Shown in pieces: positions 1 to 64,000 of a stretch of 64,000 nucleotides of DNA. The notes under the pieces are model-generated. The model had not been told where the DNA came from, searched no databases, and was given only the letters and a program-made list of their open reading frames with translations. The DNA comes from Thioalkalivibrio thiocyanoxidans ARh2 (GTDB lineage Bacteria; Pseudomonadota; Gammaproteobacteria; Ectothiorhodospirales; Ectothiorhodospiraceae), in NCBI RefSeq assembly GCF_000385215.1, contig NZ_ARQK01000051.1, forward strand, positions 1 to 64,000, in the 5' to 3' direction. Numbering within the stretch: the stretch's first letter is position 1; every line of letters begins with the position of its first letter. The translations under genes and the position numbers were made by a program.

Positions 1-285
1 ATAGCGCACCCCGGCCTGGGCCGCCAGGTTCACCACCCGCTCCGGGCGGTGCTCGCGAAACACCCGGTCCATCGCGGCGCGGTCGGCGATGTCCTTCTGC
101 TCGAATACAAAGCGCTGGCGGGCGGCTGGCAGGGCACGGATGCGATCCAGCCGGGCTCGTTTCAGGCTCGGGTCGTAGTAGTCGTTCAGGTTGTCGACAC
201 CGATCACGGTGTCGCCACGCTCCAGCAGGCGCAGGGCCAGATGCGAACCGATAAAACCTGCCGCGCCGGTGATCAGGACTTTCAT
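1..285 (-). CDS. NAD-dependent nucleotide-sugar epimerase, N-terminal part (cut by window edge)
   Basis: The first 95 codons are present on the minus strand; the rest lies beyond base 1. The protein opens with a Rossmann NAD-binding motif (GAAGFIGSHLA, residues 7-17), followed by VDNLNDYYD and, at the cut end, NLAAQAGVRY. This is the pattern of the UDP-glucuronate 4-epimerase (CapI-type) branch of extended short-chain dehydrogenases. Such enzymes supply sugar nucleotides for surface polysaccharide, which fits the divergent wza-wzb-wzc genes next door. The catalytic Tyr-x-x-x-Lys is outside the window, so the exact substrate is inferred from the N-terminus only. Confidence 0.85.
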   Translation of the reverse strand, partial: MKVLITGAAGFIGSHLALRLLERGDTVIGVDNLNDYYDPSLKRARLDRIRALPAARQRFVFEQKDIADRAAMDRVFREHRPERVVNLAAQAGVRY

Positions 286-674
286 GTCGCCGTTTCCTCG
301 TCGGACTGAATGGGGCCGTTGTGCCCGGGCATCGGCCGCCCGAAGGCGGTGTGATGGAGATCCGGGCGCTCGTTCATAGGGTGAACGCGATGGATTCAAG
401 CATCGGCTTGGATGGCCCCGCAACGCCGGTTCCGGGAAACGTGAGGTCGATCCTCCGAAGCTGTGATCAGCCCCGTAAGTTTCGGATCGGGGCGTTGTTC
501 GCAAGGGGTCGCGTGCCGATATTTTGCGCCAGTTCGACGAAGATGCTGGCCATTCGTGACAAGGTCAGCCCGCTTGAGGCGGAGCCGGCGGGGCTCGCCA
601 CGATGTATCGCAAGGCATGACGCGACCGTTGGCGCCAGGGGGCGTTGCGGACATGCGCATAAAGAGGAAGATCC
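286..674. other. Divergent intergenic region between epimerase and wza
   Basis: This 389-base stretch separates two genes transcribed away from each other, so it should contain both promoters. Open frames inside it have no recognisable protein features. I found no convincing -35/-10 pair, sigma-54 element or JUMPstart-like sequence. The only clear signal is the ribosome-binding site AGAGGAAG about 6 bases before the wza start. Confidence 0.5.
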
Positions 675-1805
675 ATGAACGTGATTCGCCCCATACGCTG
701 GGTCCTGTTGCTGGCCATGCTGGCGGTTCTGGCTGGGTGTGCCTTTGCGCCCGGTGGGCATATCGCCGAGCGCACCGACAGCGCCCCGATCGATGAACTG
801 GTCGACATCGAGCCCATTACTTTTGGCCTGATTCGGGCCCAGGAGACGCGGTCCGTACCGCCGGACCTTCGGCGCGTGAGCGACGAAATGGCGCAGGACG
901 TCGACGAGTACGACTACCGCATCGGGCGTGGTGACGTGCTGGCGGTGATCGTGTACGAACACCCCGAGTTGACGATCCCGGCCGGGAGCGAGCGTTCGGC
1001 GGTGGAATCGGGGAATACCGTGCATCCGGACGGGACGATCTTTTATCCCTACATCGGTCGCGTGGAAGTCGAGGGGTACACGGTGTCGCAGGTACGCGAC
1101 CGGATCGCCCGCGATCTCGCGACCTTTGTGAATGAACCCCAGGTCGAGGTGCGCGTGGCCGCCTTCAACTCGCAGAAGGTGCAGGTGACGGGCTCGGTGC
1201 GCGAGCCGGGTGTACAGCCGGTCACCAATGTGCCGCTGACCGTGCTCGATGCGATCCATCATGCGGGCGGGCTTGCGGACGATGCCAACTGGCACGAGGT
1301 GATCCTGACCCGGGAGGGCGAGGAAATCGTTATCTCGCTGTACGACATGCTGCGCTACGGCGACATGTCGCAAAACCGGCTCCTGCGCGATGGCGACGTT
1401 CTGCATGTCCCGGATACCGCCGGCCAGCAGGTCTATGTGATGGGCGAAGTGGGCGAGCCACAGCGGCTGGCGCTGGGCCGTGGTCAGCTGACGCTGATGG
1501 ATGCGCTCAGTCAGGCCGGGGGCTTTAACGAAACCCGTGCGGACGCCAGCGGCATCTTTGTGATCCGCCGTGCACCACCGGACAGCGACAAGCTCGCGAC
1601 CGTCTACCAGCTGGATGCGCGTAATTCCACTGCACTGATGCTGGGGGCCGAATTCGAGCTGGAGCCACTGGACATCGTCTATGTCACGACGACGTCGCTG
1701 GGTCGCTGGAACCGCGTGATCAGCCAGCTTCTGCCCACGGTCAGTGCCGTTTATCAATCCTCCCGTACCACGCGCGATGTGCGCCGCCTGTCGGATGACC
1801 TCTAG
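675..1805 (+). CDS. wza: Wza-type outer-membrane polysaccharide export lipoprotein
   Basis: This 376-residue protein has a lipoprotein signal peptide ending in LAVLAGC, with the acylated cysteine at residue 22. A poly-export domain follows (YRIGRGDVLAVIVYEHPEL, about residues 75-95), then SLBB-type repeats (VQVTGSVREPGVQPV and VYVMGEVGEPQRLALG). That domain order is typical of Wza, the outer-membrane channel for group 1-type capsule or exopolysaccharide. It is followed after two bases by a phosphotyrosine phosphatase and then a BY-kinase, the usual partners that control export. A ribosome-binding site AGAGGAAG precedes the ATG. The exported polysaccharide cannot be deduced from the window. 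Confidence 0.92.
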   Translation: MNVIRPIRWVLLLAMLAVLAGCAFAPGGHIAERTDSAPIDELVDIEPITFGLIRAQETRSVPPDLRRVSDEMAQDVDEYDYRIGRGDVLAVIVYEHPELTIPAGSERSAVESGNTVHPDGTIFYPYIGRVEVEGYTVSQVRDRIARDLATFVNEPQVEVRVAAFNSQKVQVTGSVREPGVQPVTNVPLTVLDAIHHAGGLADDANWHEVILTREGEEIVISLYDMLRYGDMSQNRLLRDGDVLHVPDTAGQQVYVMGEVGEPQRLALGRGQLTLMDALSQAGGFNETRADASGIFVIRRAPPDSDKLATVYQLDARNSTALMLGAEFELEPLDIVYVTTTSLGRWNRVISQLLPTVSAVYQSSRTTRDVRRLSDDL

Positions 1806-1807
1806 TT

Positions 1808-2251
1808 ATGTTTAACCGGATTCTCGTGGTTTGTACCGGCAACATCTGCCGCAGTCCCGTAGGCGAGGCGCTACTGCGTGAGCGCTTGCCCGATCGCACG
1901 GTGGAATCCGCGGGCCTTGGGGCCGTGGTCGGGGAAGGTGCTCACCCGGAGGCACGGCGCCTGGCCGAGGCCGAGGGGCTGGATCTGTCCGCCCACACGG
2001 CCCGGCAGGTTGAGCCGGACTGGTTGCATCACGCCGATCTGGTGCTGGTGATGAGCGAGGGCCAGCGCCAGGCGGTGGGTGGACAGCACCCCGAGGTGCT
2101 CGGCAAGACGATGCGCTTTGGCCACTGGCTGGAAGGCGGCCGGGGCCGCGACATTCCCGATCCCTACGGCAAGAGCCCCGAGGTTTTCGCCCAGGCTCAT
2201 GCCTTGCTCGTGGAGGCCGCCGATGCCTGGGCTTCGCGGCTGAACCGATGA
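1808..2251 (+). CDS. wzb: Low-molecular-weight protein tyrosine phosphatase (Wzb-like)
   Basis: A 147-residue cytoplasmic enzyme of the LMW-PTP family. The N-terminal phosphate-binding loop CTGNICRS (Cys9, Arg15) is intact, and the general-acid loop appears as IPDPYGKS near residue 115. In polysaccharide export systems this enzyme dephosphorylates the tyrosine-rich tail of the BY-kinase, which is encoded directly downstream here. It starts two bases after the wza stop, so translation is probably coupled. Confidence 0.92.
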   Translation: MFNRILVVCTGNICRSPVGEALLRERLPDRTVESAGLGAVVGEGAHPEARRLAEAEGLDLSAHTARQVEPDWLHHADLVLVMSEGQRQAVGGQHPEVLGKTMRFGHWLEGGRGRDIPDPYGKSPEVFAQAHALLVEAADAWASRLNR

Positions 2252-2273
2252 TCTCCGACACAGGTATATCCCG

Positions 2274-4454
2274 ATGACAAAGAACCATTCCCCCGGGGTG
2301 CCGGAAGGCGAACTGGATATCGGCCGACTGCTCGGCCAGTTGCTGGATCACAAGTGGCTGATCATTTTTATCACTGCGCTGTTTGCTGCCGCGGGTGCGG
2401 CTTATTCGACGTTGTCCACCCCGATCTACCAGGCGGATGCGCTGGTGCAGGTGGAGGACATGGGACGCTTTAGCAGCCCCTTGTCGAACATGCGCGAGAT
2501 GCTGGGGCAGGAGCCCCGGGTCGAGGCCGAGCTGCAGATCCTGCGTTCACGCATGGTGCTCGGGCGCACGGTCGACCAGGAGGCGCTGGATCTGGTGGTA
2601 CGCCCGCACCGCATGCCGGTGGTGGGCGACTACCTTGTTCGCCGGGGCATGGAGCGCCCCGCGTTTGCCCGGTCCAGTGTCTGGGCGGGCGAGTCGCTCA
2701 ACGTGGGCGAGTTCCAGGTGGCTCGCGCCTACGAGGGGCGGACCTTCACGCTGGAAGTGCTGGACGATGATCGCTACCGCCTGTTCAACGGCGACAATGA
2801 ACTGGGCGAGGGGCGTGTTGGCGAGGACGTGGAGTTCTTCGATGGAGATGTGCGCCTGCGCCTGGCCGAAATGGACGCCGGCGCCGGTGCGCGCTTCGAT
2901 ATCCAGCGACGCTCGCGTCTGGCCGCAATCAATACCCTGCGTACGCAGTTCGAAGCGGGCCAGCAGGGGCGCGAGAGTGGCGTGTTCAGCCTGACGCTGA
3001 CCGATCCCGATCCGCAGCAGGCCCAGCGTGTGCTGAACACCATCAGCCAGATCTACTTGACGCAGAACGTTCAGCGCAAGGCCGCCGAGGCCGAGAAGAG
3101 TCTCGAGTTCCTCGAGGAGAAGGTGCCGGATGTGCAGGAGCAACTGCAAACGGCCGAGGATGCGCTGAACGAGTACCGTACGGAGCGCGACAGCGTGGAT
3201 CTCTCGCAGGAGACGCGTGCCGTGCTCGACCGTCTGGTCAACCTGGAGCGTCAGCTCAACGAGCTGGAGTTCGAGGAGGCCGAGATCTCCCGGCGGTACA
3301 CACCCAGCCATCCGACCTATGCGGCCCTGATCGACAAGCGCCAGAAGCTGCAGGAGGAGCGCGACCGGCTGAACCAGGAGGTCAGCGCGCTGCCGGAGAC
3401 CCAGCAGCAGATCCTGCGTCTCAATCGGGACGTCGAGGTCAACCAGGACATCTATGTCCAGCTGCTCAATCGCATGCAGGAGATGGATATCGCCCGTGCC
3501 AGCACGGTGGGCAATGTCCGCATCCTGGATGACGCTCAGGCGGGCCTTTCCGCGGTCGAACCGCAGCGCAACCTGATCGTGATGCTGTCCACGGTATTTG
3601 GCGGTGGCCTGGCGATCGCGCTGGTGCTGGTGCGCGGGATGTTCAACCGCGGGGTGGAATCGCAGGAGGAGATCGAGGGGATCGACCTGCCGGTGTATGC
3701 GAGCGTGCCGCGTTCCAGGGCGCAGGAGAACCTGCTGCGCCGCGTGAAACGGCGCAACCAGCCCCGCGGCTACGATGTCCCGGGGGGCGTGCTGGCCTCG
3801 ATCGATCCGGCCGACGATTCCATCGAGGCACTGCGTGGCCTGCGCAGCAGCCTGCACTTCGCGATGCTCGAGGCCGAAAACAACCGCCTGGTGATTACCG
3901 GTCCGAGCCCGAATGTGGGCAAGAGCTTTGTCTCGGTTAACCTGGCGACCGTCTGTGCGCAGGCGGGGCAGCGCGTGCTGATCATCGACGCCGACCTGCG
4001 CAAGGGACATGTCCACCATGCCTTCGGGGAGCGCAGCGACGGGGGGCTCTCGGAGTTCCTCGCGGGCCAGGAACCCCTGGAGGGAGTGTTGCGCCGCACA
4101 GAGATCCAGGGGCTGGATTACATCGCCCGTGGCAGTGCTCCGCCGAACCCGTCGGAATTGCTGATGAGCGATCGTTTCAGCCGTCTGCTGGAACAGCTCA
4201 GCCGGGACTACGACCTGGTGCTGATCGACACGCCGCCAATCCTGGCGGTGACCGATGCGGCCGTGGTGGCGCGCCAGTGCTCGACCACCTTGATGGTGGT
4301 GCGCTTCCAGCTGAACCCGCTGCGCGAGATCGAGTCGGCACGGCGTCGTCTCGACGCGGCGGGGGTCGAGGTGCGTGGCTGTATCCTGAACTCGATCGAG
4401 TACAAGGCCTCGACCAGCTACGGCTACGGCTATTACCACTACTCCTACAAGTAG
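2274..4454 (+). CDS. wzc: Wzc-type tyrosine autokinase / chain-length regulator
   Basis: This 726-residue inner-membrane protein has the bacterial tyrosine kinase layout. An N-terminal Wzz domain includes a first membrane segment (about residues 28-50). A long periplasmic coiled-coil region follows, then a second membrane segment near residue 430 and a cytoplasmic ATPase. The kinase has a Walker A-like GPSPNVGKS, Walker A' VLIIDADLRKG and Walker B LVLIDTPPI. It ends in a tyrosine cluster (YKASTSYGYGYYHYSYK), the usual autophosphorylation tail. It completes the wza-wzb-wzc operon; cycles of phosphorylation and Wzb action control polymer length and export. Confidence 0.93.
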   Translation: MTKNHSPGVPEGELDIGRLLGQLLDHKWLIIFITALFAAAGAAYSTLSTPIYQADALVQVEDMGRFSSPLSNMREMLGQEPRVEAELQILRSRMVLGRTVDQEALDLVVRPHRMPVVGDYLVRRGMERPAFARSSVWAGESLNVGEFQVARAYEGRTFTLEVLDDDRYRLFNGDNELGEGRVGEDVEFFDGDVRLRLAEMDAGAGARFDIQRRSRLAAINTLRTQFEAGQQGRESGVFSLTLTDPDPQQAQRVLNTISQIYLTQNVQRKAAEAEKSLEFLEEKVPDVQEQLQTAEDALNEYRTERDSVDLSQETRAVLDRLVNLERQLNELEFEEAEISRRYTPSHPTYAALIDKRQKLQEERDRLNQEVSALPETQQQILRLNRDVEVNQDIYVQLLNRMQEMDIARASTVGNVRILDDAQAGLSAVEPQRNLIVMLSTVFGGGLAIALVLVRGMFNRGVESQEEIEGIDLPVYASVPRSRAQENLLRRVKRRNQPRGYDVPGGVLASIDPADDSIEALRGLRSSLHFAMLEAENNRLVITGPSPNVGKSFVSVNLATVCAQAGQRVLIIDADLRKGHVHHAFGERSDGGLSEFLAGQEPLEGVLRRTEIQGLDYIARGSAPPNPSELLMSDRFSRLLEQLSRDYDLVLIDTPPILAVTDAAVVARQCSTTLMVVRFQLNPLREIESARRRLDAAGVEVRGCILNSIEYKASTSYGYGYYHYSYK

Positions 4455-4462
4455 CGGATCGC

Positions 4463-4530
4463 GGGGCCGCGAAGCGGCGGCCCCGATTGATTCCCCTCGT
4501 GGCCCCGGCGATTGCCGGGGCTTTTTTTGG
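4463..4530 (+). terminator. Intrinsic terminator after wzc
   Basis: A first GC-rich hairpin (GGGGCCGC / GCGGCCCC) is followed by a second one, GCCCCGGC-GATT-GCCGGGGC, and then seven T residues (4502-4528). This is a standard Rho-independent terminator for the wza-wzb-wzc transcript. Confidence 0.85.
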
Positions 4531-5140
4531 TTCGTCGAACACCACCCATCGGGGATGCGGCGCGGATCGCGAGCCATGAGTGTTCGTGGTCGCGATGGCC
4601 GCAGGCGCGGCGGGCTAGTGCAGCGAGCGTGGTGGTATCTGTTGCCTGTCGGGTTCGGGGCAGGGAGGCGCGTGCCCCCGGACACGGCGTTGCGGCTCCC
4701 TTGGGCAGAATGACGGTACAGTCGTCACCGCGGCCTGTTCGTACGCAAAGGCGACTGGAGCGCGGCCGTGCGATTCAATCAGCGCCTCGCCAGGCAGGAG
4801 ACCGAACAGGCGGGTCTGACTGAGGCCGTCGGACGATCAACACGCACGCGTCTGCCTGCGGAGGGTGGTGGAGCGCCGAGGCGAGAGAGCGTAACGAGTA
4901 TGTCGCCATCGGCAGTCCTGGTGTTCCCTGGGAGGGGCGGCTGGTGCCGGGCTGTCCTGTCATGGATTCGCGACCGGCGCGTATGCGCAGGTGTGCCGGG
5001 ATTGTCCCGACTGCGTCGGAGGTGGCAAGGGGGAGGAGGAAGCCGGGGGGCGCGAGTGCGAACGCACACGCGCCTGACTCGGCGTCTCGTCAATCGGAGG
5101 GAAGGGGTGTCCGGGACGCGATGCCCCGGACACCGGGGGA
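4531..5140. other. Gene-poor stretch between wzc and yjbH
   Basis: About 600 bases without a gene I can support. The open frames on both strands are rich in Arg, Gly and Pro and match no recognisable family, as expected for chance frames in high-GC DNA. The only structure I see is the hairpin at 5106-5134, next to the yjbH stop codon. Confidence 0.45.
5106..5134 (-). terminator. Hairpin at the 3' end of the yjbEFGH operon
   Basis: A 10-bp perfect inverted repeat (GGTGTCCGGG / CCCGGACACC, 9-base loop) lies just past the yjbH stop codon. Read on the minus strand it is followed by CCTTCCCTCC rather than a clean T-run. It may be a weak terminator or an RNA 3'-end stabiliser. Confidence 0.45.
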
Positions 5141-7255
5141 TTAACGCCAGGTGGCGTCGGGCTCGTCCCAGTAGCGGCCGACCTGACGTTCTTCGGTGAT
5201 GTCGAACAGCTGATGACGCCGGTTAAGGCGCGCACCACCGTCGCGGGTCAGCGGCTGCCAGGCGATGTTGGCCCGGTTGCGGCTGGAGGTGGAGAAGAAG
5301 GAGTCGTAGGGGACCGACAGGTACAGGCCCTTGTCGAAGCTGCCTTCGCCGAAGTCCTCGCCCGCATCGGTGAAGGTCGACCAGGCCCCGACCCGCACGC
5401 CGTTGGCAAACTCGCGCGAGAAGTCGAGGGTGGTCCCGAAGTCACCGGCCAGATAGCGGCCCACGCTCACCCTGGCATGGATGTCCTGTATCCCGGTGTC
5501 GACATAGGTGGTGACGTGCCCGGTCACCTGTTCATAGTCGCGCAGGCCGAACTGCTGGTTGAACTCGCGCTGGCGCACCCAGTTGGCATCCACGCCGATG
5601 GCCCAGCGACTGTTGAACGGACGATACAGCAGTTCGCCACCCACGCCGGCGTACATCGTCTCCAGAAGGCCGCCATAGCCCATTGCGTACCAGTTCTTGC
5701 CCAGACGCTTGGTATGGGTGGCCTGGAGGTTGGAAATACCGACGTTGGTCTCGGCTAGGTAGTCGCCGATGTGCGTGCGCACGCGCGGCAAATCCGAATC
5801 CGCGATGTATTCGTAGTTCTCGAGGTTGTCTGCCAGGGTCGTCGTGAGCATGGACGAGATCCAGGTGCCCTGGGCGAGGTGATAGCTGGCATCGAGATAG
5901 GCGGAGAGCCGGTACAGATAGCCGTCGGGGCCGCCAAAGTTCTGTTCCAGGGACGGACCCGCTCCCCATTCGAAGCGCCGGGGTTCGGCCTCGTAGAGGA
6001 CCTCGCCTCGATCCTCGTTCGCGCTGGGTTCGATGTCGCGCACCCGCACGCTGTGGCGGTAGTCGGTCTCGTGATCGGCCGAGGCCAAGGCGCGGCCGAA
6101 GGCCTCGCGGTCGTGCAGGCTCTCGCGCAGCTCGAGCCCCAGTGTCTGCCAGCGGTACTGGAAGGTGTGGATGCCGGCATCGGCCTGGGCCTCGAGCAGG
6201 CGGTTGGCCCGCCCCTCGGACTGCTTCAGGTTGCGGAAGCGGTTGGGTTCGCCCGTCACCTCGATGGTGTCGCCGACCTGGCGAATCTCGGTCACGTAGA
6301 TCCCGGCATTGGTATTGAGGTCGGCGGCCACCGCGTCCCAGTCGCGGCGTTCCACATGGGCGGGGTCGACCGGGGCCGGATCGTCGGCCTTGGGCTGTGA
6401 GAGCCGCGCGAGATTCGTCGTGAAATGCAGCCCGACCATCGCGGTATTGCCACGCTGCCAGCCGGTATGCAGTTCGACATTGTTGGTCAGGCGCAGCCGT
6501 GCGCCGAAATTGAAGCGCGAATCCTGCTCCTGGAAGTTGTCCTGCGGCTCGTTCTGATAGGTGTTGCCCTCGTATTCGACCTGCAGCAGCAGCCGGTCCC
6601 AGGGCGTCTGGTATTCGACCCCGCCGAACAAAGCCGCCGGGCCACGGAACATCTGATGCGTCGCGATCTCGCCGCCCTGGCCGCCACCGGCCGAGCGGGG
6701 TCGTTCGTCAAAACTGTCGTCAATCCAGCCAAGCGGTGATTCGATATCGCCGTGATTGCCCAGGTATCCCCAGCCAATCCCCAGAGAAAAGTCGAAATTG
6801 TTCCAGCGCTTGTTCGCAACGAGGTACTCACCACCAAACAGGGTAGTGCCGCCGAGGTCCTGAAAGCCGAGTGCGACCTCCGGGATGAAGCGACTTTCCT
6901 CGACCAGGCGGAGTTTCAGGTCGGCACCCTTGTCGATGTTGTGCCGGTCATCGTCACCGGCTGCAAGGAAGGGGCGGTTCTCGATTTGTACGTAGCGAAA
7001 TCCGAGCTCCATCCAGTCAAGCGGCTGGACGAAGACGCTCCAGCGGCGATAGGGAAACGTGCGGTTCCAGCCCGCGGCAAAGTGGCCCGCATCTCCGGTG
7101 CGGGCCGTTGGGGTTTGCATCAGACCAATGCCGCCGGTATCCCGCTGGCCCTGGCCCAGCCCGAACTCCTCGGCCTGCGCGGTGGGCAGGCCCAGGCCGA
7201 GGAGCACCGCGGCCACCAGGGTGCGGCGGCGCATGCGCAGAGGTGTAGCATTCAT
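5141..7255 (-). CDS. yjbH: YjbH family exopolysaccharide outer-membrane protein
   Basis: A 704-residue protein with a cleavable signal peptide ending near AQAEE (about residue 28). The mature N-terminus, GGIGLMQTPTARTGDAGHFAAGWN, and the many aromatic, beta-rich segments fit the YjbH/GfcD family of outer-membrane beta-barrel lipoprotein-like proteins. It is the last gene of a yjbE-F-G-H order. Its ATG overlaps the upstream gene's stop (ATGA), so translation is coupled. In enterobacteria yjbEFGH overproduction yields extracellular polysaccharide, but the polymer is not defined here. Confidence 0.88.
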   Translation of the reverse strand: MNATPLRMRRRTLVAAVLLGLGLPTAQAEEFGLGQGQRDTGGIGLMQTPTARTGDAGHFAAGWNRTFPYRRWSVFVQPLDWMELGFRYVQIENRPFLAAGDDDRHNIDKGADLKLRLVEESRFIPEVALGFQDLGGTTLFGGEYLVANKRWNNFDFSLGIGWGYLGNHGDIESPLGWIDDSFDERPRSAGGGQGGEIATHQMFRGPAALFGGVEYQTPWDRLLLQVEYEGNTYQNEPQDNFQEQDSRFNFGARLRLTNNVELHTGWQRGNTAMVGLHFTTNLARLSQPKADDPAPVDPAHVERRDWDAVAADLNTNAGIYVTEIRQVGDTIEVTGEPNRFRNLKQSEGRANRLLEAQADAGIHTFQYRWQTLGLELRESLHDREAFGRALASADHETDYRHSVRVRDIEPSANEDRGEVLYEAEPRRFEWGAGPSLEQNFGGPDGYLYRLSAYLDASYHLAQGTWISSMLTTTLADNLENYEYIADSDLPRVRTHIGDYLAETNVGISNLQATHTKRLGKNWYAMGYGGLLETMYAGVGGELLYRPFNSRWAIGVDANWVRQREFNQQFGLRDYEQVTGHVTTYVDTGIQDIHARVSVGRYLAGDFGTTLDFSREFANGVRVGAWSTFTDAGEDFGEGSFDKGLYLSVPYDSFFSTSSRNRANIAWQPLTRDGGARLNRRHQLFDITEERQVGRYWDEPDATWR

Positions 7256-8016
7256 GGCAGTTCCCGAATTGTGCAGTTGTCACCCGGCAGTCGGGTTGCG
7301 AGAAAGCGGGGCAGGCGCTGGTTGAGGAGATCGCCCTCCACCGAGCTGCCCAGGTCGCGAACATGTAGATGCGCCATCACGCGGGTCCCGGGAGCGATCG
7401 TGGTGTCCTCGCGGTTCCAGGGCGCGACCCCGAATACGTGGACCTCCCCCAGTGGTGTAACCACGGCGGCGGTGTCGGTGCCGCGCAATGCGGCGCGCGA
7501 GGGCTTGTCCAGCACATCCTGCAAGGTCATGCCGGGAGTCCATTCATGACGGTCGACACCGTCCAGCGACCACAACTCCACCCAGTCGGGTGGGGTGCAG
7601 TACCCCATGTGCTCGATGTCTGTCTGCGCTGGTGCATGACGCAGATTGGCGAGCAGCCAGGGCAGGTCGAGGCGTTCCGCACTGCGAACCTGCGGTGATG
7701 CGTCCATGGCATCGACCGTCTGGCTCCAGGTATCCAGCGCCTGAGCCACTTCGGGCCGGCCGCCGACATCCATCGTTTGTCCGATCAGTTCGATCTCGGC
7801 CAGAATCCGCCTGCGTTCGTGCTCGATGGGGCGCACATCGCGGCTCCGCAATGCGAAGCCGTAGGCCCAGTCGATGGGCTCTGACAGTTCGTCCTGCCAG
7901 GTCACCCAGCTATCGGCAAGGGATTCCTCGGCGGGCTCTTGTTCGGCCGAGCCAACGTATGGGGCAAGGGCCAGCAGACCCGCGGCCAGCCAAAGGGAGT
8001 GAGAATGGTTGCGCAT
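7252..8016 (-). CDS. yjbG: YjbG/GfcC-type periplasmic polysaccharide protein
   Basis: A 254-residue secreted protein. I chose the start at 8016 because AGGAGG lies 6-7 bases upstream and it gives a signal peptide (MRNHSHSLWLAAGLLALAPYVGSAE). A longer frame reaching 8106 would extend into the upstream gene and lacks a ribosome-binding site. The C-terminal half reads as the capsule-biosynthesis GfcC domain (LQDVLDKPSRAALRGTDTAAVVTPLGEVHVFGVAPWN). It sits between yjbF and yjbH with a 4-base overlap to yjbH. Confidence 0.8.
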   Translation of the reverse strand: MRNHSHSLWLAAGLLALAPYVGSAEQEPAEESLADSWVTWQDELSEPIDWAYGFALRSRDVRPIEHERRRILAEIELIGQTMDVGGRPEVAQALDTWSQTVDAMDASPQVRSAERLDLPWLLANLRHAPAQTDIEHMGYCTPPDWVELWSLDGVDRHEWTPGMTLQDVLDKPSRAALRGTDTAAVVTPLGEVHVFGVAPWNREDTTIAPGTRVMAHLHVRDLGSSVEGDLLNQRLPRFLATRLPGDNCTIRELP

Positions 8017-8033
8017 TAGACCTCCTGAGATGG

Positions 8034-8711
8034 CTACCACCAGGGTCGGGCCACCTGCCAGGCGATCGAGGGACCGTCCGGCCAGGCCTGGCCGTCGTAG
8101 GCCCACAGGTCGAGTGTTTCGGGGTCACGCCAGAAATCGGCGCGAGTCGTTCCGGCGCCTTCCCAGTCGATGCGTTCGCGGCAGCGCTCGAGTTCCAGGG
8201 TCGCCAGCGGCAAGTCCCGCGACGTGCGAGTCCCGCATTCCAGCGTGCCTTCGCCGACATGCCGTACGACCGTGCCGGTGGGTCCGCGCACATGGCGCTC
8301 GACGCGATAGGTGTCGGGGGTTGTCTGGCGCCAGGGGGGCGAGTCCGCACCGGGGTGGTGTGTCCCCAGCAAGTCCTGTTCAAGGCCGGATGTGGCAAAC
8401 AAGCCGCCGTCACGCAGTTGCAGCGAGAGGCCCTCGGCGCTCGGCCAGTAGGTGTGCTCATTGGAGGTGGCCCCCAGGATCACCAGTCCCTGGTGATCCT
8501 GGGTCTCCACCGCCAGCGAGGCATACGGGATCTCTTCCGCATGGGAGCTTACGTCCGGGCCGCCCGAGACCATGCCCTGTAGTGATGCCCCAAGCGGCGT
8601 GGGACCCCCGCTGCCACAGCCCGTGACCACGCTCACGAAAACCCCAAGCCCCAGACATGCGAAAGCCGCCCGGAGGCGGCCTTCACGAAGGAAGTGCGAA
8701 TTGGTTCGCAT
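8034..8711 (-). CDS. yjbF: YjbF/GfcB-type lipoprotein
   Basis: A 225-residue lipoprotein: the signal sequence ends in VSVVTGC, placing the acylated cysteine near residue 32. The mature part fits the YjbF/GfcB family, which accompanies YjbG and YjbH in exopolysaccharide loci. Support is mainly gene order plus lipobox and size; the overall sequence is divergent. It follows the small yjbE-like gene by nine bases. Confidence 0.75.
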   Translation of the reverse strand: MRTNSHFLREGRLRAAFACLGLGVFVSVVTGCGSGGPTPLGASLQGMVSGGPDVSSHAEEIPYASLAVETQDHQGLVILGATSNEHTYWPSAEGLSLQLRDGGLFATSGLEQDLLGTHHPGADSPPWRQTTPDTYRVERHVRGPTGTVVRHVGEGTLECGTRTSRDLPLATLELERCRERIDWEGAGTTRADFWRDPETLDLWAYDGQAWPDGPSIAWQVARPWW

Positions 8712-8720
8712 GGGCTTTCG

Positions 8721-9029
8721 CTACCGAGTGCCCGTCGCCGGGGTGGTACCGGTGCCCGGGGTCGTGCCGGTGGAGGCAATCAGGCCCACGAGACGGCCGG
8801 AACGGGTCGCGGTACGGGAGACGGCGCCCGGTTCTGATCGGGCCGCCGCGGAGATGCCGCCGGAGGCCGAGCCGCCGGCTGCCGGCGAACTGGGGTTCCC
8901 CTGCGGGGCACTGGCGCTGGCGCCCGCGCCGGCACCAGCAGAGCCGCCCGCACCAGCCGACTGCGCCATTACCGGGCCGGATACGAAAAGACTGGCAACA
9001 ATTGCCGTGGCAAATATCTTCTTGATCAT
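8721..9029 (-). CDS. yjbE: YjbE-like small secreted Gly/Ala/Ser/Thr-rich protein
   Basis: A 102-residue protein with a signal peptide (MIKKIFATAIVASLFVSGPVMAQ). A low-complexity body of Gly, Ala and Ser follows, ending in TGTTPGTGTTPATGTR. Enterobacterial YjbE has the same size, composition and Thr-rich tail, and is likewise first in a yjbEFGH operon. I chose the ATG at 9029, with GAGGAA seven bases upstream, over a GTG two codons earlier. Low-complexity sequence makes homology hard to prove, so the name rests largely on context. Confidence 0.7.
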   Translation of the reverse strand: MIKKIFATAIVASLFVSGPVMAQSAGAGGSAGAGAGASASAPQGNPSSPAAGGSASGGISAAARSEPGAVSRTATRSGRLVGLIASTGTTPGTGTTPATGTR

Positions 9030-9306
9030 AGTCACATTCCTCGCTTCACTGGGGGTGTCTGTTACCCGGTGGACAGTCTAGGAAGGAGGGCCCCGAGGGA
9101 ACAGGGGGGCCAACCAATTCTGAGAGGTCAGTACGAGGTTTCTCGCACGTGTTTTGAACGGATTGGAAGTTTTGCGGCCTGGAGGTCACATTCGGCCGGC
9201 GGGGTTCCTTCTGTCTGCTTTCTTCACGCAGTGTTCAGGTCTCGCTCGCTAGCCTGATCACTGTAGTTGAGCAGCGCGGTCACGTGGCCGCGCAACGGAG
9301 GCAGAG

Positions 9307-9762
9307 ATGAAGAAGGCAGTGGTGTTAGCGGCGGTGGCGAGCGTGGTCTTTCTGCTCGCCGGGTGCCAGACCCCGCCCACCAAGGAGCAGACCGGGGCGG
9401 TGATTGGTGGCGCGGCCGGTGGGGTGATCGGTTCGCAGATCGGAGGCGGCCGGGGACGCACCGCCGCCATTATCGCCGGGACCCTCGCCGGAGCGGCGAT
9501 TGGCGGGTCCGTGGGTCGCACGATGGATCAGGTGGACAGGCAGCAGGTGTCGCACACGCTGGAACACAACCCCGATCAGCGTGCTTCGACCTGGCAGAAC
9601 CCCAACACGGGTTACGAGTATCGGGCCACGCCCACTCGCACGTACCGGTCGGACGGTCGTGACTGCCGGGAATACGAGGTCGAGGCCACAATGAACGGGC
9701 AGCCGGAGACCGTAACCGGCACGGCCTGTCGCGACGACCAGGGGCGCTGGGTGAATCAGTAG
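9307..9762 (+). CDS. 17-kDa surface-antigen-like glycine-zipper lipoprotein
   Basis: A 151-residue outer-membrane lipoprotein. The signal peptide ends in VFLLAGC (Cys about residue 20). Next comes a glycine-zipper region (GAVIGGAAGGVIGSQIGGG ... GTLAGAAIGGSVG, about residues 30-72), then a C-terminal domain with DCREYEVEATMNGQ and TGTACRDDQGRW, typical of the Rickettsia 17-kDa surface antigen / OsmB-like family. It probably stabilises or spans the envelope; no specific function is known. It is transcribed divergently from yjbE and alone, ending at the terminator shared with soxB. Confidence 0.88.
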   Translation: MKKAVVLAAVASVVFLLAGCQTPPTKEQTGAVIGGAAGGVIGSQIGGGRGRTAAIIAGTLAGAAIGGSVGRTMDQVDRQQVSHTLEHNPDQRASTWQNPNTGYEYRATPTRTYRSDGRDCREYEVEATMNGQPETVTGTACRDDQGRWVNQ

Positions 9763-9812
9763 CCTGGGCTGTTCGACCACCTTGCCAATCGTTTGACTGG
9801 TGCCCGACAAGA

Positions 9813-9837
9813 AAAGCCCCGCGTAAAGCGGGGCTTT
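9813..9837. terminator. Bidirectional terminator between the glycine-zipper gene and soxB
   Basis: Perfect inverted repeat AAAGCCCCGC-GTAAA-GCGGGGCTTT. It is A-rich on one side and T-rich on the other, placed between two convergent genes, so it can work in both directions. Confidence 0.8.
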
Positions 9838-9874
9838 GGGTTCCGGTGCACCGGAAATGCGTGGCGGACGGTCG

Positions 9875-11683
9875 TCAGCCGCGGTACATGACCTCGGTTG
9901 TGGGCACGTAGCCGAGGTTGTCATCGCCGATGTTCTTGACCTTCGGTTCGTTCAGGTCGGTGATGCGCACACCATCGGTCTGGTCACGCAGGTACTCGGC
10001 GACGCTGTCCCAGATCATCGTGCCCGTGCCCCCGGCCGGTTCGCGCTGGACGCTGGCCCAGCCCGCTACCACGTATTCCTTGTCCGGGTCGATCTTGCGA
10101 CCGTCGAGTTCCATCTCGGAGATGCGGTTGCCGATCTCGCCTTCCGGGTTGATCGCATACCGGAGGCCGCCCACGCGCACCATGTCGCCGCCCTGCTGGT
10201 AGAACGGGTCGGCGTTAAACAGGTTGTCGGCGACGTCTTCAAGGATGTCCTTGATCTGTGCGCCAGTCATCGCGTTGCGGGTGGTCTCCGGGTAGGTCAG
10301 GCCGGTCTGGTCCATCACGTGCTCGAAGGTGATCGGCATGCCGGGGAGGACCGTCGTGCCCCAGCGGAAGCCCGGCGAGAACGCGATCTGGGCATCATGG
10401 ACCTCCATCAGCGCATCGCAGATCAGCTGATCGAAGGTGCCGTTGAAGTTGCCGCGACGGAACAGCAGGTCCTCGGCGACCGCCAGTTCCTCGGAAAGCT
10501 TCTCCTCCATGTTGAAGGTTTCGCCGTTCCAGGTGACGTCCTGGTTGCGCATGTTGTCGATGAAGGACGCCATCTCCGGATCTTCGTCCAGCAGGTTGGC
10601 GAACACCGGCACGAGGCGGTATTCCCAGTCCTGGATCTTGCCGTCGCGGAAGTCGAAGTCGAGCACGCCGACGAACTTGGCGTTGGAACCGGCATTGGTG
10701 ACCAGGCAGGTGCCGCCATCGGGGCGTTCCACCGGCAGCGGCTGGGGTACGGCATCATGGGTGTGGCCGCCCATGATGGCGTCCAGGCCCTCGACCATGC
10801 CGGCCATCTTGATATCCACGTCCATGCCGTTGTGCGACAGCGCGACGACGATCTCGGCGCCTTCCTCGCGCGCGGCATTGACCTGCTGCTGCATGTCGTC
10901 CGGGCGGATGCCGAAGGACCATTGCTCGATCATCCAGCGCGGATTGGCGATCGGGGTGTAGGGGAAGGCCTGCCCGATCACGGCGACGTTGACGCCGTTC
11001 ATTTCGCGGATCACGTAGGGCTTGAACACGCGATCGCCCCAGTCCACGTCGGTGACGTTCTGCGCGACAAAGTCGATGCCCGCATCGGCGAAGTCGTTGT
11101 CGATGACTTCCTGCACGCGCTCGTCGCCGTAGGTGAACTCCCAGTGGCCCGTCATGATGTCGATGCCAAGCAGTTTCTGTGCATCGACCATGTCCTGGGC
11201 GTTGGTCCACAGCGCGGTGCCGGACCCGCCGCCCCAGGTGTCACCGCCATCCAGCAGCAGGGCGCCCGGGCGCGAGTCACGCAGCTTGTCGACCAGTGTC
11301 TTCAGTTGGGCGAAGCCCCCGACACGGCCGTACTGTTCGGCGGCCTCCATGAAGTTCAGGTTGGTGTAGGCATGCGCAAAGATGCTGTCGCGCGGGATGT
11401 CGTAGTGCTTGAGGAAGTGCTCGCCGACGATGTGGGGCGGACGGTTGCGCATGTCGGCCACGCCGATATTTACGTTCGGTTCGCGGAAGTAGATCGGCTT
11501 CAGCTGGGCATGGCTGTCGGTGTAGTGCAGCAGGTGCACGTTGCCGAAGCGATCCAGCATCTCGTACGGGTCTCCCGAGGTGCCGTACTTGCCATTGGCG
11601 GCCGGGGCGCAGCCCGCCAGGGGGAAGCCGGCCACGCTGGCGGCCGCCAGCAGCTGCATGAATTCTCGCCGTGAGATATGCAT
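9875..11683 (-). CDS. soxB: SoxB thiosulfohydrolase
   Basis: A 602-residue periplasmic enzyme with a twin-arginine signal (SRREFMQLLAAASVAG). It belongs to the calcineurin-like/5'-nucleotidase superfamily and hydrolyses sulfate from the carrier-bound thiosulfonate on SoxYZ, using two manganese ions. SoxB signatures are clear: HYTDSHAQLKPIYFREPNVN (residues 53-72), LLLDGGDTWGGSGTALWT (an extra Gly is present in the GGG run), MTGHWEFTYG and GGHTHDAVP. No soxXA or soxYZ lies within the window, so it is transcribed on its own and must work with partners encoded elsewhere. This fits the split, truncated Sox systems of Thioalkalivibrio-type bacteria. Confidence 0.95.
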   Translation of the reverse strand: MHISRREFMQLLAAASVAGFPLAGCAPAANGKYGTSGDPYEMLDRFGNVHLLHYTDSHAQLKPIYFREPNVNIGVADMRNRPPHIVGEHFLKHYDIPRDSIFAHAYTNLNFMEAAEQYGRVGGFAQLKTLVDKLRDSRPGALLLDGGDTWGGGSGTALWTNAQDMVDAQKLLGIDIMTGHWEFTYGDERVQEVIDNDFADAGIDFVAQNVTDVDWGDRVFKPYVIREMNGVNVAVIGQAFPYTPIANPRWMIEQWSFGIRPDDMQQQVNAAREEGAEIVVALSHNGMDVDIKMAGMVEGLDAIMGGHTHDAVPQPLPVERPDGGTCLVTNAGSNAKFVGVLDFDFRDGKIQDWEYRLVPVFANLLDEDPEMASFIDNMRNQDVTWNGETFNMEEKLSEELAVAEDLLFRRGNFNGTFDQLICDALMEVHDAQIAFSPGFRWGTTVLPGMPITFEHVMDQTGLTYPETTRNAMTGAQIKDILEDVADNLFNADPFYQQGGDMVRVGGLRYAINPEGEIGNRISEMELDGRKIDPDKEYVVAGWASVQREPAGGTGTMIWDSVAEYLRDQTDGVRITDLNEPKVKNIGDDNLGYVPTTEVMYRG

Positions 11684-12089
11684 GAGGGTCCTACCTCTCT
11701 TCTGTGGTTTATTCTGGTTATGGGGCTCGAAGCAGCAACACAGACGCTGCGTCGATGGGGAACATTCCCCGAATCCGAAACTTGGTGCTGCTCGGCAATG
11801 GCCTGATCAAGTTGCCGCTTTGCCCGGCTCGGTGCGACTTCACGAATGATGGCCCACTGGCCCCGGAGGGCGTCTGCGTGTGCCAGTACTCCCGAGCGTG
11901 TTCCTCCGTGTCGCGGGAGGCAGGGAGCTTCCGTGGCCCGAGCACCTCATAAGTGTCGTGCTCTTCGTTGGCGCTTGTCCGCATCCGAACAGGTAGCTTT
12001 CGTGTTCGACCTTGCAGCAGCCGGGGGCGGACGACTCTTCGAGAAATCCCTGTACGGCCGGCAACGCGCGACTGCATGAAACATTCGGG
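11684..12089. other. Intergenic region upstream of soxB and downstream of bepA
   Basis: About 400 bases with no supportable gene; frames on both strands lack recognisable features. Its base composition is a little more AT-rich than its surroundings, as expected for a control region. It should hold the soxB promoter (read leftward) and the bepA 3' end. No clear -35/-10 pair or operator could be assigned. Confidence 0.45.
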
Positions 12090-13532
12090 CTAGCGGCGTT
12101 GTTCGCGGACCTCCCGCGCCGTCTGCTTGGCCGTGTCGCGCTTGTCCTCGATCCGCTGGATATCGCGCTCGCTGGCATCGCGTGCGTCGATGGCGGCCTC
12201 GAACTGACGCACGGACTCTTCGTACTGCGCCCGGTGGAAGAAGTACTCGGCCATGGCCTCGCGGCTGATCGCAATATAGCTGGCCGCGTCGGCGATGTCT
12301 GCCTTCAGTCGCAGCAGCTCGGGGTTGGGCGCGTGTTCGTGGCGAATCATTTCGTTGACGATGCGGATGGCACGGTCCGGGTTGCCCAGGTCTCGGTGCA
12401 CGCGGGCGAGCAGCTCGCGGATCACCGGGTGTCCGGGGTAGACCGCATCCAGGTCGTTAAGGATGTCCAATGCCGCTTCGTGGTCCCCGCGTTCGCGTTC
12501 CAGTGAGGCACGGGCAAGGTCCAGGGTCATGCCGGGGGCCTCCTCGACGGGGATCTCCTCCAGCCGTTCGGCGGCGCGTTCCAGTTCCCCGCGCTCCAGG
12601 TGCGCGACCATGGCGCCGTAGATCTGATGCGGTGCCGGGTCGGACGCCCCGCGGTGAATCTCGATCGCGCGGCGCGGATCCTTCAGGGCGCGGGCTCGGG
12701 ACTGCATCCATTGGAACTCGGGCCCGCGGTTGCGTGTATCCACCGCCGGCATCCCGGCTGCGCGGTTGCGGGCGTCGGTAATGCGATCGAGCGTGACCGG
12801 GTGGGTGCGCAGGTACTCGGGGACCGCGTCACCGACGCCGCGCGAGAGTTCCTGCAGGCGCTCGAAGAAGTCCGCCATGGCATTGGGGTCGAAGTCCGCG
12901 CTGGCGAGGATGCGCATGCCCGCGCGGTCGGCCTCGGCCTCGTTGGCGCGCGTATAGTTGATCTGCTGCTGAATGCCGCCCGCGACGCCACCGGTGATGA
13001 TGGCGGATCCCAGGGTCGGGTCGGCCATCGATGCCAGTACGCCGGCGAGGATCGCAAGGCCGGTGGTGAAGTTCACCTCGCGCCCGCGCGCGAACATGCG
13101 GGCCAGGTGGCGCTGGGTCACGTGCGCGATTTCGTGGGCCATGACGGCGGCCAGTTCGGCCTCGTCGCGGACCTCGAGCATCAGCCCGGAATGCACCCCG
13201 ATGATGCCGCCGGGCATGGCAAAGGCGTTGACCTGGCCGTTGTCGATCGTCAGGAAATAGAACGGGCCATCCGCGTCGGGTGCATTCGCGAGCAGCTGCC
13301 GGCCCAGCGAGTCGACATAGAAGGATACTTCCGGGTCCGTCACCAGCGGCAGGGACCGGCGAATCTCGCGCAGCAGGGAGCGGCCGAGTTCGCGCTCCTC
13401 GGCCGGGGTCAGTATGCCGCCGGACGCATCGCCCAGATCGGGTAGTGCGGTTCCGGAGGCCGAAACTGTCGGAGCTCCCAGCGTGAATACCAGGAGCAGG
13501 GTTGAAAACAGTGCGAAAAGCGAAGTCTTCAT
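12090..13532 (-). CDS. bepA: BepA/YfgC-type periplasmic M48 metalloprotease with TPR tail
   Basis: A 480-residue protein. The start at 13532 gives a good signal peptide (MKTSLFALFSTLLLVFTLGAPTVSAS). The M48 peptidase domain shows the zinc motif HEIAHVTQRH and the third-ligand region NEAEADRAGM. A C-terminal tetratricopeptide region follows. This layout is that of BepA, which degrades misassembled LptD and BAM substrates at the outer membrane. No obvious ribosome-binding site precedes the ATG; instead an 11-bp hairpin lies five bases upstream (13538-13564). A longer upstream frame is possible but would bury the signal peptide. Confidence 0.88.
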   Translation of the reverse strand: MKTSLFALFSTLLLVFTLGAPTVSASGTALPDLGDASGGILTPAEERELGRSLLREIRRSLPLVTDPEVSFYVDSLGRQLLANAPDADGPFYFLTIDNGQVNAFAMPGGIIGVHSGLMLEVRDEAELAAVMAHEIAHVTQRHLARMFARGREVNFTTGLAILAGVLASMADPTLGSAIITGGVAGGIQQQINYTRANEAEADRAGMRILASADFDPNAMADFFERLQELSRGVGDAVPEYLRTHPVTLDRITDARNRAAGMPAVDTRNRGPEFQWMQSRARALKDPRRAIEIHRGASDPAPHQIYGAMVAHLERGELERAAERLEEIPVEEAPGMTLDLARASLERERGDHEAALDILNDLDAVYPGHPVIRELLARVHRDLGNPDRAIRIVNEMIRHEHAPNPELLRLKADIADAASYIAISREAMAEYFFHRAQYEESVRQFEAAIDARDASERDIQRIEDKRDTAKQTAREVREQRR

Positions 13533-13537
13533 GCGAC

Positions 13538-13564
13538 GGAGGCCGGCCGTTGGGGCCGGCCTCC
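13538..13564 (-). repeat. 11-bp hairpin immediately upstream of bepA
   Basis: Perfect inverted repeat GGAGGCCGGCC-GTTGG-GGCCGGCCTCC between the small upstream gene and the bepA start. There is no T-run, so a simple terminator is not obvious. Its position suggests attenuation or control of ribosome access. Confidence 0.6.
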
Positions 13565-13590
13565 GAAGGTTATGGGCAACGTGGGTTCGG

Positions 13591-13902
13591 TTATTTGCCG
13601 AGGCCCGGAGCCGAAGAATACGTACGCATGCTGTCACGGGTTTCCCAGAGCTTCGGCTTGAGCATGGCTTCCGGGACCATGAACTTCTTGCGATCCAGCA
13701 CCTTGTGGGTGCGCACGATCTTGACCACGTCGTCGTACTTCAGCTTGAACAGCAGGCCGACATCGCCGCCGGAGGTGCGGCGCACGATCATGTAGTCGTC
13801 TTCCATGCTGTGCACGTAGATGTTGGCCGGGCGCAGCTTGCCGTTTTCTTCCTTCAGGGTTACGGCGTAGTGGCCGTCGACCTGGAATTCGCTCTTGTCC
13901 AC
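13591..13902 (-). CDS. Conserved-looking small protein of unknown function
   Basis: A 103-residue soluble protein, charged and without signal peptide or membrane segment. It starts with GTG, with GGAGG eight bases upstream. The sequence looks like a compact beta-rich domain (FQVDGHYAVTLKEENGKLRPANIYVHSM) with a basic middle (LDRKKFMVPEAMLKPKLWETR). I do not recognise the family. It is divergent from the rhodanese-tusA-hdr cluster, so it could share a control region with sulfur oxidation, but nothing else links it to that pathway. Confidence 0.7.
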   Translation of the reverse strand: MDKSEFQVDGHYAVTLKEENGKLRPANIYVHSMEDDYMIVRRTSGGDVGLLFKLKYDDVVKIVRTHKVLDRKKFMVPEAMLKPKLWETRDSMRTYSSAPGLGK

Positions 13903-14053
13903 CGCAAAGTCCTCCGCGAATGAATCTGGGGGTTGACCGTCTGCACGCGCCCGCCCGAGAGCCGGGCGCGTCCATCAGTATTTGCTTCAACTCGGAACGA
14001 TAGCACGACTTCCATCCGCGAGAGAACAAACCACCTGTCACGCGTCCGGCAAG

Positions 14054-14082
14054 TTTGCATTTGTGGCCCGTTTCGCTATTCT
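14054..14082 (+). promoter_or_regulatory. Possible sigma-70 promoter for the rhodanese gene
   Basis: TTTGCA (14054-14059) and TATTCT (14077-14082) are separated by 17 bases. Each matches four of six consensus positions. It lies about 85 bases upstream of the rhodanese start in the divergent intergenic region. Tentative. Confidence 0.35.
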
Positions 14083-14166
14083 CCGCGCCCATCCTTCGCG
14101 ACCGGTGCCTGTTGGCGGGATCCGTGAGCGAGGCAGGCGCGGTTCAGCACACTTGGAGTGGCACAC

Positions 14167-14496
14167 ATGTACGGATTCTCGGAGATCACGGCCGACGAAC
14201 TCGAGCAGTGGCGAGCGGAAGGCAAGGACTTCCGGCTTGTCGATGTGCGCTCCCCGGGCGAAACGGCCCGTGGCGTGATTCCCGGCGCAGAGCTGGTGCC
14301 ACTTACGGTCCTCCCCCTGCGCAAGGACGAGTTTCTGGGAAGCGACACGCCGCTGGTCCTGTATTGCCAGAGTGGGGCCCGTTCCGCGCAGGCCTGTGCG
14401 TTCCTCGCACAGCAGGGCCTGGAAACCGCCAACAGCCTGCGTGGCGGTATCGTGGGGTGGGCGCAGTCCGGCAAGTCGGTCGTCACCCCGGATTAG
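14167..14496 (+). CDS. Single-domain rhodanese (sulfurtransferase)
   Basis: A 109-residue cytoplasmic rhodanese. The active-site loop CQSGARSAQA contains the catalytic cysteine, and VDVRSPGE is the usual family motif. The start at 14167 has GGAG eight bases upstream; a GTG three codons earlier is less likely. Rhodaneses take sulfane sulfur as a cysteine persulfide. Together with the TusA gene that follows, and with DsrE further on, it probably feeds sulfur to the sHdr complex, as known for rhodanese-TusA-DsrE relays in sulfur oxidisers. Confidence 0.93.
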   Translation: MYGFSEITADELEQWRAEGKDFRLVDVRSPGETARGVIPGAELVPLTVLPLRKDEFLGSDTPLVLYCQSGARSAQACAFLAQQGLETANSLRGGIVGWAQSGKSVVTPD

Positions 14497-14503
14497 AATT
14501 CGG

Positions 14504-14532
14504 TTGTATTCCGATCCCGTTTCCCCTATAAG
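14504..14532 (+). promoter_or_regulatory. Candidate sigma-70 promoter for tusA and the hdr genes
   Basis: TTGTAT and TATAAG (five of six -10 positions) are spaced by 17 bases, starting 10 bases after the rhodanese stop codon. A start near 14539 would leave a leader of about 100 bases before tusA. This would let tusA be transcribed more strongly than the rhodanese gene. Confidence 0.45.
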
Positions 14533-14636
14533 GGTGGATTCGGCTGGCAAGGGTTCGATCGTCGTGGTCCCCAAACCACCCCGATTGGTACCTCAGCACC
14601 CAACTGATTTTGGTAACGCACTAAAGGAGACACACC

Positions 14637-14867
14637 ATGGCCAACTTTGACCAAGAACTCGACGCTTCCGGCCTGAACTGCCCGCTGCCGATCCTGCGCG
14701 CCAAGAAGGCCCTGGCGGCCATGGACGCCGGTCAGGTTCTGCACATCATCGCCACCGATCCGGGTGCCGTGAAGGACTTCCAGGCCTTCGCCAAGCAGAC
14801 CGGCAACGAGCTGATGGAACACAAGGAAGAGGGCGGCAAGTTCTACTTCCTCGTGAAGAAAGCCTAA
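14637..14867 (+). CDS. tusA: TusA sulfur-carrier protein
   Basis: A 76-residue protein with the TusA/SirA signature DASGLNCPLPILRAKKAL; the cysteine in CPxP (Cys16) carries the persulfide. It has a strong ribosome-binding site (AAAGGAG). In dissimilatory sulfur oxidation TusA receives sulfur from rhodanese and passes it on through DsrE-type proteins to the sHdr or rDsr system. Its position between rhodanese and hdrC1 is characteristic of sHdr clusters. Confidence 0.95.
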   Translation: MANFDQELDASGLNCPLPILRAKKALAAMDAGQVLHIIATDPGAVKDFQAFAKQTGNELMEHKEEGGKFYFLVKKA

Positions 14868-14889
14868 GGCGTCTCTAAGTGCCTGAAAC

Positions 14890-14920
14890 GGGGCGGCGAT
14901 CCGGAAGGGTCGACCGCCCC
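14890..14920 (+). repeat. Imperfect hairpin between tusA and hdrC1
   Basis: GGGGCGGCGATCC / GGGTCGACCGCCCC can fold into a long, nearly perfect stem, without a following T-run. It may partly reduce transcription from the abundant tusA message into the hdr genes or stabilise the tusA 3' end. Confidence 0.4.
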
Positions 14921-15036
14921 GATTCCTGAAAAACGACGGTTGCCATGCGGTAACTGGATAGGTGCCTGGACGCGGTCTAGGCTGGCTGAGCAAGGTTCTC
15001 AAGAAACCTGCATCGCCAACAGCGAAGAGGTGACAT

Positions 15037-15729
15037 ATGGCGACATACGCTGAGATGCAGCAAATCTTCGACGACATCCGCGGAGATTTTCGCTACGACC
15101 ACGAACTCAACGGCTGTCTGAACTGCGGCATCTGCACGGCGACGTGCCCCTCCGCTCAGTTCTATGACTACTCCCCGCGCGAGATCGTCCAGCTGCTGTG
15201 GACCGAAAACGTCGAGCAGATCTACGACGCGATGCAGGAAAAGATCTGGGCCTGCGCTCAGTGCATGACCTGTGCCGCTCGCTGCCCGTTCAAGAATTCC
15301 CCTGGTGGCCTCGTCGCGATCATGCGCGAGGTGGCCATCAAGCACGAAATGCAATCCGCGAAGGACGTGCTGCGCCCGTTCGGTCGCGTGATGCTGAAGC
15401 TGATCACCACGGGCAACCAGCTGTCGCCCGACATGATCCAGCCCGACCACTTCCCCGACTGGGGTCCCAATATCCAGAAGGTGGAAGGCGACCTGCGCAT
15501 CCTGCGCAAGGCGATTCCGGTGAAGACGCTGCAGACGGTCGAGACCGCCTGGGAAGTGTCCCTGAAGACCTCGGTCGAGATGTACACCATCTGGGAAATG
15601 ACCGGGGTGCTCAAGTCCCTCGAGCTGATGGACGAGAACCTCTTCGACGTGATCGAAGACTTCATCGACGAGAAGCGCGAGGACTACGAAGACTGGCTCG
15701 AGGAGCAGGAAGAGGAAGACGACGAGTAA
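15037..15729 (+). CDS. hdrC1: sHdr complex iron-sulfur subunit HdrC1
   Basis: A 230-residue cytoplasmic protein with two 4Fe-4S motifs: Cys27/30/33/37 (CLNCGICTATCP) and Cys73/76/79/83 (CAQCMTCAARCP). The tail is very acidic (EDWLEEQEEEDDE). It resembles HdrC of methanogen heterodisulfide reductase and belongs to the sulfur-oxidising sHdr complex, carrying electrons between HdrA and the HdrB subunits. GAAGAGG precedes the ATG at a good distance. The order hdrC1-hdrB1-hdrA-hyp-hdrC2-hdrB2 seen here is the standard sHdr arrangement. Confidence 0.95.
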   Translation: MATYAEMQQIFDDIRGDFRYDHELNGCLNCGICTATCPSAQFYDYSPREIVQLLWTENVEQIYDAMQEKIWACAQCMTCAARCPFKNSPGGLVAIMREVAIKHEMQSAKDVLRPFGRVMLKLITTGNQLSPDMIQPDHFPDWGPNIQKVEGDLRILRKAIPVKTLQTVETAWEVSLKTSVEMYTIWEMTGVLKSLELMDENLFDVIEDFIDEKREDYEDWLEEQEEEDDE

Positions 15730-15774
15730 GTCGTCCCGTTTCCGACTCCACTCCAGGACATCAGGAGAAGCGTT

Positions 15775-17181
15775 ATGAGTGAACAGACCCCAGGCAATCA
15801 CAACCAGAACGGCGAGGGTGCCGGCGCCGGCACCATGAAGCCCGGCTTCCACAACACCGACGGCCAGGGTATCGCCGGTCACGGCTCCTTCTTCCAGGCG
15901 ACCGACCTGTCGAAGGAAGACGCGATCAAGGCGACCGACTGGGTGCGCAAGCATGTCGACCGCCGCACCATCGACCTCGGCGACCGTATGGATGACATCC
16001 GCGAGCACATGTACGAGCTCGAGAAGGATGGCCAGATCATCATCCATCGCATCAATGACGAACACGAGCCGGCGACGGTGAATACCCTGTTCGGCTGGGA
16101 AAAGAAGGTCCCGACCAAGCAGCTGTGGCACCACAAGTCGTGCGGTCAGTGCGGCAACATCCCGGGTTACCCGACCTCGCTGCTGTGGTTCATGAACAAG
16201 TTCGGCTTCGAGCCGGGCAAGGACTACCTCGACGAGACCGACCAGACCTCCTGCACCGCGTGGAACTACCACGGCTCCGGCATCGGGAACGTCGAGTCGC
16301 TGGCCGCGGTGTTCCTGCGCAACTTCCACCAGGCCTACGTCTCCGGCAAGCAGCACGGACACGAGCTGGGTCATTTCTACCCGCTCGTCCACTGCGGCAC
16401 CTCCTTCGGCAACTACAAGGAGATCCGCAAGTATCTGGTCGAGTCTGCCGAGCTGCGCGAGAAGGTCACCAAGATCCTCGGCAAGCTGGGTCGCCTGGTC
16501 GACGGCAAGCTGGTCATTCCGGAAGAGATCATCCACTACTCCGAGTGGGTGCACGTGATGCGCAACCGCATCGCTTCCGAGCTGCAGACCATCGACGTGT
16601 CCAACATCCGCACCACCTCCCACGTGGCCTGCCATTACTACAAGATGGTCCACGAGGATGCGGTGTATGACCCGTCCGTGCTGGGTGGCAACCGCACCGC
16701 GATCATCACCTCCACTGCCCAGGCCCTGGGTGCGCAGGTGATCGACTACTCCACCTGGTACGACTGCTGCGGCTTCGGCTTCCGCCACATCATCTCCGAG
16801 CGCGAGTTCACCCGCTCGTTCACGATGGATCGCAAGATCCGCGTGGCCCGCGAGGAAGCCAACGCCGACGTGATGCTGGCCAACGATACCGGCTGCGTCA
16901 CCACGATGGACAAGAACCAGTGGATCGGTAAGGCCCACAACCAGAACTTCCAGATTCCGATCATGGCGGAAGTCCAGTTCGCGGCCCTGGCCTGCGGCGC
17001 GGATCCGTTCAAGATCGTCCAGCTGCAGTGGCACGCATCGCCCTGCGAAGACCTGGTCGAGAAGATGGGAATCTCCTGGGACGAGGCCAAGAAGACCTTC
17101 CAGGAATACCTGAAGGAAGTCGAGGCCGGCAATATCGAATACCTCTACAATCCTGAGCTCGCTTACGGGGGCAAAGTCTGA
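15775..17181 (+). CDS. hdrB1: sHdr complex subunit HdrB1 (long form)
   Basis: A 468-residue protein related to HdrB, longer than the usual 300 or so residues. Cysteine motifs of the two CCG-type regions include SCGQCG (near 123), CTAWNYHGSG (160), HCGTS (207), ACH (286), DCCGFGF (331-333) and DTGC (374). In methanogen HdrB such motifs bind the non-cubane 4Fe-4S clusters that cleave disulfides. In sHdr the subunit is thought to act on protein-bound sulfur. Its stop overlaps the hdrA start by one base (TGATG). Confidence 0.93.
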   Translation: MSEQTPGNHNQNGEGAGAGTMKPGFHNTDGQGIAGHGSFFQATDLSKEDAIKATDWVRKHVDRRTIDLGDRMDDIREHMYELEKDGQIIIHRINDEHEPATVNTLFGWEKKVPTKQLWHHKSCGQCGNIPGYPTSLLWFMNKFGFEPGKDYLDETDQTSCTAWNYHGSGIGNVESLAAVFLRNFHQAYVSGKQHGHELGHFYPLVHCGTSFGNYKEIRKYLVESAELREKVTKILGKLGRLVDGKLVIPEEIIHYSEWVHVMRNRIASELQTIDVSNIRTTSHVACHYYKMVHEDAVYDPSVLGGNRTAIITSTAQALGAQVIDYSTWYDCCGFGFRHIISEREFTRSFTMDRKIRVAREEANADVMLANDTGCVTTMDKNQWIGKAHNQNFQIPIMAEVQFAALACGADPFKIVQLQWHASPCEDLVEKMGISWDEAKKTFQEYLKEVEAGNIEYLYNPELAYGGKV

Positions 17182-18233
17182 TGCAGCAAGATACTGTTCT
17201 AGTAGTGGGTGGCGGCCCGGCCGGGCTGGCCGCCGCCGCCAATGTCACCTCGGCCGGTTTCAAGGCCGTGATGGTCGAAAAGGAAGACGTCCTGGGTGGC
17301 GCGCCGATCCTGTCGGGCTACGCCAAGCTGGTGCCCTCCGGCGAGTGGGCGAAGGACGCCATCGGTCGCATGGTCAAGCGTGTGGAAGACGATTCCAATG
17401 CGACCGTGCACAAGGGTGCGAAGGTCGAGAAGCTGGATGGCGAAGCCGGTAACTTTACCGCCACGCTGACCAACGGCGAATCGGTCCAGGCTGGCGCCGT
17501 CGTGCTGGCCACGGGCTTCACCCATTTCGATTCCATCAACAAGCCGGAGTGGGGCTTTGGCACGTACGAAGACGTGCTGACCACCACCCAGATGGAACAG
17601 ATGGTGGCCTCCGGCAAGATCGCCTGCCCGTCCGACGGCCGCGTGCCGGAACGGGTCTGCATCCTGCTGTGCGTGGGCTCGCGCGATCGCCAGATCGGCC
17701 GTGAGTGGTGCTCCAAGATCTGCTGCACCGTCTCCGCCAACCTGGCCATGGAGATCAAGGAGATCTCGCCGGAAACGGACGTGTTCATCTACTACATGGA
17801 CATCCGGACCTTCGGCCTGTACGAAGACAAGTTCTACTGGAAGTCCCAGGAAGAGTTCAAAACCAAGTTCGTCAAGGCGCGTATCGCCGAAGTCACGTCC
17901 TCCGGCGACGGCCGGCTGCTGGTCAAGGGCGAGGACACCCTGGTCAAGCGTCCGATCGTGATCCCGTTCGACATCGTCGTGCACGCCATCGGGATGGATC
18001 CGAACGCCGACAACCCGGAAATCTCCCAGGTCTTCGGTGTCGGGCTCGAGAAGCACGGCTTCATCGAGAAGGCCGAGCAGTACACCAACACCTGTGGCAC
18101 CACCCGCAAGGGAATCTACTCCTGCGGTGCGGCCTACGGCCCTGAGACGATCGACGACTCGATCACTCAGGGTGCCGCCGCCGGTGGTCGCGCGGTCGCG
18201 GACCTGCATGCGCTGGTTTCGAAAGCCGGCTGA
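17181..18233 (+). CDS. hdrA: sHdr complex flavoprotein HdrA
   Basis: A 350-residue FAD protein. The N-terminal dinucleotide motif is VVGGGPAGLAAAA (residues 8-20). The iron-sulfur segment contains CILLCVGSRD (160-169) and WCSKICC (176-182). It is much shorter than methanogen HdrA, as expected for sHdrA, and carries no ferredoxin domains. It probably collects electrons released by sulfur oxidation. The acceptor is not identified in the window. Confidence 0.95.
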   Translation: MQQDTVLVVGGGPAGLAAAANVTSAGFKAVMVEKEDVLGGAPILSGYAKLVPSGEWAKDAIGRMVKRVEDDSNATVHKGAKVEKLDGEAGNFTATLTNGESVQAGAVVLATGFTHFDSINKPEWGFGTYEDVLTTTQMEQMVASGKIACPSDGRVPERVCILLCVGSRDRQIGREWCSKICCTVSANLAMEIKEISPETDVFIYYMDIRTFGLYEDKFYWKSQEEFKTKFVKARIAEVTSSGDGRLLVKGEDTLVKRPIVIPFDIVVHAIGMDPNADNPEISQVFGVGLEKHGFIEKAEQYTNTCGTTRKGIYSCGAAYGPETIDDSITQGAAAGGRAVADLHALVSKAG

Positions 18234-19044
18234 GGTCGTCAGCGACGAAGCGGCTCCGGGTGTGAACCCGGAGCCGCTGCAGGTGACCTTTGATCAGGAG
18301 ATCCTCGCGACGAAGCTGAACAGCCTGAACGAGGCCATCGCCGAGGCCGGCGGGGTTGACGGGCTGGAAACCTTCATCGAGGCATTGCGCTCCAAGCACG
18401 AAGTGTTTGCGGGTGTGGTCGCGAAAGGCGACGACATGGATGCCGAGGACCTGCGTACGCTCGCCGGTCTGGTGTTTGCGGTGCGCCGCAAGCTGGCGAG
18501 TGTGATGGGTGAACGCCAGGGGGCCCTCGTGGACGGGATGCGCGCTCTGGTGCGCCCGGATGCGGACCTGGACTCGCGGCTGGCGGCCTTTGCCGATCTG
18601 GCCGGGGACGACAAGAAACTGCGACGCGGGTTCTGGGACTTCGGTGCCGAGATCCTGCATTTCGCGGATCCCGAGACGGTCCCGCTGGCCACGCGCTGGG
18701 TGTGGGACACGGGGACAACGACTGGGGCGTTGCGCGAGTTTATTCGCGGGAACGACACCCTGCGGTCGATTCCGATTGGCGAGACCGTCGGGGCGATCGA
18801 AGGGGCCAGACGCTGGTTCTACGATGCGCTGGCCGAGGAAGGCTTCTACCGCGACCTGCCGTTTGTCACGGATCTGGTTTGGGTGCAGGCCTACTCCGAC
18901 TACGCGCGTTCGCTGTCGATGAGTCTGGGCATGATCGACAACCAGTTCGGGGCGAAGCAGGACCCGCTGGAGCTAGGCGTAAAGCTCCTGGGGATCGATT
19001 CCCCGGAAGGACGCCTGAAAGGTCACGATGCGTCGCTGCATTGA
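18208..19044 (+). CDS. Conserved hypothetical protein of the sHdr cluster (Hyp)
   Basis: A 278-residue protein starting with an ATG inside the last codons of hdrA (26-base overlap). A later GTG at codon 19 is the only other nearby choice. It is mostly helical and soluble, with no cysteine cluster or membrane segment. Its middle includes KLRRGFWDFGAEILHF and its C-terminal half ARRWFYDALAEEGFYRDLPF. Position between hdrA and hdrC2 identifies it as the Hyp protein found in nearly all sHdr operons. Its function is unknown, perhaps assembly or a structural subunit. Confidence 0.88.
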   Translation: MRWFRKPAEVVSDEAAPGVNPEPLQVTFDQEILATKLNSLNEAIAEAGGVDGLETFIEALRSKHEVFAGVVAKGDDMDAEDLRTLAGLVFAVRRKLASVMGERQGALVDGMRALVRPDADLDSRLAAFADLAGDDKKLRRGFWDFGAEILHFADPETVPLATRWVWDTGTTTGALREFIRGNDTLRSIPIGETVGAIEGARRWFYDALAEEGFYRDLPFVTDLVWVQAYSDYARSLSMSLGMIDNQFGAKQDPLELGVKLLGIDSPEGRLKGHDASLH

Positions 19045-19093
19045 ATAATGGAACGAACTTGAGCCTGGTAGCACAGGTTTTCGGAGAGACGTC

Positions 19094-19810
19094 ATGGCAA
19101 TACATGAAAAGGCACTGATCGAGGACGAACGCCTCCAGCAGCACGACGAGCTGGTGGTCGACGGCGTGGACGTGTCCGGACACTGGAACACGATGATCGC
19201 GCCGCGGACCGTTCGCGATTACGACGACGATTTCGAGACGAAGATCCAGGGCTATGCCGGTGGCGAGTATGTGCACCGCTGCTGGCAGTGCGGGTCCTGT
19301 ACCAACTCCTGCACCATGTACGCGCAGAACGTGCAGTTCAATCCGCGCTACTGGATCTACCTGACCCGCCTGGGCATGAAAGAAGAGCTGGTCAAGGACA
19401 AGGACATCATCTGGCAGTGCGTGTCGTGCAACAAGTGCACCAACATCTGCCCGAAGGACGTGAAGCCGGAAGGCGTGATGAAGGCCCTTGCGCACTGGAT
19501 GGAAGAGGAAGGGATCACCGAGAAGGCCCCGTCGACCATCTTCGACGAAGAGTTTGCCGATCAGATCTACAAGACCGGCCGCATCGAAGACGGGAAGGTG
19601 ATGCAGAACTTCTTCAAGAAGACCGGTCAGCCGCTGGTCCAGGAATGGCTGAAGGTGTTCATCTTCCGCATGATGAAGCACCTGCCGGTGAAGCACCTGA
19701 TGGCGATGGGCATGAACACCGTACATACGCCGCGCACCAAGTCCTGGGGCAAGACCGGGGACGTGCTGAAGAACTACGTGCGCGAACAGAAGGAGGCCGC
19801 TCATGGCTAA
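19094..19810 (+). CDS. hdrC2: sHdr complex iron-sulfur subunit HdrC2
   Basis: A 238-residue protein with two 4Fe-4S motifs: Cys63/66/69/73 (CWQCGSCTNSC) and Cys109/112/115/119 (CVSCNKCTNIC). It is homologous to HdrC and pairs with HdrB2, encoded with an 8-base overlap. GGAGAG precedes the ATG. The N-terminal 50 residues are longer and more acidic than in HdrC1, so the two HdrC subunits are not simple duplicates. Confidence 0.95.
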   Translation: MAIHEKALIEDERLQQHDELVVDGVDVSGHWNTMIAPRTVRDYDDDFETKIQGYAGGEYVHRCWQCGSCTNSCTMYAQNVQFNPRYWIYLTRLGMKEELVKDKDIIWQCVSCNKCTNICPKDVKPEGVMKALAHWMEEEGITEKAPSTIFDEEFADQIYKTGRIEDGKVMQNFFKKTGQPLVQEWLKVFIFRMMKHLPVKHLMAMGMNTVHTPRTKSWGKTGDVLKNYVREQKEAAHG

Positions 19811-20714
19811 GGTTGCTTACTACCCGGGTTGCGCCCTCGAGGGGTCCGGCGGCCCGTACGACCGCTCGACGCGCGTGCTGGTCAAGGCGCTGGGTCTCGA
19901 GATGGAGAACCTGCGCGACTGGAACTGCTGCGGTGCGATGGAGGTGAAGAACATCCATCCGATGCTGCAGACGTACCTGTCGGCCCGAAACATGGCCATC
20001 GCCTCCGAGCAGATGGGCATGGACACCGTGATGGCGCCGTGCAACGGCTGCTACCACAACCTGAAGAAGGCCGAGTACGAGACTGCCACCTCCCAGGACG
20101 CGATGAATACCGTCCAGGATCTGGCGCGCAAGTCCGACGACCCGGTCTACACCGGTGACGTGCGCACCCTGCATCTGCTCGAGTGGCTGATGGAGGAGCT
20201 GGGGCCCGAGGGCATCAAGCAGAAGATGACGAAGAGCCTGAACGGCATCAAGATCGCCAACTACTACGGCTGCATGTACACCCGGCCGCGCCAGATCTTC
20301 CCCGAGAAGGACAACGGCCCGGGCTCGGATTCGAGCTACCAGCCGCACTTCATGGATGACCTGCTGGGTGCCGCCGGCGCGGTGAACGTGGACTATCCGT
20401 TGAAGACGTCCTGCTGCGGCGGCGCGCACACCCTGTCGGATTCCGATACCTCGACCCAGTTGGTGCTGAACCTGCTGCAGTCGGCGGAGGATTCCGGTGC
20501 CGAGGTGATCGCGACCGAGTGCCCGACCTGCCACTCCGGTCTGGAGATGCACCAGGTCCGCGCCGAGACCGAGTTCGGCATCAAGACCGACGTGAAGGTG
20601 CTGTACTTCACTCAGCTGCTGGGTCTGGCGATGGGGCTGTCTCCGCGCAAGCTGGGCATCCACGAGAACGTGAGTGATTCCATCGGGCTGCTGAAGGAGA
20701 AGGGGGTCATCTGA
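19803..20714 (+). CDS. hdrB2: sHdr complex subunit HdrB2
   Basis: A 303-residue HdrB protein of normal length with both cysteine-rich CCG regions. The first has YYPGC (residue 10), NCCG (42-43) and CNGC (80, 83). The second has GCMYTRP (157), SCCGG (204-205) and CPTC (240, 243). These bind the catalytic non-cubane clusters in the family. A strong terminator follows, ending the hdr transcription unit before the lbpA genes. Confidence 0.95.
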   Translation: MAKVAYYPGCALEGSGGPYDRSTRVLVKALGLEMENLRDWNCCGAMEVKNIHPMLQTYLSARNMAIASEQMGMDTVMAPCNGCYHNLKKAEYETATSQDAMNTVQDLARKSDDPVYTGDVRTLHLLEWLMEELGPEGIKQKMTKSLNGIKIANYYGCMYTRPRQIFPEKDNGPGSDSSYQPHFMDDLLGAAGAVNVDYPLKTSCCGGAHTLSDSDTSTQLVLNLLQSAEDSGAEVIATECPTCHSGLEMHQVRAETEFGIKTDVKVLYFTQLLGLAMGLSPRKLGIHENVSDSIGLLKEKGVI

Positions 20715-20754
20715 TCCCCGGGTATCTGGCCCGCATGGCCCAGTAGTATCTTCG

Positions 20755-20782
20755 AAAAACGGGCGCCTGGCGCCCGTTTTTT
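20755..20782 (+). terminator. Intrinsic terminator after hdrB2
   Basis: AAAAACGGGCGCC / GGCGCCCGTTTTTT forms a GC-rich hairpin with a T-run between hdrB2 and lbpA1. It implies that lbpA1-dsrE-lbpA2 are transcribed separately or by read-through. Confidence 0.85.
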
Positions 20783-20809
20783 GTGTCGATGCCGGGAACG
20801 AGGCGAAAC

Positions 20810-21256
20810 ATGGATTGCAACGGTTGCGAGTTTCATCCCGAACTGTTCTACGACGACGAGTTCCAGATCTGGTTGCGCCGCGAGGACGATGACACCCTGA
20901 CCGTGGGGATGACGGATCTGTCGCAGACGATCGCGGGCAAGATTATTCACGTGCGCGTGCGCCGTCCCGGCACCCGGCGGCCGCCCGGGAAGCCGGTCGC
21001 CACCATCGAGAGCGGCAAATGGGCCGGTCCGATACCGAACTTCATCGACTGCAAGATCGTCGAGGGCAATGAAGAAGTGCTGGAGAATCCGGTGCTGTTG
21101 AACTCCGACCCGTATAACGCATGGATCGCGCGTGTCGAGGCGACCAACGGCGCGGACGCCGCGCTGGAGCAGTTCCTGACCGGTGACAAGGCCGAGGAGG
21201 GCTACTGCAAGCGGGCGAAGGATGAAGACATCGAGTGTCAACGCAAGCTGCGATAG
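20810..21256 (+). CDS. lbpA1: Lipoate-binding protein LbpA1 (GcvH-like)
   Basis: A 148-residue relative of the glycine-cleavage H protein. The lipoyl attachment site is Lys70 in TIESGKWAG. LbpA proteins are dedicated to sHdr sulfur oxidation, and no gcv genes are nearby. Unlike GcvH it is cysteine-rich, with CNGC at residues 3-6 and further cysteines at 81, 133 and 143. The start at 20810 is preferred; a GTG nine codons earlier overlaps the terminator. It overlaps the longest possible dsrE frame but not the dsrE start chosen here. Confidence 0.92.
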   Translation: MDCNGCEFHPELFYDDEFQIWLRREDDDTLTVGMTDLSQTIAGKIIHVRVRRPGTRRPPGKPVATIESGKWAGPIPNFIDCKIVEGNEEVLENPVLLNSDPYNAWIARVEATNGADAALEQFLTGDKAEEGYCKRAKDEDIECQRKLR

Positions 21257-21264
21257 AGGGCACG

Positions 21265-21672
21265 ATGGCCGATCTGGACAACGAATATTATCTGGACAAC
21301 GACGAGCAGACGGTCGTGTTCATCATGACCTCGGGCCCGTCTACACCGCAGCGTTGCGCGACGCCGTTCTATCTGGGGGCTGTGATGGCCTCGATGGACG
21401 TGGACGTGTACATCTTCTTCACCATGGAAGGGGTTCGCCTGATGGAGAAGGGGGTGGCCGACGACCTGAGGGCCATGGAAGATGGCAAGCTGATCAAGGA
21501 TTTTATCCAGGACGCAAAACGCGCGGGCGTGCGTTTGCACGTTTGCCAGCCCGCTTTGCCGGGGTATAGAATCGACGCGTCTTTGGATCTCATCGACGAG
21601 GTCGATGAAGTGAATCGGGCGAGCGAGCTGGCGGACCTGATTCTGCGTAGTGATAAAACGATAACGTTTTAA
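21265..21672 (+). CDS. dsrE: DsrE-family sulfurtransferase
   Basis: A 135-residue cytoplasmic protein of the DsrE superfamily, with VVFIMTSGPSTPQRC and MEGVRLMEKGV. Two cysteines are present: Cys31 and Cys94 (LHVCQPAL); the latter is at the expected position for the sulfur-carrying residue. The start at 21265 follows GAGGG; a GTG ten codons upstream overlaps lbpA1. In sHdr organisms DsrE proteins exchange sulfur with TusA. Here the gene lies between the two lbpA genes, suggesting direct traffic to the lipoyl carriers. Confidence 0.92.
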   Translation: MADLDNEYYLDNDEQTVVFIMTSGPSTPQRCATPFYLGAVMASMDVDVYIFFTMEGVRLMEKGVADDLRAMEDGKLIKDFIQDAKRAGVRLHVCQPALPGYRIDASLDLIDEVDEVNRASELADLILRSDKTITF

Positions 21673-21709
21673 TTTTCCCGCATTATTACTTTCACGCTTG
21701 GAGGAAAAC

Positions 21710-22147
21710 ATGGGCGCAGTACGGGGTTGTGATATTCCGGAAGATCTGATGTACAACGTTGAAAACAACGTGTGGGTGCGCAAGGAAAGCGACGGTACCG
21801 CGACCGTGGGCCTGACCTCCTACGCGTGCTCGCTGGCCGGCACCATCGTGTCCTTCACCCCCAAGAAGGTCGGCAAGACCGTGAAGAAGGACAAGTCCTG
21901 CACCACGGTTGAATCCGGCAAGTGGGTGGGTCCGGCGAAGACCCCGGTGACCGGTGAAGTGACCGAAACCAACGACAAGGTCGCCGCCAACCCGGGTCTG
22001 ATCAACGAAGATCCCTACGGCGAAGGCTGGCTGATCAAGCTGAAGCCGGAAGACTGGGACGGCGAAGTCGGCGACCTGAAGACCGGCTCCGACGCCCTGG
22101 CCGCGTTCGAGGCCAAGATGGAAGCGGACGGTTTCGGCGGCTGCTGA
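21710..22147 (+). CDS. lbpA2: Lipoate-binding protein LbpA2 (GcvH-like)
   Basis: A 145-residue GcvH-like protein. Lys71 in TTVESGKWVG is the lipoyl attachment residue. Cysteines occur at 7, 40, 64 and at the very C-terminus (GFGGC). A strong GGAGGA precedes the ATG. LbpA2-type proteins with sHdr are modified by the dedicated sLpl ligase rather than by the housekeeping lipoate system. It differs clearly from LbpA1, so the two probably have distinct partners. Confidence 0.93.
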   Translation: MGAVRGCDIPEDLMYNVENNVWVRKESDGTATVGLTSYACSLAGTIVSFTPKKVGKTVKKDKSCTTVESGKWVGPAKTPVTGEVTETNDKVAANPGLINEDPYGEGWLIKLKPEDWDGEVGDLKTGSDALAAFEAKMEADGFGGC

Positions 22148-22163
22148 GTCAGCGTCTCCCTAC

Positions 22164-22197
22164 GGCCGCCGTTCCCCAGTGTTCGGCGGCCTTTTTT
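22164..22197 (+). terminator. Intrinsic terminator after lbpA2
   Basis: GGCCGCCG / CGGCGGCC with a 13-base loop, followed by six T residues. It separates the lbpA unit from the lipoate-assembly genes, which start only 27 bases later. Confidence 0.8.
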
Positions 22198-22223
22198 GAT
22201 TCTGTGGTATCCGGAGCAAGCTG

Positions 22224-23405
22224 ATGACGACCTGGAACGAGGTAATCCAGCGGGTCGAACCCCTGGAAGACATCCCTGTCGATGCGGCGTTGGTGAACGA
22301 TCTCCAGCACAGCATTCAGCGGGGCTCCGATCCCGGATCGGTGCATTTCTATACGCCGACGTTCAAGTCGTACCAGACAAGCGAACTCGCTGATTGCGGC
22401 AAGAGCGCCTGGCCGGCGATGTCGATCACCGGGGGCGACTGCAAGCTCGCCTGTGATCACTGCAAGGCCAAGATCCTGGAGCCGATGATCCCGGTGCGTA
22501 CGCCGGAAGACCTCTGGGCCCAGGTGAACAATGTGATCGAGTCCGGCGCCCAGGGCATGCTCCTGACGGGCGGCTCGAATCACCGCAACGAGGTCGAGTA
22601 CGACCCGTACTACTCCACGATTCGTCGTATCAAGGACGAATTCCCCGAATTTCGCATCGCGCTGCACACGGCGCTGGTCGACGACAACATCGCGACGTCG
22701 ATGGAGCAGGCCGGCATTGATGCGGCGATGATGGACGTGATCGGTGCCCAGGACACGATCACGCAGGTCTACCACCTGCGCCGCAGCGTGGATGACTTCG
22801 AGCAGACGCTCGAGAGCCTGGTGAACACCAACATGAAGGTGGTCCCGCACATCGTGATCGGCCTGCACTACGGCAAGCTGCTGGGCGAGTGGAACGCGCT
22901 GGAGATGCTCGCGCGCCACCTGCCGGATGCCGTCGTGCTGGTGGTCGTGATGCCGTTTTATGCCCCGGCCAGTCGCCCGTTCGAGACCCCGGATGTGCAT
23001 GCGGTCGGGCGCTTCTTCCATGATGCGCGCGAGCGTCTGGGGGATACCCCGCTGCTGCTCGGCTGTGCGCGTCCGCCGGGCGAGGCGAAGAGCCAGATCG
23101 ACAGCTATGCAGTGATGGCCGGCCTGTCCGGTATTGCGCACCCGGCCGAGGGTGTGGTCGAACTGGCCGCGCGCCTGGGCAAGAAGGTCCGCGTGACGCC
23201 GGCCTGCTGCTCGATCGCCGTCGGCGACGAGGTGATGGCGGAGGACGGCACCTCTGCGGAGAGCGGAGTCGAAATCGATCTGGACACCATCGTGGCAGAG
23301 GAGGCCCGGCGTCGCGAGCAGGAACGCAAGGCGCGCCAGGGCCTTGGCGGGATCCGAATCGTGACCGAGGGCAACGCCGCGGCCGGAGGGGGTTGCCATG
23401 TCTGA
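22224..23405 (+). CDS. lipS1: Radical SAM lipoyl synthase component (LipS1-like)
   Basis: A 393-residue radical SAM enzyme; the cluster-binding cysteines are Cys73, Cys77 and Cys80 (CKLACDHC). It resembles biotin-synthase-like enzymes rather than LipA. Two such proteins, LipS1 and LipS2, together insert sulfur into octanoyl chains in archaea and in sHdr bacteria. The second one lies three genes downstream. It overlaps the ligase gene by 8 bases. Which of the two is LipS1 is assigned from gene order, so the numbering could be reversed. Confidence 0.85.
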   Translation: MTTWNEVIQRVEPLEDIPVDAALVNDLQHSIQRGSDPGSVHFYTPTFKSYQTSELADCGKSAWPAMSITGGDCKLACDHCKAKILEPMIPVRTPEDLWAQVNNVIESGAQGMLLTGGSNHRNEVEYDPYYSTIRRIKDEFPEFRIALHTALVDDNIATSMEQAGIDAAMMDVIGAQDTITQVYHLRRSVDDFEQTLESLVNTNMKVVPHIVIGLHYGKLLGEWNALEMLARHLPDAVVLVVVMPFYAPASRPFETPDVHAVGRFFHDARERLGDTPLLLGCARPPGEAKSQIDSYAVMAGLSGIAHPAEGVVELAARLGKKVRVTPACCSIAVGDEVMAEDGTSAESGVEIDLDTIVAEEARRREQERKARQGLGGIRIVTEGNAAAGGGCHV

Positions 23406-24489
23406 GCGCGACCAGAAGACCCTGCGCGTCCTGGACACCGGGCTGCGCCCGGCGGCCGAGAACATGGCCTTCAACCGGGCCCTGCTCGAGTGCCACCAGG
23501 AAGGCGTATCGCCGCACACCCTGCGCTTCCTGCAGTTCGAGCCCTGTGCGCTGGTGGGCTTTCATCAGAACGTGGACCAGGAGATCAATACCGAGTACTG
23601 CAAGGAAAACGGTATTGCGATCCAGCGCCGGATCACCGGCGGCGGCGCGATCTACTTTGATTCGACCCAGCTCGGCTGGGAGCTGTACCTCGACAAGCGT
23701 TTCCTGGGGACCGCGGACATGGGGCAGATCGCCCAGCGCATCTGCAATGCCGCCGCTGCCGGGATCCGCACGCTGGGCGTGGATGCGCAATTCCGCCCGC
23801 GCAACGACATCGAGGTCGACGGGCGCAAGATCTCCGGCACGGGAGGCGCATTCGACGGCGACTCGATCATGTACCAGGGCACGTTGCTGATCGAGTTCGA
23901 TGTGGAGGACATGCTGCGCATCCTGCGGATCCCGGCCGAGAAGCTCTCCAACAAGGCGATCGAGTCGGCTCGCGATCGTGTGGTCAATCTGGCGACCCTG
24001 CTGGGCGAGCGACCGGATCTGAACCACGTGAAGGACGCGATTGCCAGGGCCTTCGCCGAGGAGTTCGCGGTCGAGCTGGCCCCCTCGGATCTGCTGCCCG
24101 AGGAGCAGAAGGCCTTCGAAGAGGCCCTGGCCGAGATCGATACCGAAGAGTGGGTCTACCAGCGCAACCGCCCGGCCACCGATGCCCCGATGTTCGAGAG
24201 CATTTTCAAGTCCGACGGCGGTCTGATGCGCGTCGGTGTCGCGCTGGACCCGGAGCGCAAGCGCCTGAAACAGCTCTGGCTGACCGGGGACATCTTCGTC
24301 AAGCCCGCGCGCACCATCGCCGATCTCGAGGCGGCCCTGCGCGACACGCCGCAGGCCGAGATGGAAGAGCGCGTGCGCGCCTTCTTTGCCGAGCGCGACG
24401 TCGAGATGCTGCAGTTGACCGTGGATGACTTCATTGCGGCGATCCAGTCCGCCCTGGCGATGGCCGAGACCGAGGAATCGGCGGGATGA
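23398..24489 (+). CDS. slpl: sHdr-associated lipoate-protein ligase sLpl(AB)
   Basis: A 363-residue ligase of the LplA/BPL superfamily. The lipoyl-AMP binding motifs RRITGGGAIYFD (77-88) and NDIEVDGRKISGTGG (136-150, with the catalytic lysine in GRKI) are intact. A C-terminal LplB-like accessory domain is fused (about residues 265-345). This fused form is the one shown in sulfur oxidisers to modify LbpA specifically. It sits between lipS1 and lipT in a tight operon. Confidence 0.93.
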   Translation: MSERDQKTLRVLDTGLRPAAENMAFNRALLECHQEGVSPHTLRFLQFEPCALVGFHQNVDQEINTEYCKENGIAIQRRITGGGAIYFDSTQLGWELYLDKRFLGTADMGQIAQRICNAAAAGIRTLGVDAQFRPRNDIEVDGRKISGTGGAFDGDSIMYQGTLLIEFDVEDMLRILRIPAEKLSNKAIESARDRVVNLATLLGERPDLNHVKDAIARAFAEEFAVELAPSDLLPEEQKAFEEALAEIDTEEWVYQRNRPATDAPMFESIFKSDGGLMRVGVALDPERKRLKQLWLTGDIFVKPARTIADLEAALRDTPQAEMEERVRAFFAERDVEMLQLTVDDFIAAIQSALAMAETEESAG

Positions 24490-24526
24490 CGGTCCTGTGG
24501 GCGCCACTGGTCGGGGGACGGCCGTA

Positions 24527-25609
24527 ATGCTCCCCGAGAAGGTCGACGTCCTGGTGGTCGGGCTGGGGCCGGGCGGTGCCTCGGCGGCACGCGTGTGCGC
24601 GGCGGCCGGGCTGTCGGTCCTGGCGGTCGAGCGCAACAAGGCCTTCGGGGAACCGGTGCAGTGCGCGGAGTTCATCCCCAACCCGATGGGCGCCTATGCC
24701 CAGGCGGAGGGGGTGCTGTTGCAGCGTATCGACTCGATGCAGAGCTTCCTGCCCTCCGGGGCTGTGGAGCACTCCGACTTCCCCGGGCTGATGGTGGATC
24801 GCGGCGAGTTCGACCGCGCGATCATCCAGGCGGCGCAGGCCAATGGCGCACAGCTGGTGACTTCGACCCCGCTGCAACGCGTGGATGCCGAACGGCATGT
24901 GGCGACCGTGAAGCACCAGGGGCAGGAACGCGCGATCGAGTACCGGGTGCTGATCGCGGCCGACGGCCCGCATTCCCCGGTAGCCGAATCCCTGGGTCTG
25001 CCTGCGTTGCCGGTGGTGCAGACCCGCCAGTACACGGTGCCGCTGAAAAAGCCCTATACCGCGACCGACGTCTGGCTGTCGGACGACTACCCGGGTGGGT
25101 ACGCCTGGCTGTTCCCCAAGGGGGAATGGGCGAACCTGGGGTTGGGTGCCGACAAGCGCATCGACAACGACATGAAGACGCCGCTGGATTCCCTGCATGC
25201 CCAGCTCGTCGAGCAGGGGCTGCTGGGCGAGGAGATCCGCCACCGTACGGGCGGCGCGATCCCGGTCGGCGGCCTGCGCGATTCCCTGTACCGGGGCGAT
25301 GTCCTGTTCGTGGGCGATGCCGGCGGGTTTACCCATCCGATTACCGGGGCCGGGATTGCCGCGGCCGTGGTGTCCGGCGAGGCGGCGGGCGAGGCCGCGA
25401 TTGCGCATCTCGAGGGTGACGCCGAGGCCTTCGACGATTACGATGAGGAGATGCGCGATCAGTATGGTCCGGCCCTGGAGCGCGCCTGCAAGCGCCGCGC
25501 GTTCCTGAACGAACACTGGCGAACGCCGCGGGCGCAGGAAGACGCCACGCAGCGCCGCGGATGGATTGCATTTTCCGAGTATTTCAACGATGGTGACCAG
25601 GCCGCGTAG
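24527..25609 (+). CDS. lipT: FAD-dependent oxidoreductase LipT (geranylgeranyl-reductase-like)
   Basis: A 360-residue flavoprotein. The N-terminus has VVGLGPGGASAARV (10-23), a second motif is ADGPHSPVAE (near residue 145), and GDAGGFTHPITGAGIAAA lies near 265. This is the geranylgeranyl reductase / digeranylglycerophospholipid reductase fold. In sHdr-type lipoate assembly operons such a protein (LipT) is proposed to supply electrons to the lipoyl synthase pair. The start at 24527 follows GGGGGACGG; the frame is open further upstream but inside the ligase gene. Confidence 0.85.
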   Translation: MLPEKVDVLVVGLGPGGASAARVCAAAGLSVLAVERNKAFGEPVQCAEFIPNPMGAYAQAEGVLLQRIDSMQSFLPSGAVEHSDFPGLMVDRGEFDRAIIQAAQANGAQLVTSTPLQRVDAERHVATVKHQGQERAIEYRVLIAADGPHSPVAESLGLPALPVVQTRQYTVPLKKPYTATDVWLSDDYPGGYAWLFPKGEWANLGLGADKRIDNDMKTPLDSLHAQLVEQGLLGEEIRHRTGGAIPVGGLRDSLYRGDVLFVGDAGGFTHPITGAGIAAAVVSGEAAGEAAIAHLEGDAEAFDDYDEEMRDQYGPALERACKRRAFLNEHWRTPRAQEDATQRRGWIAFSEYFNDGDQAA

Positions 25610-25659
25610 GCCCGGTTGGCGGGTGCCCCGCACCCGGTGAACAACGCTGGAGGAATTCC

Positions 25660-26832
25660 ATGAGTGCAAGTGCAGAGGAGATGGTCGCGCCGATCAACTT
25701 TTACCGGCCCGACTATCACATCAAGACCCCGGACATGCGTTCGCCGGAGTACGTGCAGATGTCCACGGCGGCGGCGATCACGCTGGGCCTGGTGCCGGGT
25801 ACCATGCACCGCACGTCCTGCACCCACTGCCTGAACCTGCTGGTCACCTACCCGGAAGGCTGCCGCGCGAACTGCTCCTACTGCGGCCTGGCGCGCCACC
25901 GCGAGGAATCGCGTGACTACGCCGACCGCAACTTCATCCGCGTGGACTGGCCGACCGCCAAGTACGACGAGGTGATCGAGCGCGTCAAGAACAACTCCGA
26001 CGCCGGTCAGTTCGAGCGCATGTGCATCTCCATGATCACGCACCCGAACTCCGACGCCGACACCGTCGAGCTGCTGGAGAAGTGGGTCGCCGAGGTCAAC
26101 CACATCCCGGTGTCGATCCTGTCCAACCCGACCACCATGAGCTACGAGGACCTCCAGCTCCTGCGGGACAAGGGCGCGGACATCTTCACCGTCGCGCTGG
26201 ACGCGGTGACCCCGGAGATCTTCGAGCGCACCCGCGGCAAGTCGGTCGAGAGCCCGCACACCTGGGACAAATACTGGCAGGCAATCGAGTGGGCCGCCGA
26301 GATCTTCGGCCCGGAGAAGTTCGGTGCCCACCTGATCTGCGGCATGGGCGAGACCGAGGAAGAGATCCTGCAGGTCTGCCAGCGCATCCGCGACCTGGGT
26401 GGCCACAACCACATGTTTGCCTTCTTCCCGGAAGAGGGCTCGCTGATGGAAGACTGGAACCCGGTGCCACGTGACCAGTGGCGCCGCGTGCAGCTGGGCC
26501 GCTTCGTGATCGACTACGCCGGCGGCCGTATCGACGACATGAAGTTCAACGCCGACGGACAGGTGGTGGACTTCGGCCTGCCGCAGTCCGAGGTGGACGA
26601 ACTGATCGCCTCCGGTAAGCCGTTCCAGACCTCCGGCTGCCCCGGCAAGTCGGACGAGGAAGTCTCGGCCTGTAACCGCCCCTACGGCGATTCCAGCCCG
26701 ACGGACATCCTGTCCTTCCCGTTTGCCCTCAACTCGACGGACGTCGGGTTCGTCCAGCGGCAGATGGCCGGGGAGGATGTCGGCACCTTCGACTTCGACG
26801 CCGACGAGGCCGAGGACGAGAAGTCCGCATAA
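25660..26832 (+). CDS. lipS2: Radical SAM lipoyl synthase component (LipS2-like)
   Basis: A 390-residue radical SAM protein. The SAM cluster motif is Cys68, Cys72, Cys75 (CRANCSYC). Extra cysteines occur at 54 and 57 (SCTHC) and near 320-330 (TSGCPG ... CNRPYG), suitable for an auxiliary cluster. It pairs with the other radical SAM enzyme upstream to form lipoyl groups. GGAGG lies close to the ATG. The acidic C-terminus (FDADEAEDE) ends the lipoate operon, followed by a terminator. Confidence 0.86.
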   Translation: MSASAEEMVAPINFYRPDYHIKTPDMRSPEYVQMSTAAAITLGLVPGTMHRTSCTHCLNLLVTYPEGCRANCSYCGLARHREESRDYADRNFIRVDWPTAKYDEVIERVKNNSDAGQFERMCISMITHPNSDADTVELLEKWVAEVNHIPVSILSNPTTMSYEDLQLLRDKGADIFTVALDAVTPEIFERTRGKSVESPHTWDKYWQAIEWAAEIFGPEKFGAHLICGMGETEEEILQVCQRIRDLGGHNHMFAFFPEEGSLMEDWNPVPRDQWRRVQLGRFVIDYAGGRIDDMKFNADGQVVDFGLPQSEVDELIASGKPFQTSGCPGKSDEEVSACNRPYGDSSPTDILSFPFALNSTDVGFVQRQMAGEDVGTFDFDADEAEDEKSA

Positions 26833-26847
26833 AACTCGATGTATGCC

Positions 26848-26872
26848 GAAAGCCCCGGTCTCCGGGGCTTTC
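26848..26872 (+). terminator. Terminator-like hairpin after lipS2
   Basis: GAAAGCCCCGG-TCT-CCGGGGCTTTC is a perfect 11-bp stem ending in three T residues, 16 bases after the lipS2 stop codon. Confidence 0.75.
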
Positions 26873-27081
26873 GCACGTCAGGGGGTTGATTAGGCGTTTT
26901 GAATATTCAGGTTTCGAGCGGGGATTTTTCAGGGGCCCCGCCGAAAGAACTCCCGGGGGGATGGGTCGTCCACCCGCGAGCGGTCACTGCACCACAAAAC
27001 CGGACCGGCGGCAGACAAGGGGGCCGCAGGTAACCGGGGTGCCGGGGCCATAAAACAAGAAGACCACCAAAGGAGAACAAC

Positions 27082-28398
27082 ATGGAAGCACGCATCATTC
27101 GCCGCAGTCTGGTGACGGTCGCGGTCGGCCTTGCGATGGGCACCGCCGGCGTTGCCAATGCCACCAACGGCTACTTCTCGCACGGCTATGGCACCAAGGC
27201 CAAGGGCATGGGCGGGGTTGGCATGGCCATCTCCCAGGACGCCTACGCCCCCGGCATCAACCCCGCCGGTATCGCCGGGATGGAAACCCGCTTCGATGCG
27301 TCGGTCGCCTACTTCCGCCCGGAACGGTCATTCGAGGCGGGCATGCCCAGCAACCCAGGTGCACCAGTCCCGATGGTGAATCCGGGGAGCGTGGATAGTG
27401 ACAGTGAAAACTTCTTTATCCCTTCTCTGGCATTCGTCCAGCAGATCGATGAAACCCGGTCCTGGGGGCTCGCATTGCTCGGGAACGGGGGCATGAATAC
27501 GGATTACCCGGCTTACGGTCGCGAGCAATGCGCAATGATGGGCCAAGGGAACCAGGGCGGAGCCTTTTGTGGCGGCACTGCCGGCGTGAACCTCGAGCAG
27601 CTTGCCATCATCCCGACCTATGCCCAGAAGTTCGCCGATGGTCGCGTGAGCGTTGGATTCAGCCCGATCATCAGCTATCAGCGTTTTAGCGCCGAGGGTT
27701 TGGATGCGTTCGATAATGAGATGGCGTCTGAAGACCCCGGGAATGTGACGAGTGGCCGTACGGATTCGAGTTGGGGATACGGTGCGCAGATTGGCTTTCA
27801 GGCGGAACTGGCGGAGGGAGCGCGGGTCGGTGCGAGTTATCGTTCCAAGATTCGGGCTGGCGACCTCGACCGATACTCCGGGTTGTTTGCCAATGGGGGT
27901 GAATTCGATATCCCGTCGACTTACGGTCTCGGTTTCTCGGTTGATGTGAGTCCTCGCGTTACGCTTTCCGCTGATTACCAGAAGATTCGGTACTCGGAAA
28001 TCGATGCGATTGCGAACCCCAGCGCGAACTTTCTACAGGGCAACCGATTTGGTTCGGATGGCGGTCCGGGGTTTGGTTGGGACGACGTGAATATCTTCAA
28101 GTTCGGCGCCCAGATCGATGGGGGCAACGGCTGGACCTGGCGCGTTGGCTACAACCGTGGTGAAAACCCGATCAGCTCTGAGGATGTGATGTTGAATATC
28201 CTGGCTCCGGCCGTAATGACCGATCACTTCACTGCCGGTTTCACCCGCGAGTTCGGCCAGCACGAGATAAACTTCGCGGCGATGTATGCGCCGACACAAC
28301 GGGTGCGTGGTCAGGACATTACGGGTATGGCGGGTCAGGACATCGAGATCGAGATGCGGCAGTACGAGCTTGAGGTCGGGTACGCGTACCGCTTCTGA
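27082..28398 (+). CDS. FadL/OmpP1-type outer-membrane transporter
   Basis: A 438-residue beta-barrel protein with a signal peptide ending in GVANA. The mature start TNGYFSHGYGTKAKGMGG and INPAGIAGM are signatures of the FadL/OmpP1/TodX family, which moves hydrophobic compounds across the outer membrane. A hydrophobic sulfur species is an attractive but unproven substrate, given its place right after the sulfur-oxidation cluster. It has a strong ribosome-binding site (AGGAG). Codon use is typical in the first 270 bases but much more relaxed and AT-richer from about 27360 to 28300. Confidence 0.9.
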   Translation: MEARIIRRSLVTVAVGLAMGTAGVANATNGYFSHGYGTKAKGMGGVGMAISQDAYAPGINPAGIAGMETRFDASVAYFRPERSFEAGMPSNPGAPVPMVNPGSVDSDSENFFIPSLAFVQQIDETRSWGLALLGNGGMNTDYPAYGREQCAMMGQGNQGGAFCGGTAGVNLEQLAIIPTYAQKFADGRVSVGFSPIISYQRFSAEGLDAFDNEMASEDPGNVTSGRTDSSWGYGAQIGFQAELAEGARVGASYRSKIRAGDLDRYSGLFANGGEFDIPSTYGLGFSVDVSPRVTLSADYQKIRYSEIDAIANPSANFLQGNRFGSDGGPGFGWDDVNIFKFGAQIDGGNGWTWRVGYNRGENPISSEDVMLNILAPAVMTDHFTAGFTREFGQHEINFAAMYAPTQRVRGQDITGMAGQDIEIEMRQYELEVGYAYRF

Positions 28399-28406
28399 TC
28401 GATTGC

Positions 28407-28570
28407 GCCCGGGCGGCCGTGAGTAGGCCGCACCGGTGCCCGGCGCGGGCTTCGGGGTGAGCTGCCGGCCCTGGATGAGGGGCCGGTGCCGCCAGGGAGG
28501 GCGGACGGTGCCGGACACCGGGACCCATCGGGGGGTGGGGCCCGGGCCCTTTCGTCGGAAGGCATACTGA
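28407..28570 (+). repeat. GC-rich multi-hairpin spacer after the FadL gene
   Basis: Several short inverted repeats follow one another, for example GCGGCC-GTGAGTA-GGCCGC (28413-28431) and CCGGCCC / GGGGCCGG. None has a clear T-run. They may act as a weak terminator or stabilise the porin message, leaving partial transcription into the next gene. Confidence 0.35.
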
Positions 28571-28612
28571 TCGAGCCTGTGCTCGAGCAAGCAAAATCCA
28601 AAGGAGGATCCC

Positions 28613-29584
28613 ATGCGAGCAATCCACGCATTGCGCGGAATTATCCGCGTGCCTGCCGTTCTCGCGTTCTTCGGCGCGTGTCTGCTGACCCTGGGCACGG
28701 CCGCCACGGCGCTGGCGGACGATGTCTATCGGCCGCTGGTACTGGCCTACACCACGTCCGGCTCCGATGTCAGCGGTGAGGTGGAGGCGGTCCGCGAGCG
28801 ACTCGAAGAAGCCGATTTCCAGACCCTGGGCGAATACCCGGTCAGCGACGATCGCCATGTGATCGTGGTCACCCACGACGACCTGCTGGCGGTGGCGGGC
28901 TCCCAGGACCGGGCAGCGTACATCGCACCCATCCGGGTGGCCGTGACTGCGACCAACGGCGAGGTTCAGGTCAGCTACAACAACCTCGAGTACTTCCGGC
29001 ATGCCTACCGCATCGACGCCTCGGTGAGCGATGTCAGCGCGCGGCTGGCGGATGTGCTGGGTGATGAACAGCACTTTGGGTCGGAAGACGGGATGACCCC
29101 GAGGGAACTGCAGCGCTATCGCTATACCTTCGGCATGGAGCGCTTCAACGCCCCGTATGACCTGGGTAGCCACGGCTCGCGGAGCGCCGCCCTGGAGGAG
29201 CTGGATGCCGGTCTGGGCGAGCGGCGTGGGGGCGTGTCGGAGATTTACCGGCTGGATATCCCGGGAACGGACGCTACGCTGATCGGCGTGGCGATCCGTG
29301 CCGATGACGGCGCCGAGGCCGAGGCCGCCGACCTCCATACCTTGGAGACGATCGACGTGCGCGAGCTTCGCCACACCGCCTATGTGCCGCAGGAGATCCT
29401 GGTGGAGGGGGGCGATATCGAGGCGCTGCACATGCGTTTTCGTGCGGCGCTGCACTGGCCGGATCTGCGCATGCTCGGTGACCACAGCTTCATGCAGCTG
29501 CGCCGTGTCCCGGGGAGGCTGGAAGACACCCTGCGCGAGGTGGCCGGCTTTGAGGAGCCCGAAGACGATGGCTTCGACTGGTAG
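28613..29584 (+). CDS. Secreted protein of unknown function
   Basis: A 323-residue protein with a signal peptide ending in ATALADD, hence periplasmic or secreted. A very good ribosome-binding site (AAAGGAGG) precedes it. The N-terminal mature part (VLAYTTSGSDVSGEVEAVRERLEEADFQTLGEYPV) has a faint likeness to DUF302-type domains, whose family is uncharacterised; I would not rely on it. The pattern then repeats loosely around EVQVSYNNLEYFRHAYRID. No cysteines or metal motifs stand out. It probably belongs with the upstream porin. Confidence 0.75.
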   Translation: MRAIHALRGIIRVPAVLAFFGACLLTLGTAATALADDVYRPLVLAYTTSGSDVSGEVEAVRERLEEADFQTLGEYPVSDDRHVIVVTHDDLLAVAGSQDRAAYIAPIRVAVTATNGEVQVSYNNLEYFRHAYRIDASVSDVSARLADVLGDEQHFGSEDGMTPRELQRYRYTFGMERFNAPYDLGSHGSRSAALEELDAGLGERRGGVSEIYRLDIPGTDATLIGVAIRADDGAEAEAADLHTLETIDVRELRHTAYVPQEILVEGGDIEALHMRFRAALHWPDLRMLGDHSFMQLRRVPGRLEDTLREVAGFEEPEDDGFDW

Positions 29585-29642
29585 AAGCATAACGCCAGGG
29601 ATGGCGAATGAACGCGGGCAATAGCCCCGGATTACGCTCAAG

Positions 29643-29667
29643 AACCCCGGTCCGCCGGGGTTTTTTT
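29643..29667 (+). terminator. Intrinsic terminator before the 29727 gene
   Basis: AACCCCGG-TCCG-CCGGGGTT followed by seven T residues; ends the transcript of the preceding secreted protein. Confidence 0.85.
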
Positions 29668-29726
29668 ACGGCCGAGGGCTGGACTTGTTTATGCTCCCGG
29701 TTCATTCGCGGCAGGATGCACGCCCC

Positions 29727-30146
29727 ATGAAATCGATGAAGATCGCCAACATCGGCGAGATCCGTAACGAACTCAACAAGTACAAGAAGGGCAAGAAGCT
29801 CGATATCCACCAGTTCAACCAGGTCGCGCGCCTGGCCTGGCTGGGCAAGATCGTGATGCAGCCCCTGGATCTCGAGGACCCTGACTGCCAGTCCTTCCTG
29901 GTGTACATCCAGGAGCCGGAAGAGCTGGCCGCGCATTTTTTGAATACCGACCAGGAACTGACCGGCGGGATCCATATCATCGACGGCGAGCAGGCCATGG
30001 CCATGGTCGAGATCATGCGCGGGGGTGTCGAGGAACGTGCCAAGCTGTACGAAGACCTCTCGCGCAGCGACTTCTACTTCCGCTACTTCTACAAGCCCGG
30101 CAAGGACGACGAGAACCCGTCCGAGCAGGACAAACCCGAGGGCTGA
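29727..30146 (+). CDS. Uncharacterised soluble protein next to a lipoate-ligase-like gene
   Basis: A 139-residue cytoplasmic protein without membrane segments, starting MKSMKIANIGEIRNELNKYK. It is lysine-rich at the N-terminus and acidic at the C-terminus (KDDENPSEQDKPEG). A single cysteine lies in DPDCQSF. I do not recognise the family. It ends 3 bases before the ligase-like gene, so the two are almost certainly co-transcribed, probably as partners. A start at 29736 is also possible. Confidence 0.75.
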   Translation: MKSMKIANIGEIRNELNKYKKGKKLDIHQFNQVARLAWLGKIVMQPLDLEDPDCQSFLVYIQEPEELAAHFLNTDQELTGGIHIIDGEQAMAMVEIMRGGVEERAKLYEDLSRSDFYFRYFYKPGKDDENPSEQDKPEG

Positions 30147-30149
30147 TTC

Positions 30150-31196
30150 TTGGTCGCATCCACGGTCACCCCGGAATGGATTGATGCCGGGGCCCGCTCC
30201 GCGGAAGAACTCCACACCCTGTATACCGGTCTGGCGAGCAGCACGCCGCCGGAGTCGCCGTTGCGCGTGCTGTGGGTGCACTCCCAAGAGCCGCACATCT
30301 CCGTGGGCGCCAGCCAGGACCCGGCCGTGGATCTGGACCTGGCCGCCTGCGAGGCCAATGGCGTGCCCGTGGTGCGCCGCCCGCTCGGGGGCGGCTCTGT
30401 CTGGGTGGATGCCGACCAGGCCTGCTTCTTCCTGGTGCAGCCCCGCCAGGTCCTCGCCCGTGGCCACCGCCACCTGTTCGCGCTGGGTCTGGGCATCGCG
30501 ATGGATGTGCTGCGCGAGCTGGGGCTCGAAGGCGTCGAGGCGCGCGGCCAGGACGTCTGGGTGCAGGGACGCAAGATCATGGGCACCGGCGCGGCCACGC
30601 TGAACGAGGGTTGCGTGTTTGGTGCCAGCTTCCTGCGCCGCTTCCCGGTGGAACGCTTCCTCGCCTGCGTGCATGCCCCCAGCGACGGCTACCGTGAGTG
30701 GCTGCGCCCCGCACTGGAGGAGGGCATGACCGATTGTGCCGCACAGTGTCCCGAGGCGGCGCCGACCCCGGAACGTCTGGAGGCCGCCCTGAGCGAGGTG
30801 CTGGAGCGCCGCTTCAGCACCCCCGCGCGGCGTTACCGTCCAAGTGCCGCGGACTACGACGAGTGGCTGGCGGCCGGGCGCGAGGAGCTCGCCGACCTGG
30901 CCGACAGCCAGGGCGGGCCGGCCATCCGCGACGGGATCCGCGTGAATCGCGAGAACCACGTATTCGAGACGCGCGGCCATTGCGGCCGCCTGCGCCTGCA
31001 TATCACCGGAACCCACATTGCGCGGATCTGGTGCGAGGATCCGAGCGTGGATCGTGTGCTGCGCGAGACCCTGGTGGGCGAATCCCCGGAGCGCCTGCGC
31101 GTGCGCTCGCGCCTCAACGGCCAGCTCGACACGGTGATTGTCGACGAGGTCAGCGCGCGCATCGACGGCCTCTACCGGGGGATCGCCGCCGCCTGA
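30150..31196 (+). CDS. Second lipoate-protein ligase-like protein
   Basis: A 348-residue member of the LplA/BPL superfamily, starting with TTG. The motifs RRPLGGGSVWVDAD (76-89) and GQDVWVQGRKIMGTGAA (133-149) match the lipoyl-AMP binding loop and the lysine region of lipoate ligases. The C-terminus (LRLHITGTHIARIWCEDP, about 285-302) resembles an LplB-like domain. It is clearly different from the sLpl gene at 23398. It may attach lipoate or octanoate to a second target such as LbpA1, or act as an octanoyltransferase. The two neighbouring genes are uncharacterised. Confidence 0.82.
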   Translation: MVASTVTPEWIDAGARSAEELHTLYTGLASSTPPESPLRVLWVHSQEPHISVGASQDPAVDLDLAACEANGVPVVRRPLGGGSVWVDADQACFFLVQPRQVLARGHRHLFALGLGIAMDVLRELGLEGVEARGQDVWVQGRKIMGTGAATLNEGCVFGASFLRRFPVERFLACVHAPSDGYREWLRPALEEGMTDCAAQCPEAAPTPERLEAALSEVLERRFSTPARRYRPSAADYDEWLAAGREELADLADSQGGPAIRDGIRVNRENHVFETRGHCGRLRLHITGTHIARIWCEDPSVDRVLRETLVGESPERLRVRSRLNGQLDTVIVDEVSARIDGLYRGIAAA

Positions 31197-31248
31197 TCGC
31201 CGTGCGTGTGTAACCGGCCATCCCCCAACAGCTTTACGAGGCGAACCG

Positions 31249-31635
31249 ATGTCCGAACCGACCATTCAGCGCCGGCTGGAAAAACGCCTGATCCTGATGA
31301 GCCGCGATCAGGCAATGATCGAGCAGATCGGCGCCGCACTGCCTGATGACTGGCACCTGCACCCGGTGACCGACCTAGAGGACCTGGGTGCCTGGAACGA
31401 GGTGCTGCTTTATCGTTTCCTGCTGCTGGACCTGGACGAGATCGAGGTGTTCGATCCGCTGGACGTGATTCGCATCCTGCGCATGGAGTACCAGATCAAC
31501 CTGCCCGTGTTCTGTTTTGGCGGGGACCAGGACATCCGCGACGAGATGCGTCTGGCGCGGGCCGATCGCTTCTTCGAACGAGAGGAGATGGTCGAAAAGC
31601 TCCCCGAGTTCATCCGCATGTACGACTGGGGCTGA
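31249..31635 (+). CDS. Degenerate receiver-like (CheY-fold) protein
   Basis: A 128-residue protein with the alternating pattern of a response-regulator receiver. The beta-1 strand is RLILMSRD, beta-3 is FLLLDLDE (acidic residue in the phosphorylation position), beta-4 is LPVFCFGG and beta-5 is ADRFFER. The conserved lysine and the Thr/Ser of true receivers seem absent, so phosphorylation is doubtful. There is no output domain. It follows the ligase-like gene by 52 bases and precedes a terminator; it may be a protein-interaction module. Confidence 0.6.
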   Translation: MSEPTIQRRLEKRLILMSRDQAMIEQIGAALPDDWHLHPVTDLEDLGAWNEVLLYRFLLLDLDEIEVFDPLDVIRILRMEYQINLPVFCFGGDQDIRDEMRLARADRFFEREEMVEKLPEFIRMYDWG

Positions 31636-31645
31636 GCGTCCCATC

Positions 31646-31684
31646 AAAAAGGCCCCGGGCGTCTGCCACGGGGCCTTTTTGTTT
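31646..31684. terminator. Intrinsic terminator after the receiver-like gene
   Basis: AAAAAGGCCCC / GGGGCCTTTTT with a 13-base loop and a T-run. Symmetry with A residues on the left lets it also serve the convergent gene at 31729. Confidence 0.85.
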
Positions 31685-31728
31685 CGCGGATCCGGCGTTC
31701 GTGCGGATCGCGGGGGCTTGGCGCGGCC

Positions 31729-32046
31729 TTAGCCGATCCAGGCGTGCTCCAGCACGTCGATACGGATCTTCTCGTGGTAGGTCTCGCCGTTGGCCTCGAT
31801 CACCAGGTCGCCCATGCGGGTGCCGGCGGTGTCAAAGCTGAATTTGCAGTCGAAGGTGCCCGGCAGGGACACGCTGCTCTCGCACAGGGCTTCGCCTTCC
31901 ACCGAGAACGTGCACTGGGCGGTGCCGGAGCCGTTCAGCAGGGCCTGCACCCGGAATTCCTCGTTGATCGGGCGCCGGTAGACCTCCGGGTCGCGATTCG
32001 GGTTGTACTGCAGGTTGTTCAGCTTGACGAGTTTGACAAGTTTCAT
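31729..32046 (-). CDS. Small beta-rich protein of unknown function
   Basis: A 105-residue protein beginning MKLVKLVKLNNL, with GAGGACC before the ATG. No signal peptide is visible. The alternating hydrophobic pattern and segments such as FSVEGEALCESSVSLPGTFDCKFSFDT suggest an immunoglobulin-like beta sandwich with two cysteines. I do not recognise the family. It is divergent from the MoxR-VWA operon. Confidence 0.7.
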   Translation of the reverse strand: MKLVKLVKLNNLQYNPNRDPEVYRRPINEEFRVQALLNGSGTAQCTFSVEGEALCESSVSLPGTFDCKFSFDTAGTRMGDLVIEANGETYHEKIRIDVLEHAWIG

Positions 32047-32149
32047 ACCGGGTCCTCTATTGACGCGCTGAATCCGATTTGCGGGCGCCTTCACCTGCCC
32101 GATCCCGCACCGGGAAGGGCGTTTGGTTCATGGAAGTGCGCAGGTTCGA

Positions 32150-32160
32150 TAGAATATAAA
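32150..32160 (+). promoter_or_regulatory. AT-rich -10-like element in the divergent promoter region
   Basis: TAGAATATAAA stands out in otherwise GC-rich DNA, about 130 bases before the MoxR gene. It contains overlapping -10 matches (TAGAAT, TATAAA), but no good -35 was found. Confidence 0.3.
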
Positions 32161-32291
32161 CAGCCAATGATACAACAAAGCCTGCGGGAACACGACGGGA
32201 TGCCGAGGGGTATGCCGCCAGCCCGGCGGAGGGTAACGCCGCTCCCGCGCATACACCAGCCCCGGCCCCCGCGGTCGGCATCGGAGACCCC

Positions 32292-33152
32292 ATGAAGAAC
32301 CTGATTAACCGTATCCGCGGTGTGGAACGCGACGTGATCGAGAAGCCCGGCGACGCGGGCGATGCCCCGTTCTACAAGGCCCAGGGCGACGAGATCGAGA
32401 TCTTCCAGGCCGCGTACTCGAAGCGCCTGCCGGTGATGCTCAAGGGCCCGACCGGCTGCGGCAAGACCCGTTTTCTCGAACATGTCGCGCATACCCTGGG
32501 CCAGCCGCTGGTCACCGTCTCCTGCCACGAGGACCTGACCAGCTCCGACCTGGTCGGGCGCTTCCTGCTGGAGGGCGAGGAGACCGTCTGGCAGGACGGA
32601 CCGCTGACCCGCTCGGTCAAGGAGGGCGCGATCTGCTACCTCGACGAGATCGTCGAGGCGCGTACCGACACCACCGTGGTGATTCACCCGCTGACCGACC
32701 ATCGCCGCCAGCTCCCGCTGGACAAGAAGTCCCAGATCATCGATGCGCACGAGGACTTCATGCTGGTGATCTCCTACAACCCGGGATATCAGACCGTGTT
32801 GAAGGACCTGAAGCCCTCGACCAAGCAGCGCTTTGTCGGTATCCACTTCGACTACCCGGCCGAAGATGTCGAGCGCGAGATCGTGGCCAAGGAATCCGGT
32901 GGCCTGGATGCCGATCGCGTGGAAAAACTGGTCGCGGCAGGACGCAAGGCACGTGCACTCAAGGACCACGGACTGGAAGAGGCGACCTCTACCCGTGCGC
33001 TCGCCTATGCCGGCGAGCTGATGCAGGCAGGGCTGAGCCCGCGCGTGGCTTGCCGCGCCGCGATGATCGCCCCGATCACCGATGACCCCGAGCTGATCCA
33101 GGCGCTGGAAGAGATCTTCGACGCCCACTTCCCCGAGTCCGAAGCCGCGTGA
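32292..33152 (+). CDS. CbbQ/NirQ/NorQ-family MoxR AAA+ ATPase
   Basis: A 286-residue AAA+ ATPase. Walker A is GPTGCGKT (52-59), Walker B is ICYLDEI (near 114-120), and [16 protein letters not shown] is a family signature. Relatives (CbbQ with CbbO, NorQ with NorD) are activases that insert metal or remodel RuBisCO or nitric oxide reductase. The VWA partner overlaps it by 4 bases. No RuBisCO or nor genes lie in the window, so the target enzyme is unknown. For an autotrophic sulfur oxidiser, RuBisCO is a fair guess. Confidence 0.88.
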
Positions 33153-35707
33153 GCGATCACGCCCGCAACAGCGGCGGGGCGAACACGGAAGCCGAAGACC
33201 TCGTCGAGATTGAGGAGGTCCTCCAGCACCTGGAGGACATCAGCTTCGTCGCCCACCGCGACACCAAGGAGGCCCTCCCGGCCATTCGCGCGTTCGGTGC
33301 CGCCACCGCGCGGCGCTGGATCGAGACCGTGCGCGAGCTGTTCTTCCACGACCGCGAGGCCGGCAAGAGCTTCATGCGCAATTCCGCACGACTCGCGGAG
33401 CACATGCAGACAGTGGACCTGTGGCTGGAGCAGGCCGCCCGGTTCAAGCAGTGGGTCAACTCCGCCGATGCGCTGGAAGGCTTCATGGCCCAGGCCGATC
33501 GCGTGTATGACGCCTGGGGCGAGGCCGGCGAGCGCGAGTGGGCCGAGATCGGCCTGCGCTGGTGCGAACGCAGCCTGCCCGATGCCCGTGCCTACTTCGA
33601 GACGCCGTTCGACAAGCTCTCCGCCGGACGCGGCATCGAGGGCCTGCGCGCGCTGATCGAGCCGGCCGAGACACTGTTCGACGAACGCGGCCTGACGCTG
33701 GATGCCTATCTCGAGGGCGCGCCGATCGCCCGCAATCTGGTCGGCGACCAGGGCCTGCTGTCCTGGGCGCGGCGCGGCGCGGACCTGCTGAAGGCCGGGC
33801 GCTCGCGCGGCGAGGCCTACTTTCGCCTGGAGAGCGACGAGAGCCTGAAGCTGCTGCTGGAGGCGCTGCCGGGCTTTCGCCCGCGCATGCACGGGCGCTT
33901 CCTGCGCCTGGTGCTGCTGGCCTGGCTGGACGCCGACATCCCGCTGGCCGATTCCAGCTGGAAGCCGGGCGAGGGTCGCCCGATGCTCGAGACCGACGGC
34001 CGGCGGCTGTTTATGCCGGCGGTGATGGACTCGCGCGAGGAGGCGATGGTCGCCACCCAGCACGCGGCCGCGCATCTCGCCTTCGATACGTATGCGCACG
34101 CCGACGTCGAGCGCCTGTTCGAACGCGCCGGGGCCGAGCATCCGCCGCTGGACGACAAGTCACGCATCACCTGGCGCCCGCTGTTCGCACAGTTCGAGGC
34201 GCGCATGTTCCGCTTCCAGGTGCTGTTCGACCTGGCCGAGGACCTGCGCGTGAACGCGCGCTTGGCCCCGCGCATCCCGAACTTCCTGCCGCGCCTGGTG
34301 GCGCTGGCCGAGGTCCACGGGCGCCCGGAGGGCGCGGCCAGCGTCTACTACGACTTTGCACTGCGGGCCCACCAGGCGTTGTTGCGCGACGAGCCACAGG
34401 ACCCGCGTCTGGCGCGCGTGCTGGAGCCGGACGCGGATATCGTCACCGCCTGGGCGGTCGGCGAGGAGCTCTTCGCCGACGACGCCTTTCCCGAGATCAC
34501 CATCGAGGAACGCGCGGAGGCCTATCTGCCCGGGCTGTCGCTGAACCAGTCGCTGCCGGTGTATCCGCAGCGGAAGCGCGATGGCAGCCTCGCCGACTTC
34601 CGCGACCACGAGGCGCACGACGAGCACCAGTTCGAGCGCGAGAAGCAGGAGGAACAGCCGCAGCAGGCCCCGGAGCAGGCGCAGAAGGACCCGGACGCCG
34701 ACATCCAGACCCCGCAGCAGGAGACCTCCGGCACCGGCGGGCGTATCGGCACGGGCATCCCGCAGCCGGCGCAGGTGGCCAAGCGCGCCGCGCCCTACAC
34801 CCCGAAGAAGGATGGCATCCCGTATCCCGAGTGGGACTACCGCGAGCAGCGCTACATCTCCGACTGGGTGAACCTCTACGAGCGGGTGCTGGACGACGAA
34901 AACCCGGAACTCGCGGCCACGATCCTGTCGGAGAACGCCGATACCCTGAAACGCCTGACCCGCGGGCTCGAGATGCAGCGCCCGATGCGCCTGGCGCCGC
35001 AGCGCAAGCAGATGGACGGCGACGAGCTGGACACCGAGGCGGTGATCGATTTCATCGCCGACAAGAAGGCGGGGCTGTCGCCGAAGGCCTTCATCTACCG
35101 GCGCCGTGCGGTGCAGCACCGTGATACCGGCGTAATGATGCTGGCGGACATGTCCACCTCGATCATGGCGCGCCACCCGGGCGGGCAGGGCAAGATCGTC
35201 GACCGCGTGCGCGAGGGGATGATGCTGTTCGCCGAGGCTATCGAGAAGGTCGGCGACCCCTACGCGATCTCCGGCTTCGCCTCCAAGCAGCGCGACCAGG
35301 TCAACTACTACTGGCTGAAGGACTTCAACGAGGACCTGAACGACACCGTCCGCGCCCGCATCGCCGGGGTCTCCGGGCGCCTGGCCTCGCGCATGGGCGC
35401 GGGCATCCGCCATTCGCTGGAGGCCTTCCGCCGTTGCTCGGCCCAGCGCCGGCTGCTGTTGATCCTGTCCGACGGCCGCCCGGCCGACTACGACGACGGC
35501 GGTGACCAGCGCTACTTGCACGAGGACACGCGCATGGCGATGAAGGAGGCGGTGGACGCCGGCGTGCACCCGTTCTGCATCACCCTGGACCCGTCCGGTT
35601 CGGAATACCTGCCGGCGATCTTCGGTCCCGGTCACTACACCATCATCGACCACGTGGACGAGCTGCCGCGCCGTCTGCCCGAGATCTACCTGAGGCTGCG
35701 ACAGTGA
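33149..35707 (+). CDS. CbbO/NorD-type von Willebrand A domain protein
   Basis: An 852-residue protein starting with GTG inside the ATPase stop codon. A long alpha-helical N-terminal region is followed by a charged Gln/Glu-rich linker (about residues 485-525), then a C-terminal VWA domain. Its metal-ion-dependent adhesion motif is DMSTS near residue 666. This is the CbbO/NorD architecture: the VWA part recruits the target and the MoxR ATPase drives remodelling. It is followed with a 4-base overlap by a deacetylase-fold gene, which is not part of the usual cbbQO pair. Confidence 0.87.
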
Positions 35708-36924
35708 GTGCCACCCCCGAAGCCATCGACGCATCCACCGGGGCCGCGGACCGGCACCCGGAGCCGGCCCGCCGTCATGCCACGCTGCTGCATGCCCCGC
35801 GCTACCGCGGCCACAGCTACGGCGACAACCACCCGCTCGGGATCCCGCGCGTCTCGCTGACCATCGACCTGATCGAGGCCTATGACGCGATCACGCCGCA
35901 GGAAATGGCTGTATCGCGCAAGGCACAGCCGGCCGAACTCGAGTGGTTCCACACCCGCGAGTACGTGGCCGCGATGCAGCGCGCCGAGGCGCTCGGCAAG
36001 GTGTTCCAGCGCTACCGCGACCGCCACAACATCGGCAACTTCGAGAACCCGTTCTTCGCCGGCTTCTTCGCCACCCCGGCGACCGCCACCTGGGGCTCCA
36101 TCCAGGGGGCCGAGGTGGTGCTGGACGGGCGCATGGCCTTCAACCCGGCCGGGGGCATGCACCACGCCGCCCCCGACCAGGCCCGCGGCTTCTGCTACTT
36201 CAATGACCCGGCACTGGCGATCCTGCGCCTGCGTCAGGCCGGGCAGCGCGTGCTCTATCTGGATATCGACGCCCACCACGGCGACGGGGTCGAGGCCGCG
36301 TTCACCGACGACCCGGACGTGCTCACCGTCTCCCTGCACATGGACACCGAATACGGCTACCCCTTCGAGGGCGGCCGCATCGAGGACACCGGACCGCTGG
36401 GCAACGCCGTGAACCTGCCGCTGCCGAAGGAGACCAACGACACGGAATTCCGTGCCGCCTTTACGGCCGTCTGGGAGGCCGTGCGCAACCGCTGGCAGCC
36501 GGATGCGGTCGTGGTCCAGGCCGGCACCGATGCGCTGCTGCCGGACCCGCTCGGCAAGTTCGGCATCTCCACCCAGTGCTTCCTCGCCTGCATCGACGAC
36601 GTAATCGAGACCAGCCCGCGCCACGCCGACGGCACGCCGAGGCTCCTGGTGCTGGGGGGTGGCGGCTATCACCCGCTGGCGCTGGCGCGCTGCTGGACCG
36701 GGGTCTGGGCCCTGCTGACCGGTCGCGAGCTCCCCGCCCCGATTCCCGAGGCCGGCCAGGCCCTGCTGCGCGAGGTCGACTGGGACATGGACGAAGAAGA
36801 GGAATGGTACGAGTCCCTCTTTACCTCCCGTCTCGATGCGGATCGCGCCGGTCCAGTACGCGACGAACTGCGAAATCGCCTTGACCGGCTGCTGGCAGGG
36901 CACCCATTGTTCAGTTGCTCGTAG
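35704..36924 (+). CDS. Histone-deacetylase-family amidohydrolase
   Basis: A 406-residue enzyme of the arginase/deacetylase superfamily (AcuC/acetylpolyamine amidohydrolase group), starting with GTG. GHSYGDNHPLGIPRV opens the domain. Zinc-binding residues are in DIDAHHGDG (about 187-195) and the GTDALLPDP region. HAAPDQARGFCYFND and GGGGYHP complete the family pattern. The substrate could be an acetylated protein lysine, acetylpolyamine or another acyl amide. Overlap with the VWA gene means it is made together with the MoxR/VWA pair. Confidence 0.9.
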   Translation: MSATPEAIDASTGAADRHPEPARRHATLLHAPRYRGHSYGDNHPLGIPRVSLTIDLIEAYDAITPQEMAVSRKAQPAELEWFHTREYVAAMQRAEALGKVFQRYRDRHNIGNFENPFFAGFFATPATATWGSIQGAEVVLDGRMAFNPAGGMHHAAPDQARGFCYFNDPALAILRLRQAGQRVLYLDIDAHHGDGVEAAFTDDPDVLTVSLHMDTEYGYPFEGGRIEDTGPLGNAVNLPLPKETNDTEFRAAFTAVWEAVRNRWQPDAVVVQAGTDALLPDPLGKFGISTQCFLACIDDVIETSPRHADGTPRLLVLGGGGYHPLALARCWTGVWALLTGRELPAPIPEAGQALLREVDWDMDEEEEWYESLFTSRLDADRAGPVRDELRNRLDRLLAGHPLFSCS

Positions 36925-36936
36925 AGAGCCTGCGCG

Positions 36937-37503
36937 TCAGCGGCTGGCGCGGTAGTCGCGTTCGATGTAGCGCAGCAGCTCGGTCGTCTCCCGCAGGGTG
37001 GCGCGCTGGATGCGGGTCTTGCCGATAAAGCCGGGGACCCAGAAGTCCGGTTCCACATGCATCTGGATCGTCAGGCGGGTGCCGCCGGCCTCGGGCTGCA
37101 GCTCCCAGCGGGTCGAGCCGGCGCGAACGTTGCTGTTCTCCGGGTCGACCTCGGCGTCAATGCGCTCGGGGTAGTACTCGGTTACCCGTTCGTGGCGGCG
37201 GATGGTCCGGCAGAACACGAATACGCAGCTGTGTACGACACTTGTGACCTCGATTTCGTCATCGGATCGGGAAACGAGGCGGCTCTCGCGGATGGATTCC
37301 GAGTAGCGGCTCAGCGCGTCGTAATCGGTCAGATATGACCAGAGAACATCGGGCGGGGCCTCGACGAGGAAGGTCACTCTCAGTTCGTACCGGTCACCAT
37401 CGGTATCAAAATGCCGGTCAAGCACTTCCACGGCGAGTGCCGCTCCCCCCGGGGTCCACCAGCCGACCGAAGCGGCCAGAAGGAGGGTGAGTAAGACACG
37501 CAT
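36937..37503 (-). CDS. Secreted SRPBCC/polyketide-cyclase-like protein
   Basis: A 188-residue protein. The start at 37503 gives a signal peptide (MRVLLTLLLAASVGWWTPGGAALA). The mature part has the START/SRPBCC pattern (FLVEAPPDVLWSYLTDYDALSRYSESIRESRLV), a hydrophobic-ligand fold. It contains two close cysteines in SCVFVFCRT. The ligand is unknown. It converges with the deacetylase-family gene without a visible terminator. Confidence 0.82.
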   Translation of the reverse strand: MRVLLTLLLAASVGWWTPGGAALAVEVLDRHFDTDGDRYELRVTFLVEAPPDVLWSYLTDYDALSRYSESIRESRLVSRSDDEIEVTSVVHSCVFVFCRTIRRHERVTEYYPERIDAEVDPENSNVRAGSTRWELQPEAGGTRLTIQMHVEPDFWVPGFIGKTRIQRATLRETTELLRYIERDYRASR

Positions 37504-37573
37504 CGCTTGCGCCTCCGGGTTTGGACCTTCGTGGACCGCTTGTCGACTATTGATCCTGTATTGGCAGCGAGGT

Positions 37574-39109
37574 TCAGAGGCGGCCAAGCAGGCGACGGGT
37601 GCCTTGGTGCGCCTGCCGCCAGAGCCGGCGCCAGGTGTGCGCCGGAGGATAGCGAAGGAGACGGGTCCTGCGGGTTTGCTGCATGGCCGGAATCAGCGCT
37701 TCCAGTTCGGTGGTCAGGGCGTCGATGTTGTAGGGCATCGGGCCATCGAGTCGGGCGGGGATGACCTCCTGTTCGGGCAGGCCGAAATCCTCGGCGATCG
37801 CTTGGCGGGCGGCCGCGATATTGTGCGCCTTGGGTCGGTCGTCCGGTGGATCGATGGCATACGGTGGCTCCCATTCACGGGCCGGGGACAGGCGATCGAT
37901 GTGGCTGGCCACGATGCGAATGGGGGGCTGGCGTCGTTCCGGGCGCTCTTCAAAGAATCGCCGTACGGCCTGCAGGGCTTCGTGGTCCGGGGAGCGGTCG
38001 GCCTGGTGCGCCGGTGCGACCCAGAGCACCAGATCCGCGGTCTGGGCGGCTTCAACCAGGGTATCCACGTCCATGCGGTCGCCGAGCCCCGGGGTGTCCA
38101 CCAGCAGCAGTTCCTGGCCGTCCGCGAGCGTCAGCAGATAGCCCTCCTGCTCGGCGGTCAGCGGCAGTACGTCCGTGGCTGCGCGGTATTCTCCCAGCAG
38201 TGCGTTGACCAGCGTGGATTTGCCGGCCTGTGGCTGGCCCGCGACCAGTATCTTCGGTCGACCCGGGAACGGGTCCTCCGAGGGGGCGCTCGCCTGTACT
38301 TCCTGTTGCGCGATTTCGGCCAGGGCGTCGGTATCGTGCTGGAGACGGCCGGAGTAGAGCTCGATCGCGGCGCGTCCGACCTCCTCGATCCAGATGCGCG
38401 CGACCTGTCGTAGCAGGTATTCGCGTGCGGTGTCGGAGAGCTCGTTGAAGAAACGATCGCGCAGCTCCGCCGCCAGGGCATGCAGGGGATTGGCCAGGCG
38501 CGCGATGCGGTAGGCCTTGTAGGCTGTGCGCCCGTAGGACAGCCCGGACGCCACCATGGGTCGGTAGCCCCAGACACGCAGGAGCTGGCCCATGCGCACG
38601 CGATCCGACAGCGGCACTTCCTCCAGCAGGATCCTGCGCAGCCGGGCGCTGACCCGCTCGCTGAGCAGCAGGGCCTCGGGCACGGTGAACTCCCAGATGG
38701 GGTCTTCCTGTTCCGGGTGATAGTGCGCGGCCACCGTGCGCAGGGTTTCTTCGCCTGCTGCCCGCAGGCGGTCGTAGTCGGTGACGATGTCGCCGCTGGC
38801 CTGCTCGCTCAGGCGCATCACCTCGGCCCAGGCGGCGTGTTCGAGCGGGGCCCAGTCGCCATCGGCGGCGCGCACGGGTTCGGTCGTCCGCTCGCGGGTG
38901 TGGACCTTGATCCGATGGCGCGCCCACAGCGTCATGCCCCATACGCTGCCGGCGGCGATCGCGGCCGCGGCGATCCAGATCAGCAGGGCATTGTGTTCGT
39001 AGAGCCAGAGCAGACCCAGGATGAAGGCCGCCAGAAAGGGCGACAGCAGCAGGACCGCGGCGAAGGCGACTCCCGTGACCTTCAGGCGGGTTAGCCAGTG
39101 GCGCTTCAT
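37574..39109 (-). CDS. Membrane-anchored GTPase (first of a pair)
   Basis: A 511-residue protein. Two N-terminal membrane segments (about residues 9-35 and 40-60) precede a long helical region. A P-loop GTPase domain starts near residue 285. G1 is GQPQAGKST, G3 is DTPG, and the expected NKxD is replaced by SHID. It resembles YcjX/YeeP/dynamin-like GTPases of unclear role. It overlaps the second GTPase gene by 4 bases, so the two form one operon and may form a heteromer at the inner membrane. Confidence 0.82.
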   Translation of the reverse strand: MKRHWLTRLKVTGVAFAAVLLLSPFLAAFILGLLWLYEHNALLIWIAAAAIAAGSVWGMTLWARHRIKVHTRERTTEPVRAADGDWAPLEHAAWAEVMRLSEQASGDIVTDYDRLRAAGEETLRTVAAHYHPEQEDPIWEFTVPEALLLSERVSARLRRILLEEVPLSDRVRMGQLLRVWGYRPMVASGLSYGRTAYKAYRIARLANPLHALAAELRDRFFNELSDTAREYLLRQVARIWIEEVGRAAIELYSGRLQHDTDALAEIAQQEVQASAPSEDPFPGRPKILVAGQPQAGKSTLVNALLGEYRAATDVLPLTAEQEGYLLTLADGQELLLVDTPGLGDRMDVDTLVEAAQTADLVLWVAPAHQADRSPDHEALQAVRRFFEERPERRQPPIRIVASHIDRLSPAREWEPPYAIDPPDDRPKAHNIAAARQAIAEDFGLPEQEVIPARLDGPMPYNIDALTTELEALIPAMQQTRRTRLLRYPPAHTWRRLWRQAHQGTRRLLGRL

Positions 39110-40341
39110 GGCGTGTCGCTCCCCGAGGGTTCGGCCTGGCGGTTCCGGGCGAGGTTCAGGGCCTCGCGCAGGGCATCGCGGTAGGCCTGTTCTACCCCGG
39201 CGGTGGCCTCGCGCCCGTCATGTCGACGGGCCAGGTAGTGGCGCGCGGCATAGCCCAGCGCATAGGTGGTGGCAAAGCTGGTGGCGGCCGCCGCCGCGGC
39301 CCCCGCGGTCTGGCCGTACACCGGGACCAGCTTGCCGATTTGCCGGGCCCCGTGGCTGAGGCCCAGGCCGAGCAGAGTGCTGGACCCGAGGGCCGCGGAG
39401 AACTCGCGCAGGCTGCGGGAGTCCCAGGTGACCCCGTAGATGCTGGCCAGGCTGTGCAGCAGTTTGCCCTGGACCGCCGGCACGGAGAACAGGCCCAGCA
39501 GGGGTACGGCATCGGTGGTTGCGGCCACGCTGGCGTAGCCGAGGATGTGCGATCGGGCGCGCAGCCGACGGGCATCGCCGCCTGCGGACTGGCGCAGCCC
39601 CTGCAGGATCACCCCCATGCGTTCGGGGGCCAGGTTCTCGAGGGCGTCGAGCAGGGCGTCCAGGCCGTAGTGGGTCGGGGTGAAGCCCTCGTCCTCGGGC
39701 GTGATGTCGACGGGCACGATCTGCACCGGGCCGGTCCCGGGCAGGTTGCGAAAGGCCTCGGCCTGGGTGCGTCGCGCGCGGGCCAGTTCCTCCAGCCCGG
39801 GGCTGCGGTCCAGTTCGGCGTAGGGCGGATGATTGCGCCCGTCGGGATAGCCGTCGTGCAGGCAGGTCTGGACCAGCAGGACCGGCCAGTTCGGATGCCG
39901 ACGGCGGATGTCCCGCAGGGCATTCAGGACGGGCTCCTGCTGCAGATCCATCGCGCGCGCCACGGCGACCACCATGTGCGCGTGGCCCGCGAGCTCGGCG
40001 AGATCCTCGTCGGGGTCGTAGGCGACCTCGCCCAGACCTCGCGTGTCCAGGAAGCGCAGCACCGGGGCCTCGGCCGGGAAGTCGTAGGCGCGCGCCGTCC
40101 GGGTGCAGCTCTGGAAACCGGTCCCGATTGCCACGTCGGAGTCGCCGGTGATCGCGCGCACCAGCGTGCTCTTGCCCGACTGCACCTTGCCCAGCAGCCA
40201 CAGCACGGGGGCCTGCTCGCGCGCCCGCTCGGCCACGACGTCGGCATCGGGGGCCTCCGCCTCGGGCCGCAGGACGGCCTGCATGATCTTGCGCCAGCCG
40301 AGGCCCTTCGGCAGGCGCAGGGATTGCCAGGGCAGCTTCAT
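39106..40341 (-). CDS. GTPase with C-terminal membrane region (second of a pair)
   Basis: A 411-residue protein, using the ATG at 40341; the open frame continues 29 codons upstream without a ribosome-binding site. G1 is GKVQSGKST (51-59) and G3 is LDTRGLGE. A canonical NKxD is not seen; VQTCLHD occupies that place. The C-terminal third is Gly/Ala-rich and hydrophobic, typical of YeeP/DUF697-type domains that insert in membranes. It is transcribed before its partner and divergently from rarA. Confidence 0.82.
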   Translation of the reverse strand: MKLPWQSLRLPKGLGWRKIMQAVLRPEAEAPDADVVAERAREQAPVLWLLGKVQSGKSTLVRAITGDSDVAIGTGFQSCTRTARAYDFPAEAPVLRFLDTRGLGEVAYDPDEDLAELAGHAHMVVAVARAMDLQQEPVLNALRDIRRRHPNWPVLLVQTCLHDGYPDGRNHPPYAELDRSPGLEELARARRTQAEAFRNLPGTGPVQIVPVDITPEDEGFTPTHYGLDALLDALENLAPERMGVILQGLRQSAGGDARRLRARSHILGYASVAATTDAVPLLGLFSVPAVQGKLLHSLASIYGVTWDSRSLREFSAALGSSTLLGLGLSHGARQIGKLVPVYGQTAGAAAAAATSFATTYALGYAARHYLARRHDGREATAGVEQAYRDALREALNLARNRQAEPSGSDTP

Positions 40342-40474
40342 GCTGTGATTCCGTTTCGCGGCATGGAAACCTTTGATCAGCGGAGAGGGCGCAACCGTGC
40401 AGGGCTTGCGAACAGAGGGCCTGCTCACTGCTCAGTTTGCCATGCCTCGGTAATGGCGGGCGCGGTACACTGAA

Positions 40475-41839
40475 ATGATGAGCGATATCTCCGAAGGCGA
40501 CTTGTTCGGCCCGGATGCGGGCGGATTGCCCCCCGAGCCCGAACCGGTCGCACAGGGCCCGGACCCGAACGCACCGCTGGCCGAGCGCATGCGGCCGGCG
40601 CGGCTGGACGAGATGGTGGGCCAGGATCACCTGGTCGGGCCGGATGCCGCCCTGCGCCAGGCGATCGAGCAGGGGCAGACCCCGTCGATGATCCTGTGGG
40701 GCCCGCCGGGTTGCGGCAAGACCACGCTGGCCCGCCTGGTAGCGGCGGCCGGGGCGCAGCGTCTGGTGACGCTGTCCGCGGTGCTGGCCGGGGTCAAGGA
40801 CGTGCGCGCGGTGGTGGACGCGGCCAAGGCCCGGCGGCGCAACGGGGTCAGCACGCTGCTGTTCATCGACGAGATCCATCGCTTCAACAAGGGCCAGCAG
40901 GATGCCCTGCTGCCGCACATCGAGGACGGGACACTGACCTTCGTCGGGGCCACGACCGAGAACCCCTCGTTCGCGCTCAACAGCGCACTGCTGTCGCGGG
41001 CGCGCGTCTATCGCATGGAGTCCGTCGGCGCCGAGGCGATCGAGGCGCTGATCGAACGAGCGCTTGACGACACCGAGCGCGGACTCGGGGGGCGGGGCCT
41101 GCGGCTGGAGGCCACCGAACGCCAGCGGCTGGCCCGCGCGGCGGACGGCGACGCCCGGCGGGCGCTGAACTGGCTGGAGACCGCCTCGGATCTGGCGCGC
41201 GACGGCGAGATCACCGCCGATGCCCTGCGCGCGGTGATGGGGGCGCAGAGCCTGGCCTTCGACCGCCAGGGCGATGCCTTCTATGACCAGATCTCTGCCC
41301 TGCACAAGTCGGTGCGCGGATCCGATCCCGGCGCGGCCGTCTACTGGCTGACGCGCATGCTGGATGCCGGCTGCGACCCGGATTATCTCGGCCGGCGCCT
41401 GCTGCGCATGGCCTACGAAGACATCGGGCTGGCGGCCGTAGGGCTGGGTGCACGGGTGCTGGCGGCCTGGCAGACGATGGAGCGGCTTGGACGGCCGGAA
41501 GGCGACCTCGCGCTGATCCAGGCGGCGATCGAGCTGGCCGCCGCCCCCAAGAGCAACAGCGCCTACACCGCGTTAAACGAGGTCCGCGCCAGCATCCTTG
41601 AGACGGGCAGCCCCGGCGTGCCCCTGCATCTTCGCAATGCCCCCACGGAGTTGATGCGCGAGGAGGGGTTCGGTGCGGGATATCGCTATGATCATGACGA
41701 ACCGGACGGTTTCGCGCGCGGGCAGGTCTATCTGCCCGAAGGGCTGGAGGACCAGCGCTTCTATCGGGCGAAACGCGAGGGCACGGAGCGCGCGCTGGCC
41801 GAGCGGCTGGAGCGGCTGCGCGGTGACGACAAAGAATAG
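40475..41839 (+). CDS. rarA: Replication-associated recombination protein RarA (MgsA)
   Basis: A 454-residue AAA+ ATPase of the clamp-loader group. LAERMRPARLDEMVGQDHLVG opens it. Walker A is GPPGCGKTT (near 75-83), Walker B is LLFIDEIHRFNKGQQDALLPHIEDG, and the sensor region is GATTENPSFALNSALLSRARV. RarA acts at stalled replication forks. Length and motifs match the family well. It is followed after six bases by a membrane-protein gene. Confidence 0.95.
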   Translation: MMSDISEGDLFGPDAGGLPPEPEPVAQGPDPNAPLAERMRPARLDEMVGQDHLVGPDAALRQAIEQGQTPSMILWGPPGCGKTTLARLVAAAGAQRLVTLSAVLAGVKDVRAVVDAAKARRRNGVSTLLFIDEIHRFNKGQQDALLPHIEDGTLTFVGATTENPSFALNSALLSRARVYRMESVGAEAIEALIERALDDTERGLGGRGLRLEATERQRLARAADGDARRALNWLETASDLARDGEITADALRAVMGAQSLAFDRQGDAFYDQISALHKSVRGSDPGAAVYWLTRMLDAGCDPDYLGRRLLRMAYEDIGLAAVGLGARVLAAWQTMERLGRPEGDLALIQAAIELAAAPKSNSAYTALNEVRASILETGSPGVPLHLRNAPTELMREEGFGAGYRYDHDEPDGFARGQVYLPEGLEDQRFYRAKREGTERALAERLERLRGDDKE

Positions 41840-41845
41840 GGACCC

Positions 41846-42538
41846 ATGCAGATACATCATCCCGGACGCTGGTGGCTGTTGGCCGCGATCCTGCTGGCAG
41901 GATCGCTGGTCTGGGTGGCACTGACCACCGAGTGGCCCGATCTGCTGCCGCTGCAGGACGTCGAGGCGTGGCTCGCCAGCTGGGGGGCGGGCGCCTACAT
42001 GGTGTTTGTGCTGGCGTTCGTCGTCCTCGCGTTGTTTCCGTTACCCAGTACCTTCTGGATCCTGCTGGGAGGGGCGCTGTTCGGGCCGTTCACCGGTGGG
42101 GCCCTGAGCCTGCTGGCAGCAACCATCGCCGCGATCATCGCGTTCATGCTGGCGCGCACCCTGCTGCAACCCTGGCTGGAACCGCGCCTGGGTCCGCGCA
42201 GTGCACGGCTGCGCGAGGATGTGGAGGCCGAGGGCTGGCGCGTGGTCGCACTGACGCGTCTGGTGCCGGTATTCCCGTTCGCCCCGACCAACTACGCCCT
42301 GGGCCTGGTGCGCATGCCGCTGACCGTGTTCACGGTCACGACCCTGGTCGCACTGATCCCCAGCCTGTTCGCCTATTCCTGGCTGGGGCACGCCACGCGA
42401 GAGATGGTGGCGGGCGATGCGGACAACCGGGTCCAGCTGGGGCTGGCGATTCTTGCCGTGCTGGCCCTGCTGCTGTTGCTGCCTCGGCTGCTGCGCCGGA
42501 TCTGGCAGGGGCAGAAATCCGTCGAGTCGCCGGCCTGA
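41846..42538 (+). CDS. TVP38/TMEM64-family (DedA-like) membrane protein
   Basis: A 230-residue inner-membrane protein with about five hydrophobic segments. The family core is FVVLALFPLPSTFWILLGGALFGPF ... RLVPVFPFAPTNYALGL, found in SNARE-associated/VTT domain proteins. Related DedA proteins flip lipids such as undecaprenyl phosphate. It heads a set with two glycosyltransferase-type genes, an arrangement that recurs in bacteria. Confidence 0.9.
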   Translation: MQIHHPGRWWLLAAILLAGSLVWVALTTEWPDLLPLQDVEAWLASWGAGAYMVFVLAFVVLALFPLPSTFWILLGGALFGPFTGGALSLLAATIAAIIAFMLARTLLQPWLEPRLGPRSARLREDVEAEGWRVVALTRLVPVFPFAPTNYALGLVRMPLTVFTVTTLVALIPSLFAYSWLGHATREMVAGDADNRVQLGLAILAVLALLLLLPRLLRRIWQGQKSVESPA

Positions 42539-42552
42539 GTCCCACGGCAACC

Positions 42553-43257
42553 ATGTCGCGGGAGTCCCCCTTCCTGTCCGTGATCATACCGGTGCTGAAC
42601 GAGGCCGAATCCCTCCCGTCCTTGGTGGACCCGCTGGGCGAGATCCTCGACTGTGAGGTGATCGTGGTCGACGGGGGGAGTTCGGACGGGAGTGTCCAGC
42701 AGGCCGAGCAACGCGGCGTGAGTGTGCTGTCCAGTGCACCGGGGCGCGCACGGCAGATGAATGTCGGTGCCGAGCGCGCCCGCGGCGAGATACTCTGGTT
42801 CCTGCATGCCGACACCACGTTTCCGGACGGAGCCGGGGTGGCGGTGCATGCCCTGCGCGCCGCGGTGGCCCGGGTCGATCGCGCCTGGGGACGTTTCGAT
42901 GTCCGCCTGTCGGGCGGTCGCGGGATATTCGTGCTGATCGCCGCGATGATGAATCTGCGCTCGCGTCTGAGCGGGATCGCGACCGGGGATCAGGGCATAT
43001 TCATTACACGCTCGGCGTTCGATGCCGTAGGCGGCTGGCCGGATCAGCCGCTGATGGAGGACATCGAGCTCTCGCGGCGGCTGAAGCGCTCGGTGGGGCG
43101 CCCAAGGTGCCTGCGCACCCGGCTGGTCACGTCGTCCCGGCGCTGGGAACAGAAGGGCGCATGGCGCACGATCTGGCTGATGTGGCGGTTGCGCCTGGCC
43201 TACTGGCTGGGTGCAAACCCGGACGGGCTGGCGCGACTGTATCGCGGCGATGCCTGA
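42553..43257 (+). CDS. Family 2 glycosyltransferase (TIGR04283 type)
   Basis: A 234-residue GT-A enzyme. LSVIIPVLNEAESLPSLV and EVIVVDGGSSDGS form the nucleotide-sugar site, LHADTTFP is the DxD-like motif, and ATGDQGIFITRSAFDAVGGW and MEDIELSRRLKR complete the pattern. It is the TIGR04283 group, usually next to the TIGR04282 protein, as here with an 8-base overlap. The acceptor is unknown. Confidence 0.9.
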   Translation: MSRESPFLSVIIPVLNEAESLPSLVDPLGEILDCEVIVVDGGSSDGSVQQAEQRGVSVLSSAPGRARQMNVGAERARGEILWFLHADTTFPDGAGVAVHALRAAVARVDRAWGRFDVRLSGGRGIFVLIAAMMNLRSRLSGIATGDQGIFITRSAFDAVGGWPDQPLMEDIELSRRLKRSVGRPRCLRTRLVTSSRRWEQKGAWRTIWLMWRLRLAYWLGANPDGLARLYRGDA

Positions 43258-43888
43258 GCGTCGGCCGTCGGATGCGCTGCGCGTGCTGGTCTTTGCCCGC
43301 GCGCCCGAACCGGGCCGGACCAAGACCCGGCTGATTCCCGCACTGGGTGCCAAGGGTGCCGCACGGCTGCACGAGCGGCTGCTGGAGCACGCGCTGGGCG
43401 TGGCCCGTCAGGTGGCACCGGACCATGTGGAGCTGTGGTGCACCCCGGATACCGATCATCCGTTCCTCGAGCGTTGTGCCGAACGCTTTGGCTGTTCCCT
43501 GCACAGCCAGGTGGGTGATGACCTCGGGGCCCGCATGCGCCATGCACTGGAGGCGGGGCCGTTTCCGGCACTGGTGATGGGGTCCGATGCCCCGACGCTG
43601 GGTGTCGCGGACCTGGTCGCCGCACGTGACGCGCTGGCCGGAGGGCAGGATGTGGCACTGGTGCCGGCGCTGGATGGTGGTTACGTGCTGCTGGCCGCCG
43701 CGCGGCCCGTCCCCGGGCTGTTCGAGGCCGTCGAGTGGGGCAGCGATCGGGTGCTGGAACAGACCCGTGAGCGGGCCCGGGCGCAGGGTCTTGTATGGAC
43801 GGAGCTCGAGGCGCGTGTCGATATCGACTGTCCGGACGATCTGGGGCACTGCCCGCCAGCGCTCCTGCGCGGTATCGCGACGTCCTGA
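43250..43888 (+). CDS. TIGR04282-type glycosyltransferase/nucleotidyltransferase-fold protein
   Basis: A 212-residue protein with the DUF2064 pattern: VLVFARAPEPGRTKTRLIPALG at the N-terminus, MGSDAPTL in the middle and VPALDGGYVLLA later. It has a nucleotide-diphospho-sugar transferase fold, related to CofC-like proteins. The ATG at 43250 overlaps the upstream gene. It probably works with that glycosyltransferase in making a small glycolipid or glycoside. Confidence 0.9.
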   Translation: MPERRPSDALRVLVFARAPEPGRTKTRLIPALGAKGAARLHERLLEHALGVARQVAPDHVELWCTPDTDHPFLERCAERFGCSLHSQVGDDLGARMRHALEAGPFPALVMGSDAPTLGVADLVAARDALAGGQDVALVPALDGGYVLLAAARPVPGLFEAVEWGSDRVLEQTRERARAQGLVWTELEARVDIDCPDDLGHCPPALLRGIATS

Positions 43889-43957
43889 GAGTGGTTCACC
43901 CGGACCTGGGTGCCGGGCAGTCGCAAGGCGGGTCAGGCTTCGGGTAGGATGCGCGCC

Positions 43958-44200
43958 ATGAAAGCCTTTGTTGCCTGGGTCGACCGTGCCCCATTGTGGT
44001 TGTTCGTTCTGTTCGTGGCCACCCTGGGGCTGTCACCGTATGTCCCCGAACCGCACATCGTCGAGAAGATTCGCTGGCTCTTCCAGGGCGAGCTGACCCG
44101 CCCGATCGATATCCTCGATCTGATCATGCACGCCATCCCCTGGCTGCTGATGGCCTTCAAACTCTATCGCATGAGCATTGTGTCGAAAGGCGCGCCTTGA
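43958..44200 (+). CDS. Small membrane protein of unknown function
   Basis: An 80-residue protein with two hydrophobic segments (WLFVLFVATLGLSPYV and ILDLIMHAIPWLLMAFKLY) and a short basic tail. TAGGA lies eight bases before the ATG; an in-frame ATG three codons earlier is also possible. Similar short proteins occur as RND-transporter-like stubs, but I cannot name a family. Confidence 0.65.
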   Translation: MKAFVAWVDRAPLWLFVLFVATLGLSPYVPEPHIVEKIRWLFQGELTRPIDILDLIMHAIPWLLMAFKLYRMSIVSKGAP

Positions 44201-44291
44201 ATCGGCGTCTCCTTGAGGCTTGTGGGAACTCGACGGTCCCGGCCTGGGTCGCTACGGTGCCTGCCACTTTGACGTGACCAAGGAGAGTCCC

Positions 44292-44648
44292 ATGCGCTTT
44301 ATTGTTTCTGTCACCGCCGGTACCGACGACCCGACCCGCGCCACCCTCGGCATGATCGCCGCCAACGTGGCCAAGCAGCAGGGCCATGACGTGACCGTCT
44401 GGCTGCAGGGCGAGGCCGTGAACATCGCCAACCGCAATGTCTACGACAAGATCGTCGGCCACAACATGCCGGCGATGAAGGACATCGTGGATTCGCTGGT
44501 CGAGGAAGGCGTCCCGTTCTGGGCCTGCGAGGCCTGCGCCAAGGGCCGCGACGTCGGCGAGCACAACTTCCTGCCGAACGCCGAGATGGCCGGCATGGGT
44601 CAGTACGTCCAGGCCGTTGCCGATTTCGACCGCTCCATGAGCTTCTGA
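44292..44648 (+). CDS. DsrE-family protein (YchN-like)
   Basis: A 118-residue cytoplasmic protein starting MRFIVSVTAGTDDPTRATLG, with GGAGAG before the ATG. The cysteine pair WACEACAKGRDV matches the CxxC-type site of YchN/DsrE-like small sulfurtransferases. It is distinct from the DsrE in the sHdr cluster and lies alone, with its own terminator, in front of nasR. A general sulfur-relay role is likely, but its partners are unknown. Confidence 0.85.
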   Translation: MRFIVSVTAGTDDPTRATLGMIAANVAKQQGHDVTVWLQGEAVNIANRNVYDKIVGHNMPAMKDIVDSLVEEGVPFWACEACAKGRDVGEHNFLPNAEMAGMGQYVQAVADFDRSMSF

Positions 44649-44665
44649 TCGAGCGGGCCGGTCCG

Positions 44666-44695
44666 CGGGCGGGGTGTGATCCCCCGCCCGTTTTT
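44666..44695 (+). terminator. Intrinsic terminator after the DsrE-like gene
   Basis: CGGGCGGGG / CCCCGCCCG hairpin followed by five T residues, isolating the DsrE-like gene from nasR. Confidence 0.85.
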
Positions 44696-44707
44696 ACCCG
44701 CACTTCC

Positions 44708-44741
44708 TGTGCCAGTCCCTCGAACTGGCACATCGCATGCT
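44708..44741 (+). promoter_or_regulatory. Sigma-54 promoter of nasR with an overlapping inverted repeat
   Basis: TGGCAC-ATCGC-ATGCT (44726-44741) has a perfect -24 element, the required GG-N10-GC spacing and a good -12 element. Transcription would start near 44752, leaving a short leader to the ATG at 44776. The -24 element is also the right arm of a perfect 9-bp inverted repeat, TGTGCCAGT / ACTGGCACA (44708-44716, 44724-44732). Protein bound there could block RNA polymerase. Confidence 0.75.
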
Positions 44742-44775
44742 TGTTTGTTCCGGGAATGATCCACGGACGACGAGC

Positions 44776-46110
44776 ATGACCCAGAACACATCCCCGAGTT
44801 TTTCCTTCGAAGAGGCCATTGGCGATTTCCTGGTCGCCTCGCGCAAGTGCGAGGTGGTGAGCCTGGAGCGTCTGCTGGAGGCGGTGCAGCTGGTCGGGCG
44901 CATCCGCGCGCTGGTGCATCAGCTCCAGCGCGAACGCGGTGCCTCCAGCCTCTGGATCGGCTCCGGTGGCCAGCGCTATGCGGACGAGCTGGCACAGTAC
45001 CGGGCCCAATCCGACACTACCGCCCAAGTGTTTCGCGAACACCTCGATGGCTGGCTGGAGCCCGGGGCCTGTGCCTACGCGCGCAACCGTCTGCTGGGGC
45101 GCATGGCGCTGGCGCTGCATGGCCTGTCGGGTCTGCCCAGCCTGCGGGCGGAGGTCAGCGAACGCACGCTCTCGCCGATGGAGGCGATGCGCGGCTTCAG
45201 CGAGCTGATCCGGTCGCTGCTGGCGGTGGTGTTCGAGGCCGCCGATTCGGCCACGGACCCGGAGGTCTCGCGGGCCCTGGTGGCCCTGCTGAACTTCATG
45301 CAGGGCAAGGAGCTGGCGGGCCAGGAACGCGCGATCGGGGCCGCCGGCTTTGGCCGGGGCGCGTTTGATGGCGAACTGCGCCAGTCCCTGCTGCACCGGA
45401 TCGATACGCAGGAACGCTCGTTTCGGATCTTCTCGGAATTTGCGCCGGAGTCGGCTTGTGCGGCCTGGCAGGGACTGCAGGGGGCGGGCTTCGCGGCGGA
45501 GGTCGAGCGGCTGCGTCGTCAGGCCTGCACCCAAGGCGATTCCCGGGGCGATTCCCGGGACGATCCCCTGCCGGACCCGGCCCGCGCCGAGACCTGGTTT
45601 GCCTGCACAACCGCGCGCATCGACGCGATGAAGGAGATAGAGGACCTGCTGGAGATGCACCTGAACGAGCGTTGCTCGGCACGCATCACGGCGGATCGCG
45701 CGGACCTGGGCGCGGTGCGTGACCGCATCGCCCAGCTGGCGGAATCCGAGCTGCATGACAGCGTTCCGTATGCCGTGTTCTTCGGCGCGCCGGAGGGCTT
45801 GGATCACGAGGAGGATGGCGAGACCGTGCTCAACGTCCCGATCGTCGGGCATTCGGTGATGGACCTGGTGCAGCGCCAGGCGGCCCGGCTGCAGTCGGTG
45901 GAGGACGAGCTGCATGCGGCACGTCAGGCCCTGGCCGAGCGCAAGACCATCGAGCGCGCCAAGGCCCTGCTGATCCAGCACCGCGGCCTCAGCGAGGACC
46001 AGGCGTACAAGCTCCTGCGCCAGACGGCGATGAACCAGAACCGGCGCCTGGCCGAGGTCGCCGAGGCGACCGTCGCGATGTCCGACCTGCTGGGCAAGGG
46101 CGGCCTGTAG
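44776..46110 (+). CDS. nasR: Nitrate/nitrite-responsive antiterminator NasR (NIT + ANTAR)
   Basis: A 444-residue regulator. The N-terminal two-thirds is a NIT sensing domain (KCEVVSLERLLEAVQLVGRIRALVHQLQRERGASS at its start; conserved arginines follow). The C-terminal 55 residues are an ANTAR RNA-binding domain (RAKALLIQHRGLSEDQAYKLLRQTAMNQNRRLAEVA). In Klebsiella NasR binds a hairpin leader when nitrate or nitrite is present and prevents termination ahead of the nas operon. The start at 44776 was chosen because an earlier ATG (44737) lies within the sigma-54 promoter. A matching leader precedes nrtA. Confidence 0.9.
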   Translation: MTQNTSPSFSFEEAIGDFLVASRKCEVVSLERLLEAVQLVGRIRALVHQLQRERGASSLWIGSGGQRYADELAQYRAQSDTTAQVFREHLDGWLEPGACAYARNRLLGRMALALHGLSGLPSLRAEVSERTLSPMEAMRGFSELIRSLLAVVFEAADSATDPEVSRALVALLNFMQGKELAGQERAIGAAGFGRGAFDGELRQSLLHRIDTQERSFRIFSEFAPESACAAWQGLQGAGFAAEVERLRRQACTQGDSRGDSRDDPLPDPARAETWFACTTARIDAMKEIEDLLEMHLNERCSARITADRADLGAVRDRIAQLAESELHDSVPYAVFFGAPEGLDHEEDGETVLNVPIVGHSVMDLVQRQAARLQSVEDELHAARQALAERKTIERAKALLIQHRGLSEDQAYKLLRQTAMNQNRRLAEVAEATVAMSDLLGKGGL

Positions 46111-46150
46111 CCAGCCTTGGGAAAGGGATGCCGGTGGGGGTGCCCCTGGG

Positions 46151-46221
46151 GGAGCGGGCTTGCCCGCGAAGCCCCTGCCAGTGGCGGACACTGGCAGGGG
46201 CTTCGCCGCCAAGGCGGCTCC
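46151..46221. repeat. REP-type palindrome (REPIN-like pair)
   Basis: Two inverted copies of a REP-like unit, GGAGCGGGCTTGCCCGCGAA and (other strand) TAGGAGCCGCCTTGGCGGCGAA, flank a perfect 16-bp hairpin (46168-46183 with 46189-46204, 5-base loop). The outer arms GGAGC/GCTCC also pair, giving one 71-base fold. The unit closely resembles pseudomonad REP consensus sequences. It lies between nasR and the nrt control region. Confidence 0.75.
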
Positions 46222-46230
46222 TACAGGTAG

Positions 46231-46279
46231 TGCACCAGCCCGGTTCATCTGCACCGCCAGCGCGCCCCAGGTTGGTGCC
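46231..46279 (+). promoter_or_regulatory. Two NtrC-like enhancer sites upstream of nrtA
   Basis: Site 1 (46231-46247) is TGCACCAGCCCGGTTCA; site 2 (46263-46279) is CGCCCCAGGTTGGTGCC. Against the enterobacterial NtrC consensus TGCACY-N4-TGGTGCA they match 11 and 10 of 13 defined positions. They are 32 bases apart (about three helical turns) and lie 150-195 bases upstream of the predicted start, the usual NtrC enhancer arrangement. Confidence 0.6.
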
Positions 46280-46400
46280 TCCGGGATCGGCTTCGGGACT
46301 TCGGGCTTCCCGCAAACGTTCGACCCGATGTTCGAAACCATCCGATTTTCCCGTGCCATGGCGCGATTGTGCCTCGCGGGGTCGATTCGTAACGGCGAAT

Positions 46401-46416
46401 TGGCACACCTCCTGCA
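46401..46416 (+). promoter_or_regulatory. Sigma-54 promoter of the nrt-nir-nas operon
   Basis: TGGCAC-ACCTC-CTGCA has a perfect -24 element and GG-N10-GC spacing. The start would be near 46427, just before the first leader hairpin. Sigma-54 dependence fits nitrogen control of nitrate assimilation. Confidence 0.8.
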
Positions 46417-46429
46417 AGAGTATCGGTAA

Positions 46430-46510
46430 GACGAGCCAACGGCGGTTCGTCGCCTGACAACAGGGAGACCCGGTGACCGGGCCTCCGATGGGACTGGACA
46501 AAGGCGTCCA
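46430..46510 (+). promoter_or_regulatory. ANTAR-type dual-hexaloop RNA target (NasR binding leader)
   Basis: Hairpin P1 has stem GACGAGCC/GGTTCGTC (46430-46437, 46444-46451) and loop AACGGC. Hairpin P2 has stem TGGAC/GTCCA (46495-46499, 46506-46510) and loop AAAGGC. Both six-base loops have A at position 1 and G at position 4, the hallmark of ANTAR targets. A GC-rich hairpin (46464-46486) lies between them. P2 shares bases 46500-46508 with the left arm of the following terminator, so the two structures exclude each other. Confidence 0.8.
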
Positions 46511-46554
46511 TCACCCGGCTGCAAACGCGGCCGGGCTGATGCGACGCCTTTTTT
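46500..46554 (+). terminator. Regulated leader terminator upstream of nrtA
   Basis: AAAGGCGTC (46500-46508) pairs with GACGCCTTT (46543-46551). An inner stem CCCGGC/GCCGGG (46514-46519, 46530-46535) strengthens it, and six T residues end it (46549-46554). This would stop transcription 40 bases before nrtA unless NasR stabilises the alternative P2 hairpin. Confidence 0.82.
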
Positions 46555-46594
46555 CGTTTCTGGGCGGAAATCTGACGAGGGGAGTGAACCCGAA

Positions 46595-47899
46595 ATGACC
46601 GATTACACGAATGACACGAAAAAGACCTCCGGCCTGTCGCGCCGGCGTTTCCTGGGCGGCATGGCCGCCGGGATTGGAGCGACCGCGCTGGGCGTTTCCG
46701 GGGCCGCGCCCTGGGGCTATGCGAAGGCCGGAAACGGCAAGCCGGAGACCACCGAGGCGAAGCTGGGCTTTATTGCCTTGACCGATGCCGCACCGCTTTT
46801 CGTCGCGCTGGAGAAGGGCTTCTTCGCCGATCACGGCATGCCGGATGTGCAGGTGCTGAAGCAGTCCTCCTGGGGCACGGTGCGCGACAACCTGGAACTG
46901 GGCTCGCGCCGCGGCGGCATCGATGGCTCCCACATCCTGACGCCGATGCCCTACCTGATCCATCGCCGCGGTACGCCGATGAGCATCCTCGCGCGGCTGA
47001 ACCTGGCCGGGCAGTGCATCTCGGTGGGCGATGAGTACGCCGATCTGAAGGTCGGCCTGGATACCGGGGAGTTCAAGGAGGCGCTGGCGGAGAAGCGCGC
47101 CGGCGGCGACGAGGTCCGCGCGGCGATGACCTTCCCCGGCGGCACCCATGACCTGTGGATTCGCTATTGGATGGCGGCCGGCGGGATCGACCCGAACCGC
47201 GACATCTCCACCATCGTCGTGCCGCCGGCGCAGATGGTCGCCAACATGCGGGTCGGCTCCATGGACACCTTCTGTGTCTGCGAGCCCTGGAACATGCAGC
47301 TGATCAACCAGGGCATTGGCTACACCGCGAACACCACCGGCGAGCTCTGGCACAACCACCCGGAGAAGGCGCTGGGCATGCGCGCGGACTGGGTGGAGGC
47401 CAACCCGAACGCGGCCCGCGCCCTGACCATGGCGGTGATGGAGGCGCAGATGTACTGCGAGGACCCGGCGAACATCGAGGAGGTCGCCGAGATCTGCTCG
47501 CGCCGGCGCTACATCCATGCCCCGTACGGCGACATCATCGACCGCATGCAGGGGCACTTCGACTACGGCACCGGCCGCGTGGTCGAGGACCACCCCGACC
47601 GCATGCGCTTCTGGAGCGACCAGGCCTCCTATCCCTTCAAGAGCCACGATCTGTGGTTCCTCACCGAAAACATCCGCTGGGGCTATATGCCGCCGGATCT
47701 CGACATGCAGGCGTTGGTGGACGAGGTCAACCGCGAGGACATCTGGCGCGAGGCGGCCGACACGCTCGGCATCGACTCGGCCGACATCCCCGAGTCCACC
47801 TCGCGCGGCAAGGAAGAGTTCTTCGACGGCAAGGTCTTCGACCCGGAAGACCCGCAGGCCTATCTCGACAGCCTGGAGATCAAGGCGCTCGCGTCCTGA
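46595..47899 (+). CDS. nrtA: Nitrate ABC transporter substrate-binding protein
   Basis: A 434-residue periplasmic protein with a twin-arginine signal (SRRRFLGGMAAGIGATALG). It belongs to the NrtA/CmpA/NasF family; LGFIALTDAAPLFVALEKGFFADHG and TFPGGTHDLWIRYWMAAGGIDP are typical. It binds nitrate or nitrite for the permease and ATPase that follow. It is the first gene after the regulated terminator, with GAGGGGAG upstream of the ATG. Confidence 0.93.
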   Translation: MTDYTNDTKKTSGLSRRRFLGGMAAGIGATALGVSGAAPWGYAKAGNGKPETTEAKLGFIALTDAAPLFVALEKGFFADHGMPDVQVLKQSSWGTVRDNLELGSRRGGIDGSHILTPMPYLIHRRGTPMSILARLNLAGQCISVGDEYADLKVGLDTGEFKEALAEKRAGGDEVRAAMTFPGGTHDLWIRYWMAAGGIDPNRDISTIVVPPAQMVANMRVGSMDTFCVCEPWNMQLINQGIGYTANTTGELWHNHPEKALGMRADWVEANPNAARALTMAVMEAQMYCEDPANIEEVAEICSRRRYIHAPYGDIIDRMQGHFDYGTGRVVEDHPDRMRFWSDQASYPFKSHDLWFLTENIRWGYMPPDLDMQALVDEVNREDIWREAADTLGIDSADIPESTSRGKEEFFDGKVFDPEDPQAYLDSLEIKALAS

Positions 47900-47946
47900 C
47901 GCGACGGCCCGACGTCCCTGCACAGACGATTCAAGAGGATTCGAAG

Positions 47947-48879
47947 ATGAGTGCCATTCTCGATCGCAATATGACCTTCGGCGCCGGGCGCGAACGCCCG
48001 GCGGCGAGGGAAACCTCCACGGCCCCGGTGGCCCGACAGACAGCGCCTCCGGCCCGGTCCGGCGGGGCACCCGCCGATCCCGGCGTCTGGTCGCGGCGCC
48101 TGCGCAACGCCGCCACGGTGGTCCTGCCGCCGATGATCGTGACCGCCGTTTTTTTGCTCATCTGGGAGATGATGTCGTCTTCCCAGGGAGCCGTGTTGCC
48201 CGCCCCAAGTCAGGTGATTACCGACACCTGGGAGCTGATCGTCAATCCGTTCTATGACTACGGCGGCAACGATGTGGGCATGGCCTGGCAACTGCTCGCG
48301 AGTCTCGAGCGGGTGGCCTACGGCTACGCCCTGGCGGTAGTCGCCGGGATCGGTCTCGGGGTGCTGGTTGGCCAGTCCACCTGGGCGATGCGCGGGCTGG
48401 ACCCGCTGTTCCAGGTGCTGCGCACCGTGCCGCCGCTGGCCTGGCTGCCGATCTCCCTGGCCGCGTTCCAGGCCAGCAACCCGTCGGCCATCTTCGTGAT
48501 CTTCATCACCGCGATCTGGCCGATCATCATCAACACCTCGGTCGGCATCCGGAACATCTCGCAGGACTACGTCAACGTGGCCCGCGTGTTGCGCCTGAAC
48601 GGCTTCGAGTACTTCACCAAGATCATGCTCCCGGCCGCCGCGCCGTATGTCTTCTCCGGTCTGCGCATCGGCATCGGCCTCGCCTGGCTGGCGATCGTCG
48701 CCGCCGAGATGCTGATCGGCGGGGTCGGCATCGGCTTCTTCATCTGGGATGCCTGGAACGCCTCCATGCTCAGCGACATCGTGCTGGCCCTGGTCTACGT
48801 CGGCCTGGTCGGGTTCTTCCTCGACCGCCTGGTCGCGATCGTCGGCAACTGGGTCACCCGCGGCACGCAGGCCGGCTGA
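47947..48879 (+). CDS. nrtB: Nitrate ABC transporter permease
   Basis: A 310-residue inner-membrane protein with about six membrane segments and the permease signature NVARVLRLNGFEYFTKIMLPAAAPYVFSGLRIG in two parts, which contacts the ATPase. It matches the NrtB/NasE group. A Pro/Ala-rich cytoplasmic N-terminal extension of about 50 residues precedes the first membrane segment (VVLPPMIVTAVFLLIWEMM). Confidence 0.93.
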   Translation: MSAILDRNMTFGAGRERPAARETSTAPVARQTAPPARSGGAPADPGVWSRRLRNAATVVLPPMIVTAVFLLIWEMMSSSQGAVLPAPSQVITDTWELIVNPFYDYGGNDVGMAWQLLASLERVAYGYALAVVAGIGLGVLVGQSTWAMRGLDPLFQVLRTVPPLAWLPISLAAFQASNPSAIFVIFITAIWPIIINTSVGIRNISQDYVNVARVLRLNGFEYFTKIMLPAAAPYVFSGLRIGIGLAWLAIVAAEMLIGGVGIGFFIWDAWNASMLSDIVLALVYVGLVGFFLDRLVAIVGNWVTRGTQAG

Positions 48880-48905
48880 GCCGGCCCCCTCACAGGAGAA
48901 ACATC

Positions 48906-49706
48906 ATGACCAGTTATCTCTCCATCGAACACGTCCACAAGACCTTTGGCGAAGGCCCTTCGGCCAGCGAGGTGCTGCGCGACGTCGACCTGCACGTGGA
49001 CCGCGGCGAGTTCATCTCCATCATCGGCCACTCCGGCTGCGGCAAGTCGACGGTGCTCAACATCGTCGCCGGGCTGCTGGAGACCAGCACCGGCGCGGTG
49101 ATCCTGGATGGCAAGGAGGTCAGCAAGCCGGGTCCGGATCGCAGTGTCGTGTTCCAAAACCACTCCCTGCTGCCCTGGCTGACCGTGCGCGACAACGTGG
49201 CGCTGGCGGTGGACAAGACCTTCAAGGGCACCAAGTCCGCCGCCGAGCGCCGCGAGTGGATCCTGCAGACGCTGGACATGGTCGGCATGAGCCACGCGCT
49301 GGACAAGCGCCCGGACGAGATCTCCGGCGGCATGAAGCAGCGCGTGGGCATCGCCCGGGCGCTGGCGATGGAGCCGAAGGTCCTGCTGATGGACGAACCC
49401 TTCGGCGCGCTGGACGCGCTGACCCGGGCCCATCTCCAGGACGAGGTGATGCGCATCCAGTCGGAGCTGGGCAATACCGTGCTGATGGTCACCCACGACG
49501 TGGACGAGGCGGTGCTGCTGTCCGATCGCATCGTGATGATGACCAACGGCCCGGCCGCGACCATCGGCGAGATCCTGGAGATCGACCTGCCGAAGCCGCG
49601 CGAGCGCCTGGCGATGGCCGACAACCCCCAGTACAACCACTACCGGGCCGAGGTGCTGCGCTTCCTCCACGAGCGCCACAAGAATCCCGAATCGGAGGCC
49701 GCCTGA
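48906..49706 (+). CDS. nrtC: Nitrate ABC transporter ATP-binding protein
   Basis: A 266-residue ATPase. Walker A is GHSGCGKST, the signature is ISGGMKQRVGIARALAM, and Walker B is VLLMDEPFGALD. It corresponds to NasD of Klebsiella or the single-domain NrtD of cyanobacteria, without the regulatory NrtA-like fusion of cyanobacterial NrtC. Its stop overlaps the nirB start by one base. Confidence 0.92.
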   Translation: MTSYLSIEHVHKTFGEGPSASEVLRDVDLHVDRGEFISIIGHSGCGKSTVLNIVAGLLETSTGAVILDGKEVSKPGPDRSVVFQNHSLLPWLTVRDNVALAVDKTFKGTKSAAERREWILQTLDMVGMSHALDKRPDEISGGMKQRVGIARALAMEPKVLLMDEPFGALDALTRAHLQDEVMRIQSELGNTVLMVTHDVDEAVLLSDRIVMMTNGPAATIGEILEIDLPKPRERLAMADNPQYNHYRAEVLRFLHERHKNPESEAA

Positions 49707-52186
49707 TGGATACCGCGAACAACAGGCCGCGGCTGGTCCTGATCGGCAACGGCATGGCCGGGATGCGCACGGTCGAGGAGCTTTTGAAGCTCAAGCCGGA
49801 CATGTACGACATCACCGTGTTCGGTGCCGAGCCCTGGGGCAACTACAACCGCATCATGCTCTCGCCGGTGCTGGCCTCGGAGAAGACCGTCGACGAGATC
49901 ATGCTGAACGACGATGCCTGGTATGCCGAGCGCGGCATCACCCTGCACAAGGGCAGGCGCATCGAGCGGATCGACCGCGTGAACCGGCGGGTGATCGCCG
50001 AGGACGGCACCGAGGCGCCCTATGACCGCCTGCTGCTGGCGACCGGCTCCGACCCGGTGATGATCCCGGTGCCGGGGCACGAACTGGAGGGCGTAGCCGC
50101 CTTCCGCGACATCCACGATGTGGACGCGATGCTCGCGGCCAGCCGCGCATACCGGCATGCGGTCGTGATCGGCGGCGGGCTGCTGGGACTGGAGGCCGCC
50201 AACGGCCTGATGCGCCAGGGCATGGAGGTCACCGTGGTGCACCTGATGGATCACCTGATGGAGCGCCAGCTGGATGCCGAGGCCGCCGGGATGCTGCGCG
50301 GCTCGCTGGAGGAGCGCGGCATGCGTTTTCGCATGGCGCACCAGACCGAGGCGATCCTGGGCGAGGACCGCGTCACCGGCGTGCGCTTCACCGACGGCAG
50401 CGAGATCGCAGCCGATCTGGTGGTGATGGCGGTCGGCATCCGCCCGAACACCGCGCTGGCCGAGTCCGCCGGGCTGCACTGCGAGCGCGGCGTGGTGGTG
50501 AACGACACCATGCAGACCTATGACCCGTCGATCTACGCGGTCGGCGAGTGCGTGCAGCACCGCGGCGCCACCTACGGCCTGGTCGCACCCCTGTGGGAGC
50601 AGGCGAAGGTCTGCGCCAACCACCTGGCCGAGTACGGCATCGGGCGCTACGAGGGCTCGATGACCTCCACCAAGCTGAAGGTGACCGGGATCGACCTGTT
50701 CTCCGCCGGCGACTTCACCGGCGACGAGACCACCGAGGACCTGGTGTTCAAGGATGCCGCGCGCGGCGTCTACAAGCGCCTGGTGCTGAAGGACAACCGC
50801 ATCCAGGGGGCGGTGCTGTACGGCGATACCCTGGACGGCTCCTGGTACTTCCAGCTGATGCGGGACGCCACGCCGGTGGCCGACGTCCGCGAGAACCTGC
50901 TGTTCGGCCAGGCGCATGTCGGCGACTCCGGCCACGGCGACGAGGCCTCGCGGGTTGCGGCCATGCCCGACGAGGCCGAGATCTGCGGCTGCAACGGCGT
51001 GTGCAAGGGCGAGATCGTCCAGGCGATCAGCGCGCACAAGCTGTTCACGCTGGAGGACGTGCGCGCCCACACCAAGGCGTCGAACTCCTGTGGCTCCTGC
51101 ACCGGGCTGGTGGAGTCCGTGCTCGCGACCACGCTGGGCGGCGACTACTCCGACGCCCCGGCGAAAAAGCCGGTCTGCGCCTGCACCGACCACAGCCACG
51201 ACGAGGTGCGCGCGGCCATTGCCCGCGACGGGCTGAAGACCATGGACGCGGTGTTCGAGGCCCTCGACTGGAAGACCCCGAACGGCTGCCATGTCTGCCG
51301 TCCGGCCCTCAACTACTACCTGCTGGCGGCCTGGCCGAAGGACTACCAGGACGATGCCCAGTCGCGCTTCATCAACGAGCGCGCCCACGGCAACATCCAG
51401 AAGGACGGGACCTATTCGGTGGTACCGCGCATCTGGGGCGGCGTGACCACCCCGGCCGAGCTGCGCGCGATCGCCGAGGTGGCCGAGCGCTACCGCGTGC
51501 CCACGGTCAAGTTCACCGGCGGCCAGCGCATCGACCTGCTGGGGGTGCAGAAGGCCGACCTGCCGGCGATGTGGCGCGATCTTGGTGCCGCCGGGTTTGT
51601 CTCCGGCCATGCCTACGGCAAGGCCCTGCGCACGGTGAAGACCTGTGTCGGCTCCGAGTGGTGCCGCTTCGGCACCCAGGACTCGACCGGGCTTGGCATC
51701 CAGCTGGAGCGGATGACCTGGGGCTCCTGGACCCCGCACAAGTTCAAGATGGCGGTCTCCGGCTGCCCGCGTAACTGCGCCGAGGCGACGATCAAGGACC
51801 TGGGCGTGGTCTGCGTGGACTCGGGCTACGAGCTGCACGTGGGCGGCAACGGCGGGGTGAAGGTCCGTGCCACCGACTTCCTCTGCAAGGTGGAGACCGA
51901 GGCCGAGGTGCTCGAGTACGCCGGGGCCTTCATGCAGTTCTATCGCGAAGACGCGCGCTACCTGGAGCGCACCGCCCCGTGGATCGAGCGCGTCGGGCTG
52001 ACCCGGGTGAAGGAACGCCTGGTGGACGACGCCGGGAACCGCGCCGCGCTGTACGCCCGCTTCCTGGAGTCGCAGGAGGTGGCGCAGGTGGACCCCTGGG
52101 CCGAGCGGGCCGCCGGGCATGCGGCGCACGAGTTCATCCCGATCACGCCGGTGGACGCAGCCCCGCGCCAGGGGGTGTCGGCATGA
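49706..52186 (+). CDS. nirB: Assimilatory nitrite reductase, large subunit NirB
   Basis: An 826-residue NAD(P)H-dependent enzyme that reduces nitrite to ammonium. Domains in order: FAD/NAD-binding (LVLIGNGMAGMRTVEELL at the N-terminus, VVIGGGLLGLEAANGLM near 155), two BFD-type 2Fe-2S regions (CGCNGVCKGEI; CACTDHSHDEV), a ferredoxin-like half domain, and the siroheme/4Fe-4S domain with TCVGSEWCRFG and SGCPRNCAEATIKD. Siroheme is provided by cysG downstream. NirD overlaps it by 4 bases. Confidence 0.95.
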   Translation: MDTANNRPRLVLIGNGMAGMRTVEELLKLKPDMYDITVFGAEPWGNYNRIMLSPVLASEKTVDEIMLNDDAWYAERGITLHKGRRIERIDRVNRRVIAEDGTEAPYDRLLLATGSDPVMIPVPGHELEGVAAFRDIHDVDAMLAASRAYRHAVVIGGGLLGLEAANGLMRQGMEVTVVHLMDHLMERQLDAEAAGMLRGSLEERGMRFRMAHQTEAILGEDRVTGVRFTDGSEIAADLVVMAVGIRPNTALAESAGLHCERGVVVNDTMQTYDPSIYAVGECVQHRGATYGLVAPLWEQAKVCANHLAEYGIGRYEGSMTSTKLKVTGIDLFSAGDFTGDETTEDLVFKDAARGVYKRLVLKDNRIQGAVLYGDTLDGSWYFQLMRDATPVADVRENLLFGQAHVGDSGHGDEASRVAAMPDEAEICGCNGVCKGEIVQAISAHKLFTLEDVRAHTKASNSCGSCTGLVESVLATTLGGDYSDAPAKKPVCACTDHSHDEVRAAIARDGLKTMDAVFEALDWKTPNGCHVCRPALNYYLLAAWPKDYQDDAQSRFINERAHGNIQKDGTYSVVPRIWGGVTTPAELRAIAEVAERYRVPTVKFTGGQRIDLLGVQKADLPAMWRDLGAAGFVSGHAYGKALRTVKTCVGSEWCRFGTQDSTGLGIQLERMTWGSWTPHKFKMAVSGCPRNCAEATIKDLGVVCVDSGYELHVGGNGGVKVRATDFLCKVETEAEVLEYAGAFMQFYREDARYLERTAPWIERVGLTRVKERLVDDAGNRAALYARFLESQEVAQVDPWAERAAGHAAHEFIPITPVDAAPRQGVSA

Positions 52187-52554
52187 GCTGGCTTGCGATC
52201 TGTCCGCTCGAGGACATCCCGTCGCTGGGTGCGCGCGTGGTGGCGGGCCCGAACGGCGACATCGCTGTGTTCCGCACCGCGGATGACCGCGTCTTTGCCC
52301 TGCGCGACCAGTGCCCGCACAAGGGCGGACCGCTGTCGCAGGGCATCGTCCACGGCGAGCGCGTGACCTGCCCGCTGCACAACTGGGTGATCGACCTGCA
52401 GTCCGGCGAGGCCACCGGGGCGGACAGTGGCTGCACCCATGCCTTCCCGATCCGGGTGACCGACGGTCAGGTATGGCTGGACCTCTCCGGCGCCACGGCC
52501 AACGCCGCGGACGATCCCGCGGCGGTGCCGTCCGCCTGTCGCGAGGCGGGCTGA
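52183..52554 (+). CDS. nirD: Nitrite reductase small subunit NirD (Rieske-type)
   Basis: A 123-residue Rieske-fold protein. Unlike many enterobacterial NirD proteins it keeps the full 2Fe-2S binding pair, CPHKGGPLSQG and CPLHNWVIDL, so it can carry a cluster. It starts inside the nirB stop codon (ATGA) and ends one base before nasA. Confidence 0.93.
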   Translation: MSWLAICPLEDIPSLGARVVAGPNGDIAVFRTADDRVFALRDQCPHKGGPLSQGIVHGERVTCPLHNWVIDLQSGEATGADSGCTHAFPIRVTDGQVWLDLSGATANAADDPAAVPSACREAG

Positions 52555-52555
52555 G

Positions 52556-55246
52556 ATGGCCACGGCCGAGCCGGTGACCCGCACCACCTGCCCCTATTGC
52601 GGGGTGGGCTGCGGCGTGGAGGTGACCGCGACGCCGGGCGGCGAGTTTCCGGTCGCGGTGCGCGGCGACCCCGCCCATCCCGCCAATGCCGGGCGCCTGT
52701 GCTCCAAGGGCGCGGCGCTGGCCGAGACCCTCGACGACGAGGGCCGGCTGCTGCACCCAAAGGTCGGCGGGCGGCGTGTCGACTGGGAGACCGCGCTGGA
52801 TCATGTCGCGGACGGCTTTCGCGAGACCATCGCGGCGCACGGGCCGGATGCGGTCGCCCTGTACGTCTCCGGGCAGATCCTGACCGAGGACTACTATGTG
52901 GCCAACAAGCTGATGAAGGGCTTCGTCGGCTCGGCCAATATCGACACCAACTCCCGGCTCTGCATGTCCACGGCCGTGGCCGCCCATACCCGCGCCTTCG
53001 GCGAGGATGGCGTGCCGGGAAGCTATACCGACCTCGAGCAGGCCGATCTGGTCGTGGTCACGGGCTCCAACATGGCCTGGGCCCACCCGGTTCTGTTCCA
53101 GCGCCTGCAGGCCGCCCGCGCGGCGCGCCCGGAGATGAAGCTGGTGGTGATCGACCCGCGGCGCACGGCCACCGCCCAGGCGGCCGACCTGCACCTGCCG
53201 CTGGCGCCGGGCACGGATGCCTGGCTGTTCAACGGCCTGCTGGACCACCTGCGCCGGGAGGATGCGCTGGACCCCGGCTTCCTGGAGCGCCACGTCGACG
53301 GATTTGCCGATGCCCTGGCGGCCGCGCGGGCCTCCAGCCCGTCGATCGCCGCGACCGCCGAGGCCTGCGAGCTGGAGCCGGAGGCGGTGGCGACGTTCTT
53401 CCGGTGGTTTGCCCGTACCGAACGCACCGTGACGGCCTTCTGCCAGGGCATCAACCAGTCCGACAGCGGCGTGGACAAGGCCGGGACGATCCTCAACGTG
53501 CACCTGGCCACCGGTCGCATCGGGCGCCCGGGCATGGGCCCGTTCTCGCTGACCGGCCAGCCGAACGCGATGGGCGGGCGCGAGGTCGGCGGGTTGGCCA
53601 GCCAGCTGGCCGCCCATATGGGCTTCGACGACGCGGCCCTGGATCGGGTCGGCCGTTTCTGGGGCACACCGAACCTCGCCCGCCAGCCGGGGCTGAAGGC
53701 GCTGGACCTGTTTCGCGCGGTCGAGTCGGGGCAGGTGAAGGCGATCTGGATCATCGGCACCAATCCGCTGTTCAGCCTGCCCGAGGCCGCGCGCTTCGAG
53801 CAGGCCCTGGCCGAATGCCCGCTGGTCGTGGTCTCCGACTGCGTGCGCGAGACCGAGACCATGCGGGTGGCCGATGTGCTGCTGCCAGCGACCACCTGGG
53901 GCGAGAAGGACGGCACGGTGACCAACTCCGAGCGCCGCATCTCGCGCCAGCGCCCGTTCCGCGCGCCCCCGGGCGAGGCCCGGCACGACTGGTGGGCGTT
54001 GGCCCGGGTCGCGCAGCGGCTGGGGTTCGCCGCAGCCTTTCCCTATGCCCGCCCCGCCGAGATCTTCCGCGAACATGCGGCGCTGTCCGCTTTCGAGAAC
54101 GACGGCACGCGCGACTTCGACATCGGCGCGCTGGCCGGGCTGTCCGACGCCGAGTACGACGCCCTGGAGCCGGTGCAGTGGCCGCTGCCGGCGGGGAGCC
54201 GGACGGGCGCCGAGCACCTCTATGCCGATGGCCGTTTCTTTACCGCCAATGGCCGGGCGCGGCTCGCGGCCGTGACCCCGCAGGCCCCGACCGACCCGGT
54301 CGATGCCGACTATCCGCTGCGCCTGAACACCGGCCGCATCCGCGACCAGTGGCACAGCATGACCCGCACCGCACGCACCCCGCGCCTGAGCGCGCATCAG
54401 CCGGAGCCGTTCGTCGAGATCCATCCGGTGGATGCCGGGCTGTTCCGGGTGCAGGCCGGCGACCTCGCCGAGGTGACCAGTCGCCACGGTCGCTTGCTGG
54501 CACGGGTGCAGGTGAGCCGCGAGCAGCGCCCGGGCAGCGTGTTCGTGCCCATGCACTGGAGCCGGCCGATCGCGCGGCTTGCCCGGGTCGATGCGCTGGT
54601 GCCCGCGCATGTCGACCCGGTCTCCGGGCAGCCGGCGTTCAAGCACACGGCCGTGGCCGTGCGCCCGGCGGCGCTGGACTGGCACGGCTTCGTGCTGAGC
54701 CGCGAGCCGATCGCCGCGCCGGAGGCGGACTACGCGGTCACCGCCCGCGGTCCCCGGCACCTGCGCACCGAACTGGCCGGGCGGGGCGCACCGCCCACGA
54801 TGGATGCGTGGCGCGAACGCCTGGACGGGCCGGGTGAATGGCTCGAGTTCGCCGACCCCGCCGGGGGGCGCTACCGCGCCGCTCGGATCCACGAGGGCCG
54901 GCTCGCCTGCATGCTGTTCGCGGGCCCCGACCGGGGCCTGCCCGAGCGCGAGTGGCTGGCCGGCCTGTTCGCGGCCGAGACGATCAGCGATACCGAGCGC
55001 ATGGCGTTGCTGACCGGGCGACCGCCGAACGGCCAGGCCGCGCGCGGGCGCATGGTCTGCGCCTGCTTCGGCGTGGACGAGACGCGCATCCGCACCGCGA
55101 TCCGCGAGCAGGGGCTGGCCAGCTGCGAGGCCGTGGGTGCGGCCCTCGAGGCCGGGACCAACTGTGGCTCCTGCCGACCCGAGATCCAGACCTTGTTGAA
55201 CGAGGAAGCCGAGGCGCCCACGGACCCCGTGGCGCGGGAGGGATAA
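52556..55246 (+). CDS. nasA: Assimilatory nitrate reductase catalytic subunit NasA
   Basis: An 896-residue molybdopterin enzyme. The N-terminal 4Fe-4S motif is TTCPYCGVGCGVEV with a later cysteine in GRLCSKG. The likely molybdenum ligand cysteine is in NSRLCMSTAVAAH. Near the C-terminus is a BFD-like 2Fe-2S domain (MVCACFGVDETRIR ... GTNCGSCRPEI), which occurs in NasA enzymes that accept electrons directly from ferredoxin or a small reductase. No signal peptide: it works in the cytoplasm. It makes nitrite for NirBD. Confidence 0.95.
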   Translation: MATAEPVTRTTCPYCGVGCGVEVTATPGGEFPVAVRGDPAHPANAGRLCSKGAALAETLDDEGRLLHPKVGGRRVDWETALDHVADGFRETIAAHGPDAVALYVSGQILTEDYYVANKLMKGFVGSANIDTNSRLCMSTAVAAHTRAFGEDGVPGSYTDLEQADLVVVTGSNMAWAHPVLFQRLQAARAARPEMKLVVIDPRRTATAQAADLHLPLAPGTDAWLFNGLLDHLRREDALDPGFLERHVDGFADALAAARASSPSIAATAEACELEPEAVATFFRWFARTERTVTAFCQGINQSDSGVDKAGTILNVHLATGRIGRPGMGPFSLTGQPNAMGGREVGGLASQLAAHMGFDDAALDRVGRFWGTPNLARQPGLKALDLFRAVESGQVKAIWIIGTNPLFSLPEAARFEQALAECPLVVVSDCVRETETMRVADVLLPATTWGEKDGTVTNSERRISRQRPFRAPPGEARHDWWALARVAQRLGFAAAFPYARPAEIFREHAALSAFENDGTRDFDIGALAGLSDAEYDALEPVQWPLPAGSRTGAEHLYADGRFFTANGRARLAAVTPQAPTDPVDADYPLRLNTGRIRDQWHSMTRTARTPRLSAHQPEPFVEIHPVDAGLFRVQAGDLAEVTSRHGRLLARVQVSREQRPGSVFVPMHWSRPIARLARVDALVPAHVDPVSGQPAFKHTAVAVRPAALDWHGFVLSREPIAAPEADYAVTARGPRHLRTELAGRGAPPTMDAWRERLDGPGEWLEFADPAGGRYRAARIHEGRLACMLFAGPDRGLPEREWLAGLFAAETISDTERMALLTGRPPNGQAARGRMVCACFGVDETRIRTAIREQGLASCEAVGAALEAGTNCGSCRPEIQTLLNEEAEAPTDPVAREG

Positions 55247-55248
55247 GC

Positions 55249-56715
55249 ATGGAACACCTGCCGATTTATATGCAGTTGCACGGCCGCGAGGCCCTGGTCG
55301 TCGGGGCCGGGCCGGTGGCCACGCGCAAGGCGGCGCTGCTGCTGGAGGCCGGGGCGCGGGTGCGCCTGCGGGCCCCGACGTACAGCGAGGCCGCCGAGCG
55401 CCTGCTGCGCGAGCAACCGGGGTCGATCAGCCGCGATCCGGGTATCTATGACACCGAATGCCTGGATCGTGTGGCGGTCGTGATCGCTGCCACCGACGAT
55501 GCGGCGGTGAACCGCCAGGTTTCGGAGGATTGCGTTGCGCGCTCGATCCCGGTGAACGTGGCCGACCAGCCCGAGCTCTGCAGCTTTATCCTGCCGGCGA
55601 TCGTGGAGCGCGGGCCGCTGACCATCGCGATCGGCTCCGGTGGCCGGGCCCCGGTGCTGGTGCGCCTGCTGCGCGCGAAGATCGAGAGCCTGATCCCGGC
55701 CGGCTATGGCCGGCTGGCCGATCTCGCCGGGCGGCTGCGCGACCGGGTGCGTGCCCGTTTCGAGCACGTGAATGCCCGCCGCGCCTTCTGGGAGCGGGCC
55801 TTTGCCGGGCCGGCCACCGAGCTCGCCCTGGCCGGGCGCATGGACGCGGCCGAGGCGCGCCTGGAACAGGAACTGGCGGATGCCGCAACCAGCACGCCGG
55901 GCGAGGTCTACCTGATCGGCGCCGGGCCGGGCGATCCCGACCTGCTGACCTTTCGCGCGCTGCGCCTGCTGCAGCAGGCGGATGTGGTCGTCTACGACCG
56001 GCTGGTGTCCTCCGAGGTGGTGAACCTGGCGCGGCGCGAGGCCGAACGCTTCTATGTCGGCAAGGAACGCGACCACCACTGCGTGCCGCAGGAGGAGATC
56101 AGCGCACTGCTCTCCCGGCTGGCGCGCGAGGGCAAGCGCGTGGCGCGGCTGAAGGGCGGCGACCCGTTCGTGTTCGGCCGTGGCGGCGAGGAGCTGGACG
56201 TGCTGGCGCGCGACCGCGTGGCCTACCAGGTCGTCCCCGGCATTACCGCGGCCAGCGGCTGCGCGGCCTATGCGGGCATACCGCTGACCCACCGCGACCA
56301 TGCCCAGTCGGTGCGGTTCATCACCGGCCATACCCGCGAAGGGCGGCTGGATGTGGACTGGTCGCAGCTGACCAGTACCCGCGAGACCCTGGTGTTCTAC
56401 ATGGGCCGCAAGGGGGTGGGCGAGATCTGCCGGGGGCTGAAGGGTGCCGGCCGCGCCGGGCAGACTCCGGCGGCGATCATCGAGAACGGCACCACCGCCC
56501 GCCAGCGCGTGGTCAACGGCACGCTGGATACGCTGGCCGCACGTGCCGAGCGTGAGCAGGTGGGTTCGCCCAGTTTGATCGTGATCGGCGAGGTGGCGGC
56601 CTGCCACGCACGTCTGGCCTGGTTCCAGCCGGATTCCGGGACCACGACAGTGTTTCCGCAGCCGATGCCGATGTCGGGGGCAGGGGCGCGGGCCGCGGCA
56701 GCGAGCGCGGCGTGA
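55249..56715 (+). CDS. cysG: Siroheme synthase CysG (fused)
   Basis: A 488-residue trifunctional enzyme. The N-terminal precorrin-2 dehydrogenase/ferrochelatase part (LVVGAGPVATRKAALLLEAGA) is fused to uroporphyrinogen-III methyltransferase (VYLIGAGPGDPDLLTFRALR ... LKGGDPFVFGRGGEE ... VVPGITAASG). It makes siroheme for NirB, which explains its place in the nitrate operon. An Ala-rich tail follows. It overlaps the next gene by four bases. Confidence 0.95.
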   Translation: MEHLPIYMQLHGREALVVGAGPVATRKAALLLEAGARVRLRAPTYSEAAERLLREQPGSISRDPGIYDTECLDRVAVVIAATDDAAVNRQVSEDCVARSIPVNVADQPELCSFILPAIVERGPLTIAIGSGGRAPVLVRLLRAKIESLIPAGYGRLADLAGRLRDRVRARFEHVNARRAFWERAFAGPATELALAGRMDAAEARLEQELADAATSTPGEVYLIGAGPGDPDLLTFRALRLLQQADVVVYDRLVSSEVVNLARREAERFYVGKERDHHCVPQEEISALLSRLAREGKRVARLKGGDPFVFGRGGEELDVLARDRVAYQVVPGITAASGCAAYAGIPLTHRDHAQSVRFITGHTREGRLDVDWSQLTSTRETLVFYMGRKGVGEICRGLKGAGRAGQTPAAIIENGTTARQRVVNGTLDTLAARAEREQVGSPSLIVIGEVAACHARLAWFQPDSGTTTVFPQPMPMSGAGARAAAASAA

Positions 56716-57566
56716 CGGCCGCATCCGTCCTGCCGGAGGTGGCGGCCAGTGGCCTCGCGGGTCGCCGCGTGGCTCTGCCGGAGAGCCGGGCGCTGGAGGT
56801 CTTCGCCGGCCTGCTGGAGCGGCGCGGGGCCGAGGTCTGGCGCTGCCCCCTGATCGCGATCCACGACAGCCCCGACCGTACGGCGATCGAGACCTGGCTG
56901 GACAAGGCCATCGAGGCGCCGTTCGACCGCCTGATCTTCCTGACCGGCGAGGGCTTCACCCGCCTGACCGGCTTTGCCCGGCGTGCCGGACGCGAGGACG
57001 CCTGGCTGGCGGCCGTGGCGCGGACGCCGACCCTGGTGCGCGGCCCCAAGCCCGGGCGGGCGATGAGGCCCTTCGGCGTGCGGCCGGATGCGGTCGCGGC
57101 GGCACCGACGACCGAGGGCATCATCGAGACCCTTTCCGGACAGGATCTGGCCGGGCAGCGTATCGGGGTGCAGCTCTACGGCGCGGAACCCAACCGCCGC
57201 CTGCTCGGGTTCCTGGAGCAGGCGGGTGCCGAGGTCTTTCCGGTCTGGCCCTACCGCTATGCGGATGCCGCCGAGACCGGGCGCGTGACCGGGCTGATCG
57301 AGGCCCTGATCGCGGGGGAGGTGGATGCGATCGCCTTCACCAGCCAGGCCCAGGTCCGGCGCCTGCTGCGTGTCGCCCGTGACTCGGGGCATCAGGATGC
57401 GCTGCTGGCAGCGCTCGGCCGCACCGTCATCGCCGCGATCGGCCCGGTGGTGGCCGACGAGCTGCGCACCCAGGGGGTGCACCCGACGGTGGTCCCCGAT
57501 GGGCAGTACTTCATGAAACCCCTGGTATCGGTGCTGGCTCGCCACTTGGGGACGGCCCGCAACTGA
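56712..57566 (+). CDS. hemD: Uroporphyrinogen-III synthase-like protein
   Basis: A 284-residue protein of the HemD family, starting with GTG inside the end of cysG. LAGRRVALPESRALEVFAGLLERRGAEVWRCP and VDAIAFTSQAQVRRLL ... VIAAIGPVVADELRTQGV mark the two lobes. It provides uroporphyrinogen III, the substrate of CysG. It may be a nitrate-operon copy in addition to a housekeeping hemD elsewhere; this cannot be told from the window. Confidence 0.85.
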   Translation: MTAASVLPEVAASGLAGRRVALPESRALEVFAGLLERRGAEVWRCPLIAIHDSPDRTAIETWLDKAIEAPFDRLIFLTGEGFTRLTGFARRAGREDAWLAAVARTPTLVRGPKPGRAMRPFGVRPDAVAAAPTTEGIIETLSGQDLAGQRIGVQLYGAEPNRRLLGFLEQAGAEVFPVWPYRYADAAETGRVTGLIEALIAGEVDAIAFTSQAQVRRLLRVARDSGHQDALLAALGRTVIAAIGPVVADELRTQGVHPTVVPDGQYFMKPLVSVLARHLGTARN

Positions 57567-57585
57567 CTGGGGACCGACACGGATC

Positions 57586-59394
57586 TCAGCGCCCGTCGTG
57601 GCCGGCGTACATCGCCTCGATGGCCTCGCTGTAGTGCTCGACGATCACCGGGCGCTTGAGCTTCATGGTCGGGGTCAGCATGCCGTTTTCCACGGACCAG
57701 GCCTCGTGCGTTACATGCACATGGCGGATCTTGGCGTAGCCGGGGAAGTCGCGTAGCTGGTACTGGATGCGCTGCAGCAGGGCGCGTTCGGCCTTGCGCG
57801 GCAGCCGGCCCTCGGCCTCGGCGTCGAGGTCGTGGTCTCGGGCGAACGAGGCCCAGGCCTCCGGCTCCGGCACGACCAGCGCGGTCAGGAAGGAGCGATT
57901 GTCGCCGACGATCATCACCTGGTCGAACAGCGCATCCAGCGCGATCGCCATCTCCATGTCGGCCGGCGGGACCTTCTCGCCGTTGGTCAGCACGAGGATG
58001 TCCTTGATGCGACCGGTGATGAAGACATGCCCGCTGTCATCGATACGGGCCTGGTCGCCACTGTGCAGCCAGCCGTCCTCGTCGATGGTCTCGCGGGTGG
58101 CCTCCTCGTTCTTCCAGTAGCCGAGCATCACGCAGGGGCTGCGGGTGAGCAGTTCGTCCATCTCGCCGATCCTGACCTCCACCCCGGGCAGCGGCTTGCC
58201 GATCGAGGCGGGCAGGTTGTTGTCCGGGGTGTTCACCGTGACCACCGGACTGGCCTCGGTCATCCCGTAGCCGTGCAGGACCGGCAGGCCCAGGCCGATA
58301 AAGAACTGGGCGATCGGTGGCGGGAGGGGGGCGCCGCCGCAGACCGCGAAGCGCAGCTCGCCACCCAGGCGGTCCAGCACCTTGCGCGCGACGATGCGCT
58401 CCAGCAGGGGCCAGAGCAGGAAGCCGGGAGACCAGCCGCCCCGGCCCTGCTGGTGCTCGAAGCGCTTCCAGCCGATGTTGACGGTTGCCTTGAACAGGGC
58501 GCGGCCGAGGCCCGATTTCTGCTTCAGGCCGGCCTGGATGCGGCCGTGCACGCGTTCGTAGATGCGCGGTACCGAGATCAGTACCGTCGGGCGTACGGTG
58601 ACCAGGTCCTCCCCCAGCCCCTGGATTGAGCGGGCGAAGGCGACCTCGGCACCGATCAGCATGGGCATGTAGAGCCCGGCGGTGCGCTCCAGCATGTGCG
58701 ACAGCGGCAGGAACGACAGGAACCGGTCGGCGGGGGACAACGGCCCGGTCTGCGAGGAGGCCCAGGCGTTTTCCAGGATGTTGCGGTGCGAGAGGATCAC
58801 GCCCTTGGGGCGCCCGGTGGTGCCGGAGGTATAGACGATCGTGGCCATGGCCTCCGGGTCGAGGTCCGGGTGGTGGCACTCGGTGCCTTCGTGCTGCGCG
58901 AGCCAGTCTTCCAGTTCGATCACACGGTCGTCGTCCGGCTCTGTGTCCTGGCCGCCAATGTTCACGATGCGCCGCAGCGACGGCATGTTCCCGAAGTGCT
59001 CGGACAACCGGCGGCTGTGGGCGCTCTCGCCCAGCAGCAGGATGCGTGCCTGGGTCTGTCCGATGATGTAGGCGATGTTGTCCGGGCGATCGTCGGTGTA
59101 CAGCGGGACCGGGACCAGGCCCAGGCCCATCGCCGCCTGGTCGAACGCGACCCACTCGCGTGAGTTGCCGAGCATCAGCGCCACGCGTTCGCCGGGCTTA
59201 AGGCCTTCCGCGGCCAGTGCGGCCTGCCAGCGATCCACCATTGCGCCCATCTCGCGCCAGGAGGTCTGCTGCCATTCTCCGCTTTGGCTGTCGTACTGGC
59301 GGTAGGCAGGGGCATCCGGCGTCTGCTCGACGCGGACACGGAACAGCGAGGGGAGGGTTGGGGCCTGGTCGGGACGGATCGCGGAGTCGGGCAT
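57586..59394 (-). CDS. Long-chain acyl-CoA synthetase (AMP-forming)
   Basis: A 602-residue ANL-superfamily enzyme. ATP/AMP motifs are YTSGTTGRPKGVILSHRN and HGYGMTEASPVVTVN, with GRIKDILVLTNGEKVPPADME near the C-terminus. It belongs to the FAA1-like group of bacterial long-chain fatty acyl-CoA ligases. The start at 59394 gives the expected N-terminus; longer frames run into the upstream spacer. It converges with the hemD-like gene at a 19-base distance. Confidence 0.9.
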   Translation of the reverse strand: MPDSAIRPDQAPTLPSLFRVRVEQTPDAPAYRQYDSQSGEWQQTSWREMGAMVDRWQAALAAEGLKPGERVALMLGNSREWVAFDQAAMGLGLVPVPLYTDDRPDNIAYIIGQTQARILLLGESAHSRRLSEHFGNMPSLRRIVNIGGQDTEPDDDRVIELEDWLAQHEGTECHHPDLDPEAMATIVYTSGTTGRPKGVILSHRNILENAWASSQTGPLSPADRFLSFLPLSHMLERTAGLYMPMLIGAEVAFARSIQGLGEDLVTVRPTVLISVPRIYERVHGRIQAGLKQKSGLGRALFKATVNIGWKRFEHQQGRGGWSPGFLLWPLLERIVARKVLDRLGGELRFAVCGGAPLPPPIAQFFIGLGLPVLHGYGMTEASPVVTVNTPDNNLPASIGKPLPGVEVRIGEMDELLTRSPCVMLGYWKNEEATRETIDEDGWLHSGDQARIDDSGHVFITGRIKDILVLTNGEKVPPADMEMAIALDALFDQVMIVGDNRSFLTALVVPEPEAWASFARDHDLDAEAEGRLPRKAERALLQRIQYQLRDFPGYAKIRHVHVTHEAWSVENGMLTPTMKLKRPVIVEHYSEAIEAMYAGHDGR

Positions 59395-59486
59395 CGGCGC
59401 GTCTCGCAGCTTGGAGTATGTCCGGGACGTTAGAGGACCCGGTCCTGCGCGGCAACCTGGGGCTTTAGGGAAGCACTTGTGTTTCC

Positions 59487-60602
59487 CTAAAGCCCCAGCG
59501 GGTGGGCGGCGGGCCGGTAGGCCACGGCCCCGATCACCAGGCTGATGCCAATGAGCGCGATGATGCCGCCACCGGCGAGCCCGAAGGCCGGGCCCACGTA
59601 GGTCAGACGGCCGACGCGGGTCGGCCCCAGCCAGCGCCGGGTCCAGTCGCGTGCGGAGACGGCCAGCGTGGCCAGAACGGACACCGTCGCCGCGGTCCCC
59701 AGGGACATCGCCAGTACGGCCAGCACGCCAGCCCAGGCCAGGCCCAGGGCCGCCGATACCGCCATGATCAGCACCGCACCGGAACAGGGGCGGATGCCCA
59801 CGGCCGCGACCGTGCCCCACCAGGTCCCGCTGTGGTTCGGGTCGACATGATGCGGCGTGCCACAGCCGCAGTGGTCGTCATGGGTATGATGGTGGTCGCC
59901 GTGATGATGGTCTGCGTGCTCGTGCCGGGCCTCCGCGCGCGCTCGGGCATGGGCCTTGTGCAGGCGCCAGGCATGGCGCAGGGCGCGCAGCATCAGCCAG
60001 ATGCCCAGCAGGGCGACCAGCGCGAAGCTGGCGATCTCCAGCGTGCGCACCTGGCCCAGCGTATCGCGCGCCAGCCAGCCGAGCAGGCCGATCAGCACCC
60101 CGACCAGCACGATGGCCGTGACCCCCTGGGCCAGTGCCGAGACGGTGGAGAGCAGGATGCCGCGCTTCAGGTTCTGGGGCTGGGTCAGCAGATAGGCGCT
60201 GATCACGGCCTTGCCATGGCCCGGGCCGGCCGCGTGGAACACGCCGTACAGCAGGCTGATCAGGATCAGGGCACCGGCTGTCTGGGCGGTGGGGGCGTCG
60301 CGCAGGGCGTGCAGTCCCTGGGTGAGGTCGCGATGCAGCTGGCGCTGGGTCTGCAGCATCCAGGCGGTGACGCGCTCGAGCGCGCCGGGGGGGTCTGCCA
60401 GTGGTTCGGGCACGGGTCCGGTGGCGGCATCCGGCGGGGACGGGCGTTCCTCGGTCTCGCCCGCGGGTGCGCCGCCGCCCAGCGGATGGGCCGATTCGCC
60501 GGCCTGGGCGCTGAAAGCGCCCAGCAACAGGAAGAACCCCAGGGTCAGGAGGACCAGGGGGGCCGTGAGGCCGTTCAGTCGATGGGCGGGGGTGACGATC
60601 AT
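59487..60602 (-). CDS. NicO-family metal transporter with His-rich loop
   Basis: A 371-residue inner-membrane protein with an N-terminal signal-like segment and six or more membrane spans. LISLLYGVFHAAGPGHGKAVISAYLL is the NicO signature. A cytoplasmic loop is full of histidines (HADHHHGDHHHTHDDHCGCG), followed by GIRPCSGAVLIM. Family members export or import Ni, Co or Zn. No ribosome-binding site precedes the ATG; a Zur-like palindrome containing a TATAGT element lies directly in front, so the message may be leaderless. Confidence 0.88.
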   Translation of the reverse strand: MIVTPAHRLNGLTAPLVLLTLGFFLLLGAFSAQAGESAHPLGGGAPAGETEERPSPPDAATGPVPEPLADPPGALERVTAWMLQTQRQLHRDLTQGLHALRDAPTAQTAGALILISLLYGVFHAAGPGHGKAVISAYLLTQPQNLKRGILLSTVSALAQGVTAIVLVGVLIGLLGWLARDTLGQVRTLEIASFALVALLGIWLMLRALRHAWRLHKAHARARAEARHEHADHHHGDHHHTHDDHCGCGTPHHVDPNHSGTWWGTVAAVGIRPCSGAVLIMAVSAALGLAWAGVLAVLAMSLGTAATVSVLATLAVSARDWTRRWLGPTRVGRLTYVGPAFGLAGGGIIALIGISLVIGAVAYRPAAHPLGL

Positions 60603-60621
60603 ATCGTTACACTATAACGCT
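60603..60621 (-). promoter_or_regulatory. Zur-like palindrome overlapping the NicO gene promoter
   Basis: CGTTACACTATAACG (60605-60619) is a near palindrome resembling the gammaproteobacterial Zur box core GTTATAATATAAC. Read on the minus strand it contains TATAGT, a good -10 element about ten bases from the ATG. The -35 region is weak. Bound repressor would cover the start of transcription. Confidence 0.5.
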
Positions 60622-60691
60622 GTCCTGCGGGTGCAGCGACCGGTTTTTCGTTCGAATCCTGTGCGAGCGTGCACATCGATCAGTGCTTCAC

Positions 60692-61348
60692 CTAGTCCGA
60701 GGTGTTCCGGCATTGCAGGGTGGCGGTCTCGGCAAAGTGGCGTCCGAGATTGTCGACCGGGCTGCGGTCCTGGCGTTCCAGGGTAGCGGCATAGCGCATC
60801 AGTTGCGGGTCCGGGCGTGGCTCTTCGATCCGGACCTCGCAGCCCTGGCGATTCTCGATATGCACTACGTCGTCCGCGTCATGCAGGACCTCGATCCAGT
60901 AGGTCGGGTCGAACACGCGATAGGTGAAGCCGTTGGCATCGTCGAGGGCGTGCTTGGCCAGCGGCAGGTCGAAGCGCAGATAAAGCCGCCGGTCCTCCAG
61001 CGAGAGCCGGGCGTTTTCCGCCCGGGGTACCGCGATCTCCGCGTCGTCGTGGCGCAGCTCGGTGAAGTAGTTGTAGGCGGCCAGGTTTTCCAGCATGCGC
61101 TCGGCGACCCGATCCAGCGCCTCGTCGATACCGAGATCGCCTTCCAGGTCCCGGGTCATCTCCTCCAGCAGCATGTGGCTGTAGGTCGGATCGATCAGCC
61201 AGGCCTGCTGCATGCGCTCCAGCTGGCCGTTGTCGTCGAACACCAGCCCCACGCGCAGGTCGATCCAGGCGTGGGGGTGTGCCAGCGCGAGGCCCGGGAT
61301 CAGCAGGGCCAGGCTCAGCAGGAGTCGCCGGATGAGGCGGCGGGCCAT
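60692..61348 (-). CDS. DUF1007 periplasmic protein
   Basis: A 218-residue protein with a signal peptide (LLLSLALLIPGLALA) and the mature start HPHAWIDLRVGLVFDDNGQL, the DUF1007 hallmark. These proteins are commonly next to NicO-type transporters and are thought to be metal-binding partners. It starts three bases after the cysS stop, so it is probably co-transcribed with cysS, while NicO has its own promoter. Confidence 0.9.
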   Translation of the reverse strand: MARRLIRRLLLSLALLIPGLALAHPHAWIDLRVGLVFDDNGQLERMQQAWLIDPTYSHMLLEEMTRDLEGDLGIDEALDRVAERMLENLAAYNYFTELRHDDAEIAVPRAENARLSLEDRRLYLRFDLPLAKHALDDANGFTYRVFDPTYWIEVLHDADDVVHIENRQGCEVRIEEPRPDPQLMRYAATLERQDRSPVDNLGRHFAETATLQCRNTSD

Positions 61349-61350
61349 GT

Positions 61351-62775
61351 TCAGGCGACGCTCCCACTGCGCTGCCAGCGTGTCCCCTCCGGCGTGTCCT
61401 CGAGTTCGATCCCGCGGGCGGTGAGCTCGTCGCGGATGGCGTCGGCGGTGGCGAAGTCACGGTTCTTGCGCGCGGCCTGCCGCGCAGCGATGCGTTCCTC
61501 TACCCAGGCGGCGAGTTCGTGGTCCTCGCTATCCCCCTGGAACCAGGCTGTCGGGTCCTGCTGCAACAGCCCCAGCAGGCCGGCGCCCGCCAGCAGCTCG
61601 CCTTTCAGACGGGCGCGTTCGGCCGGGTCGCCGGCCGCGGCCAGGGCATCGGCCAGGCGGTGCAGGGCCGTGATGCCGCCGGGGGTGTTCAGGTCGTCCA
61701 GCAGGGCGGTGAACACCGGGGTCTCGGCGGCGTGCACGGGTGCCGGTTCGATGTCGGCGTGGTCGCGCAGCACGCGGTAGAGCCCGTTCAGGGCATTGCG
61801 CGACTGGTTCAGCGTGTCCTCGGAGAAGTTCAGCGGCGCGCGGTAGTGGCGGGACAGCAGCGCCATGCGCAGGACCTCGCCCGGATAGGCCTGCAGGAGG
61901 TCATGCAGCAGCTGGAAGTTGCCCAGTGACTTGGACATCTTCTCGCCATCGATGGTCACGTGCCCGTTGTGCACCCAGTAGCGGGCGTAGTGCGTGCCGT
62001 GGTCGGCACAGCCCTCCGCCGCGCAGCCCTGGGCGATCTCGTTTTCGTGGTGGGGGAACACGAGATCGTGCCCCCCGCCGTGGATATCGATCATTGCGCC
62101 CAGGTGGCTGCGGATCATCGCGGTGCATTCGAGGTGCCAGCCGGGGCGGCCATAGCCCCAGGGGCTGTCCCAGCCCGGTTCGCCTTCGGCGGCCGGCTTC
62201 CACAGCACGAAGTCGCCGGGGTGGCGCTTGTAGCTGGCGACCTCGACCCGGGCGCCGGCCTGCATGTCTTCCAGCGTGCGCCCGGACAGCGCGCCATAGT
62301 CCGGGTAGGAGGTGACGTCGAACAGCACGTGCCCCTCGGCCGGGTAGGCATGGCCGCGCTCGATCAGGCGCTCGATCAGCTCGACCATCGGCTGGATGTG
62401 ATCGGTGGCGCGCGGCTCGATAGTCGGCTCAAGCGTACCCAGTTCGGCGATGTCTTCGTGGAAGGCGCGGGTGAAGCGCTCGGTCAGCGCGGCGATCGGT
62501 TCGCCGTTCTCCGCCGCGGCCTTGTTGATCTTGTCGTCGACGTCGGTGATGTTGCGCGCGTAGATCACATGTTCGGGGCCGTACAGCTCGCGCAGTACCC
62601 GAAACAGCACGTCGAACACCACCACCGGGCGGCCATTGCCCACATGCACCCGGTTGTACACGGTGGGGCCGCAGACGTAGAGCGTGACGCGCCCGGGGTC
62701 CTGCGGACGAAAGGGCTCGTCGCGCCCGCCGAGCGTGTTGTGCAGGATCAGCTCGCGGCCGGGGGTGGTGCTCAT
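61351..62775 (-). CDS. cysS: Cysteinyl-tRNA synthetase
   Basis: A 474-residue class I synthetase. The HIGH-type motif appears as HVGNGRP, and KMSKS is intact ([10 protein letters not shown]). Zinc ligands include CGPTVYN near the N-terminus, HLECTAM and the HHENEIAQ region. Length is normal. It overlaps the hisI stop by 4 bases. Confidence 0.96.
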
Positions 62776-63215
62776 TGCGGGTCGTCCTTTTGGCCGTACA
62801 GGGTCTCGGGGGCGATCTCCGGGTCGCTGGTGATCACGGCTTCGTCGCTGTCGACCCGCACGTAGAAGCAGCTGCGCCGGCCGGTGTGGCAGGCGGGGCC
62901 GGTCTGGTCGACCTTCAGCAGGATGGTGTCGCCGTCGCAGTCCAGGTGCAGGGATTGCAGCTGCTGAACCTGGCCCGACTGTTCGCCCTTGCGCCACAGC
63001 GCCTGGCGCGAGCGCGAGTAGTAGCACACGCGCCCGGTGCGTAGGGTCTCGTCCAGCGCCTCGCGGTTCATCCAGGCCATCATCAGGACCTCGCCGCTGT
63101 CGAACTGCTGGGCGATCGCGGGGATCAGGCCGTCCGGGTTCAGCTTGAGTTTTTCCAGCACCTCGGCGGCTGGCTGGCGGGTGTTGCGCGAGGCTTTTTC
63201 GAGTGTCTTGAACAT
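62772..63215 (-). CDS. hisI: Phosphoribosyl-AMP cyclohydrolase HisI
   Basis: A 147-residue histidine-biosynthesis enzyme. [51 protein letters not shown] and [11 protein letters not shown] include the zinc-binding cysteines. It lacks the HisE domain. An extra 25 or so N-terminal residues precede the conserved core. Starts at 63227 and 63278 are also open, and none has a clear ribosome-binding site. Confidence 0.9.
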
Positions 63216-63443
63216 GTACGCCGGCATAGCGGAAACCAGCGCCAAGGGTACCATCCCGCGCCCGCCATGAGCAGACAAACATGGCAGGCAAGTACCTGTT
63301 CGGGGCCTGTCCAGAGGCAGGTTTGCGTTTCCCGTATCCGGGTAATGCGCGAGCTGACAGGACAGCGTTCAGGTGCGTAGTCGCGCTCGCGGGTTGCGTG
63401 CGTACAATGGCGGGCTGATTCCCCGTTCGCCGGAGCTGTCGTT

Positions 63444-64000
63444 ATGTCGTCCCAGCCGCATCCCACCGCCATGCGTTCTCTGACCTTCCACGGCCTGACC
63501 CCGGGGCCGCGGCTGATCGTGCTGGGCGCGGTGCATGGCAACGAGACCTGCGGCACGCAGGCGGCCGAACGGCTGCATGACGAACTGGAGGGCGGCGAGC
63601 GCCGCCTGCAGTGCGGGACGCTGACGCTGGTCCCGCGCACGAATCCGCTGGCCTTCCAGCTCGGGCAGCGCATGGGCGAGCGCAACCTGAACCGCAACTT
63701 TCGCGTGACCGAGGACCCGCAGGACTTCGAGGACCGCATTGCCAACGTACTGTGCCCGCTGCTGGCGGCGCACGACGTCCTGCTGGATCTGCACTCGTTT
63801 CATACCGGCGGCCAGCCGTTCATCATGCTCGGCCCGCGAAACAACGAGGGCGCACTGGAGGGCTTCGCCCGTGCCCGCGAGGAAGAGGCCCTGGCCGCCT
63901 GCCTGGGCCCGCGGCGCATGGTCGAGGGCTGGCTGGACACCTACGCGCGCGGGGTCGCCCGGCGCATGAAGAACCCGAACGCCAGTCACCGCGCGCAGAT
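63444..64000 (+). CDS. Succinylglutamate desuccinylase/aspartoacylase-family protein (cut by window edge)
   Basis: The first 185 codons of a zinc carboxypeptidase-like protein. Zinc ligands are in GAVHGNETCG (His and Glu), NLNRNF is the substrate-binding motif and LDLHSFHTGG contains the third ligand. The family deacylates N-acyl amino acids. The C-terminal part lies beyond the window, so AstE cannot be told apart from other aspartoacylase-like proteins. Confidence 0.85.
   Translation, partial: MSSQPHPTAMRSLTFHGLTPGPRLIVLGAVHGNETCGTQAAERLHDELEGGERRLQCGTLTLVPRTNPLAFQLGQRMGERNLNRNFRVTEDPQDFEDRIANVLCPLLAAHDVLLDLHSFHTGGQPFIMLGPRNNEGALEGFARAREEEALAACLGPRRMVEGWLDTYARGVARRMKNPNASHRAQ

Follow-up and report, generated by a model that had tools for sequence, protein, structure and literature searches.

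The window, a stretch of 64,000 nucleotides from Thioalkalivibrio thiocyanoxidans ARh2 (contig NZ_ARQK01000051.1, positions 1 to 64,000), carries nitrate-assimilation genes and control elements, all on the forward strand, with a control region sitting between a NasR-type gene and nrtA. The nasR-like gene (44737–46110, true start possibly 44776) encodes a product in which a NIT domain is fused to an ANTAR domain (198 and 66 bits, respectively, in a Pfam profile search), and both domains were aligned by phmmer with Klebsiella oxytoca NasR, 4AKK (E 7e-57). The product is thus a putative nitrate/nitrite sensor, its ligand binding being predicted from likeness to 4AKK. On the other side of the control region, the nrtA-like gene (46595–47899; Pfam NMT1_2, 341 bits), encoding the binding protein of a nitrate ABC transporter, would be the first gene controlled. 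The remaining operon (47155–57566) comprises nrtB, nrtC, nirB, nirD, nitrate reductase, cysG and uroporphyrinogen-III synthase genes. NCBIfam scores were above the cut-off for ntrB, ntrCD, nirB, nirD and CysG and under the equivalog cut-off for nitrate reductase and hemD; a molybdopterin nitrate reductase is the probable assignment, based on gene context and the sub-cut-off matches. A small DsrE/TusD-like gene (44220–44648) is located immediately 5′ of nasR, and its 3′ end is kept upstream of nasR in congeners.

A preliminary description had read all parts of a Klebsiella nas-type switch between 46231 and 46594. Direct reading of the sequence located every one of the named elements, at or within 1-2 bases of the positions given for them. 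Two NtrC-like sites, said to be three helical turns apart, lie at 46231–46247 (TGCACCAGCCCGGTTCA; 11 of 12 consensus positions, one mismatch to TGCACC-N5-GGTGCA) and 46263–46279 (CGCCCCAGGTTGGTGCC; 9 of 12 positions, three mismatches), with a centre-to-centre distance of 32 bp. By sequence alone, site 2 does not stand out from random matches in the window (50 matches with at most three mismatches, 48.6 expected). Comparison of 11 Thioalkalivibrio sequences showed 13 of its 17 bases to be invariant, with ANNNTGGTGCC present in every row, while site 1, a good consensus match, is less conserved (9 of 17 positions invariant in congeners). Judged by conservation, site 2 is the better supported of the two candidate sites. 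A REP-like palindrome (46146–46226) adjoins the NtrC-like sites, and 36 genomic copies of its core, GGAGCGGGCTTGCCCGCGAAG, were counted at up to two mismatches; Rfam microRNA matches at 46139–46227 were rejected as chance matches to this palindrome.

The sigma-54 promoter at 46401–46416 (TGGCACACCTCCTGCA) shows the expected GG-N10-GC spacing exactly in its −24/−12 element, which is conserved in congeners and places the predicted transcription start at about 46427. In the leaders of Thioalkalivibrio and of three relatives, 36–37 bases consistently separate this element from the P1 loop. A second sigma-54-like element with GG-N10-GC spacing (44726–44741, TGGCACATCGCATGCT) precedes nasR itself; it is kept in all aligned Thioalkalivibrio congeners and lacking in the three distant relatives. 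This element suggests that the antiterminator gene may also be under general nitrogen control, as is K. oxytoca nasR. The genome encodes one protein above the NtrC equivalog cut-off (722.7 bits against 558.6) and one RpoN.

Downstream of the promoter, the P1 hairpin (46430–46451) has 8-bp arms (46430–46437 and 46444–46451) around the loop AACGGC, and the P2 hairpin (46495–46510), the antiterminator half of the switch, has 5-bp arms (46495–46499 and 46506–46510) around AAAGGC. Both hexaloops carry the A at position 1 and the G at position 4 noted in the preliminary description, and each is closed by a C:G pair, as in ANTAR target hairpins. The intrinsic terminator (46500–46554) is formed by pairing of 46500–46508 with 46543–46551, followed by a T run. 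Since its left arm, 46500–46508, is at the same time the loop and right arm of P2, as had been claimed, the two structures are mutually exclusive, which was also seen on comparing the alternative folds. The predicted transcript from 46427 folds with z = −5.7 against dinucleotide shuffles. Its fold with the terminator reaches −72.5 kcal/mol, compared with −59.7 kcal/mol when P2 is forced, and in folding of the nascent RNA, P2 appears after about 10 further bases have been transcribed. Termination should therefore be the default outcome, so that any antiterminator has to intervene co-transcriptionally. These energetics fit the needs of a model in which NasR would be the acting factor.

Conservation follows the same elements. 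The sigma-54 element, P1, P2 and terminator show 96–99% identity to the window in 11 distinct Thioalkalivibrio leaders; the stretch from the NtrC sites to the promoter shows 66% identity and that after the terminator 74%. The P2/terminator signature was found in 16 of the 47 genomes of the order, one copy each, a set identical to the 16 that encode a near-full-length NasR homologue (E < 1e-100); two other genomes of the order contain partial or weaker NIT matches only and have no signature. Beyond the order, all 35 other signature genomes among the matches listed carry an ANTAR gene, a figure for which the base rate in genomes without the signature was measured within the order only. The conservation of the leader region and its co-occurrence with NasR place it beyond chance. 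The NasR homologue belonging to leader L015 (genome G044) contains an in-frame TGA, with the leader intact.

Covariation, proposed earlier as a check on P1, P2 and the terminator, was borne out for P1 and was uninformative for the other two. Within the genus there is one compensatory change in P1 and one in the hairpin between P1 and P2; none was found in P2 and the terminator among congeners, where both hardly vary. For P1, 91 leaders among the matches listed were aligned by two anchors alone, the sigma-54 element and the loop plus its closing pair. Each outer position shows several pair types, and a mean of 4.44 of the five outer pairs is formed, versus 2.31 when the 3′ arms are swapped among the leaders (2000 trials, sd 0.13, maximum 2.74); counting this difference in standard deviations overstates independence, because the 91 leaders are mutually related. 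The outer bases of P1 thus covary as expected of base pairs.

In Klebsiella nas, the sensor gene lies next to the operon, and general nitrogen control is exerted by NtrC and sigma-54. The K. oxytoca nasR/nasF system shares with the present locus a one-component NIT-ANTAR sensor, two A1/G4 hexaloops and an overlapping terminator, whereas the transporter and reductase genes here are different and the linker between P1 and P2 is 43 nt long and bears a hairpin; the Kosakonia leader in our survey has a 12-nt linker. The logic described for Klebsiella NasR matches the whole switch (PMC7496416). The closest Rfam model is P11 of Pseudomonas (RF00625), which aligns over its whole length at 33.9 bits, under its 70-bit gathering threshold, and which exceeds that threshold on the equivalent leader of five Pseudomonas-type loci. 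P11 likewise has a sigma-54 promoter, P1, a linker hairpin, P2 (GGACAAAGGCGTCC) and a terminator, and its Rfam structure already includes a helix at the place of the linker hairpin. Its linker is mostly 22–27 nt, and its middle loop is often of the A1/G4 type, unlike the Thioalkalivibrio loop. By position and description, P11 probably equals NalA, which is described as a sigma-54 leader preceding the nitrate operon in P. aeruginosa (PMC3973561). A second model, narK RNA (RF03032), has a consensus that starts inside a sigma-54 promoter and contains CCAACGGCGG, corresponding to P1, and GACAAAGACGUC, a hexaloop resembling that of P2; the model is without a terminator, and P2 is not annotated as paired. 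It scores 32 here (threshold 43.2), and its match in L089 overlaps the equivalent leader. The Rfam matches in L026, L089, L092 and L131 suggest that both P11 and narK RNA represent portions of ANTAR target leaders.

The likeness to NalA raises the alternative that the terminated leader of about 125 nt is a trans-acting small RNA and attenuation is secondary. NalA is described as a small RNA needed for expression of the operon, and Rfam classes P11 as a gene and not as a cis-regulator. However, the P2/terminator overlap, the ANTAR hexaloops and the strict co-occurrence with NasR are all explained by a cis role, and a requirement for expression is the expected outcome of a leader deletion. We therefore regard a primarily trans-acting RNA as very improbable. 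Attenuation by a NasR-type, two-layer nitrate-assimilation switch very probably operates in Thioalkalivibrio: the Klebsiella logic proposed earlier is supported by the neighbouring NIT-ANTAR gene, NtrC, RpoN, the single leader in each NasR genome and the covariation of P1, and points to regulation by nitrate through NasR.

The mechanism proposed for this switch would run as follows. Under nitrogen shortage, phosphorylated NtrC at 46231–46279 would activate RpoN polymerase at 46401–46416, and the two would probably also act at the second sigma-54 site, before nasR. The transcript would fold P1 at once. Without nitrate, the terminator would consume the P2 sequence and transcription would end around 46554. 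When nitrate or nitrite is present, the ANTAR domain of NasR would be released by its NIT domain and would bind the P1 and P2 hexaloops and hold P2, allowing polymerase to proceed into nrtABC-nirBD-nasA-cysG. Folding of the linker hairpin would probably shrink the 43-nt linker to about 18 unpaired bases and thereby keep P1 and P2 in reach of each other.

That hairpin, described previously as an unusual GC-rich element at 46464–46486, is real and about a base wider (46463–46487, 10 pairs), within the linker at 46452–46494. The linker is 43–44 nt long in Thioalkalivibrio leaders, and the hairpin is conserved in the window's group. It is absent from three distant members of the order (L015–L017), whose linkers measure 11, 13 and 14 nt; this distribution is most simply explained by an insertion in the Thioalkalivibrio lineage. 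No second copy was found in the genome, and a mobile or repeated element was accordingly rejected. It was likewise rejected as an ANTAR hexaloop, as its loop has five bases (GTGAC, ATGAC, ACGAC or ATGCC) and is closed by G-C or G-U.

The 43-nt linker exceeds the ranges reported for eut (5–12 nt) and actinobacterial (2–25 nt) leaders, as do linkers in other nas leaders. The EutV antiterminators of Enterococcus and Listeria have the same A1/G4 dual hexaloop, with P2 exclusive with the terminator, but they differ in using a two-component sensor and a linker of 5–12 nt that, when lengthened, leaves little or no function (PMC3369931, PMC8934654). In E. faecalis eut, extension to 14 nt was harmful (PMC3369931), and adding 20 nt abolished EutV antitermination (PMC8934654). 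The actinobacterial survey retained only linkers of 2–25 nt (PMC8164766), and Ramesh et al. defined the motif with a variable linker, so that reported lengths set no defining limit. Because lengthened EutV linkers fail, an unfolded 43-nt linker should be harmful. Folding of the hairpin leaves about 18 unpaired bases, and together with the EutV limits this makes folding of the linker its preferred role: we propose, with moderate confidence, that it is a spacer keeping P1 and P2 within reach.

Two other roles were weighed. The hairpin lies between P1 and P2 and is transcribed ahead of the terminator, a position suited to a timing or pause hairpin, which would let NasR bind ahead of terminator synthesis, and hairpins of unrelated sequence occupy the same place in many other leaders; yet relatives in the same order have leaders with 11–14-nt linkers and no such hairpin, and we consider pausing rather unlikely. 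It might instead be a neutral decoration. It is the least conserved portion of the transcribed leader within the genus, only one of its pairs has changed on both sides, and one internal pair is usually non-standard. Against neutrality, 91.8% of cells pair in the 11 distinct sequences, the two-sided change (A-U to U-A) is compensatory, and EutV linkers fail at 14 nt or with 20 nt added, by which an unfolded 43-nt linker should do harm. The absence of any role is accordingly doubtful as well, and the spacer is retained as the preferred reading.

The view of the hairpin as unusual was not upheld. A wider set of nas leaders was collected by one exact P2/terminator pattern, with all counts made among the matches listed; the first C:G-closed A1/G4 hairpin downstream of the promoter was designated P1. 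Of the 90 listed leaders in which both the sigma-54 element and P1 could be recognised, 70 have linkers longer than 20 nt. Among the matches listed, the 46 linkers of at least 19 nt that are not near-duplicates are more stably folded than shuffled versions (mean z −2.1); 17 of these 46 contain an extra A1/G4 hexaloop hairpin, against 1.4 expected. In Pseudomonas and Burkholderiales leaders, a hairpin commonly separates P1 from P2, and it frequently bears an A1/G4 hexaloop itself. Given how P1 was designated, the Comamonadaceae middle hairpin may in truth be P1, which would make the 5′ hairpin the additional one. The Pseudomonas middle hairpin is closed by a G:C pair, and A1 or G4 is missing in a few sequences. 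Three serial A1/G4 hexaloop hairpins occur in L040, L076, L078, L091, L096, L138 and others. The survey of other leaders led us to reject the linker hairpin as a unique feature; a constant unpaired length for all folded long linkers was also not supported, lengths running from 1 to 31. In a class-wide survey, the exact pattern matched just 13 of 369 genomes, which did not suffice for tracing the hairpin further.

The type of switch is already known from Klebsiella and Pseudomonas, and the extra spacing hairpin is a local twist; linkers longer than EutV's with a hairpin are the sole part that a specialist might find new. Tentatively, and aware that this could well be wrong, we suggest that the nas leaders of proteobacteria are ANTAR targets of an extended-linker class, with a third hairpin between P1 and P2 that in many cases carries an A1/G4 hexaloop. 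The third hairpin of Thioalkalivibrio, without a recognition loop, would only fold the linker. If this is true, the accepted definition by dual hairpins and a short linker overlooks a large share of natural ANTAR switches. Published models conflict on whether P1 and P2 are bound simultaneously or sequentially, one at a time, and the hairpin-bridged linker would offer a clean natural test of the permissible distance between them. No earlier report of NasR-type antitermination in haloalkaliphilic, chemolithoautotrophic sulfur oxidisers was found in the literature searched; the present locus, in which both control layers are intact, would add these organisms to the known range of this nitrate-dependent mechanism.
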